From positions 1 through 36,680 of the forward strand of contig NZ_JH376583.1 of assembly GCF_000233955.1 (NCBI RefSeq): a DNA stretch of 36,680 nucleotides, in the 5' to 3' direction. The notes beneath the pieces are model-generated. The model had not been told where the DNA came from. It did not search any database and worked only from the letters and a program-made list of their open reading frames with translations. Made by a program: the position numbers and the translations under genes. This DNA comes from Paraprevotella clara YIT 11840 (lineage in GTDB: Bacteria > Bacteroidota > Bacteroidia > Bacteroidales > Bacteroidaceae). How positions within the stretch are numbered: position 1 is the first letter of the stretch; each line of letters starts with the position of its first letter. Positions 1 through 36,680 of the stretch are shown piece by piece.

Positions 1-350
1 GTGCCCTTTTTATCTATTTTTTCCTAGCGCGCTTTTACACACATCTCCTGAAAGGGCTTTGATAGCGATGCCGGCGGGAAAGTCTGAGCAAGACAGAACT
101 TACCGTACGGACATCCGTACTTTTTTATTATGGCAGTAATATTGCCTTTACTACTACGGATGACATAGGGGATTGAGCTCGCCACGCGAAAGGGGAACCT
201 TATCAAGGCAGACGTAAGCTTTGGTATTCTTTTCAAAAAGTAGCCAATCCTGTGCATGGGCAGGCTGATTCTACTGAAAATAGTCACTCAGATGATGACG
301 GTATTGGCGCTCTAAAAGAGTGCCGTCAATACCATACAACGTCCCTACTC
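1..350 (-). pseudogene. ISAon1-family transposase remnant, frameshifted, runs off the left edge
   Basis: Reading the minus strand from about 350 downward gives a peptide with the sense of an ISAon1-type DDE transposase: a stretch like LYGIDGTLLERQYRHHLSDY, a stop codon, then DWLLFEKNTKAYVCLD and LSRGEL. The reading moves to another frame for SSKGNITAIIK and to a third for TDVRTVSSVLLR. In intact relatives these pieces form one continuous block around the first catalytic Asp. At least one stop and two frameshifts are therefore present and the gene cannot make a transposase. The family assignment is from memory of the consensus, not a search. The gene continues past the window edge, so the other IS end is not seen. 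A hairpin at 300-333 lies inside this decayed coding sequence. Confidence 0.6.
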
Positions 351-356
351 TTGCAG

Positions 357-690
357 CTAACTGGATAAGTAGTAATATAACTCTTTTAAAAAAGACGTAA
401 AACCCTGCGTTATACGGGAATCTTCAGTTGCCATACGCCACTTACGATTGATATACTCACTGTCTTTAAAATATAGCGACGATTCAGGAAAAGCCTCTTT
501 TCTCGATGAGGGAATCACGGGCTTATAGAAACCTTTGCTTTCGGCTTCATAGTCGGAATATTGCTCAGGAACGACATTCTTTCGTTTTAGGTAACAAAGA
601 ATGGCATCCGGGCAGGATAGCTTTGGATGCCATTTCTTTTTGAATGTGAATTCTTCTGTCTGTCTCCATCGTTCCCGTTTATTTCTGCGT
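357..690 (-). pseudogene. ISAon1-family N-terminal-region protein (first IS ORF), probably decayed
   Basis: The last ~95 residues of this reading frame (KKWHPKLSCPDAILCYLKRK, then VVPEQYSDYEAESKGFYKPV, ending ITQGFTSFLKELYYYLSS) resemble the small upstream ORF of ISAon1-type elements, which typically carries a SKGF motif and ends with a FLKE-like tail just before the transposase frame. The order and spacing to the transposase remnant at 1-350 fit this two-ORF design. The open frame formally extends to 803, but upstream of about 690 it is Arg/Ser/Pro-rich and looks non-coding, so the true start is probably lost. The right end of the IS should lie between 690 and 800; I could not identify a terminal inverted repeat. 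Confidence 0.5.
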
Positions 691-823
691 CTGGTAAAAT
701 TGATTGATAGCAGATAGCATGGCAGACGCAAGGGCGAATCGCTTCGGCCTTTGGAGGGGGTTAAATAAGCGTTGTCGTGTGACAGACATCTTCCAAGCGT
801 CATGTTCTGAAAGGTGCCGCATT

Positions 824-843
824 CGTCCGTTATGTTACGGACG
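824..843. other. Short perfect hairpin between IS remnant and riboswitch
   Basis: CGTCCGT, a six-base loop and ACGGACG form a 7-bp perfect stem. No U-run follows on either strand, so it is not a clear terminator. Apart from this hairpin, 700-920 holds no convincing gene; open frames there have the composition of non-coding DNA. Confidence 0.3.
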
Positions 844-919
844 AAATAAGCCGATCCTTGTGATAGAAAAGACGGTTCTTAGAATCAGAGTGGAATCATC
901 GCCTAACCCTCGAAGCGAG

Positions 920-1126
920 ATGCCGCAGTTTGAACAGGCAGGTTTTCTGACTTATTCCCGTATCAAAAACCTTCCCGACCTCGTGATGGATTTGAGGCAG
1001 TGGTATGAGTCTTTCTTTTGATACGCTTTCTGGAAATTACAGCAGCGGGACTGTCCGGGATTTCCACCCGATTCCCTTTTCATCCGGAATGCCGGTCGGC
1101 AGACAGGACACCTGTTACGGGACAAA
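920..1126 (-). promoter_or_regulatory. Cobalamin (B12) riboswitch, orphan
   Basis: On the minus strand the conserved parts appear in the proper order: a 5' segment GTCCCGTAACAGGTGTCCTG (P1-P3 side), then GGGAATCGGGTGGAAATCCC followed by the GCTGCTGTAA box (1041-1080), a P7-P10 region, and the 3' closing box AAGTCAG..AACCTGCC (938-954). This is the adenosyl/methylcobalamin aptamer layout. Such switches in Bacteroides normally precede btuB-type receptors or cobalamin genes on the same strand. Here the downstream DNA (below 920) has only the IS remnant. The regulated gene has either been lost or been separated from its leader by the insertion and lies beyond the window. Confidence 0.9.
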
Positions 1127-1154
1127 GATAGTGTTTTTGTATGGGCTGGCCAAA
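1123..1154 (-). promoter_or_regulatory. Promoter of the cobalamin riboswitch
   Basis: The minus strand reads TTTG (1151-1154), a 20-bp spacer and TATCTTTG (1123-1130), an exact match to the Bacteroidetes sigma-ABfr pattern. Transcription would start about 8-10 bases on, right at the first aptamer helix. Confidence 0.7.
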
Positions 1155-1165
1155 GTTTTTCCTTT

Positions 1166-2833
1166 TTATTTGCTGAGTTTCAATATGCGTGTTTCGGATG
1201 TAATAATGTTCACCCGGTGGGTGACAAAAATCAGGGTCTTATTGCCATAATGGTTACAGATATTTTGCCATAGCCGTTTTTCGGTTGCGGTGTCGAGCGA
1301 GGAAGTGGCCTCGTCGAATAGTAAAATACCGCTCGGACGCAGTAAAGCGCGGGCGATGGCGATACGTTGTGACTGTCCTTCGCTTAATCCCGTGCCTTGT
1401 TCGCCGCAACGGCTGTCCAGACCTTCGGGTAGTTGGAATACGAAATCGGCACAGGCGTGGATGAGTGCGGTCTGCATTTCTTCATCTGTGGCGTACGGAT
1501 TGCCGAGCAACAGGTTTTCCCGTATGGTACCGCTAAAGAGGGTATTTCCTTGGGGGACGTAGGTGAAGTTGGAGCGGGTACCTGCATGGCATTCGGATTG
1601 CCCGCCATGATTGTCGTATAATATGATTTTTCCCGCTGTGGGATGGATTAAGGAAAGCATCAGGCGTATTAAAGTCGTTTTCCCTGCACCGGTTTCCCCT
1701 ATCACGGCCGTATGGCTGCCCGGCGGGAAATCGTAGGTGAAATCTTGCAGTATGTGGCGGCCTCCCTTGTCGTATGCGTATGAGACTTGATGGAAACGTA
1801 TGCCGGAGGGCGAGCCTATCCGGATTTCTTCGGGATGTTTTTCCAAAGGAATCTCTTCTAATTGCATGAGACGTTCGCCGGCTGTAAAAGCGTTGACGAA
1901 AATAGGAATGAAACGGCTCATGTCTCGGAACGGGCCTTGTATTTGTCCTACGAGTTGGATAAAGGCTATCATCATGCCGTAGGTGATCGTCCCCTCGTGC
2001 AGTCGGGCGGCTCCCCACAGAAAGGCCACAAGGTAGCACCCCATGAATCCGGCGCTGAGGAAAGACGAGGAAATGGACGAAAAGCGGGTGCGCGTCTTGA
2101 TTTGGTTACGTAAGTTCTGTTGTATGTTATCTAACCGTTGTACCATAACGGACTGTTGTTCCAATGTCTGTACAACCATCTGGTGTTGTATCGTTTCTTG
2201 CAGTATGCTTTGGATACGGCTGTCCGTATTCCTGATTTCGCGGGTCAGTTTGCGCATACGTTTCATATAGACCTTGCTCAATACCATGAAGAGCGGAATG
2301 ATGGCTATGGTGAGACAAGCCAATGAAGCATCCATGGAATACAGGAATAAGAACGCACCTACCAACCGTATGCACACGGCGATAATGGAAGGAGCCGTCT
2401 CGGTGACGGCATTCACCACGTCGGTGACATCTCGCTCCAGCCTATTCAGAAGGTCTCCGCTGTGTCGTCGGTTCCGGTCTTTCCACTCGCTGTGCAGCAA
2501 ACGGTCGAAATAGAACCGTTGCATGTGGTTTTGTGCCTTGACTCCCAAAATGGCCTTGACCCAGCGTGAAGCGAAATGGATGCAGAGCTGTGACAACAGG
2601 ATACCGATGAGTAGTGCGGCGGCTATGGATAAACTTCCGGGGGCTTTATAGGTCGCTATGTCGATGATCCATTTGGTGGCAGCGATGAACATGAAATCCA
2701 ACAATACGGTGGAGCAGCCGAGCAGGGTGTTCAGTCCCGTTTGCAACCGGTGGTGCCGCAGGATATTCCACAGCCATTGGAGCAAACGGAGGGTGGAATA
2801 GGTTGACGTAGAGGAGCGAAAGGCGTTCAACAT
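1166..2833 (-). CDS. ABC transporter, fused permease and ATPase (type IV exporter family)
   Basis: A 555-residue half-transporter expected to dimerise in the inner membrane and export a substrate using ATP. The first ~320 residues hold hydrophobic membrane helices (for example around 32-55, 68-88, 150-185, 258-300). The ATPase domain follows with Walker A GETGAGKT (379-386), Q-loop Gln (428), signature LSEGQ (483-487), Walker B ILLFDE (503-508) and switch His (539). The start chosen is Met at 2833, overlapping the nadK stop by 7 bases (ATGTTGA), which suggests translational coupling; a start 9 codons upstream would run further into nadK. The substrate cannot be told from the sequence. The B12 promoter and riboswitch begin just after its stop. 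Confidence 0.9.
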   Translation of the reverse strand: MLNAFRSSTSTYSTLRLLQWLWNILRHHRLQTGLNTLLGCSTVLLDFMFIAATKWIIDIATYKAPGSLSIAAALLIGILLSQLCIHFASRWVKAILGVKAQNHMQRFYFDRLLHSEWKDRNRRHSGDLLNRLERDVTDVVNAVTETAPSIIAVCIRLVGAFLFLYSMDASLACLTIAIIPLFMVLSKVYMKRMRKLTREIRNTDSRIQSILQETIQHQMVVQTLEQQSVMVQRLDNIQQNLRNQIKTRTRFSSISSSFLSAGFMGCYLVAFLWGAARLHEGTITYGMMIAFIQLVGQIQGPFRDMSRFIPIFVNAFTAGERLMQLEEIPLEKHPEEIRIGSPSGIRFHQVSYAYDKGGRHILQDFTYDFPPGSHTAVIGETGAGKTTLIRLMLSLIHPTAGKIILYDNHGGQSECHAGTRSNFTYVPQGNTLFSGTIRENLLLGNPYATDEEMQTALIHACADFVFQLPEGLDSRCGEQGTGLSEGQSQRIAIARALLRPSGILLFDEATSSLDTATEKRLWQNICNHYGNKTLIFVTHRVNIITSETRILKLSK

Positions 2834-3720
2834 GATTCTTCCCTTGGGTCGGTGCCCCACATGAGCTTTTCACGCAAGGTGGAGTAAAACGAATGGTTCT
2901 TGCGTTGCAATACCTTTATATTATAAGGAGCTCGGCGAAGGATGAGGCGCGTGGCTTCGGTGCAGGCTTCGCTGCGTCCGTCTATAGCCACGAGGAAATT
3001 ATGGTTGCGGGATTCTACCGATAGCGTGAGTTCTACTTGGTCGCGGAGTGTGATGGGGCGTGCGTTCAGGCTGTGGGAGGCTACGGGCGTAATGCAGAAT
3101 GTACCGGATTGGGGCACGATGATGGGGCCTCCTACGCTCAAGGCATAACCGGTGGAACCCGTGGGTGTGTTGATGATGAGGCCGTCAGCCTGATAAGTGG
3201 CCAGAAATTCACCATTCACTTCCACCCGGATGGAAATCATGGAGGAGTTGTCCCGTTTCAGGACAGCCACTTCGTTCAGGGCGTATGGGTATCCGGAGAG
3301 TTCCGGACCTTCGTATTTCACTTCGATGACGCTACGCTCATCAATTTTATATGTGTGGTTGTAGATGTCGTCGATGCATTCGTTGATTTCTTCCGGAGAC
3401 ACATCGGCTAAGAAGCCGAGCCGCCCCATGTTGATTCCCAATATAGGTATGTCTTTACTTCCCACCCGACTGGCTGCGGCCAGAAAAGTTCCGTCACCTC
3501 CCATGCTGACTGCGATGTCTGCCTGAAAATCGCTGTCTGATATCAGTCCGGTAGGACAGACGTCGAAATGAAGTTCCTGGCTGAGGTAGGTATAGAAATC
3601 GGTGTCGATATAGAGTTCGGCATCGCGTGCGGCCAACAAGGAAATGAGTTGTTTGACCGAAGCCGACTTTTTAGCTTGATAGATGTTGCCGAACAGGGCG
3701 AATTTGAGTCTTTCTGCCAT
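2827..3720 (-). CDS. nadK: NAD kinase
   Basis: Phosphorylates NAD to NADP with ATP in the cytoplasm and so controls the NADP pool. The 297-residue length is normal. Visible marks are the GGDGTFL motif (74-80), GINMGRLGFL that follows it, the NE pair in YALNEVAVL, and the glycine-rich NTPTGSTGY loop. It is the first gene of a two-gene minus-strand unit with the ABC exporter, which overlaps its stop codon. It is divergent from pdxJ across ~100 bp that contains promoter boxes for both directions. Confidence 0.95.
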   Translation of the reverse strand: MAERLKFALFGNIYQAKKSASVKQLISLLAARDAELYIDTDFYTYLSQELHFDVCPTGLISDSDFQADIAVSMGGDGTFLAAASRVGSKDIPILGINMGRLGFLADVSPEEINECIDDIYNHTYKIDERSVIEVKYEGPELSGYPYALNEVAVLKRDNSSMISIRVEVNGEFLATYQADGLIINTPTGSTGYALSVGGPIIVPQSGTFCITPVASHSLNARPITLRDQVELTLSVESRNHNFLVAIDGRSEACTEATRLILRRAPYNIKVLQRKNHSFYSTLREKLMWGTDPREESC

Positions 3721-3763
3721 TCTCCTAATATTAATTAAGACTTTTACTGTGGTTATAGAGCCG

Positions 3764-3771
3764 CAAATATA
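3764..3771 (-). promoter_or_regulatory. Promoter -7 box for nadK
   Basis: TATATTTG on the minus strand, 44 bases before the nadK start, matches TAnnTTTG. No clear -33 TTG is seen at the expected distance, so the call rests on the -7 box and its position. Confidence 0.45.
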
Positions 3772-3782
3772 GTATTTTTTTC

Positions 3783-3790
3783 TAACTTTG
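3783..3790 (+). promoter_or_regulatory. Promoter -7 box for pdxJ
   Basis: TAACTTTG, an exact TAnnTTTG match 34 bases before the pdxJ ATG. The -33 element is weak. It sits back to back with the nadK box, so the two promoters share a short divergent region. Confidence 0.5.
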
Positions 3791-3823
3791 CCCTATTGGT
3801 GACAAATTATAATTGAAAGAGAA

Positions 3824-4537
3824 ATGACGAAATTAAGTGTGAACATTAATAAAGTGGCTACTCTGCGTAATGCGCGGGGAGGCAATAATCCGGACGTCGT
3901 GCAGGTGGCATTGGATTGTGAAAAGTTCGGGGCACAGGGCATCACGGTGCATCCCCGTCCCGATGAGCGCCACATCCGTTACCAGGACGTGTATGACCTA
4001 AAAGCTGTTTTGCGTACGGAGTTCAACATCGAAGGCAATCCGGTGGACAAGTTCAATGATTTGGTGTTGAAAGTACGACCCACACAGGTAACATTGGTGC
4101 CGGATGCTCCCGACCAGATTACGTCGAATGCGGGTTGGGACACGAAAAAGAATCTTTCGTTTCTGACGGAAATCATAGGGGAATTTAAGGAAAAAGGGAT
4201 TCGTACTTCCGTTTTTGTCAATGCCGAAGCGGAGATGGTGGAATATGCGGCGAAAGCGGGGGCAGACCGGGTGGAACTTTATACGGAGCCGTACGCTTCG
4301 GCTTATGCAGGAAGTCCGGAGGTGGCTGTCCGGCCTTTTGTGGAAGCGGCCCGAACGGCTCGTAGTTTGGGGTTGGGGCTGAACGCCGGCCATGACTTGA
4401 GCTTGGAGAACTTGAAATATATGCATGAACAGATAGGATGGATTGATGAAGTAAGCATCGGTCACGCACTGATTTGTGACGCTTTGTACCTCGGGCTGGA
4501 AGAGACCATCAAGCGCTATCTGGAATGTTTGAAATAG
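3824..4537 (+). CDS. pdxJ: Pyridoxine 5'-phosphate synthase
   Basis: Last step of DXP-dependent vitamin B6 synthesis: condenses 3-amino-2-oxopropyl phosphate with 1-deoxyxylulose 5-phosphate to pyridoxine 5'-phosphate. The 237-residue TIM barrel starts with the family pattern [17 protein letters not shown] and carries HPRPDERHI (His43, Arg45, Glu48, His50), the EGNP loop near Glu70, and NAGHDLS near the C-terminal third, which supplies the second catalytic His. It is followed after 19 bases by the mechanosensitive channel gene on the same strand. Confidence 0.95.
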
Positions 4538-4556
4538 AAAGGCCGGACGCGACGGG

Positions 4557-5828
4557 ATGATGGAAATAGACTTGCAAGGATGGTTGACAAGCGTGCTGGC
4601 TTCGTGGGGATTGGTGTCGGTAGCTGATGCCTTGGCGCACGGCGTCATGTTGGCCTTATTGGTCGCTGCGGCTTTTTTGGCAGATGCGGTTTGCCGCTGT
4701 TTTTTGTTGAAAGCTGTAGCCCATTTGGTGAAACGCACGAAAGCTACGTGGGATGATGTGGTATTCGACCATAAGGTAATGGTACGTTTAAGTCGTATGG
4801 TGGTGCCGGTGGTGATATATTGCTTTGTACCCGTAGTTTTTGCCGATACGAATGGAAGTACGGTCGATTTTGTCCGACGAATCAGTTTTGTATTTATCGT
4901 TCTTGCTTTTCTGGCTTTTGTTCATGCTTTTTTAAGGGCTGTTTATAGTGTCTATAGTGACAAAGAAGCCTTCCGAGACCGTCCTTTGAAAAGTTTGTTG
5001 CAGACGCTTCAAGTGGTGGCTTGGTTTGTGGGCGGTATCATCATACTTAGCGAACTGATAGACAAGGACCCCGTTTCGCTGTTGGCTGGATTAGGTGCTT
5101 CGGCTGCTGTTTTGATGTTGATTTTTAAAGACACCATTATGGGATTCGTCAGCGGAGTACAGTTGTCGGCCAACGATATGCTGAAAGTGGGAGATTGGAT
5201 AAAGGTGCCCAAATATGATGCCGACGGGGTCGTGACGGAAGTGACGCTGAACACCGTGAAAGTCCGTAATTGGGACAATACAGTGACCACGGTGCCGCCA
5301 TACGTTTTAGTCAGTGATTCGTTTCAGAATTGGAATGCGATGCGCGAAAGCGGCGGACGTCGTATCAAACGGTCTGTCAATATAGATATGAGCAGTGTGA
5401 AGTTTTGTACGCCGGAGATGTTGGAGCGTTTTCGCAAGATAAGTTTGCTGAAAGACTATATAGAAAGGAAAGAACAGGACTTGCAGGATTATAATGCGGC
5501 TCATTCCATCGACAATACCGTAAAGGTCAATGGCCGCCGCCAGACCAATTTGGGTGTGTTCCGGGCTTATTTGACGGCATACTTGCGGAGTTTGCCTTAT
5601 ACCAATCAGGAACTGCATTGCATGGTCCGTCATTTGCAGCCGACGGACAGGGGAATTCCTGTGGAACTGTATTTCTTTTCGACGGTGAAAGATTGGATTC
5701 CTTATGAAGAAATCCAGGCCGATGTCTTCGACCATGTGTTGGCAGTGATTCCGGAGTTCGACTTGCGGGTGTTTCAATCACCTTCGGGAGCGGATGTGCA
5801 ACGCATGGCGTGGCAAGAGAAGAATTGA
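4557..5828 (+). CDS. MscS-family mechanosensitive channel, YbdG-like
   Basis: An inner-membrane channel that opens under membrane tension and protects against osmotic downshock. The 423-residue length and layout match the YbdG (miniconductance) branch: five likely membrane segments (about 25-50, 77-95, 107-130, 148-167, 173-192), the last being the Gly/Ala-rich pore helix LLAGLGASAAVLMLIFKDTI. The MscS beta domain follows (VGDWIKVP, then VRNWDNTVTTVPPYVLVSDS), then a long cytoplasmic C-terminal domain. The GRRIKRSVNIDM stretch with a following insertion is typical of YbdG rather than small MscS. It follows pdxJ closely and may be cotranscribed. A second, smaller MscS gene lies at 35426-36304. 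Confidence 0.85.
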   Translation: MMEIDLQGWLTSVLASWGLVSVADALAHGVMLALLVAAAFLADAVCRCFLLKAVAHLVKRTKATWDDVVFDHKVMVRLSRMVVPVVIYCFVPVVFADTNGSTVDFVRRISFVFIVLAFLAFVHAFLRAVYSVYSDKEAFRDRPLKSLLQTLQVVAWFVGGIIILSELIDKDPVSLLAGLGASAAVLMLIFKDTIMGFVSGVQLSANDMLKVGDWIKVPKYDADGVVTEVTLNTVKVRNWDNTVTTVPPYVLVSDSFQNWNAMRESGGRRIKRSVNIDMSSVKFCTPEMLERFRKISLLKDYIERKEQDLQDYNAAHSIDNTVKVNGRRQTNLGVFRAYLTAYLRSLPYTNQELHCMVRHLQPTDRGIPVELYFFSTVKDWIPYEEIQADVFDHVLAVIPEFDLRVFQSPSGADVQRMAWQEKN

Positions 5829-5864
5829 TTTAACTTATAAATATTCATTATTAAATACAGAAGG

Positions 5865-6425
5865 ATGGAAACAGTATATTTGTTTTTTGCCGAAGGTTCG
5901 GAAGAAGTGGAAGCTTTGGCTGTGGTAGATATTTTGCGTCGTGCAGGAGTGGAAACCCGTATCGTTTCGGTGACGGGCGACAAGATGGTGACCGGTGCAC
6001 ATGGAATCCGCGTGGAGGCCGATATGTTGATGGAAGAAGTTGATTTTTCCAAGGCCGCCATGTTGGTATTGCCTGGCGGGCTGCCCGGTTCATACAATCT
6101 GGCCAGACACGAAGGTTTGGCCGAAGGTATCATGCAGCAATATAAGGCAGGCAAACCGCTGGCGGCTATTTGTGCGGCTCCTTTGGTCTACGGCCGTATG
6201 GGCTTGCTGAAAGGACTGAAGGCGACTTGCTATCCCGGATTTGAAGAGAACTTGGAAGGGGCTTCTTATACAGGCAGCCTTGTGGAGGAGGACGGCTTGT
6301 TCATTACCGGAAAAGGGCCGGCTGCCGTATTTGAATTCGGTTATGCCATCGTGGCCAAGCTGGCCGGTAAGGACAAGGCGGAAGCCGTGAGAAACGGAAT
6401 GTTGTACAACGAGGTGGCTCGATGA
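5865..6425 (+). CDS. DJ-1/PfpI family protein (YajL/ThiJ-like)
   Basis: A 186-residue cytoplasmic protein of the DJ-1 superfamily, whose members are linked to oxidative-stress protection and protein or nucleotide deglycation. The nucleophile elbow is [10 protein letters not shown] with Cys103, and the conserved Glu of the [12 protein letters not shown] segment is Glu16, corresponding to human DJ-1 Glu18. VLPGG is at about 68-72. The 3' end overlaps the ispD start by 4 bases (ATGA), so the two genes are coupled. Substrate and exact activity cannot be told from sequence. Confidence 0.9.
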
Positions 6426-7108
6426 AGAAATATGCGATCGTAGTGGCCGGAGGGAAAGGACTGCGTATGGGGGGCGAAATTCCCAAGCAGTTCATTCCGG
6501 TCCAAGGTCGACCGGTGTTGATGCGGACGTTGGATGCGTTTCATGCCTATGACGAAAGTGTGGAACTGATTGTGGTATTGCCGGTTGCACAGCAGGGTTA
6601 TTGGAATGAATTGTGCCGTGAATATGACTTCCGCATTCCTTATCGTTTGGCCGACGGAGGAGAGACGCGCTTTCATTCCGTGGCCAACGGTTTGGCAGAG
6701 GTGCCGGATGGGGAAACGGATGCTTTGGTGGCCGTGCACGACGGTGTGCGTCCTTTTGTGTCTCGTGAGGTCATAGCGGCATGTTACGAATCAGCTTTCC
6801 GGAAACGTGCCGCCATACCTGTTGCCGAGGTCGTGGAGACACTGCGTTGTCTGAAATCCGACGGGACGGAGGGAGGCAGTGCAACCGTAGACCGTGCACA
6901 ATATCGTTTGGTGCAGACCCCGCAGACTTTTCGGGCCGATGTGCTGAAAGCCGCTTACCGGCAAGAGTACCGTCCGTTTTTCACTGACGATGCTTCCGTG
7001 GTGGAAGCTATGGGAGTTCCGGTGTCGTTGGTGCCGGGCAACCGTGAGAATATAAAAATAACCACACCTTTCGATTTAAAGATAGCCGAAGCTCTTTTAT
7101 CCGATTGA
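6422..7108 (+). CDS. ispD: 2-C-methyl-D-erythritol 4-phosphate cytidylyltransferase
   Basis: Third step of the MEP isoprenoid pathway: couples CTP to methylerythritol 4-phosphate. The 228-residue protein opens with the nucleotide-binding loop [19 protein letters not shown] (catalytic Arg and Lys), then has [25 protein letters not shown] (metal- and CTP-binding Asp), a [16 protein letters not shown] block and [10 protein letters not shown] near the end, all standard for IspD. The start overlaps the DJ-1 gene stop and the recG start follows 3 bases after its stop, giving a tight DJ-1/ispD/recG unit. Confidence 0.95.
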
Positions 7109-7111
7109 CCG

Positions 7112-9208
7112 ATGATAGACCTTGAGCGTCAAGATATCAAGTTCCTGCCGGGAGTGGGACCGCAGCGTGCCAAACTGCTCGGAGATGAATTGCAAATCCG
7201 TACTTTGCATGATTTGTTGTACACCTTTCCTTATAAACATATAGACCGTACGCGGCTTTATTATATCCATGAGTTGACGGCCGATATGCCCTACGTACAG
7301 ATTCGCGGCCAGATATTGAGCTTTGATACGGAGGGAGAGGGGCGGAAACGGCGTTTGGTGGCTCATTTCACCGATGGGCAGGGAGTTGTGGACTTGATTT
7401 GGTTCAATGGCATAAAATACGTTTTGTCTGCCTACAAGACGCGGACGGATTATATCGTGTTCGGGCGGCCGAGTGTTTTCAACGGACGAATCAACATCGC
7501 TCATCCTGATGTGGACAAGGCCGATGAATTGCGTTTGAACACCATGGGACTTCAGCCTTATTACACGACCACGGACAAGATGAAACGGGCCGGACTGAAT
7601 TCCCGTTCCATAGAACATTTTACGGCGACTTTGTTTGAACGTTTGGATGCCGGAATTCCGGAAACCTTGCCACCTTATTTAGTAAGCTCGTTGAATCTGG
7701 TGTCTTTGGATGAAGCGCTCCGGCATGTGCATTATCCGACTTCTGCGGAAGATTTACGGAAGGCGCAATTCCGTTTGAAGTTCGAAGAGCTTTTCTATAT
7801 TCAGTTGAATATAATAAAGTATGCGCGTGAGCGTCGTCAGAAATACCGTGGTTATGTGTTTGTCCGTGTAGGCGAGCTGTTTCATACGTTTTATGAAAAG
7901 AATCTGCCGTTTGAGCTGACCGGAGCGCAGAAAAGAGTCATTCGTGAGATTCGTCAGGATATGGGGAGCGGGCGACAAATGAACCGTTTGTTGCAAGGCG
8001 ATGTAGGCAGCGGGAAGACACTGGTGGCTTTGATGAGCATCTTGATTGCATTGGACAATGGTTTTCAGGCTTGTATCATGGCGCCTACCGAGATTCTGGC
8101 GGAGCAGCATTATGTGACTTTCCAGAACTTGTTGTTCGGGATGCCCGTAAGGGTGGAACTGCTGACGGGGACGGTGAAAGGAAAGCGGCGACAGGCTGTT
8201 TTGGACGGATTGAAAGACGGCGAGGTACGGATTTTGGTCGGGACGCATGCCGTGTTGGAAGACACGGTGCTTTTTAAGTCTTTGGGCATGGTCGTGATAG
8301 ACGAGCAGCATCGTTTCGGTGTGGCTCAGCGCGCCCGTTTGTGGACTAAAAACAGCAATCCTCCTCATGTGCTGGTGATGACGGCCACGCCAATACCCCG
8401 TACCTTGGCCATGACCTTGTATGGCGACCTTGATGTGTCGGTTATCGACGAGCTGCCTCCCGGGCGCAAGCCGATTCAGACGATTCACCAGTTTGACAAC
8501 CGGCGGGAGAGCCTGTACAGGGGATTGCGTTCGCAGTTGAACGAGGGGCGGCAGGCATACGTGGTGTACCCGTTGATTAAGGAAAGCGAGAAGATGGACA
8601 TCAAGAACCTTGAAGAGGGGTATGAGCAGTTGTGCCGCGATTTGCCGGAATATAAGATAAGCCGGGTGCATGGTAAAATGAAAGCTGCAGAGAAGGAGGC
8701 CGAGATGCAGGACTTCATTTCAGGGAAGACCCAGATATTGGTGGCGACCACTGTGATAGAGGTCGGGGTGAACGTGCCGAACGCTTCGGTCATGGTGATA
8801 GAGAATGCCGAACGTTTCGGATTGGCGCAGTTGCATCAGTTGCGCGGACGGGTGGGACGCGGAGCCGACCAGTCCTATTGCATTTTGGTCACCAAATACC
8901 AGCTTTCGGCAGATACCCGCAAGCGTATTCAAATCATGACGGAGACGAACGACGGGTTTGAAATAGCCGAAGCGGATTTGAAGTTGCGCGGTCCGGGCGA
9001 TTTGGAAGGTACGCAGCAAAGCGGGGTTTCGTTTACGTTGAGGCTGGCCAATTTGGCACGTGACGGACAAGTACTGCAGTTGGCGCGGGAAACGGCCGAA
9101 AAAGTGTTGGACGACGACCCGCATTGCGCTGCTTCAAAGAATGATATTCTATGGAGACAGTTAAATAAATTAAGAGATAGGACGGTGAATTGGGGGGTGA
9201 TTTCTTGA
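7112..9208 (+). CDS. recG: ATP-dependent DNA helicase RecG
   Basis: Branch-migrating helicase that remodels stalled forks and Holliday junctions. The 698 residues match the usual length. An N-terminal wedge/OB domain (about 1-260, including FLPGVGPQRA) precedes the superfamily 2 helicase core: Walker A GDVGSGKT (296-303), MAPTEILAEQH, the DEQH box (397-400), MTATPIPRTLAMT, then the second RecA domain with VATTVIEVGVNVPNAS and QLRGRVGRG, and the C-terminal FEIAEADLKLRGPGD block. It begins 3 bases after ispD. There is no obvious terminator before the ndk promoter. Confidence 0.97.
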   Translation: MIDLERQDIKFLPGVGPQRAKLLGDELQIRTLHDLLYTFPYKHIDRTRLYYIHELTADMPYVQIRGQILSFDTEGEGRKRRLVAHFTDGQGVVDLIWFNGIKYVLSAYKTRTDYIVFGRPSVFNGRINIAHPDVDKADELRLNTMGLQPYYTTTDKMKRAGLNSRSIEHFTATLFERLDAGIPETLPPYLVSSLNLVSLDEALRHVHYPTSAEDLRKAQFRLKFEELFYIQLNIIKYARERRQKYRGYVFVRVGELFHTFYEKNLPFELTGAQKRVIREIRQDMGSGRQMNRLLQGDVGSGKTLVALMSILIALDNGFQACIMAPTEILAEQHYVTFQNLLFGMPVRVELLTGTVKGKRRQAVLDGLKDGEVRILVGTHAVLEDTVLFKSLGMVVIDEQHRFGVAQRARLWTKNSNPPHVLVMTATPIPRTLAMTLYGDLDVSVIDELPPGRKPIQTIHQFDNRRESLYRGLRSQLNEGRQAYVVYPLIKESEKMDIKNLEEGYEQLCRDLPEYKISRVHGKMKAAEKEAEMQDFISGKTQILVATTVIEVGVNVPNASVMVIENAERFGLAQLHQLRGRVGRGADQSYCILVTKYQLSADTRKRIQIMTETNDGFEIAEADLKLRGPGDLEGTQQSGVSFTLRLANLARDGQVLQLARETAEKVLDDDPHCAASKNDILWRQLNKLRDRTVNWGVIS

Positions 9209-9245
9209 AAAAACGGCTTTTTGAGGAAAAATACTGTTAATTTTC

Positions 9246-9276
9246 TTGGGCTTTTGTTATGGAAAGATTATCTTTG
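9246..9276 (+). promoter_or_regulatory. Promoter of ndk
   Basis: TTG (9246-9248), a 20-bp spacer and TATCTTTG (9269-9276) match the Bacteroidetes consensus. The box lies 58 bases before the ndk ATG in the only sizeable gap after recG. Confidence 0.65.
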
Positions 9277-9334
9277 CCGCTGTTAGTGTTTAGAATACGC
9301 TAATTAATATGTTTAATTCAAAAAGTCTATATTC

Positions 9335-9796
9335 ATGGAGAAAACCTTGGTCTTGTTAAAACCTTGTACATTACAGAGAGGGCTTGTAGGAGAAGTTATC
9401 AACCGTTTCGAGAAGAGAGGACTGAGGTTGGCCGGAATGAAAATGATGCAATTGACAGATGCGATATTGGATGAACATTATGCTCATTTGCGCGAGAAAT
9501 CATTCTTTCGGATTTTAAAGGATTCCATGATGTCAACTCCCGTGATTGCATGTTGCTTCGAAGGTATTGAGGCCGTAAATGTAGTGCGGGCGATGGCAGG
9601 GGCTACAAATGGCAGGAATGCCCTTCCGGGCACGATTCGCGGTGACTATTGTATGAGTAACCAACAAAATATCGTCCACACGTCCGATTCATTAGAGAAT
9701 GCGAAAATAGAATTGGCGCGTTTTTTCAAGCCGGAGGAGATTTTTGAGTATGAATCTTCCAACTTGGGTTATTTGTATGCTTTAGACGAATTGTAA
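9335..9796 (+). CDS. ndk: Nucleoside diphosphate kinase
   Basis: Moves the gamma-phosphate from ATP to other (d)NDPs through a phosphohistidine. The 153-residue protein has the ATP-binding Lys9 in TLVLLKP, Arg/Asn in MAGATNGRNALPGTIRGDY, and the active-site histidine in NIVHTSDS (His115). The usual bacterial form is NxxHGSDS; here Thr replaces Gly, which I recall as acceptable in Bacteroidetes. It has its own promoter and lies 33 bases before the peptidase gene. Confidence 0.95.
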   Translation: MEKTLVLLKPCTLQRGLVGEVINRFEKRGLRLAGMKMMQLTDAILDEHYAHLREKSFFRILKDSMMSTPVIACCFEGIEAVNVVRAMAGATNGRNALPGTIRGDYCMSNQQNIVHTSDSLENAKIELARFFKPEEIFEYESSNLGYLYALDEL

Positions 9797-9829
9797 AATA
9801 AGATAAGCGAACTTTATAATAATAATTAA

Positions 9830-10729
9830 ATGTTTTTTAACTTCAGAAGACTTAAGACAGGAGCGGTCGTTGTTTTGGCCATGTTGAGTATGCCGGTTGC
9901 AGGGCAGGACTTGTTGGCTCGCCAAGCACCGATCGACAAAAAGATGAGAGCTGTGGATTCGGTTGCCTTGCAACGTTTGATTGGTGACGAACAGCTTGAA
10001 AATCCCGCGTTTGGTCTTTATCCCGATTGGAACAACCAATATGCCCATCGTTATGATGTAGAATTGCCGGAAGAATACAAGATAGACTTGCGGCATTTCT
10101 GCATGCCGACGCCGAGCACGAGAATTACTTCTAATTACGGTTATCGTGCAAGTTTTCGTCGTCAGCATAAAGGGCTTGACATCAAGGTGTACATTGGGGA
10201 TACCATACGTTCGGCGTTTAGTGGAAAAGTACGTATCGTGGATTACGAAAGAAAAGGTTACGGTAACTATGTCGTAATTCGTCATCCGAACGGACTTGAA
10301 ACCATTTACGGGCATTTGTCCAAGCACCTTGTGCGTGAGAACCAAGTTGTAAAGGCTGGCGAACCCATCGGTTTGGGAGGCAATACCGGGCGTTCAACAG
10401 GCTCTCATTTGCATTTTGAAACGCGTTTCTTGGGACAGGCTATCAATCCGGCCGAAATGTTCGATTTCGTAGCGCAAGATGTGACAGGAGACTATTATAT
10501 CTTCCGCTCCAATAAGAGCAAGGGGCAGACCGAGGTGGCTAAGAATACGGCGAGTGCTCGTCCGAAGCCGACAGCTAAGCCCCGTTCTAAAGTACATCGC
10601 GTGAAATCGGGTGAGAATCTTTCCGTAATAGCATCGAAATATGGTACGACGGTTGCTAAGTTATGCAAGTTGAATGGAATATCCCGTAAGACTATGCTTC
10701 GTCCGGGGCAAATCATCAAATATTCATAA
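9830..10729 (+). CDS. M23 family metallopeptidase with C-terminal LysM domain
   Basis: A predicted cell-wall endopeptidase or amidase activator of the periplasm. A hydrophobic signal peptide covers about residues 8-25 (GAVVVLAMLSMPVAGQ). The LytM domain spans about 95-215 and keeps the zinc and catalytic residues: His113 and Asp117 in HKGLD, His162 in YGHLS, and His193/His195 in SHLHFE. All ligands are present, so it should be active rather than an EnvC/NlpD-type inactive regulator. After a Pro/Lys linker, a LysM peptidoglycan-binding module lies at about 255-298 (HRVKSGENLSVIASKYGTTV). A strong terminator follows at 10755. Confidence 0.92.
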   Translation: MFFNFRRLKTGAVVVLAMLSMPVAGQDLLARQAPIDKKMRAVDSVALQRLIGDEQLENPAFGLYPDWNNQYAHRYDVELPEEYKIDLRHFCMPTPSTRITSNYGYRASFRRQHKGLDIKVYIGDTIRSAFSGKVRIVDYERKGYGNYVVIRHPNGLETIYGHLSKHLVRENQVVKAGEPIGLGGNTGRSTGSHLHFETRFLGQAINPAEMFDFVAQDVTGDYYIFRSNKSKGQTEVAKNTASARPKPTAKPRSKVHRVKSGENLSVIASKYGTTVAKLCKLNGISRKTMLRPGQIIKYS

Positions 10730-10754
10730 GCATAAGTTTATAGTTACAATAAGG

Positions 10755-10791
10755 GAGATGCTTCCGTACGGTCGGGAGCATCTCTTTTTTT
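10755..10791 (+). terminator. Rho-independent terminator after the M23 peptidase gene
   Basis: GAGATGCT and AGCATCTC form a perfect 8-bp stem around a 14-base loop, followed directly by seven T. Confidence 0.85.
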
Positions 10792-10831
10792 GCTATGTAT
10801 CAGGGAGAAAGGACGTCTGTGGCAAACGGGT

Positions 10832-10935
10832 TTCCAATCTCCTGAGAATGATTTTCCAATCTCCTGCAAACGATTTTTCGTTCTGCAGTGAATGATTTTT
10901 CATTCTGCTGCGAATGATTTTCCACCTTGAGCCGT
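10832..10935. repeat. 22-bp degenerate tandem repeats, about 4.5 units
   Basis: Units begin at 10832, 10854, 10876, 10898 and (partial) 10920, exactly 22 bp apart. Each ends with AATGATT or AACGATT and opens with TTCCAATCTCCTG or TTTCRTTCTGCWG. Units 1-2 and units 3-4 form two sub-types. Within a unit the inner part can fold, e.g. AACGAAAAATCGTT on the minus strand. The same repeat family appears at 22489-22610. The rest of 10792-11180 shows only a possible 29-codon ORF. Confidence 0.75.
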
Positions 10936-11054
10936 GCGAAGAGTCAGGTGTTGTGGGGAGTGTGCAGGTTCGCCCTGCTTACAATATGAAAAATGCAGGA
11001 ATAGGTTCGCATCTTTCAGACTTCTTCTGTTTCAGTCACTTATGGTGAACTTTC

Positions 11055-11144
11055 TTATTCGGCAGCCTTCACCTTGTTTTCACCGTTAGCCTTCTTTCTT
11101 CTTCGGAAGGATTTGATGTACAATGTGTTATGGTGAAAGAACAT
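11055..11144 (-). CDS. Possible 29-residue basic small protein
   Basis: A short minus-strand frame starts MFFHHNTLYIKSFRRRKKAN and ends ENKVKAAE. The Arg/Lys-rich centre and Lys/Ala/Glu tail look more like a real peptide than random translation of this AT-rich spacer. A GGAGA lies about 10-14 bases before the ATG. No minus-strand promoter box was found, and the frame is open further upstream through the promoter of the next plus-strand gene. I do not recognise it; it may be spurious. Confidence 0.25.
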   Translation of the reverse strand: MFFHHNTLYIKSFRRRKKANGENKVKAAE

Positions 11145-11183
11145 GAAAAGGCCGTCTCCGCTCGCGTATTCTACGGTCTCTTT

Positions 11184-11214
11184 TTGTTTTATTCGATGAT
11201 TTGTACTACCTTTG
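11184..11214 (+). promoter_or_regulatory. Promoter of the DUF1599 / DoxX-TpiA gene group
   Basis: TTTTTG ending at 11186, a 20-bp spacer and TACCTTTG (11207-11214) match the Bacteroidetes consensus exactly, 36 bases before the ATG at 11251. Confidence 0.75.
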
Positions 11215-11250
11215 CACATTGCATGTTGTGGTATGCCTAAACGGTAAAAT

Positions 11251-11790
11251 ATGGATACACAAGGACAATTTGAGCAAATAATGAAGGAGTGTCGGGAACT
11301 GTTCGCCAAAAAGTTGCATGATTACGGTGCGGCGTGGCGTATCATGCGTCCGGCTTCGGTGACAGACCAGATATTTATTAAGGCCAATCGTATCCGTAGT
11401 TTGGAGGTGAAAGGGGTCTCGTTGGTCGGTGAGGGCATTCGCCCGGAGTTCATGGCTATCGTGAATTACAGTATTGTCGGCCTGATACAGTTGGAGCTGG
11501 GCTATGCCGACGCGGAAGACATGACGGCTGAACGTGCCTTGGAATATTACGATAAATACGCGGGGCTTTCGCTCGCTTTGATGTTGAAGAAAAACCACGA
11601 TTACGATGAGGCTTGGCGCGGCATGCGCATCAGTTCTTATACAGATCTTATCTTGATGAAGCTTTACCGGACCAAGCAGATTGAGGCTTTGGCGGGGCAG
11701 ACTTTGGTGTCGGAGGGAGTGGATGCCAATTACATGGACATGATGAATTATGCCGTATTCGGGCTGATAAAATTGACGTTCGGTGAATAG
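11251..11790 (+). CDS. DUF1599 domain protein with internal duplication
   Basis: A 179-residue soluble protein made of two similar halves. [14 protein letters not shown] (21-34) matches [14 protein letters not shown] (114-127), and [20 protein letters not shown] (57-76) matches [20 protein letters not shown] (151-170). The family is annotated as DUF1599, which I recall as nucleotide-modification associated domain 1; its biochemical role is not established. The gene is first in a unit whose next start (GTG at 11783) overlaps its stop by 8 bases. The conserved position next to the DoxX-thioredoxin gene and tpiA suggests a housekeeping role in Bacteroides, but no function can be assigned. Confidence 0.85.
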
Positions 11791-13867
11791 ATTGGGATAT
11801 AAATTACGTTGGGTTGCCGTGAATGTCAGCCGTTTGTTGCTGGCTGTGACTTTCGTCTTCTCCGGATTGGTGAAAGTGGTTGACCCGCGTGGTACCCAAT
11901 ACAAATTCGATGACTATTTTCAGGCATTCGGTTGGTCGGAATGGATTCCCGGCTTTTTGCCGCTCTGGCTGGCTGTTCTTTTGGCGGTTTTTGAATTTTG
12001 TATAGGGATATATCTGTTCTTTGGGATACGTCGGCGCGCGACTTCCTGGCTTTTTTTGCTGTTCATGAGTGTGATGACGCCTCTGACGTTTTATCTGGCT
12101 TTGGCCGATCCTGTGTCGGATTGCGGATGTTTCGGAGATGCCGTGTCGTTGACGAACTGGGAGACGTTCGGCAAGAATGTTGTGCTGTTGGGCTTGTCCG
12201 TGCTCGTTTTTCGTTACCGTCGGTTGATGGTGCGCTTTGTTTCCGAACGCAACCAGTGGATGATTTCCCTCTATTCTATCTTTTTTGCCTTTGTTCTGGC
12301 GGGTTTCTGTATCTATTATCTTCCGGTTTTCGATTTCCGTCCTTATCATATCGGAGTAAATCTTCCCCGATCGATGGTGGTTCCGGAAGGAGAGGAGGAG
12401 CCGGAGTATCTTACGACATTCGTACTTGAAAAGGATGGAGTAAAGAAAGAATTCACTACGGAAGATTATCCCGAGGACACGGCCTGGCATTTTGTGGAGA
12501 GCCGGACGGTGTTGGTGAAAGAAGGATATGTGCCCCCCGTACATGATTTTTCGATTATGACGTGGCCTGATGGAGAGGATATCACGGAGCAGGTTTTGTC
12601 GGACAAAGGATATACTTTCTTATTAATCTCTCCTTATCTGGAGTTTGCGGACGACAGCAATATAGACCGTATCAATGAACTTTATGACTATTGCGGCGAA
12701 CATGGGTATGCCTTTTATTGTCTGACGGCATCCGGTGATGACGTGATTGGGCGATGGCAGGACCTGACGGGGGCGGATTATCCTTTTGGCATAACGGATG
12801 AAATCACGTTGAAAACCATTGTGCGCTCCAATCCCGGGCTGGTATTGTTGAAAGAGGGTACAGTGTATAACAAATGGAGTTGTAATAACCTTCCGAAAGA
12901 AGAGGACCTGAATGTGCCGTTGGAAGACGGTGAATTGGGGCGTTTGCAGTCGGCATCGCGGATGATGACGACGTTGCGTGTCGTCCTGTGGTTCCTTGTC
13001 CCCCTGTTTGTGCTGGTGTTTGCCGACCGGATATGGGTGGGGAGTAAGATGTACAGACGAATGAAACATAAAAATAGAATTATCAACCTTTTAAAAAGAA
13101 AAGAAATGAGAAAGAAAATTGTTGCAGGTAACTGGAAGATGAACCTGAATTTGCAGGAAGGTGTAGCTTTGGCTACTGAGTTGAATGCGGCTTTGGCTGC
13201 CGACAAACCGAATTGTGATGTAGTCATCTGTACGCCGTTCATCCACTTGGCTTCCGTAGCCGCTGTATTGGATGCCCAGACTATCGGTTTGGGTGCAGAG
13301 AACTGTGCAGACAAGGAAAAAGGCGCATACACTGGCGAGGTGTCTGCCGAGATGGTAAAATCTACCGGTGCGCAGTATGTCATTTTGGGGCATTCGGAGC
13401 GTCGTGCTTACTACGGCGAGACAGCCGAAATCCTGAAAGAGAAGGTAAACTTGGCTTTGGCAAACGGCCTGAAGGTCATCTTTTGTATCGGTGAGGTTTT
13501 GGAAGAGCGCGAGGCTGACAAGCAGAACGAAGTGGTGAAGGCACAGTTGGCCGGTTCTTTGTTCGATTTGACGGCAGAACAGTTCTCCAACATTATTCTG
13601 GCATACGAACCGGTATGGGCTATCGGCACGGGAAAGACGGCTACGGCTGAGCAGGCAGAAGAGATGCATGCTTTCATCCGTACGACCATTGCCGAGAAGT
13701 TCGGTGTAGAGGCTGCCGAGAATGTTTCCATCCTTTACGGCGGAAGCTGTAAGCCTTCGAACGCAAAAGAGATTTTTGCAAAGCCCGATGTTGACGGCGG
13801 TTTGATTGGCGGTGCCGCTTTGAAGTGCGCAGACTTCAAGGGTATCATCGACGCTTGGAAAGCTTAA
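11783..13867 (+). CDS. DoxX/thioredoxin-like membrane protein reading in frame into triosephosphate isomerase
   Basis: One uninterrupted 694-codon frame. Residues 1-441 resemble the BT_3928 family: five likely membrane helices of a DoxX/MauE-like unit (about 10-33, 57-82, 86-107, 128-146, 158-183) with a DCGCFGD redox-type motif (Cys114, Cys116), a thioredoxin-like soluble part (~185-395, [12 protein letters not shown], then [17 protein letters not shown]), a sixth helix (~398-421) and a basic tail. Residues 442-694 are complete TpiA. In relatives the two are, as I recall, separate adjacent genes. Here no stop lies between them, while the other frames have stops close by. With six helices and basic residues before residue 441, the isomerase would face the cytoplasm. 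The start is GTG, overlapping the DUF1599 stop. It could be a true fusion, a recent stop loss or a one-base sequencing error near the A/T-rich junction at about 13090-13105. Confidence 0.8.
13106..13867 (+). CDS. tpiA: Triosephosphate isomerase (own start inside the longer frame)
   Basis: Interconverts dihydroxyacetone phosphate and glyceraldehyde 3-phosphate in glycolysis. From the ATG at 13106 the product has 253 residues, the normal full length, beginning [12 protein letters not shown] with the catalytic Lys. The catalytic His lies in ILGHSERR, the catalytic Glu in [14 protein letters not shown], and the phosphate-binding loop is [13 protein letters not shown], then [10 protein letters not shown] purine-rich AAAAAGAAAAGAA run lies before the ATG, typical of Bacteroides start regions. 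Codon choice looks like a highly expressed gene. It is therefore likely translated on its own even if the longer frame is also read. Confidence 0.9.
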
Positions 13868-13883
13868 TCAGAGTAGATAAACG

Positions 13884-13922
13884 GAGTCATTCCGAGGGCG
13901 TCTTCGTGTCTCGGAATGGCTC
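13884..13922 (+). terminator. Terminator after tpiA
   Basis: GAG-T-CATTCCGAG pairs with CTCGGAATG-G-CTC around a 13-base loop, followed by TCTTTTAT. The stem is strong and the T run moderate. Confidence 0.7.
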
Positions 13923-13952
13923 TCTTTTATGGTTTTATATTCAAATGACTAT

Positions 13953-14486
13953 ATGATGAAAAGACTCTTCTTATCGTTGTTTTGGTGTGCCGTAAGTTGG
14001 CTTCAGGTTTCAGCACAACAGAAGTTTGTGGACAAGCTGGTGAAGCCTGTGAACGGGCAAGGGACGGTACGTGTGATTCAGGATGCCGAGATTACCCGGA
14101 TGGTAAATGGCGGAGGGGCAGAGAAAGAATCTTCTGCTTCGCTTGCAGATTCCGGACGTACATCCCAGTCGATAACGGAGAGCGGCAATTCATCTGTAGG
14201 TACTAAGCCCGTACGTAAGATGAAGGCCAACGGTTATCGGATTCAGGTTTATGCCGGAGGAAATTCCAGAACGGCTCGTCAGGAGGCACAACGGATGGCT
14301 GGAAAGGTGAAGAGCTACTTCAGTGACATGGCTACTTATACGCATTTTCAGAGTCCGCGTTGGATTTGCAGGGTGGGTGATTTCCGGACGTACGAGGAAG
14401 CTAATCAGGCTTTGCACGAATTGCGCGCCACTAAGCAATTCGATGAGGCGTTGATTGTAAAATCTGTAATTCAAATACCTTATTAA
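13953..14486 (+). CDS. SPOR domain protein, secreted
   Basis: A periplasmic protein with a cleavable signal ([20 protein letters not shown], then AQQ) and a C-terminal SPOR domain at about residues 95-175 ([10 protein letters not shown], then [20 protein letters not shown]). SPOR domains bind denuded septal glycan strands. The middle part is Ser/Gly-rich and likely unstructured. The Met pair at 13953/13956 was chosen because it starts the signal peptide; a start 8 codons earlier would add a polar stretch before it. It begins 30 bases after the tpiA terminator and its stop is 4 bases before folE, so it is likely cotranscribed with folE. Confidence 0.8.
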
Positions 14487-14490
14487 GCGG

Positions 14491-15078
14491 ATGGAACGTC
14501 AGGTTTATAACGAAACGGTACAGCGGGAATTAGAAACCCACTATAAGGCTGTTCTGGCTTTGTTGGGGGAAGATACCGAACGTGAAGGATTGCAAAAGAC
14601 GCCTTATAGGGTGGCTAAGGCGATGCAAACGTTGACGCGGGGATACGCCGAAGACCCGAAAGAAATTCTGAATTCGGCCAAGTTCAAGGAAGACTACCGC
14701 CACATGGTGATAGTGAAAGACATTGATTTCTTTTCGTTGTGCGAACATCACATGTTGCCTTTTTACGGGAAAGCACATGTAGCTTATATACCTAATGGAT
14801 ATATTACGGGTTTGAGCAAGATCGCCCGTGTGGTGGACTGCTTTTCCCATCGTCTTCAGGTACAGGAAAGGATGACGCTGCAGATTCGGGATTGCATACA
14901 AGAGGCGTTGGATCCGTTGGGCGTGATGGTTGTAGTGGAAGCCCGGCACATGTGTATGCAGATGCGTGGAGTGGAAAAGCAAAACTCGGTGACTACGACC
15001 AGTGATTTTACGGGAGCGTTCAATCAGGCCAAGACGCGGGAGGAGTTTCTCAACCTTATTCATCGAGATTCTCTATAA
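14491..15078 (+). CDS. folE: GTP cyclohydrolase I
   Basis: Opens the GTP ring to 7,8-dihydroneopterin triphosphate, first step of folate (and queuosine) synthesis. The 195-residue protein keeps the zinc ligands Cys84 and His87 in [10 protein letters not shown] and Cys155 in [10 protein letters not shown], the signature [20 protein letters not shown], and the [12 protein letters not shown] block near the end. It follows the SPOR gene by 4 bases. No terminator is obvious in the 116-bp gap before ferritin. Confidence 0.96.
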
Positions 15079-15194
15079 CAATCCGTAAAATTAAGAATAA
15101 ATAGCTGACATGATGATGAAATCAGATGTTTTGGCACTGTAGTTGTAGTTTACTATAATAAAGTGAAGTTGTTTAATTTTTAATATATACGAAT

Positions 15195-15677
15195 ATGATT
15201 TCAGACAAATTGCAGAAAGCTATTAACGAACAAATCGTGGCCGAGATGTGGTCGGCTAACTTGTATTTATCCATGTCTTTCTATTTGCAGAGAGAAGGTT
15301 ACGACGGCTGTGCCACATGGATGAAGAAACAGTCTCAGGAAGAATTGGAGCACGCTTACGATATGGCGAATTACGTCATCAAACGTGGCGGAGTGGCTAA
15401 GGTAGACAAGATAGATGTGGTTCCACAGGAGTGGAACGGCGTACTGGGTGTTTTTGAGAATGTGTACGAGCATGAATGCCAAGTATCCAAGCTGATTGAA
15501 AATGTTGTGAAAGTGGCTTCCGAAGAGAAAGACATGGCTTCTCAGGATTTCTTGTGGGGATATGTGCGCGAACAAGTGGAAGAAGAAGCTACGGCGCAAG
15601 GTATTTTGGAAAAAATCCGTAAAGCCGGCAAGGCTGCTTTGTTGTTCATTGACGATAAGTTAGGACAGCGGGTATAA
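15195..15677 (+). CDS. ftnA: Bacterial non-haem ferritin
   Basis: Stores iron as a 24-subunit cage and oxidises Fe(II). The 160-residue four-helix protein keeps the ferroxidase residues of E. coli FtnA at matching positions: Glu17, Glu50, His53, Glu94, Gln127 and Glu130. The 117-bp gap before it is AT-rich, and no perfect TAnnTTTG box was seen. Iron or redox control is likely from the family, but no operator could be recognised. Confidence 0.95.
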   Translation: MISDKLQKAINEQIVAEMWSANLYLSMSFYLQREGYDGCATWMKKQSQEELEHAYDMANYVIKRGGVAKVDKIDVVPQEWNGVLGVFENVYEHECQVSKLIENVVKVASEEKDMASQDFLWGYVREQVEEEATAQGILEKIRKAGKAALLFIDDKLGQRV

Positions 15678-15703
15678 TTAAAACATAAGATTAGTAAGAT
15701 TAA

Positions 15704-15741
15704 AGGCCGTTTCTGTAAGTTTGCAGGGCGGCCTCTTTTCG
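15704..15741 (+). terminator. Probable terminator after ferritin
   Basis: AGGCCG (15704-15709) pairs with CGGCCT (15729-15734), followed by CTTTTC. The short stem and long loop make it a moderate call. Confidence 0.5.
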
Positions 15742-15751
15742 TGGGGTGAAT

Positions 15752-15814
15752 TTGCCGGTAAGGCGTTTTCGGGATGGCCTTTTTAAGGAATAGGGTGCCT
15801 GTCGGCAATTCCTT
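15752..15814. other. Two competing hairpins downstream of ferritin
   Basis: TTGCCG-GTA-AGGC (15752-15764) pairs with GCCT-GT-CGGCAA (15797-15808), while AAGGAAT (15785-15791) pairs with ATTCCTT (15808-15814). The arms interleave, so only one can form. Function unknown; it may be 3' end structure of the ferritin mRNA. Confidence 0.35.
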
Positions 15815-15871
15815 CGTGTTAAATTTGGTTATATTCTTCTCGCGATATAACTTTTATTAAACTTCTTTGTT

Positions 15872-15879
15872 TACATTTG
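15872..15879 (+). promoter_or_regulatory. Promoter -7 box before the structured leader
   Basis: TACATTTG matches TAnnTTTG. No good -33 TTG at 19-21 bp. It would start a transcript near 15887. Confidence 0.45.
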
Positions 15880-15884
15880 CAATA

Positions 15885-16180
15885 CCCAGTTGGCCCGAAG
15901 GGGTTAGCGGGAGGTTTATTTAATAAGAAGGCGTTTTCAAGCGTCTATCTTCGGCTCGTCAAATCTCGCAAATTTGAACTGTCTGTCGGAAGATGGAGCA
16001 ACGGGAATGTCTGCGTGGTATGTTTATACTATGCGTGCCGCAACCATACGTCAGAGTGTGGGTGTGTGTCGTGTTTTATATATGTACCGGCGTGGGCTAA
16101 CTGCGTTGCTTATCTTGGCAGATGGGCAATGCGAGAGCCTGACGAGCGAGATAAGCAAGAACAGCTCCCCACGCTTTTTT
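15885..16180 (+). ncRNA. Candidate structured leader or small RNA ending in an intrinsic terminator
   Basis: About 295 nt between a promoter-like box and a T run, upstream of the T9SS-protein gene. Visible helices are CAAAT/ATTTG around 15959-15975, ATCTTC/GAAGAT enclosing it, and GTATG/CATAC around 16018-16050. A long nested stem has outer GCGTGGG (16090-16096) with CCCACGC (16168-16174), inner GCTTATCT (16108-16115) with AGATAAGC (16149-16156), followed by TTTTTT (16175-16180). Two overlapping open frames cross it (15877-16212 and 15974-16189), but their Cys/Arg/Tyr-rich products match no family and run through the terminator stem. It resembles no tmRNA, RNase P, SRP or 6S RNA I know. It could be an attenuating leader for the gene at 16267 or an independent sRNA. 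Confidence 0.4.
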
Positions 16181-16266
16181 GTTATATAGGCTGGAATAAG
16201 AGACGTTTTTAAATATTTTAAACCAACCTGATTTGGGGGAGTCAAGGTAAGTATATTGAAGAGGAG

Positions 16267-17346
16267 ATGAAACGTAATTTACTTTTTCCGTTGGCTGTTT
16301 TGCTGTTTTTTTCGACCAATGTTAAGGCACAGGAAATCCATGAGGCAAGTGTGTTGCCATATGTGCCTAATTTTATTCCCACAGCTTACACGCAAGGTGG
16401 AAAGGTGCTATTTTTCACGGTAGAGGGGGGAAGGTATGACAATGAAAGTCTTTCAAACGGAGATTTTACAGTCTATGATGCCGATTTTGAGGAAGTGAAG
16501 AAAATTTCCGTTCCGGAGGAAACGTGTAAAACATATACTTTGGTAAGTAGGCGTGCGGCTGTGACTGATCCGTTTACGGGAGTTGTAACTTATACAGGAG
16601 AATGGGAGACTACACGAGAAGAAGATGATTATCAGTGGCGCTGTTGCAGGTCTTTGGGCTTGTGTACGGAAGTTGATCATGGTATTGCCGAGGCTTTCGA
16701 AAACCAACGGTTGTTCTTGACTCAAACTTTGTTTAATGAGGATGACAAGTTCGAGTATTTGTTTGAGACGATAGAGGTGAAGGAAACCTCCAAATATGAA
16801 AGGGACAGGGACGGTGACGGGGTGACAGATGAAGTTACAAGGTCCTATTCGGCTGTGGAATCCGGTTTGGAAATCCGGCAAGATGACGGGACGGTGTTGT
16901 TCCGGCATGATTATGCAGATTTGAATAATGTCATGGGTACGGAGGCCATGCTTTACCGTGTAGGTGGGAAAACGTATTTGGTAATCGAAGAAAATGGCTA
17001 TATGGATGGCTCGGAAGAAAGATTTCGTTCATATACTATCTATCTTATAGATTCAAAGGCCAATACGATAAAGGAACTCAAGCGTTCAAGTTGTGTGCGT
17101 GCTTATCCTAATCCGGCTCGGAAGGGGGAGGTGGTTACGATGGAAATTCCTATCGCGGAAGATAAGGCAAGCCAGCGTGAGGTGTGTGTGACTTCGGTGG
17201 ACGGGCGTACGGTGACACGGATGTCTGTGGAGGCCGGAGTGCGCACCGTTCAAATTCCCATACAGCGGATACCATCAGGAGTATATAACTTCACGCTGAC
17301 CGAGAAGGGGCGTGTGGTGGAAAATAGCCGCATTATTGTGCGTTAA
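16267..17346 (+). CDS. Secreted protein with type IX secretion C-terminal sorting domain
   Basis: A 359-residue exported protein of unknown function. The signal peptide is clear (MKRNLLFPLAVLLFFSTNVK, then AQE). The body is beta-rich and polar without a domain I recognise; a Cys pair (RCCRSLGLC) lies near 120. The last ~80 residues form a Por-type sorting domain: VRAYPNPARKGEVVTMEIP, then SVDGRTVTRM, IPSGVYNFTLTEKGRVV and a final IIVR. The YPNP start and short basic end are typical of type A signals, so the protein should cross the outer membrane by T9SS, if the cell has one. A purine-rich AGAGGAG abuts the ATG. It follows the structured leader by 86 bases and has its own terminator. Confidence 0.85.
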   Translation: MKRNLLFPLAVLLFFSTNVKAQEIHEASVLPYVPNFIPTAYTQGGKVLFFTVEGGRYDNESLSNGDFTVYDADFEEVKKISVPEETCKTYTLVSRRAAVTDPFTGVVTYTGEWETTREEDDYQWRCCRSLGLCTEVDHGIAEAFENQRLFLTQTLFNEDDKFEYLFETIEVKETSKYERDRDGDGVTDEVTRSYSAVESGLEIRQDDGTVLFRHDYADLNNVMGTEAMLYRVGGKTYLVIEENGYMDGSEERFRSYTIYLIDSKANTIKELKRSSCVRAYPNPARKGEVVTMEIPIAEDKASQREVCVTSVDGRTVTRMSVEAGVRTVQIPIQRIPSGVYNFTLTEKGRVVENSRIIVR

Positions 17347-17376
17347 GTTTGGGCATCGTGTCTCAAACTGGTTTTG

Positions 17377-17412
17377 GCATTCCACTCATGTTTTGGGTGG
17401 AATGCTTTTTTT
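17377..17412 (+). terminator. Rho-independent terminator after the T9SS-protein gene
   Basis: GCATTCCAC (17377-17385) pairs perfectly with GTGGAATGC (17397-17405), followed directly by seven T. Confidence 0.9.
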
Positions 17413-17532
17413 CAAGAGTGTAAGTCCTATTGTTTATTATTTATGGATGGTTTGTGAAAAAGGATAAGGCTTGTGTGGCATAAAAATGGATAAAAATATT
17501 GCACCAGAATGATATTCTTTCCCTTTTTTGTG

Positions 17533-17540
17533 TATCTTTG
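17533..17540 (+). promoter_or_regulatory. Promoter -7 box of the thi operon
   Basis: TATCTTTG just upstream of the TPP aptamer. A -33 TTG at 19-21 bp is not evident, so this rests on the -7 box and position. Confidence 0.5.
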
Positions 17541-17551
17541 TCCGAGTAAAG

Positions 17552-17632
17552 ACAAAGGGGTGCCCGGAAAGGGGCTGAGATTATACCCTCGAACCTGATG
17601 CAGCTCGTACTGCCGTAGGGATTGGATTTTAT
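17552..17632 (+). promoter_or_regulatory. thiS leader: TPP riboswitch (THI element)
   Basis: Contains the conserved thi-box parts in order: GGGGTGCCCGG, GGCTGAGATTATACCC, GAACCTGATGCAG and the closing CCGTAGGGA. It binds thiamine pyrophosphate and lowers expression of the thi genes below. A small hairpin ACCGC/GCGGT with a T-rich tail (about 17643-17668) lies between aptamer and thiS and may be the expression platform. Confidence 0.95.
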
Positions 17633-17704
17633 TTTCTTTCCATACCGCCGTTTGCGGTGCTTCTTTGTACTTGTCTTTTTCAGTAATAATTAAAAGTAGA
17701 TGAA

Positions 17705-17902
17705 ATGAAAATTTCGGTGAATAACAAAGAAGTGGAGACAGCAGCCGTTTCGATTTCTGCATTGGTGGAAGAGCTATCGCTTCCGCTTCAGGGGATAGCG
17801 GTGGCTGTAGAGAACCGTTTGGTGCCCCGTACCGCGTGGGACGGTTATGCGTTGGCCGAGGGGATGAACATTGTCATCATCAAAGCGGCGTGCGGCGGAT
17901 AG
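17705..17902 (+). CDS. thiS: Sulfur carrier protein ThiS
   Basis: A 65-residue ubiquitin-like protein that carries sulfur as a C-terminal thiocarboxylate for thiazole synthesis. It ends in the required Gly-Gly (KAACGG). ThiF adenylates this end and ThiG uses the thiocarboxylate. It is the first gene under the TPP riboswitch, 35 bases before thiG. The usual neighbours thiE and thiC are absent here. Confidence 0.95.
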   Translation: MKISVNNKEVETAAVSISALVEELSLPLQGIAVAVENRLVPRTAWDGYALAEGMNIVIIKAACGG

Positions 17903-17937
17903 CATTTAGTCATTCAATCCAATAAGACAGCAAAAAT

Positions 17938-18714
17938 ATGGAAAAATTAGTCATAGCAGGACGGGAGTTTACGTCCCGTTTGTTTTTAGGTACAGGTAAG
18001 TTTGATTCCAACGACCTGATGGCCCGTTCCATCATAGCTTCCGGAACGGAAATGGTGACGGTAGCCATGAAGCGTATCGAACTGGAAGACAAGGAGGACG
18101 ACATGCTGAAGCATATCGTGCGTCCCGAGATACAATTATTGCCGAACACGTCGGGTGTCCGGAATGCCGAAGAAGCCGTGTTCGCCGCCCAGATGGCACG
18201 CGAGGCATTCGGTACGAATTGGTTGAAGTTGGAAATTCATCCCGACCCGCGTTATTTGTTGCCCGATTCCACGGAGACCCTGAAGGCCACGGAGCAGTTG
18301 GTGAAGTTGGGCTTTGTCGTATTGCCTTATTGTCAGGCCGATCCTACGCTTTGCAAACATCTGGAAGAAGCCGGAGCGGCCACAGTCATGCCTTTAGGAG
18401 CACCCATCGGGACAAACAAGGGATTGCAGACCCGTGATTTCCTGCGTATCATCATCGAGCAGGCCAACGTGCCGGTAGTCGTGGATGCCGGTATCGGAGC
18501 GCCCAGTCATGCTGCCGAGGCCATGGAGATGGGAGCTTCCGCCTGTTTGGTGAATACAGCCATAGCCGTGGCCGGCGACCCGGTGGCGATGGCCGTGGCT
18601 TTCAAGCAGGCAGTGGAAGCCGGACGTATGGCATACGAAGCCGGATTGGGATTGCAGACAGACAGTTTCGTGGCAGAGGCCAGTTCGCCCCTGACGGCAT
18701 TTTTGAACGACTAA
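17938..18714 (+). CDS. thiG: Thiazole synthase
   Basis: Builds the thiazole phosphate ring from 1-deoxyxylulose 5-phosphate, dehydroglycine (from ThiH) and ThiS-thiocarboxylate. The 258-residue TIM barrel has the Schiff-base lysine in NWLKLEI (Lys97), FLGTGKF near the start, [13 protein letters not shown], and [19 protein letters not shown] for phosphate binding. It sits between thiS and thiH, 13 bases before the latter. Confidence 0.97.
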
Positions 18715-18727
18715 ACGGGAAGAAGAT

Positions 18728-19930
18728 ATGTTTTCGGACGAATTGGAAAAGATTTCATGGGAGGAAACTACGGCGCGGATCAACGCCAAGACGGAGGCCG
18801 ACGTGCGCCGCGCCCTCTCGAAAGAACATTGTGACGTGGACGATTTCATGGCTTTGGTGTCCCCGGCAGCCGCTCCCTATTTGGAGACGATGGCGCGGTT
18901 GAGCCGTAAATATACCGAAGAGCGTTTCGGCAAGACCATGTCCATGTTCATACCTTTGTATATTACCAACTCCTGCACCAACTCCTGTGTGTATTGCGGT
19001 TTCCATATCAGCAACCCGATGCGCCGCACCATTTTGACGGAGGAGGAGATAGAGAACGAATACAAAGCCATCAAGAAGCTGGCACCTTTCGAGAACCTCT
19101 TGATAGTGACAGGAGAGAATCCGGCCAAAGCCGGCGTGCCTTATCTGGCGCGTGCCTTGGATTTGGCCAAACCCTACTTCAGTAACCTGAAGATAGAAGT
19201 GATGCCGCTCAAGACCGAAGAGTATGAAGAACTGAAGGCACACGGGATGAACGGAGTCATTTGCTTCCAGGAAACGTACCACAAGGCAAACTACAATATC
19301 TACCATCCTCGGGGCATGAAGTCGAAATTCGAGTGGCGTGTCAACGGTTTCGACCGCATGGGACAGGCCGGGGTGCATTCCATCGGGATGGGAGTCCTCA
19401 TTGGCCTGGAGAAAGAATGGCGCACGGACATTACGATGATGGCTTATCATTTACGTTATTTGCAGAAGCATTATTGGCGGACGAAATACAGTGTGAACTT
19501 CCCCCGTATGCGGCCCTCCGAGAACGGAGGCTTCCAGCCGAATGTCGTCATGAGCGACCGTGAACTGGCCCAGGTCACTTTTGCCATGCGTATTTTCGAC
19601 CACGATGTGGACATTTCCTATTCCACACGCGAACCGGCGGCCATCCGTGACCACATGGCCACGTTGGGCGTGACCACGATGAGTGCGGAAAGCAAGACGG
19701 AGCCGGGAGGATATTATACCTATCCGCAGGCGTTGGAGCAGTTCCATGTGAGCGACGAACGCACAGCCGTGGAGGTGGAGAAGGCATTGCGAAAAGTCGG
19801 TCGTGAACCGGTATGGAAGGATTGGGATGCCAGTTTCGATTTGAAAACCGTGGGTAAGCGAGAGCAGAGAAAAGCTCGCTTGCCTCTGCCGAGCGAGAGC
19901 GATTTATCCAAATCTTATGTAAAATGCTGA
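18728..19930 (+). CDS. thiH: 2-iminoacetate synthase (radical SAM)
   Basis: Cleaves tyrosine with a SAM radical to dehydroglycine for thiazole formation and p-cresol, the anaerobic alternative to ThiO. The 400-residue protein has the cluster motif CTNSCVYC (Cys83, Cys87, Cys90) followed by GF. The family's PRMRPSENGGFQPN block and C-terminal STREPAAIRDH segment are present. It is slightly longer than E. coli ThiH, with a Lys/Arg-rich tail. Its stop overlaps the thiF start by 7 bases. Confidence 0.96.
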   Translation: MFSDELEKISWEETTARINAKTEADVRRALSKEHCDVDDFMALVSPAAAPYLETMARLSRKYTEERFGKTMSMFIPLYITNSCTNSCVYCGFHISNPMRRTILTEEEIENEYKAIKKLAPFENLLIVTGENPAKAGVPYLARALDLAKPYFSNLKIEVMPLKTEEYEELKAHGMNGVICFQETYHKANYNIYHPRGMKSKFEWRVNGFDRMGQAGVHSIGMGVLIGLEKEWRTDITMMAYHLRYLQKHYWRTKYSVNFPRMRPSENGGFQPNVVMSDRELAQVTFAMRIFDHDVDISYSTREPAAIRDHMATLGVTTMSAESKTEPGGYYTYPQALEQFHVSDERTAVEVEKALRKVGREPVWKDWDASFDLKTVGKREQRKARLPLPSESDLSKSYVKC

Positions 19931-20652
19931 CCATGTCCGAGATGGAGAATAAAAAGTTAGGGCGGTACGAGCGCCAGACCATGTTGCCGGAAATCCGCAC
20001 CGGAGGGCAGGAGCGCTTGCGTGCGGCGCGGGTGTTGGTTGTAGGGACGGGCGGGTTAGGCTCTCCCGTCTCGCTCTATCTGGCCGGTGCCGGAATAGGG
20101 CACATCGGGTTGGTGGATGATGACACGGTGAGTACGACCAATTTGCACCGCCAGGTTCTTTATGCGGAGGCGGAAGTGGGGCTGCCCAAAGTGGTGTTGG
20201 CTGCCCGTCGGTTGCGTGCATTGAACAGCGATGTGGACGTGAAGCCGTACGCTTGTCGTCTGACGCCGGATAATGCCGCCGGTATGATTCAAGATTATGA
20301 TATTGTGGTGGATGCTTGTGACAATTATCCGACCCGTTATCTTTTGAACGATATTTGCAGGGCGCAAGGCAAGCCATACGTTTACGGTGCCATTGAAGGG
20401 TTCTGTGGCCAGGTGTCCGTTTTTTGTCGTACTGCGGAAGCGAAGAGCTATCGGGATTTGTATCCGGACGAAGAGGCCGCGTGTCAGTTGCCTCCGGCTT
20501 TTAAAGGCGTTGTGGGCATGACCCCGGCGATAGTAGGCAGTGTGCAGGCTCACGAGGTGATGAAACTGGTTTGCGGTTACGGCGACGTGCTGGACGGCCG
20601 CTTGTGGACGATAGATTTGCGTACGATGCAGTCTTATATCATCGAACTTTAA
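19924..20652 (+). CDS. thiF: ThiF/MoeB/HesA-family adenylyltransferase, probably ThiF
   Basis: Activates the C-terminus of ThiS with ATP. The 242-residue E1-like protein has GTGGLGSP (41-48), LVDDDTVSTTNLHRQVLY, and the DNYPTRYLLND segment. The usual first zinc CxxC is not seen: at that place the sequence reads SYRDLYPDEEAACQLPP, so it may not bind zinc. Position directly after thiH, overlapping by ATGCTGA, supports the thi role over MoeB. Start alternatives at residues 4 and 7 are possible. Confidence 0.88.
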   Translation: MLTMSEMENKKLGRYERQTMLPEIRTGGQERLRAARVLVVGTGGLGSPVSLYLAGAGIGHIGLVDDDTVSTTNLHRQVLYAEAEVGLPKVVLAARRLRALNSDVDVKPYACRLTPDNAAGMIQDYDIVVDACDNYPTRYLLNDICRAQGKPYVYGAIEGFCGQVSVFCRTAEAKSYRDLYPDEEAACQLPPAFKGVVGMTPAIVGSVQAHEVMKLVCGYGDVLDGRLWTIDLRTMQSYIIEL

Positions 20653-20671
20653 CCCCATAAATAGATACGAA

Positions 20672-21490
20672 ATGAAAAAGAGTGTGTTTTGCTGTTTGGC
20701 AAGTTTGCTTTGCTGGTCGGCGGTGGCTGTCCGTGCCGCGAAAGTGGATACGGTGGAGGTGCACAGTCGGAAGATGGGACGTGCGGTGCGTACCATAGTG
20801 ATTTCTCCCGAAAAGACAGAAGGCAAGGGAGCGGCTGTGGTTTATCTGTTGCACGGTTATGGCGGAAATGAAACCACATGGCCCGGTTTGAAACCGGAAC
20901 TCAAAGACTATGCCGACCGTGAGAATTTGATTTTCGTATGTCCGAATGGAGAAAACAGTTGGTATTGGGACAGTCCGCTCAATGAAGATTCCCAGTTTGA
21001 GACGTTCGTCAGCCGGGAACTGGTGTCTTACGTGGACGGACATTACCGTACACTGCCGTCTCGCGAGAAGCGGGCCATTACCGGATTGAGTATGGGCGGC
21101 CATGGTGCCCTATGGTTGGCCATACGCCATCAGGATGTTTTCGGAGCAGCGGGCAGTACGAGCGGCGGACTGGACATCCGGCCTTTTCCGGACAACTGGG
21201 ACATGAAGGAGCAAATCGGGGCAAAAGATGCCGGGGTGTGCGATTGGGACGATTATACCGTCATCAACCAGACGGGCAAACTCAAGGATGGTGCCCTACG
21301 GATTATTTTTGATTGCGGCTATGATGATTTTTTCTTTGAAGTCAACCAAGCCTTCCATCAAAAGTTGTTGGAACGAGGCGTCATGCACGACTTTATTGTG
21401 CGTCCCGGAGCGCATACGGGGGAATATTGGAGCAATTCCATCGATTATCAAATCTTGTTTTTCTTGAAATTCTTCAGGGCAAGTCATTGA
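20672..21490 (+). CDS. Secreted esterase, esterase D / CE1-like alpha/beta hydrolase
   Basis: A 272-residue exported hydrolase: signal peptide (KKSVFCCLASLLCWSAVAVR, then AA) and an alpha/beta fold with oxyanion segment LLHGYGGNE, nucleophile elbow GLSMGG (Ser140), Asp218 in DCGYDDF and His248 in RPGAHTGEYW, a complete triad. Such proteins remove acyl or feruloyl groups from polysaccharides or hydrolyse small esters such as S-formylglutathione; a signal peptide argues for an extracytoplasmic carbohydrate role. It starts 19 bases after thiF and is probably read through from the thi operon, with no evident functional link. Confidence 0.85.
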   Translation: MKKSVFCCLASLLCWSAVAVRAAKVDTVEVHSRKMGRAVRTIVISPEKTEGKGAAVVYLLHGYGGNETTWPGLKPELKDYADRENLIFVCPNGENSWYWDSPLNEDSQFETFVSRELVSYVDGHYRTLPSREKRAITGLSMGGHGALWLAIRHQDVFGAAGSTSGGLDIRPFPDNWDMKEQIGAKDAGVCDWDDYTVINQTGKLKDGALRIIFDCGYDDFFFEVNQAFHQKLLERGVMHDFIVRPGAHTGEYWSNSIDYQILFFLKFFRASH

Positions 21491-21550
21491 CCGTTGCGGT
21501 CCGTGGTGCGGACGTTCGCCCCAACCGGTGGACAGCACCGGGATAAGAGG

Positions 21551-21592
21551 AAAAGAGCCATATACTTCCCCTTCCGGGATAAGCTATGGCTC
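21551..21592 (-). terminator. Terminator downstream of the lipoprotein gene
   Basis: GAGCCATA (21555-21562) and TATGGCTC (21585-21592) form a perfect 8-bp stem. On the minus strand it is followed by TTTTCC. It may also stop plus-strand transcription from the esterase. Confidence 0.6.
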
Positions 21593-21604
21593 GCCATTAT
21601 GGCA

Positions 21605-22072
21605 TTATTGTTTTTGTAACGTCAGGGTTCTCGGGTCATCAATGGTGTTACATGAGCCGTCCATGTTGAACCAATTGAATGTGTAGGTGGCAGTATTGCC
21701 TTCGATGGTCAGAGGTCCTTCCATGTATTCATTGTATGCGCCTCCCCAAAGCCATACGATTTTCAAAGTGTTGCCTTTCGCTTCATAAGTCAGGCCTACC
21801 GTGAAGTCGGGAGAGTCCGTCGTAACCGTTTTGTCTTCATGGAATGTAAGTGATATGCCCGGGAAAACGCCGTCGTCGGTGCTTGAAGTGATTTTCCAGG
21901 TCGTTCCTGCCAATGTGGCCGGAGTTGCCGGTGTTTCTTCTTGTGGTGGCGTCGGGGTTTCCTCCGGAGGCGTAGTCGGTTGTTTTTCCTCGTCGTCGTC
22001 CGAGCAAGCTGTGAAATTTACGCATAACATGATGGCCAAGACGGCCATCCCTACATATCTTAAAGTTTTCAT
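21605..22072 (-). CDS. Surface lipoprotein with lipocalin-like C-terminal domain
   Basis: A 155-residue lipoprotein. The type II signal peptide ends at NFTAC with lipidated Cys23, followed directly by SDDDEE. In Bacteroides fragilis a Cys-Ser-Asp-rich start is a known export signal to the cell surface, so surface exposure is inferred. A Pro/Thr/Glu linker (about 31-53) leads to a ~100-residue beta-rich domain starting LAGTTWKITSS, with alternating strands as in lipocalin-like families. The ligand is unknown. It is convergent with the esterase gene. The 5' side opens on a 640-bp non-coding region. Confidence 0.8.
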   Translation of the reverse strand: MKTLRYVGMAVLAIMLCVNFTACSDDDEEKQPTTPPEETPTPPQEETPATPATLAGTTWKITSSTDDGVFPGISLTFHEDKTVTTDSPDFTVGLTYEAKGNTLKIVWLWGGAYNEYMEGPLTIEGNTATYTFNWFNMDGSCNTIDDPRTLTLQKQ

Positions 22073-22170
22073 TGTTTTCCTTTTGTGTTAAATTCTTTGT
22101 TGAATGATTCTTTTGTAGTCCAAAATCCGGAGTGTAGACAATAAAAAAACGTGGACTGAAACTTCGTTTA

Positions 22171-22288
22171 TGCTATCTCGGTATCGCCAAACACCATGCA
22201 CACATATACGAGTAAAAGCCCACGCCATAGGCGTGAGCATCAACTTTTACTCTTGTGTGCTTCTTCAATTTGGCGATTTCAGATAGCA
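22171..22288. repeat. 118-nt quasi-palindrome (long broken hairpin)
   Basis: Five successive arms pair in nested order: TGCTATCT with AGATAGCA, ATCGCCAAA with TTTGGCGAT, GCACA with TGTGC, GAGTAAAAG with CTTTTACTC, and CACGCC with GGCGTG around an ATA loop. Internal loops separate the arms. This gives 37 base pairs in 118 nt, far beyond chance. It could be a MITE-like element or a structured RNA. No open frame or terminal T run belongs to it. Confidence 0.8.
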
Positions 22289-22488
22289 AGAATAAAGCTA
22301 ACGCTTCTTTATCTTATGTCTTTGTTCGATAATTACATCATAGGCATGTTTGTTTTTATTCTTGTCGGCAAAAATAGGAAAAAAGCAGGATTCGTGCAAG
22401 AAGTTCTTCCTTAATCTTTAAGAGGATGCGATGTGGGCCATACGAAGTTCTGTTTTCAATAACGGGAATGTCACTACGGGGATTCCCG

Positions 22489-22613
22489 ATTGAAAAATTT
22501 TGCGGGCGGGGAGCGTGAAATTTTTGTGCGCCAAACGGAAAATCGTTTGGCTTAGATTGAAAAATCAATTGCCGCAGAACAAAATATGAATCTGCGGCAA
22601 TTGATTTTTGGAA
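22489..22613. repeat. Second block of the 22-bp degenerate repeat family
   Basis: The GAAAAATC-type core recurs at 22 bp steps near 22536, 22558, 22580 and 22602, with looser copies near 22491 and 22516. GGAAAATCGTTTG and GAAAAATCA..GCAGAAC match the minus strand of the block at 10832-10935. A further hairpin (CGGGAAT 22463-22469 with ATTCCCG 22482-22488) lies just before. Otherwise 22290-22460 shows no gene. Confidence 0.6.
22560..22609. terminator. 18-bp perfect hairpin, probable terminator of cysK
   Basis: An 18-bp perfect stem (arms 22560-22577 and 22592-22609, core TTGCCGCAG / CTGCGGCAA) with a 14-base loop. The arms start with A5 and end with T5, so it could stop transcription in both directions. 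It lies about 105 bases past the cysK stop, inside the 22-bp repeat block. Confidence 0.6.
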
Positions 22614-22714
22614 TGGCTCTGCTTATTTACATCGTTAATTATGAGTGATTTATGAAAACGCCTGTTCCATAAGGCGATGTAAGCAGAAAAGCATACATTT
22701 TAGGTTGAGGCCTT

Positions 22715-23662
22715 TTACAACGGGAAGTCTTCGAAGGCATACAGTACGGTAGACAGGTAGCGTTCGCCCGTGTCGGGAAGCAGCACGACAATCGTTTTGC
22801 CCTCGTTCTCCGGGCGGCGTGCGATTTGCAGGGCGGCGTGCAGGGCCGCGCCGGATGAGATGCCCGCGAGCACCCCCTCGTGGCTGGCCAGCATGCGGGA
22901 GGCACGGACGGCATCTTCGTCTGCGACCCGGATGATTTCATCCACCAGACGGTGGTCGAAATTCTCCGGAACGAATCCGGCGCCTATACCTTGTATTTTA
23001 TGAGGTCCGGGGGTGCCTCCGGAGAGAACGGGCGAGGCGTCCGGTTCTACGGCTATGGCTTGCACGGACGGGTTGTGCTTTTTCAATCCTTTAGCCGTTC
23101 CGCTGATGGTACCTCCCGTACCTACGCCGGCTACGAAGAAGTCCACTTTACCGTCTGTGTCGTTCCATATTTCTTCTGCTGTGGTTTGTACGTGTGCTTC
23201 CGGATTGGCCGGGTTGTCGAATTGTCCCGGAATGAAGGCTCCGGGATGAGCCGCCTTCAGTTCTTCGGCCCTGCGGATGGCTCCCTTCATGCCTTCGCTG
23301 CCCGGAGTGAGTACCAGTGTGGCACCTAATGCTTTCAGGAGATTGCGGCGTTCGAGGCTCATGGTTTCAGGCATGGTGAGCGTGAGCCGGTAACCTTTGA
23401 CCGAGGCAATCCAGGCAAGTCCGATGCCCGTGTTTCCGCTGGTAGGCTCTATGATGAGGCTGCCGGGACGCAGCAGACCTTCTTTTTCTGCTGCTTCTAT
23501 CATATAAAAGGCTGCGCGGTCTTTCACGCTTCCTCCGGGATTGAAACTTTCCAGTTTGACCAGAACCCTGGCTTTCAGTTGTTCTTTCTTCTCTATGTGG
23601 CTGATTTCCAATAAAGGTGTACGTCCGATAAGTTCGGTCAGCGAATGATAAATCTTTTCCAT
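22715..23662 (-). CDS. cysK: Cysteine synthase A (O-acetylserine sulfhydrylase)
   Basis: Makes cysteine from O-acetylserine and sulfide with PLP. The 315-residue protein has the PLP lysine in [10 protein letters not shown] (Lys47), the [11 protein letters not shown] substrate loop, and the phosphate-binding VGTGGTISG motif. It lies downstream of metY on the same strand with a 56-base gap, so the pair likely forms a sulfur-assimilation unit. Confidence 0.96.
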
Positions 23663-23718
23663 AATCTTTTCTTTTTAGCGTTTGTCGAATGTATATGTAT
23701 TACGTAGTTCTTGGGTAT

Positions 23719-25005
23719 TCAGACTTGGGCGAAGGCTTGCGTCAGGTCGGAGAGCAAGTCGTCGATATGTTCCGTGCCGATGGAGAGACGTATCGTGGCT
23801 TGCGTGATGCCTTGCTCGGCCAGTTCCGTTTCATTGAGTTGGGAGTGGGTGGTACTGGCCGGGTGGATGACCAGCGATTTGACATCGGCCACGTTGGCCA
23901 AAAGAGAGAATATCTCCAGGCTGTCGATGAAGCGGAACGCTTCTTCACGTCCTCCCTTGATTTCGAAGGTGAAGATGGAACCGGCTCCTTTCGGGAAGTA
24001 CGTTTCATATAGTTTGTGGTCGGGGTGTCCGGGCAATGCCGGATGGTTGACTTTCTTTACCTTAGGGTGTGTGGAGAGGAAATCCAGGATTTTCAGGGTG
24101 TTCTCCACGTGGCGTTCCACCCGTAGGGACAAGGTTTCCAACCCCTGAAGAAGGATGAAGGCATTGAACGGACTGATGGTAGCTCCCGTGTCGCGCAACA
24201 GTGTGGCGCGGATACGGGTGACGTAGGCAGCCGCGCCTGCCGCGTCGGTGAAACAAATGCCGTGGTAGCTGGCGTCCGGTTGGGTGAGTTGCGGAAATTT
24301 CCCGGAGGCCTTCCAGTCGAATTTTCCGGAGTCCACGATGACGCCTCCCAATGAAGTGCCGTGGCCGCCGATAAACTTCGTGGCCGAATGCACGACGATG
24401 TCTGCTCCATGCTCTATCGGACGAATGAGGTAGGGCGTGCCGAACGTATTGTCTATGATGAGCGGAATCCGGTGGCGGTGTGCGATGTCGGCCACAGCAT
24501 CAATGTCTATGATGTTGCAATTGGGGTTTCCCAATGTTTCGATGAATACGGCTTTGGTGTTTTCCTGTATGGCTTGTTCGAAATTGTCGAGGTTTTCAGG
24601 GTCGACGAATGTAGTGGTGATGCCGTATGCCGGCAGGGTGTGGGCCAAAAGGTTGTAGCTGCCACCGTAAATGGTTTTGGCGGCTACGATGTGGTCACCT
24701 GCACGCGTGATGTTTTCGAAAGCATAACTGATGGCGGCTGCTCCCGAAGCTACAGCCAGTCCGGCTATTCCTCCTTCCAGGGCGGCTACGCGTTCCTCGA
24801 ACACTCCTTGTGTGCTGTTGGTCAGCCGTCCGTAGATGTTGCCGGGGGCTTGCAGGCCGAAGCGTGCGGCGGCATCGTCCGCGTTGTGGAACACGTATGA
24901 GGTGGTCTGGTAGATGGGTACCGCGCGGGCATCCGTAGCCGGGTCTGCCTGTTCTTGTCCTACATGGAGTTGCAGGGTCTCGAAGTGTAGTTTTGTTCTG
25001 TCCAT
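23719..25005 (-). CDS. metY: O-acetylhomoserine sulfhydrylase (aminocarboxypropyltransferase)
   Basis: Uses sulfide and O-acetylhomoserine to form homocysteine with PLP. From Met at 25005 the product is 428 residues, normal for this subgroup. The open frame extends 26 codons further, but that stretch contains the promoter (boxes at 25053-25083), so the internal Met was chosen. Marks are [42 protein letters not shown] and the PLP lysine in [11 protein letters not shown] (Lys210). It is divergent from an Lrp/AsnC gene that may control it and is followed by cysK. Confidence 0.93.
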
Positions 25006-25052
25006 GATGTTTCTGTTATTGAGTTCTTGACCGTTTCTTGTTTCGATGATGG

Positions 25053-25083
25053 CAAAGTTATGGTTTTTGGAATAATCAAACAA
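25053..25083 (-). promoter_or_regulatory. Promoter of metY-cysK
   Basis: On the minus strand TTG (25081-25083), a 20-bp spacer and TAACTTTG (25053-25060) match the Bacteroidetes consensus, 48 bases before the chosen metY start. Confidence 0.75.
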
Positions 25084-25111
25084 GAAGTGAGAGAAAAATG
25101 GGAAAAATATC

Positions 25112-25119
25112 TATTTTTG
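25112..25119 (+). promoter_or_regulatory. Promoter -7 box of the Lrp/AsnC gene
   Basis: TATTTTTG matches TAnnTTTG, 67 bases before the ATG at 25186. The -33 element is not clear. Confidence 0.4.
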
Positions 25120-25136
25120 TATTCAAAAACAGAATA
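25120..25136. promoter_or_regulatory. Candidate Lrp/AsnC operator
   Basis: TATTC, a seven-base AT-rich centre and GAATA form a 17-bp palindrome between the divergent metY and lrp-like promoters, the size and shape of Lrp-type sites. Inferred from position and symmetry only. Confidence 0.4.
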
Positions 25137-25185
25137 TACAGCCTGATGTAAGGGGGCTACAGCTCTGTTTATAGACGTTTTTTCT

Positions 25186-25647
25186 ATGGAAAGTTTAGAT
25201 CATATAGACTTGCAAATCCTGCGTACTTTGCAAGATAATGCCCGTTTGACGACAAAAGAACTGGCCACACGCGTACATCTTTCTACGACTCCTGTTTTTG
25301 AACGCCTGAAGAGACTGGAGGCGCAAGGATACATCAAGAAGTATATCGCGGTGTTGGATGCAGAAAAGCTCAATCGCGGTTTTTTAGTATTTTGCCGGGT
25401 GAAGCTGCGCCGGTTGAACAAAGAAATCGCAGAAGAGTTCACGGGCATTATCCGGGAAATACCGGAAGTGACGGAGTGCTATAACATCTCCGGTAGTTAC
25501 GATTACCTGCTCAAGATTCATGCACCCGATATGAAGTATTATCAGGAGTTTCTTCTCAATGTGTTGGGGACAATCGAGAGTCTCGGTTCCATGGAGTCCA
25601 CCTTCGTGATGGATGAGGTCAAGCAGGTGTATGGCATTCAGGTCTGA
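25186..25647 (+). CDS. Lrp/AsnC family transcriptional regulator
   Basis: A 153-residue DNA-binding protein with an N-terminal winged HTH (LDHIDLQILRTLQDNARLTT, then KELATRVHLSTTPVFERLKR) at residues 4-55, and a C-terminal RAM ligand-sensing domain at about 64-148 (GFLVFCRVKLR, then VTECYNISGSYDYLLKIHAP). Members respond to amino acids. It is divergent from metY-cysK with a palindrome between them, so control of sulfur amino acid genes is the likely role. Confidence 0.92.
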   Translation: MESLDHIDLQILRTLQDNARLTTKELATRVHLSTTPVFERLKRLEAQGYIKKYIAVLDAEKLNRGFLVFCRVKLRRLNKEIAEEFTGIIREIPEVTECYNISGSYDYLLKIHAPDMKYYQEFLLNVLGTIESLGSMESTFVMDEVKQVYGIQV

Positions 25648-25729
25648 CCCGGGCAGATAAAAATACGGATAAAACGGTTGTAAGGTAGTTATTAAATGTA
25701 AAAAGGGGCCGGAAGACGAATCTTATTCG

Positions 25730-25737
25730 TATATTTG
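25730..25737 (+). promoter_or_regulatory. Promoter -7 box before the DoxX gene
   Basis: TATATTTG matches TAnnTTTG, 63 bases before the ATG. No -33 TTG at the right distance. Confidence 0.35.
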
Positions 25738-25799
25738 GCTTCAGATAAGGTTTTTTTGTATCTACAGCAGCTTTATCTTGTATTTTTTACTATTAAATA

Positions 25800-26240
25800 A
25801 TGATGAATATGAAATATAATACTTTATTGTTTCCGCGTAAAGCGAACCAAACGAACTTTTCCCTTTTCCTGTTGTCCATGCGTCTGCTGTTCGGCTCGTT
25901 ACTGATGACTCACGGCTATGCCAAACTGATGGGTTTTGCCGCTATGTCTGCTTCTTTCCCCGACCCATTCGGAATCGGGAGCCGTTACTCTCTGATGCTG
26001 GCCATTTTCGGTGAACTGTTTTGTTCAGTAGCCTTTGTGTTCGGTTTCTTGTATCGTTTGAGCATGATTCCGATGATAGTAACGATGGCTGTGGCTTTTT
26101 TCTTTGCCCATGGTGGAAGTATAACGGGAGGTGAATTGGCTTTTGTCTATCTGGTAGTGTTCATTCTGATGTATATGGCCGGACCGGGTAAATACTCGGT
26201 AGACCATTGGATGACGAACAGCGGAAAAAGGAGGCGATAA
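25800..26240 (+). CDS. DoxX family membrane protein
   Basis: A 146-residue inner-membrane protein with four hydrophobic helices (about 22-45, 62-82, 86-104, 110-130), including the DoxX start [20 protein letters not shown]. DoxX proteins have loose links to redox and sulfur stress; function is not established. The start has tandem Met codons and either may be used. It is followed after 25 bases by a YbjQ gene. Confidence 0.88.
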
Positions 26241-26265
26241 CTTAACTTTCAAATATAGTATATAT

Positions 26266-26586
26266 ATGTTGATGACGACTACGGCCCTTGTGGAGGGCAG
26301 ACATATTACGAAATATCATGGTGTGGTGACGGGCGAGGCAATCATCGGTGCGAACGTGGTGCGCGACCTTTTTGCCGGATTGCGGGATTTCTTCGGCGGC
26401 CGTTCTGGTTCGTATGAAGAGGTTTTGCGCAAGGCCAAAGACACAGCTTTGCAAGAGATGGGAGAGGAAGCGGCCCGGCTGGGTGCCAACGCGGTCATTG
26501 GAATCGATTTGGATTATGAAACGGTAGGGGCAAGCGGCAGTATGCTGATGGTGACATGCAGCGGTACGGCGGTCAGCATGGAATGA
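26266..26586 (+). CDS. YbjQ family protein (UPF0145, putative heavy-metal-binding domain)
   Basis: A 106-residue protein of the YbjQ family: [20 protein letters not shown] at the start, [20 protein letters not shown], then [16 protein letters not shown] and [11 protein letters not shown], as in the family. Members form pentamers and are called heavy-metal-binding, though this is weakly supported. It probably shares a transcript with the upstream DoxX gene and is followed by a strong shared terminator. Confidence 0.9.
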
Positions 26587-26611
26587 GATTCGTTGTTTTG
26601 GATTTTATTAT

Positions 26612-26651
26612 AGAAGACCTCTCCCGTTCTTGCAGATGGGAGAGGTCTTCT
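26612..26651. terminator. Bidirectional terminator between ybjQ and the GH2 gene
   Basis: A 14-bp perfect stem (AGAAGACCTCTCCC with GGGAGAGGTCTTCT) with a 12-base loop sits between two convergent genes. T runs are weak on both sides, but position and strength support the call. Confidence 0.75.
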
Positions 26652-26683
26652 GTATGTATAAGGTCATGACGGTTTGATAGTGC

Positions 26684-29251
26684 TTACAGCTTTCTTATTT
26701 TTATTCCGGCCAGATGGCATTTGCCTTTCAGGGTTTCGAAAAGCACATCGATTTTGTTTTCCTTGTTCTGAATGATATAACGTCGGCGGAAAGCCTGGCG
26801 GTAATGTCCGCCGTCGGCAGGTGAAAAGTCGGTTTCCACCCGACGACCGCAGATGGTGATGTTGAACCGGCTGTCGGCTATGGCCTGTCCGTCGTCTCCC
26901 CGTCCTAACAAGTTGGCCAATTGCGGCCGTGAACGGCTCACGTCTGCCATGAGCAGTTCCACCTCGTATGTGCCGGACGGTGCGTCGATTTGATAGGCAC
27001 GTAGGTTTTCGCGCCATGTTTGGTACAAAGGTCCGTCTGTGGTATTCTCTATTTCGGAAGTCGTACTGCGTGCCTTTCCTTCTATGTATCCCCAACTGCC
27101 TTTGGAGTATGGTTGGTCTGGCAGCCATGTAAGTCCGCTGACATCCGAAGTAAAGGCACAGTCGCTTCCTACATTGATGGCCAGTTCATCTCCCTTTGCC
27201 AAGTCGGGCATCGCATCCAGGCGCAGGACCATGACATCCTCCACCATCTGTCCGTTTTTGTCTCCCTGTGCTTTGAGGGTAGATGTCCCGTAGGGCAATG
27301 TCACGTTGAAGACCGTATGGCAGTTGGCGGGACGCTGCTTTCCGATGGATTTTCCGTTAATGATGAGTTCCACTTCGTCCAGGTTCGTATAGATTTTGAC
27401 GGGATGCTTTTCGTTTTTGTCTCCTGTCCGTACGGGCCAGTCCCGGCTGGCAATGTGCAATACGGGCGTGTCCTTACGCCACATGGCTTTAAAATAGTAA
27501 GACACGTCTTTGGGTGTACGGTCGTTGTAGAACAGTCCCTTGTTGTTTACCCTCGGCATGGATTCTTGTCGGGCAGCCACATTGAAGTCTATGAAATTCC
27601 AATAAGTGCATCCGCTGATATATTCTGTACCTTCGATGAAAGGCAAGTAGTGTTCTACGTATGTTTGTTGGTATTCTATGCTGAAGTCGAAGGCTTTCGG
27701 GTGCTTGGAATGAAGGCGGCGGTCGGAACCTGCTCCCCATTCGCTAATGATGGTGGGGCGTTTCGGGTAACGCGCGTGTTGGTCTTCCATCCATCGGTTA
27801 AAGTCGTTTAACTGTCCTACATACCAACCGTGGTAAAGGTTCCATCCGGATACGTCCACGAGGTCCAGGCCGATTTCATTATATAAGTTCGTCATGTTGA
27901 AAGCCATGACACTGGCCCGGTATGGGTCTTCTTGTTTTAATGTCTTTTCGAGTCTTTGTGCCAGTTTTACCGTACGTTCCCTACAAGCAGGCCATTCCGG
28001 ACGGTCGGGACCGGGAGCCGTGAGCAGGATTTCGTTCATGTAACCCCATGCGATGATACTGGGATGATTGTAATGCTGACGAATCATTTCGGTCAGATTG
28101 GTTTCACAGTTGTCGTCATATCCCGGTGTGTCGGGTACGATATTGATGATAGGGATTTCCTCCCAGGCCAGCAATCCCATTTCGTCACAAGCCTCCACTA
28201 ACGCATCATCCTGCGGATAGTGGGCGATGCGAATGAAGTTACACCCCATTTCTTTGATGAGCCGTATGTCTCTCCGGTGTGCTTCATCGTCCAGTGCCAC
28301 GCCTACCGGTGCTTGGTCTTGGTGGCGGTTGACTCCGCGTAATTTATAAGGTTTTCCGTTCAGGCTGAATCCTTTTTCACCATCGAAACTGAACCAGCGG
28401 AATCCTGTCTTATGCGTACTTCTGTCCAGTTCCATGCCCGTCTTGGGGTTGCGAAGTGTGGTGACGATTTCGTATAATCGCGGACTTTCCGGACTCCATA
28501 ATTGGGGTTGCCCGATGGCGGAGGTTTTACGTACCGTTTGGGTTTCGCCGGCTTTGACGGAAAGTAGTTGTTTCAGGGTTTGCTGCAATTTGCCCTGCGG
28601 GTCATAGATTTGATGGATTACTTCGAGGGTAGCCTTTTCTGTGGCATCGTTCGTGATTTCGCTACGTATTTCTATCGTAGCTTCCTTCTCATCTACATGC
28701 GGGGTACTGATGAAGATACCATCGGAACCATGATTCAAAAGATTGAAATGTTGTTCGGAGGTAGTGATAAGCCATACATCACGGTATATGCCACCCCAGA
28801 ATGTGAAGTCGGCCGATATGGGAGTAATATCTTTCCGGCTGTTGTCTACCGTGATTTCTATCGTGTTGTTCTTCTGGATATAGGGGGTGATATCGAATGT
28901 AAAAGCACTGTACCCGCCTGCATGGCTGCCGATCTTTTGTCCGTTCAGCGTAAGGTCTGCCGCTTTGCTGGCTGCATCTATTTTTAGAAAACAACGCTTG
29001 CCTTGCGGAACGTCCGGTAAGACGAACGATTTCCGGTAAAATGCTTTCCCCATATAATAGTTCCTTTGCGAATAGGCATCCAGGTTATACGTATGGGGAA
29101 CATTTACGGGTTGCCAGTTTTCTGTGGAAGCTTTTCTGAAAAACCAACCGTCGTTGATGGTTTTCATGTCGCGTTGTGCTTGGGCGCAAAGAAGCCCGAT
29201 GAAGGGAAGAAGGGCGGATAACTTGGTCTTAAGTCGTGTCATGATTTTCAT
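26684..29251 (-). CDS. GH2 family beta-galactosidase with putative C-terminal carbohydrate-binding domain
   Basis: A secreted 855-residue glycosidase. A signal peptide (LSALLPFIGLLCAQAQ) is followed by the GH2 sugar-binding domain (about 30-165, WFFRKASTENWQPVNVPHTY and GGIYRDVWL), an immunoglobulin-like domain, and the TIM barrel (about 290-590) with acid/base Glu407 in GYMNE and nucleophile Glu504 in ISEWGAG. A DUF4982-like stretch (HPVKIYTNLDEVELIINGKS) and a C-terminal malectin-like region (about 690-855) follow. Exact specificity is not certain; GH2 also covers glucuronidases and mannosidases, but the motifs favour beta-galactosidase. It is divergent from a GH110 gene, which suggests the two act on the same host glycan. 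The start could also be 3 codons later. Confidence 0.88.
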   Translation of the reverse strand: MKIMTRLKTKLSALLPFIGLLCAQAQRDMKTINDGWFFRKASTENWQPVNVPHTYNLDAYSQRNYYMGKAFYRKSFVLPDVPQGKRCFLKIDAASKAADLTLNGQKIGSHAGGYSAFTFDITPYIQKNNTIEITVDNSRKDITPISADFTFWGGIYRDVWLITTSEQHFNLLNHGSDGIFISTPHVDEKEATIEIRSEITNDATEKATLEVIHQIYDPQGKLQQTLKQLLSVKAGETQTVRKTSAIGQPQLWSPESPRLYEIVTTLRNPKTGMELDRSTHKTGFRWFSFDGEKGFSLNGKPYKLRGVNRHQDQAPVGVALDDEAHRRDIRLIKEMGCNFIRIAHYPQDDALVEACDEMGLLAWEEIPIINIVPDTPGYDDNCETNLTEMIRQHYNHPSIIAWGYMNEILLTAPGPDRPEWPACRERTVKLAQRLEKTLKQEDPYRASVMAFNMTNLYNEIGLDLVDVSGWNLYHGWYVGQLNDFNRWMEDQHARYPKRPTIISEWGAGSDRRLHSKHPKAFDFSIEYQQTYVEHYLPFIEGTEYISGCTYWNFIDFNVAARQESMPRVNNKGLFYNDRTPKDVSYYFKAMWRKDTPVLHIASRDWPVRTGDKNEKHPVKIYTNLDEVELIINGKSIGKQRPANCHTVFNVTLPYGTSTLKAQGDKNGQMVEDVMVLRLDAMPDLAKGDELAINVGSDCAFTSDVSGLTWLPDQPYSKGSWGYIEGKARSTTSEIENTTDGPLYQTWRENLRAYQIDAPSGTYEVELLMADVSRSRPQLANLLGRGDDGQAIADSRFNITICGRRVETDFSPADGGHYRQAFRRRYIIQNKENKIDVLFETLKGKCHLAGIKIRKL

Positions 29252-29282
29252 TGGTTTGAATTGATGTAGGTAATGTTAAGTG

Positions 29283-29290
29283 CAAAGGTA
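29283..29290 (-). promoter_or_regulatory. Promoter -7 box of the GH2 gene
   Basis: TACCTTTG on the minus strand, 31 bases before the start. The -33 element is not clear. Confidence 0.45.
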
Positions 29291-29368
29291 AAAGAAAAAA
29301 GGATATATTCGCGTTAATTTTGTTATTTTTTGCCTCAATTCTACACTGATGTTGGGAATGAAACAGGC

Positions 29369-29376
29369 TAACTTTG
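29369..29376 (+). promoter_or_regulatory. Promoter -7 box of the GH110 gene
   Basis: TAACTTTG matches TAnnTTTG, 29 bases before the ATG at 29406. A TTG lies at 29352 but the spacer is short (14 bp). Confidence 0.45.
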
Positions 29377-29405
29377 CCATAAACTAATTTAATGTGGAAA
29401 GAACC

Positions 29406-31124
29406 ATGAGAAAGCTTTTGATGTTCCTGAGTGTTTGTTGTTGTTTTGTTATGACGGGGATGGCTGCTCCCGTGGTATTGGATGTGCCTGTGCCGGACGG
29501 GGATGCGACACCGGTGTTGCGAAGAGCCATAGAACAAGCTTCTTCTTATAAAGGACGGGCGGTATTGATTCGGTTGCAACAAGGAGATTACCATATTTAT
29601 CGTACCTCTTCTTCTCCTTACCTATATTATATATCCAATACGGCTTCGGCGGAAGAGAATCCTGACCCGACAAAACATATAGGGATATGGCTCAAGGACA
29701 TGAAGAATATTACGGTAGATGGAGGAGGCGCCCGTTTCGTAACCCATGGCGAAATGACTCCTTTCGTGATTGACGGATGCGAGAATGTCACCATGAAGAA
29801 TTTCTCATTGGTGGCTGCCGACCCGTCCGTACCTGAAATGACCGTGGTTTCAACCGATGCAAATTCCATCACAGCCCGGGTTACTGCCGGCTCGGATTAT
29901 GAGATAGAGGACGGGGCGTTTTATTGGAAAGGCGAGGGATGGCGTTTCGGCGGAGGTATCGCTCAGGTGTTCTATCCGCAAACCAACGTGACCAACCGTT
30001 GCGAATCCCCATTGACCGGCGTGACGAAAGCCATAGAACTGGACGAGGGATTGGTGCGTTTTAATTATGGCTGTACGCCCGGATTCAAAACGGGAGAGGT
30101 TTACCAAATGCGTCATTCCTTTCGGACTGAAGCATGCGGTTTTATACATCAGAGCAAAGACGTGAAGCTCGAAAATATCAAATTTCATTTCTTGGGTAAC
30201 TTCGGGATTGTAGGGCAGTATTCCGAGAACCTGACTTATGAGAAGTTATATTGTGCGCCGGAATGGGGCTCGGGGCGTACTTGTGCCGGGTTTGCCGATT
30301 TTGTCCAGATGTCCGGGTGCAAAGGGAAAATACGTATTCTTGATTCTTATTTTGAAGGGGCGCACGATGACCCGATCAATATACACGGCACGCACCTGAA
30401 AGTCATGGAATATGTTTCGGACAAGCAGGTGAAGGTGCGTTTCATGCACGGGCAGTCATACGGTTTTGAGGCTTTTTATAAAGGGGATGAGGTGGAGTTC
30501 GTGGATGCCCATTCTTTGCGTTGCTTGCAACCGGCACGCGTGAAGGCTGTAGAACGGATAGACGATTATGAAATCCTGCTGACGCTGGACCGGGCTGTGA
30601 ACGGCAATGTGAAGACGGCGGAGAATGTGTCGGTGGAGAATGTGACATGGACACCCGAAGTGGAAATACGAAATAATTATTTCTCTCGTATTCCTACCCG
30701 GGGGATTCTGGTGACGACACGCCGGAAGGTCGTGATAGAAGATAACGTATTCTATCGCATCCCGATGAGTGGGGTACTGGTTTCCGACGATGCGCGGGGG
30801 TGGTATGAATCCGGTCCTGTACGCGATGTCACGATACGCCGCAACTTGTTTATGGAATGCGGTTCGCCCGTCATTGCCGTGATGCCGGAAAATGACCGTT
30901 ACGAAGGTGCCGTCCATCGCAATGTCCGTATAGAGGCCAATCGTTTTGTGATTCGCCAGGGGGGCGAGGCGGTATCTGCCCGGGCTACGGATGGCCTGAT
31001 CATCCGGGATAATTATATCTCAGTGGCTGGAGACGGTTCCGTATCTCCGGATGCATTCTTCCGTACGGAGGATTGCAAGGACGTGACGATAAGCGGAAAC
31101 CGTTGCGGACGTTCGCTGCGTTAA
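29406..31124 (+). CDS. glaB: GH110 alpha-1,3-galactosidase
   Basis: Removes terminal alpha-1,3-linked galactose, as found on blood-group B and linear alpha-Gal glycans. From ATG 29406 the product is 572 residues with a signal peptide (MRKLLMFLSVCCCFVMTGMA); an upstream GTG at 29394 is possible but less likely. The body is a right-handed beta-helix. The GH110 signature EGAHDDPINIHGTHL lies at about 317-331 with the paired Asp (321-322) proposed as catalytic, preceded by a SGRTCAGFADF block. Whether it belongs to the strict blood-group B subgroup or the broader one cannot be told here. It is divergent from the GH2 gene, and its stop overlaps that of tspO on the other strand. Confidence 0.88.
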   Translation: MRKLLMFLSVCCCFVMTGMAAPVVLDVPVPDGDATPVLRRAIEQASSYKGRAVLIRLQQGDYHIYRTSSSPYLYYISNTASAEENPDPTKHIGIWLKDMKNITVDGGGARFVTHGEMTPFVIDGCENVTMKNFSLVAADPSVPEMTVVSTDANSITARVTAGSDYEIEDGAFYWKGEGWRFGGGIAQVFYPQTNVTNRCESPLTGVTKAIELDEGLVRFNYGCTPGFKTGEVYQMRHSFRTEACGFIHQSKDVKLENIKFHFLGNFGIVGQYSENLTYEKLYCAPEWGSGRTCAGFADFVQMSGCKGKIRILDSYFEGAHDDPINIHGTHLKVMEYVSDKQVKVRFMHGQSYGFEAFYKGDEVEFVDAHSLRCLQPARVKAVERIDDYEILLTLDRAVNGNVKTAENVSVENVTWTPEVEIRNNYFSRIPTRGILVTTRRKVVIEDNVFYRIPMSGVLVSDDARGWYESGPVRDVTIRRNLFMECGSPVIAVMPENDRYEGAVHRNVRIEANRFVIRQGGEAVSARATDGLIIRDNYISVAGDGSVSPDAFFRTEDCKDVTISGNRCGRSLR

Positions 31125-31576
31125 TTGAAGATATAAATGTAGGCGTTCAGGTAAGTTGCCCATAACAGCCACAGGACATAGGGGATGAAACAGGCGGCCG
31201 CAAGCTTGTCCTTTTTGAATGTGATAAAGATATAGTCCAGTACCACCACATCGAGTATCAGGATGATGCCCATGCCCCATAAGGGTTCCCGCAAAAAGAA
31301 GAAGGCGATGCTCCAGCAGAAGTTCAGGGCCAACTGTATCCACCATTCACGTTGGGATACTTTCAGGCCTTTGCCCCAGATTCGTCCTAAGGAGATTCCT
31401 ATCAGGATGTAAAGGATGCCCCATACGATAGGGAACGCTCCATTGGGAGGGGTGAGTACGGGCTTGTTCAGGAAAGGATACCATTCCGTGATGGCTTCCC
31501 GCTGAAATAGCGAGGCGGAAAAACCTACTGACATGCAAAGGGCGATGGGCCATAAATATCGGGTCAAACGTTTCAT
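31121..31576 (-). CDS. tspO: TspO/MBR family protein
   Basis: A 151-residue membrane protein with five helices, the family of tryptophan-rich sensory proteins that bind porphyrins. Marks are the WYPFLNKPVLTPPNGAFPIV stretch (W-P-F-L-K-P-P), VWGILYILIGIS, the Trp-rich FCWSIAFFFLREPLWG and the LWATYLNAYIY tail. Its stop codon shares bases with the convergent GH110 stop (TTAA), leaving no room for a terminator between them. It is last in a minus-strand run. Confidence 0.92.
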   Translation of the reverse strand: MKRLTRYLWPIALCMSVGFSASLFQREAITEWYPFLNKPVLTPPNGAFPIVWGILYILIGISLGRIWGKGLKVSQREWWIQLALNFCWSIAFFFLREPLWGMGIILILDVVVLDYIFITFKKDKLAAACFIPYVLWLLWATYLNAYIYIFN

Positions 31577-31611
31577 AAGAATGATTTTGAATGTGAGTTT
31601 CTTGAAGGGTT

Positions 31612-32217
31612 TTATATAGAAGGGAGTTCTGCACCGGGAGTCAGGTCTTCTATGAAGTGGATGGGATATTTATCCCAGTATTTTCTATACACCCTGTCTT
31701 TTTCTTTGTCGAAGTTGAGTTGGTACATCCGAAAGGTTACCAAGAAGTTTTTGGGTTGCCATAATTCTTCGTATGAGTATTGGTATTTCATGCCGAGGGC
31801 CTGCATGACTTTGCCGCTTCGAGGATTGTTTACGTCATGGGTGGCCGTAATATAAGGGATTCCGGTTTGTTTCAGTTGCCCGATGACGGCTTGGCATGCT
31901 TCTGTGCAGAAACCTTTGTGCCAGAATTCTTTCTTCAGCCCGTATCCCAAGTCATGGCTGTCATTTCCGCTTACGTGTACGTAGCCTATCGGAGCAGGAG
32001 CTTCTTTCCGGCAAATGGCGTAGTATAGCAGGGTTTCTCCTGCATCTACTGCCGCATGCTTGTCCTTGATGTATGCTTTTGCTTCTTCCTGATTCTTAAG
32101 CGGAAACATCGGCAGGAAAGTGTTTACGTTTCTGTCGCTAAGTATGGCGAACAGGGCTTCCGCGTCTTGTTCCGTGAAAGGACGTAATATCAGTCGTTCT
32201 GTTTCTAAATGATTCAT
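31612..32217 (-). CDS. GNAT family N-acetyltransferase (RimJ/RimL-like)
   Basis: A 201-residue acetyl-CoA-dependent transferase. LETERLILRPFTEQDAEALF at the N-terminus, IGYVHVSGND, and the acetyl-CoA site with KGFCTEACQAV and VNNPRSGKVMQALGMKY match the RimJ/RimL branch. A C-terminal extension of about 40 residues is rich in Tyr/Lys/Asp. The Met at 32217 was preferred over that at 32229 because a promoter-like TATTTTTG (32242-32249, minus) would leave almost no leader for the longer form. The substrate is unknown. Confidence 0.87.
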   Translation of the reverse strand: MNHLETERLILRPFTEQDAEALFAILSDRNVNTFLPMFPLKNQEEAKAYIKDKHAAVDAGETLLYYAICRKEAPAPIGYVHVSGNDSHDLGYGLKKEFWHKGFCTEACQAVIGQLKQTGIPYITATHDVNNPRSGKVMQALGMKYQYSYEELWQPKNFLVTFRMYQLNFDKEKDRVYRKYWDKYPIHFIEDLTPGAELPSI

Positions 32218-32241
32218 CGGGCGTGTCATTGGATGTTTTTA

Positions 32242-32274
32242 CAAAAATAGTGATTTATGAGTAAAAAAGGGCAA
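32242..32274 (-). promoter_or_regulatory. Possible promoter of the acetyltransferase gene
   Basis: Minus-strand TTG (32272-32274), a 22-bp spacer and TATTTTTG (32242-32249). The spacer is slightly long. It implies the acetyltransferase and tspO can be transcribed apart from the dnaG unit. Confidence 0.4.
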
Positions 32275-32280
32275 AACCGG

Positions 32281-32847
32281 TTAATCTTTTTCAGAAGCAG
32301 CCCAATGTATAAGGTTATCAGAAGCTTGCTGAAAAAGAGAATCCCAATCGGTCGGATATGCATGGTCTATCAGAATATACCGATAACCGTATTTCCGGCA
32401 TATCCTCAGATAATTTAAATTCTCTTCGATAAGGTATTCTTGGGTGTACCAGTCGTCGTTCATACGCTTCTCGATGGCATTGGCATGCTTTTTTATGTCT
32501 TGGAAATGATTTTCAATATATGAAGGAGACATGACTAAACCACAAAAACAGATTTGTTTCAGTTGGTCGCTGTCGAAGTCTTTTGTCCATTGGGAAGGAA
32601 TATAGGCTCCCTCGATGATGAGGTTTTGTTGGTTTTCGAGAGCCGTTTTGATTATTTCCCTGAGAATAGGCCAAAGGTAACGGGTCAATACTGAGTCTTC
32701 CTCGGGAGACAGGGAGGTACAGCCGCTTCTGATAAGTCCCATTTTTAATAAGTCAATGGACAAATAAGGATATTTGTACTTTTCCAAAAGTCTTTGAGCC
32801 AGGAGTGTTTTGCCACAGTGGGTTGCGCCCGTAATCAAGATGACCAT
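32281..32847 (-). CDS. P-loop NTPase, small-molecule kinase-like
   Basis: A 188-residue cytoplasmic protein with Walker A GATHCGKT (7-14), a conserved Asp in YLSIDLLKMG, and a Walker B-like LIIEGAYIP. The size and layout are those of adenylate-kinase- or zeta-like small kinases. No lid domain or antitoxin partner is visible, so a toxin role is not supported. It lies 12 bases after dnaG. Substrate unknown. Confidence 0.75.
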   Translation of the reverse strand: MVILITGATHCGKTLLAQRLLEKYKYPYLSIDLLKMGLIRSGCTSLSPEEDSVLTRYLWPILREIIKTALENQQNLIIEGAYIPSQWTKDFDSDQLKQICFCGLVMSPSYIENHFQDIKKHANAIEKRMNDDWYTQEYLIEENLNYLRICRKYGYRYILIDHAYPTDWDSLFQQASDNLIHWAASEKD

Positions 32848-32859
32848 AAGCTGTCTGTA

Positions 32860-34992
32860 TTAAGTGATGACTCGGTCGCCTCGTTCCCGTGCCAGGGTAC
32901 GTTCTATGTCCTTCATCTCTTTATAATGCTTCATGATTTCCATATATTCTTCCTTGCGTGAAAGAATATCGGGTTGGCGCAATTTCAGGAGGATTTGTTT
33001 CAGTTCTTCGTCTACAATGGCCAGTTTGAAGTCGGAAATCAGGTGGGGGACCAATTCGGTCAACCTCTCTTCATCGCTGGCGATTTTCTGATGTTTGGAA
33101 TGATATTTGCTCAGTTGATATTTGTCACCACTCAATTCAAAAGCCAACATGCTGATATGATTGTCCGGATGGTTCAAAAAATAGCGTTCTGACGAGAAGT
33201 CTTTCTCATGTATATGGTCGATGGCTTCTTGCAGGATACGCTTATGAAGGGCGTTGTGGAATAACAAACCGTCTTCTTGCAACGCATAGTCGATGAACTC
33301 GGCCACACTGACCGGGACTTCTTCTCCTTGTTCGTTTTCGGCGTAACATATAATTTTCTCTCCGTAACGAATGAGGACTTGTACTAACAACAGCTCTTTC
33401 CGGTAGAACAGCATGGCTTCGGCTCCCTTGCCGGGAATGTAGGAGAGGGTGGATACATTCTCTGTTATAGCCGGATTATTGCCGGACGAAGTATTGGGGA
33501 CAGGAGTGTCTGTCGGCGTTCCGTCGTCCGGAATAGGGGGAATGCCTTCTTCAGAGGGTGGGAATGGGGCTGGGGGAGGAAGACTATCTTGATTTAAGGA
33601 AGAGAGTGCTTGTCCGGAGGATGGCAACTGTGCGTTTTTACGGTTTCGTTCATTTTCACGCTGTTTTTGCTTTTCCTCTTTAGCTTGGGCCATCTCTTTT
33701 GAAATGGCTGCTACCAACATTCGTTCTTCCATGTTCAGCATGGTTGCTGTTTCCCGGGTGTATACGGAACGTGTAATTTCATCCGGAATGACGGAAATGG
33801 TATGTACGATACTACTGATGAGACGGGAAAGTTTGATAGGATCCCCTTGTGCCTCATGCAGTAATAAGTCGGTTTTATATTTAATGAAATCTACCTGATG
33901 TTCGTTCAGATAAGCTTGATATTCGGTGGCGTTGTGCTTACGGGCAAAACTGTCCGGGTCGTCTCCGTCCGGAAGAAGTAGTAATTTGACGTTCATTCCC
34001 TCGGCCAATAGCATGTCGATGCCTCGTTCGGAAGCTTTGATGCCGGCGGCATCTCCGTCGTAAAGCACGGTGATGTTTTCCGTAAAACGATGAATCATAC
34101 GGATTTGTTCGGTGGTGAGTGCCGTTCCGGAAGAAGAAACCACATTTTCCACCCCCATCTGATGCATGGAAATGACGTCGGTGTAGCCTTCCACTAAAAA
34201 GCAAAGGTCATGCTTGACGATAGCTTGTTTGGCCAAAAACAATCCATATAACTCTTTTTTCTTGGAATAAATGGCGGATTCCGGAGAGTTTTGGTATTTG
34301 ACATTGACTCCTTTGGTGGCTGCGTCTAATACACGTCCTCCGAAAGCCACTACTTTCCCGCTCAACGTGTGTACCGGAAAAATGACACGCCCGAAAAAGC
34401 GGTCTTGTAATTGTCCGTTGTCACGTTTGTAACATAAGCCGGTAGAGAGCAGGAACTCTTCTTTGTAACCTTTGGCTTTCGCTTCGCGGGCACAAGCGTC
34501 TCTTTGCGAAGGACTGTATCCTAACTGGAATTTTTTTATGATATCGTCCCGGAAGCTTCGTGAACGAAAATAGGTCATTCCGATGGCTCGTCCGTCTACT
34601 GTGTTGTAGAGCTGGTCTTGAAAAAACTGGCATGCCCATTCGTTGACGACGAACATGCTTTCCCGTTCATCCTGGGCCTGCTTTTCCTCTTCTGTCAGTT
34701 CCCGTTCTTTGATTTCTATATTGTATTTACGAGCCAAATAACGTAGGGCATCGGGATAGGACAGTTGTTCGTGCTCCATGATGAAGTGTACGGCATTGCC
34801 GCCTTTTCCACATGCGAAACATTTGCAGAGGCCTTTGGATGGGGATACCACGAACGAAGGAGTACGGTCGTCGTGGAAAGGACATAAGCCTTTGTAGTTG
34901 ACCCCCGCTTTTCGTAAAGTCACAAAATCCGATACGACATCCACAATCTGGGCCGCATCCATAATCCGGTCTACCGTAGCTCTGTCTATCAT
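32860..34992 (-). CDS. dnaG: DNA primase
   Basis: Makes RNA primers at the replication fork. The 710-residue protein has the CHC2 zinc finger (Cys37, His40, Cys58, Cys61), the catalytic core, and a Toprim domain with VEGYTDVISMHQMG and LYDGDAAGIKASERG. After about residue 430 a charged coiled stretch (KEEKQKQRENERNRKN) and a Pro/Ser-rich linker of ~80 residues lead to a C-terminal helicase-binding domain. It is longer than E. coli DnaG (581), mainly through this linker. It starts 4 bases after yjbQ. Confidence 0.97.
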   Translation of the reverse strand: MIDRATVDRIMDAAQIVDVVSDFVTLRKAGVNYKGLCPFHDDRTPSFVVSPSKGLCKCFACGKGGNAVHFIMEHEQLSYPDALRYLARKYNIEIKERELTEEEKQAQDERESMFVVNEWACQFFQDQLYNTVDGRAIGMTYFRSRSFRDDIIKKFQLGYSPSQRDACAREAKAKGYKEEFLLSTGLCYKRDNGQLQDRFFGRVIFPVHTLSGKVVAFGGRVLDAATKGVNVKYQNSPESAIYSKKKELYGLFLAKQAIVKHDLCFLVEGYTDVISMHQMGVENVVSSSGTALTTEQIRMIHRFTENITVLYDGDAAGIKASERGIDMLLAEGMNVKLLLLPDGDDPDSFARKHNATEYQAYLNEHQVDFIKYKTDLLLHEAQGDPIKLSRLISSIVHTISVIPDEITRSVYTRETATMLNMEERMLVAAISKEMAQAKEEKQKQRENERNRKNAQLPSSGQALSSLNQDSLPPPAPFPPSEEGIPPIPDDGTPTDTPVPNTSSGNNPAITENVSTLSYIPGKGAEAMLFYRKELLLVQVLIRYGEKIICYAENEQGEEVPVSVAEFIDYALQEDGLLFHNALHKRILQEAIDHIHEKDFSSERYFLNHPDNHISMLAFELSGDKYQLSKYHSKHQKIASDEERLTELVPHLISDFKLAIVDEELKQILLKLRQPDILSRKEEYMEIMKHYKEMKDIERTLARERGDRVIT

Positions 34993-34996
34993 TCGA

Positions 34997-35410
34997 TCAT
35001 TCTCCTATGATGGTGGCTGTGAGTTTGCGTCTTCCGCCGTAGTCGCGGAACTCACAAAGATAGATTCCTTGCCATGTGCCCAAATTCAATTTGCCTTTGG
35101 ATATGGGGATATTGAGGCTGACGCCTGTCAGGCTACATTTGGCATGGGCCGGCATGTCGTCGGCACCTTCGAGGACATGGTCGTAATAAGGCTCGTTTTC
35201 TTTGATGAGACGGTCATATATTTTGGTCATGTCGGTACGCACGTCCGGGTCGGCGTTCTCGTTGATGGAGAGCGCACAACTCGTGTGCTTGATAAACAGG
35301 TTCAGCAAACCGGTTTGAGGCAAAGACGGAAGCTGTTCCGAAATCTCCCGTGTGACGAGGTGGAAACCCCGCGGTCGTTCACGTAATATGATTTCTACTT
35401 GTTGAATCAT
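34997..35410 (-). CDS. yjbQ: YjbQ family protein (secondary thiamine-phosphate synthase)
   Basis: A 137-residue member of the UPF0047/YjbQ family. E. coli YjbQ has a weak thiamine-phosphate synthase activity; the true role is unknown. Motifs are LFIKHTSCALSINENADPDV (His/Asn/Asp metal site), the YYDHVLEGADDMPAHAKCSL stretch, and GTWQGIYLCEFRDYGGRRK. It lies between mscS and dnaG with 15- and 4-base gaps, so it is part of their unit. Confidence 0.92.
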   Translation of the reverse strand: MIQQVEIILRERPRGFHLVTREISEQLPSLPQTGLLNLFIKHTSCALSINENADPDVRTDMTKIYDRLIKENEPYYDHVLEGADDMPAHAKCSLTGVSLNIPISKGKLNLGTWQGIYLCEFRDYGGRRKLTATIIGE

Positions 35411-35425
35411 TCCTGTTCTTATATA

Positions 35426-36304
35426 TTAAGCCTGATGGATAGTCATTTGCGGGAATGGGAAATCAATACCCTGTCTGTTGAATTCGTCGTAAATGTTTTT
35501 GTTCATCTCGAAATATACATTCCAATAGTCACCGTTTGCCACCCATGCTCTTATTGTTACATTAACACTACTGGAATCGAGCGCATGTAAGGCAATGACG
35601 GGAGCAGGTTCTTTTAAGATACGATTATCTTTTTGGATGAGTTCGTTTACTACACTTTTCACCTTGTCGATGTCTTCTCCGTAATCAACCCCCACAATCC
35701 ATTCTACGCGTCTTGTGTCCAAACGGCTATAATTTGTAATAACGCCACTACTCATGGCCCCGTTAGGGATGTAGACTACTTTGTTATCGGCCGTAGTGAC
35801 TAAAGTATGCATGATTTGTATGGCCGTTACACTTCCCGAAACGTTTTGTGCTTCAATCCAGTCTCCTACCTTATAAGGTTTGAAGAAAAGAATGATAAGA
35901 CCTCCGGCAAAATTTTGCAAGTTGCCAGAGAGTGCCATACCGATAGCTACGCCGGCAGATGCCAATAGTGCGGCAAATGAGGTTGTATTGATTCCTAATG
36001 CTCCAACAACAGAAACGATCAATAAAACATTGAGTAATATACTAACTAAACTTTTGAGAAAAGTTTGAATACTGATTTCTACTTTCCGACGTGATAACAT
36101 ATTGCCCATTACGCGTTGGATAAGTGAGATAAGAAAACGTCCTACAATGTAAACGATAATAGCAATCAAAATGTTTTTTCCGGCGGAAATACACATATCT
36201 ATCAATTTCTCAATAATGAGGTCTGTATGTCCGGATGCAATAGCCGAAACAACTTCCTTGGTTACATTGGTAGTATCTTTTGCTGCTTGTAAGATTTGTA
36301 TCAT
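35426..36304 (-). CDS. mscS: Small-conductance mechanosensitive channel (MscS)
   Basis: A 292-residue MscS channel: helices at about 40-62, 83-102 and the pore helix 108-140 (ASAGVAIGMALSGNLQNFAG), then the beta domain FKPYKVGDWIEAQNVSGSV, TADNKVVYIPNGAMSSGVI and the alpha/beta cage ending in FPFPQMTIHQA. The start at 36304 was chosen because the 10 codons before it (MCYYTTNPQT) are atypical. It is divergent from the rRNA-type promoter at 36466 and is the first gene in the mscS-yjbQ-dnaG run. Confidence 0.93.
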   Translation of the reverse strand: MIQILQAAKDTTNVTKEVVSAIASGHTDLIIEKLIDMCISAGKNILIAIIVYIVGRFLISLIQRVMGNMLSRRKVEISIQTFLKSLVSILLNVLLIVSVVGALGINTTSFAALLASAGVAIGMALSGNLQNFAGGLIILFFKPYKVGDWIEAQNVSGSVTAIQIMHTLVTTADNKVVYIPNGAMSSGVITNYSRLDTRRVEWIVGVDYGEDIDKVKSVVNELIQKDNRILKEPAPVIALHALDSSSVNVTIRAWVANGDYWNVYFEMNKNIYDEFNRQGIDFPFPQMTIHQA

Positions 36305-36465
36305 AGTTTGTGGATTTGTTGTATAATAACACATTGATTGTTGACTACAAAGGTACTATATTCGATATGAAATAAAAAATAATGAGAATGTTTTTTGTTC
36401 TTTATATATAAAATAAGGTGTAAAATGCTATTAGTGAATATTTTTTCGATTTTTATTCAAAAACG

Positions 36466-36497
36466 TTTGGTGTTTACGGTAAAAGGTTGTACCTTTG
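36466..36497 (+). promoter_or_regulatory. Strong consensus promoter, probably of an rRNA operon
   Basis: TTTG (36466-36469), a 20-bp spacer and TACCTTTG (36490-36497), an ideal Bacteroidetes promoter, preceded by an A/T-rich stretch as found upstream of rRNA promoters. No protein start follows in the remaining 180 bases. The rest of 36335-36465 is AT-rich with no gene seen. Confidence 0.75.
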
Positions 36498-36503
36498 CAC
36501 TCG

Positions 36504-36680
36504 CTTTCGGGAAGCAAGGCCTTGTGAGGCCGCGCGGAACGGGAGTATAACAATAGAAAGAGTTCATTGAAAGTCTTACATAAAGAGAGAAAGTAGTACA
36601 AGAGCTTGGATGGTTTTTGGGGAGGACGTTGTTCTTCTTAGAGGTTATCCAAGGGTAAAAAAGAAACGAACCGTCATGAT
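36504..36680 (+). other. Probable 16S rRNA operon leader (gene itself beyond window)
   Basis: The 175 bases after the promoter have no coding frame. They include a GC-rich start (GCAAGGCCTTGTGAGGCC) and the AGTAGTACAAGAGC stretch that I recall from Bacteroides 16S leaders. The window ends at CGTCATGAT, just where the 16S 5' end would be expected. A tRNA or other stable-RNA unit cannot be excluded without the next bases. Confidence 0.55.

Follow-up and report, generated by a model that had tools for sequence, protein, structure and literature searches.

Triosephosphate isomerase (TIM) is reportedly the C-terminal half of the phosphoglycerate kinase-TIM of Thermotoga maritima, a protein said to have been described by Schurig in 1995. 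At the locus considered here TIM is likewise within a longer covalent chain with the product of a neighboring gene, but where the partner in Thermotoga maritima is a soluble glycolytic enzyme, here it is a predicted six-helix membrane protein, joined in frame and with the internal start of TIM kept. Cas11b-type genes (PMC11899642) also have two starts that give two products from one frame, the C-terminal product being short. Here, in contrast, the short product would be an entire housekeeping enzyme, the long one would be membrane-bound, and the case is known from sequence. In Flavobacterium johnsoniae adenines at positions -3, -6, -12 and -13 tune initiation (Baez 2019, PMC6847099). This Kozak-like initiation of the Bacteroidota, with A at those positions and low structure at the start, has its counterpart at the present locus, except that here the signal is inside an open coding frame and that the sequence studied has G at -3.

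The membrane partner belongs to the BT_3928 family (NF045576), with the gene order DUF1599 - BT_3928 - tpiA - SPOR - folE, and the domain and neighbors are the same in the window, by which is meant the whole stretch of 36,680 nucleotides from Paraprevotella clara YIT 11840 that was analyzed. In RefSeq the fused frame of one Bacteroides finegoldii record (WP_320582645.1) is one CDS with the gene name tpiA and the product name BT_3928 family protein, which hides the TIM domain; annotation can thus name a fused enzyme after its membrane half alone. In Parabacteroides distasonis, by contrast, BT_3928 and tpiA are two CDSs in RefSeq. No paper on the BT_3928-TIM fusion or on BT_3928 was found in the literature searched, most subscription papers and supplements being beyond reach; PMC5972207 concerns SemiSWEET gene neighbors and not the BT_3928-TIM fusion.

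In the window a single open frame runs from a GTG to a TAA without internal stop, and its 694 codons translate to 694 amino acids, with the ATG of TIM as codon 442, in frame with the upstream membrane gene (Table 1). NF045576 matches residues 13-371 with 505.7 bits against a cut-off of 250 (profile positions 2-358 of 358), while PF07291 (MauE) and PF07681 (DoxX) match residues 12-142 and 15-100 with 67.6 and 41 bits, the gathering cut-offs being 27 and 23.6, respectively. In the TIM part PF00121 matches residues 445-691 with 315.3 bits (positions 1-244 of 245) and TIGR00419 scores 198.7 against a cut-off of 130.6. Several narrower NCBI TIM models fall below their own cut-offs (PRK00042.2-1, for example, with 217.1 against 293), and PRK13962, the model for bifunctional phosphoglycerate kinase/TIM, reaches 301.5 against a cut-off of 883, with the TIM half alone matched. 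An earlier note on this DNA had a 441-codon membrane gene running stop-free into a complete 253-codon tpiA, with both parts seemingly intact, six helices and a basic tail that would put the isomerase on the cytoplasmic face. The open frame, the full extent of both families, the profile matches above cut-offs and the kept TIM motifs bear out the first two points, and structural models and the charge pattern agree with the rest as a prediction.

Table 1. Features of the fused locus in the window, with coordinates, strand and basis of assignment
Feature	Coordinates	Strand	Basis
Whole fused frame, BT_3928-family membrane protein plus TIM, 694 codons	11783..13867	+	Open frame; families; 11 other genomes of the genus
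BT_3928-family part (codons 1-441), comprising a membrane domain of MauE/DoxX type and a thioredoxin-like domain predicted to be periplasmic	11783..13105	+	NF045576, PF07291, PF07681; models
Triosephosphate isomerase, 253 codons plus stop	13106..13867	+	PF00121 and TIGR00419 above cut-off; model resembles 7rpn
Five predicted N-terminal membrane helices, model residues 3-33, 58-80, 84-108, 125-144 and 155-178	11789..12316	+	AlphaFold2 models
Predicted sixth membrane helix, residues 393-425 (membrane-part model), to 437 (fusion model)	12959..13057	+	AlphaFold2 models; hydropathy 395-413
Cys-Gly-Cys, residues 114-116, in the loop joining helices 3 and 4, predicted to be periplasmic	12122..12130	+	Invariant in alignments
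Predicted periplasmic thioredoxin-like domain, residues 208-376, without CxxC	12404..12910	+	Foldseek matches
Basic linker to TIM, residues 415-441, 10 Lys + Arg against 2 Asp + Glu	13025..13105	+	Charge count; pN/pS
TCAACCTTTTAAA, conserved tpiA leader element (TNAACCYTTTWAA-like) within the coding linker	13083..13095	+	Recurrence before ATG
Putative internal TIM start region around ATG 13106, with A at -6, -12 and -13 but G at -3	13086..13108	+	Determinants of PMC6847099

An AlphaFold2 model of the fusion, built with 46 sequences, has pLDDT 84.6 and pTM 0.57, and its order is five helices, an alpha/beta domain (residues 208-376), a long sixth helix and the TIM barrel; residues 429-442 are below pLDDT 50. 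A simple hydropathy scan recovers four of the five N-terminal helices and also flags two stretches within soluble TIM, and so is weak support for the helices. Basic residues number three at the N-terminus, three and five in the inner loops, none in the loop with Cys-Gly-Cys and ten in the linker, a distribution that fits a positive-inside topology with both N- and C-termini on the inner side. C114 and C116 are the only invariant cysteines of the membrane part (37/37 and 46/46 aligned sequences). For the soluble domain a thioredoxin-like fold is predicted: in Foldseek the model of residues 208-376 matches thiol-disulfide oxidoreductases and peroxiredoxins (best E 9.7e-05), with ResA chains at TMt up to 0.67. 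A CxxC active site is absent from these residues in the window's sequence, and no cysteine is invariant in this region among the same 46 or 37 aligned sequences. A sequence search for solved relatives of the membrane part gave none below E 0.84. The juxtaposition of a membrane domain with an invariant Cys-Gly-Cys and a thioredoxin-like domain devoid of CxxC is an unusual redox pairing. The same genome also encodes a second DoxX/MauE-like protein (L002, G000:C41:6972-7538), which has 36% identity to residues 7-195.

A search of the window's genome at E 0.001 gave no second TIM, the other match covering the DoxX part alone. N450 and K452, H537 and E609, which we take to be the catalytic Asn and Lys, His and Glu of TIM, are invariant across 46 aligned fused sequences, and the TIM motifs are intact in 117 of 118 fused loci. 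The modeled barrel matches 7rpn, the TIM of B. thetaiotaomicron, with 78% identity. The N-terminus of TIM is on the barrel face opposite the active site, and so a tether at that end should be tolerated.

Comparison of the locus among genomes started from 306 loci, of which 298 had a TIM match and 252 were left after removal of duplicates, 118 being fused and 134 having two genes. Twelve of 18 genomes of the window's genus are fused; a second assembly, G087, has an open junction and 98% identity over 694 amino acids, and the junction is also open in ten further genomes of the genus. In a second genus 13 of 80 genomes are fused, with the broken matches of G665, G666, G686 and G698 not counted as such, and in a third about 49 of 100, on a count of rows by eye comprising 48 with a match that crosses the junction stop-free plus G621 (L193), whose stop is not between the parts. 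Of 247 genomes drawn from the order, at least four outside the family are fused, and they belong to two other families, one to f3 (L140) and three to f25 (L145, L146, L165) among the matches listed. Searching contigs of other genomes with the fused protein, a procedure that favors in-frame loci, left 80 loci: in 62 the frame crosses the junction unbroken, and in 18 it meets a stop ahead of tpiA. Among named isolates, those with the fusion include Bacteroides finegoldii DSM 17565, Segatella copri iAQ1173, S. buccae ATCC 33574, Hoylesella enoeca, H. pleuritidis, X. caecicola, P. lacticifex and P. vespertina, and those without it include Phocaeicola vulgatus ATCC 8482, H. timonensis, P. pectinovora and Caecibacteroides pullorum. 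Six genomes of the window's genus have the genes apart, and in all five that are readable over the junction the upstream membrane gene is in another frame and ends 26 bases inside tpiA, the sixth being unreadable there; such a 26-base out-of-frame overlap (L086, L105, L106, L128, L129) could couple translation. Ten candidate long-linker fusions (L247-L256), suggested by open frames of 711-805 amino acids, were rejected because in each the two genes are divided by a stop or lie in different frames; these and, likewise, G364 (L227) were counted as separate; open frames of 639-655 at TIM in G362, G521, G522 and G401 (L228-L231) also have a stop between the genes. Three loci of the third genus (L257-L259, in G614, G572 and G596) have a fused frame of about 645 codons that is short of some 50 residues near positions 200-246 of the membrane part.

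The fused or separate state is inherited, yet it switches often. A FastTree tree of 250 loci (two short loci of the 252 were dropped and branch supports were left unweighed) requires at least 34 changes of state, and since the lowest number in 200 label shuffles was 71 (mean 83), the state follows ancestry. Among the 252 loci the TIM frame is open for at least 25 codons upstream in 120 of 180 in-frame and six of 72 different-frame cases, the first proportion being inflated because many loci were found using the fused protein. With genome-search loci alone the values are 57 of 99 and six of 72, in a comparison that ignores relatedness and includes some loci hand-chosen for fetching. Fusion is peculiar to this gene pair in the 81 loci in which its neighbors were also compared, the window included: BT_3928 and TIM are fused in 63, as against 0/81 for DUF1599-BT_3928, 0/67 for TIM-SPOR and 0/78 for SPOR-FolE.

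The ATG of TIM is retained in all 118 fused and all 134 separate loci. The mean number of adenines at -3, -6, -12 and -13 is 3.55 of four in fused loci, 3.23 in separate loci and 1.04 at 3056 other in-frame ATGs, the frequencies of A at the respective positions being 0.88, 0.97, 0.84 and 0.86 in fused loci against 0.30, 0.22, 0.28 and 0.24 at the other ATGs. Shuffling of the linker codons gives a score of 2.47, with 2.70 the largest of 1000, against the real 3.55. The window itself has three of the four determinants, with G rather than A at -3, as do L090, L102, L003 and L004 of its genus. On these measures the initiation signal at the ATG of TIM surpasses that of the other in-frame ATGs. There is almost no structure around the start (mean -0.60 kcal/mol, compared with -7.02 for 1000 other ATGs), but codon-shuffled linkers, at -1.09 kcal/mol, are nearly as unstructured, and low structure is weakened as independent evidence of a start, being mostly a matter of base composition. 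A promoter of its own for tpiA was rejected, as a -7 element (TAHHTTTG) within 250 bases upstream is present in just seven of the 118 fused loci and 16 of the 134 separate ones; with no such housekeeping-type element in 111 of the fused loci, tpiA and the gene upstream are probably on one mRNA.

The linker has its own character. Net charge over its last 25 residues averages +6.8 in the 118 fused loci (range -3 to +12). In nine fused loci of the window's genus pN/pS for the last 21 linker codons is 0.20, compared with 0.26 in the membrane part, 0.06 in TIM, and 2.21 and 1.17 in the other frames of the linker, and the linker amino acids there appear to be under constraint. A Prevotella clade has 0.34 for the linker, 0.25 for the membrane part and 0.65 and 0.95 for the other frames; in a Bacteroides clade the values are 0.55, 0.46, and 1.43 and 0.65, and so its linker is close to one wrong-frame value. 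The noncoding control, four separate loci and eight codons, gave 0.21; it is too small to be useful and fails to tell coding from noncoding sequence. Since relatives in the window's genus that have two genes also retain a basic-linker-like tail, a low pN/pS is not proof of selection for the fusion, and the linker may be retained as a tail of the membrane protein itself. The last 12 linker codons depart strongly from codon choice in both bodies toward A/T-rich synonyms, with CAA making up 0.96 of Gln codons (0.30 and 0.28 in the two bodies) and TTA 0.67 of Leu codons (0.07 and 0.04), and the A-rich linker may be an old non-coding leader that was later read through. An AACnnnTTTAA-like element is present at -24 to -20 in 65 of the 118 fused loci and 62 of the 134 separate ones, counted from the ATG, compared with three of 2772 control segments of the TIM body, and in the window it is the only match when one mismatch is allowed, against a chance expectation of 1.12. 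As a genome-wide motif it was rejected, there being three matches in the genome against seven for the reversed pattern.

The arrangement is probably one gene with two starts, yielding both membrane-tethered and soluble TIM from one frame. That TIM keeps a start of its own was already in the earlier note and holds in every fused locus; that two products could be made, one of them membrane-tethered, was also raised there as a possibility, and of this what stands is that it is the best reading at the level of sequence, given start context and predicted topology. Ribosomes that start at about 11783 would synthesize the BT_3928-family part and, as no stop intervenes, run on into TIM, and every full-length membrane chain would then carry a TIM domain on the cytoplasmic face; TIM would be obligatory on such chains since the frame offers release solely by cleavage or slippage. 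Initiation at the internal ATG on the same mRNA would give ordinary soluble TIM. TIM is a dimer, and we infer that tethered and free subunits could pair, in which case some of the TIM in the cell would be located at the inner membrane. Lineages would move between the fused and two-gene states via changes at the A-rich junction.

Error in assembly or base calling, or a recent loss of a stop, was the caution of the earlier note, and the junction is indeed rich in A/T runs in a genome of 165 contigs. However, comparison of the junction in relatives, which that note had proposed, finds it open in 11 other genomes of the genus and in other genera, in most of the loci from other genomes (the 62 of 80 in the search favoring in-frame loci), and also in single-contig genomes such as G005, G163, G177, G279, G550 and G565; with the fusion common to many species and several named isolates, recent stop loss is set aside and an error in the window's genome is exceedingly improbable. 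It is improbable, though less so, that the full-length chain does not persist and is resolved into separate products by cleavage in the linker or by -1 slippage. Cleavage would suit a flexible linker of low model confidence next to TIM. As to slippage, the junction has an in-frame heptamer, T TTA AAA, of the kind prone to -1 slippage (window 13090-13096), and T TTA AAN is in frame in 34 of the 118 fused loci, the window included. Further, the -1 frame most often ends 26 bases inside tpiA (38 of 118 fused loci), the same place at which the membrane gene ends in the readable separate genomes of the genus. The heptamer is, however, missing from the other 84 fused loci, and as it sits in the leader element common to separate loci it needs no frameshifting as explanation; programmed frameshifting at the junction is only a lead. 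Even less probable than loss of the chain is that the fusion is the sole product and the internal start a relic. The paucity of -7 elements and the probable shared mRNA are what such a relic would have, but the adenine context in fused loci is at least equal to that in separate genomes, and a cell's demand for TIM is usually far above the amounts of a membrane protein.

The rival to be taken most seriously concerns function and is compatible with the two-start anatomy: neutral stop loss, with a tolerated but functionless tether that comes and goes by drift, has a probability approaching, though not reaching, an even chance. The frequent switching on the tree is in keeping with it, as is the spread of separate loci from the genome search over the three offsets (44, 42 and 30 for offsets 0, 1 and 2). 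Open frames nevertheless persist over clades, even though some 7% of single-base substitutions across the final 28 codons would create a stop, and the rows of one Prevotella clade, which differ from its first row at 13-20 of 72 linker bases, are still open; the chance of staying open under random change is 0.37-0.47 per row, values that shared history forbids multiplying. Such long-lived open frames speak against pure neutrality, just as the switches, which show tethering to be dispensable, speak against an essential role for the tether. Selection for tethering is possible but on balance doubtful. Equally tentative is the fuller version of the two-start reading, that Paraprevotella, Prevotella-type bacteria and some Bacteroides tether part of their TIM to the inner membrane via a MauE/DoxX-type protein, both products of the dual-start gene being selected and small changes at the junction toggling the tether.

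Membrane localization of glycolytic enzymes in bacteria is hard to test, their binding usually being weak. A covalent TIM tether in common gut bacteria that is absent from close relatives would make its effect directly testable, and, if the reading is right, would set species that have a membrane-bound glycolytic step beside naturally matched ones that lack it. The retention of a start signal within an open coding frame is of interest from an initiation perspective, the phylum being one that lacks Shine-Dalgarno sites. Elsewhere in the window, at 16267-17346 between the genes for ferritin and thiG, is a protein with a Por secretion C-terminal sorting domain.
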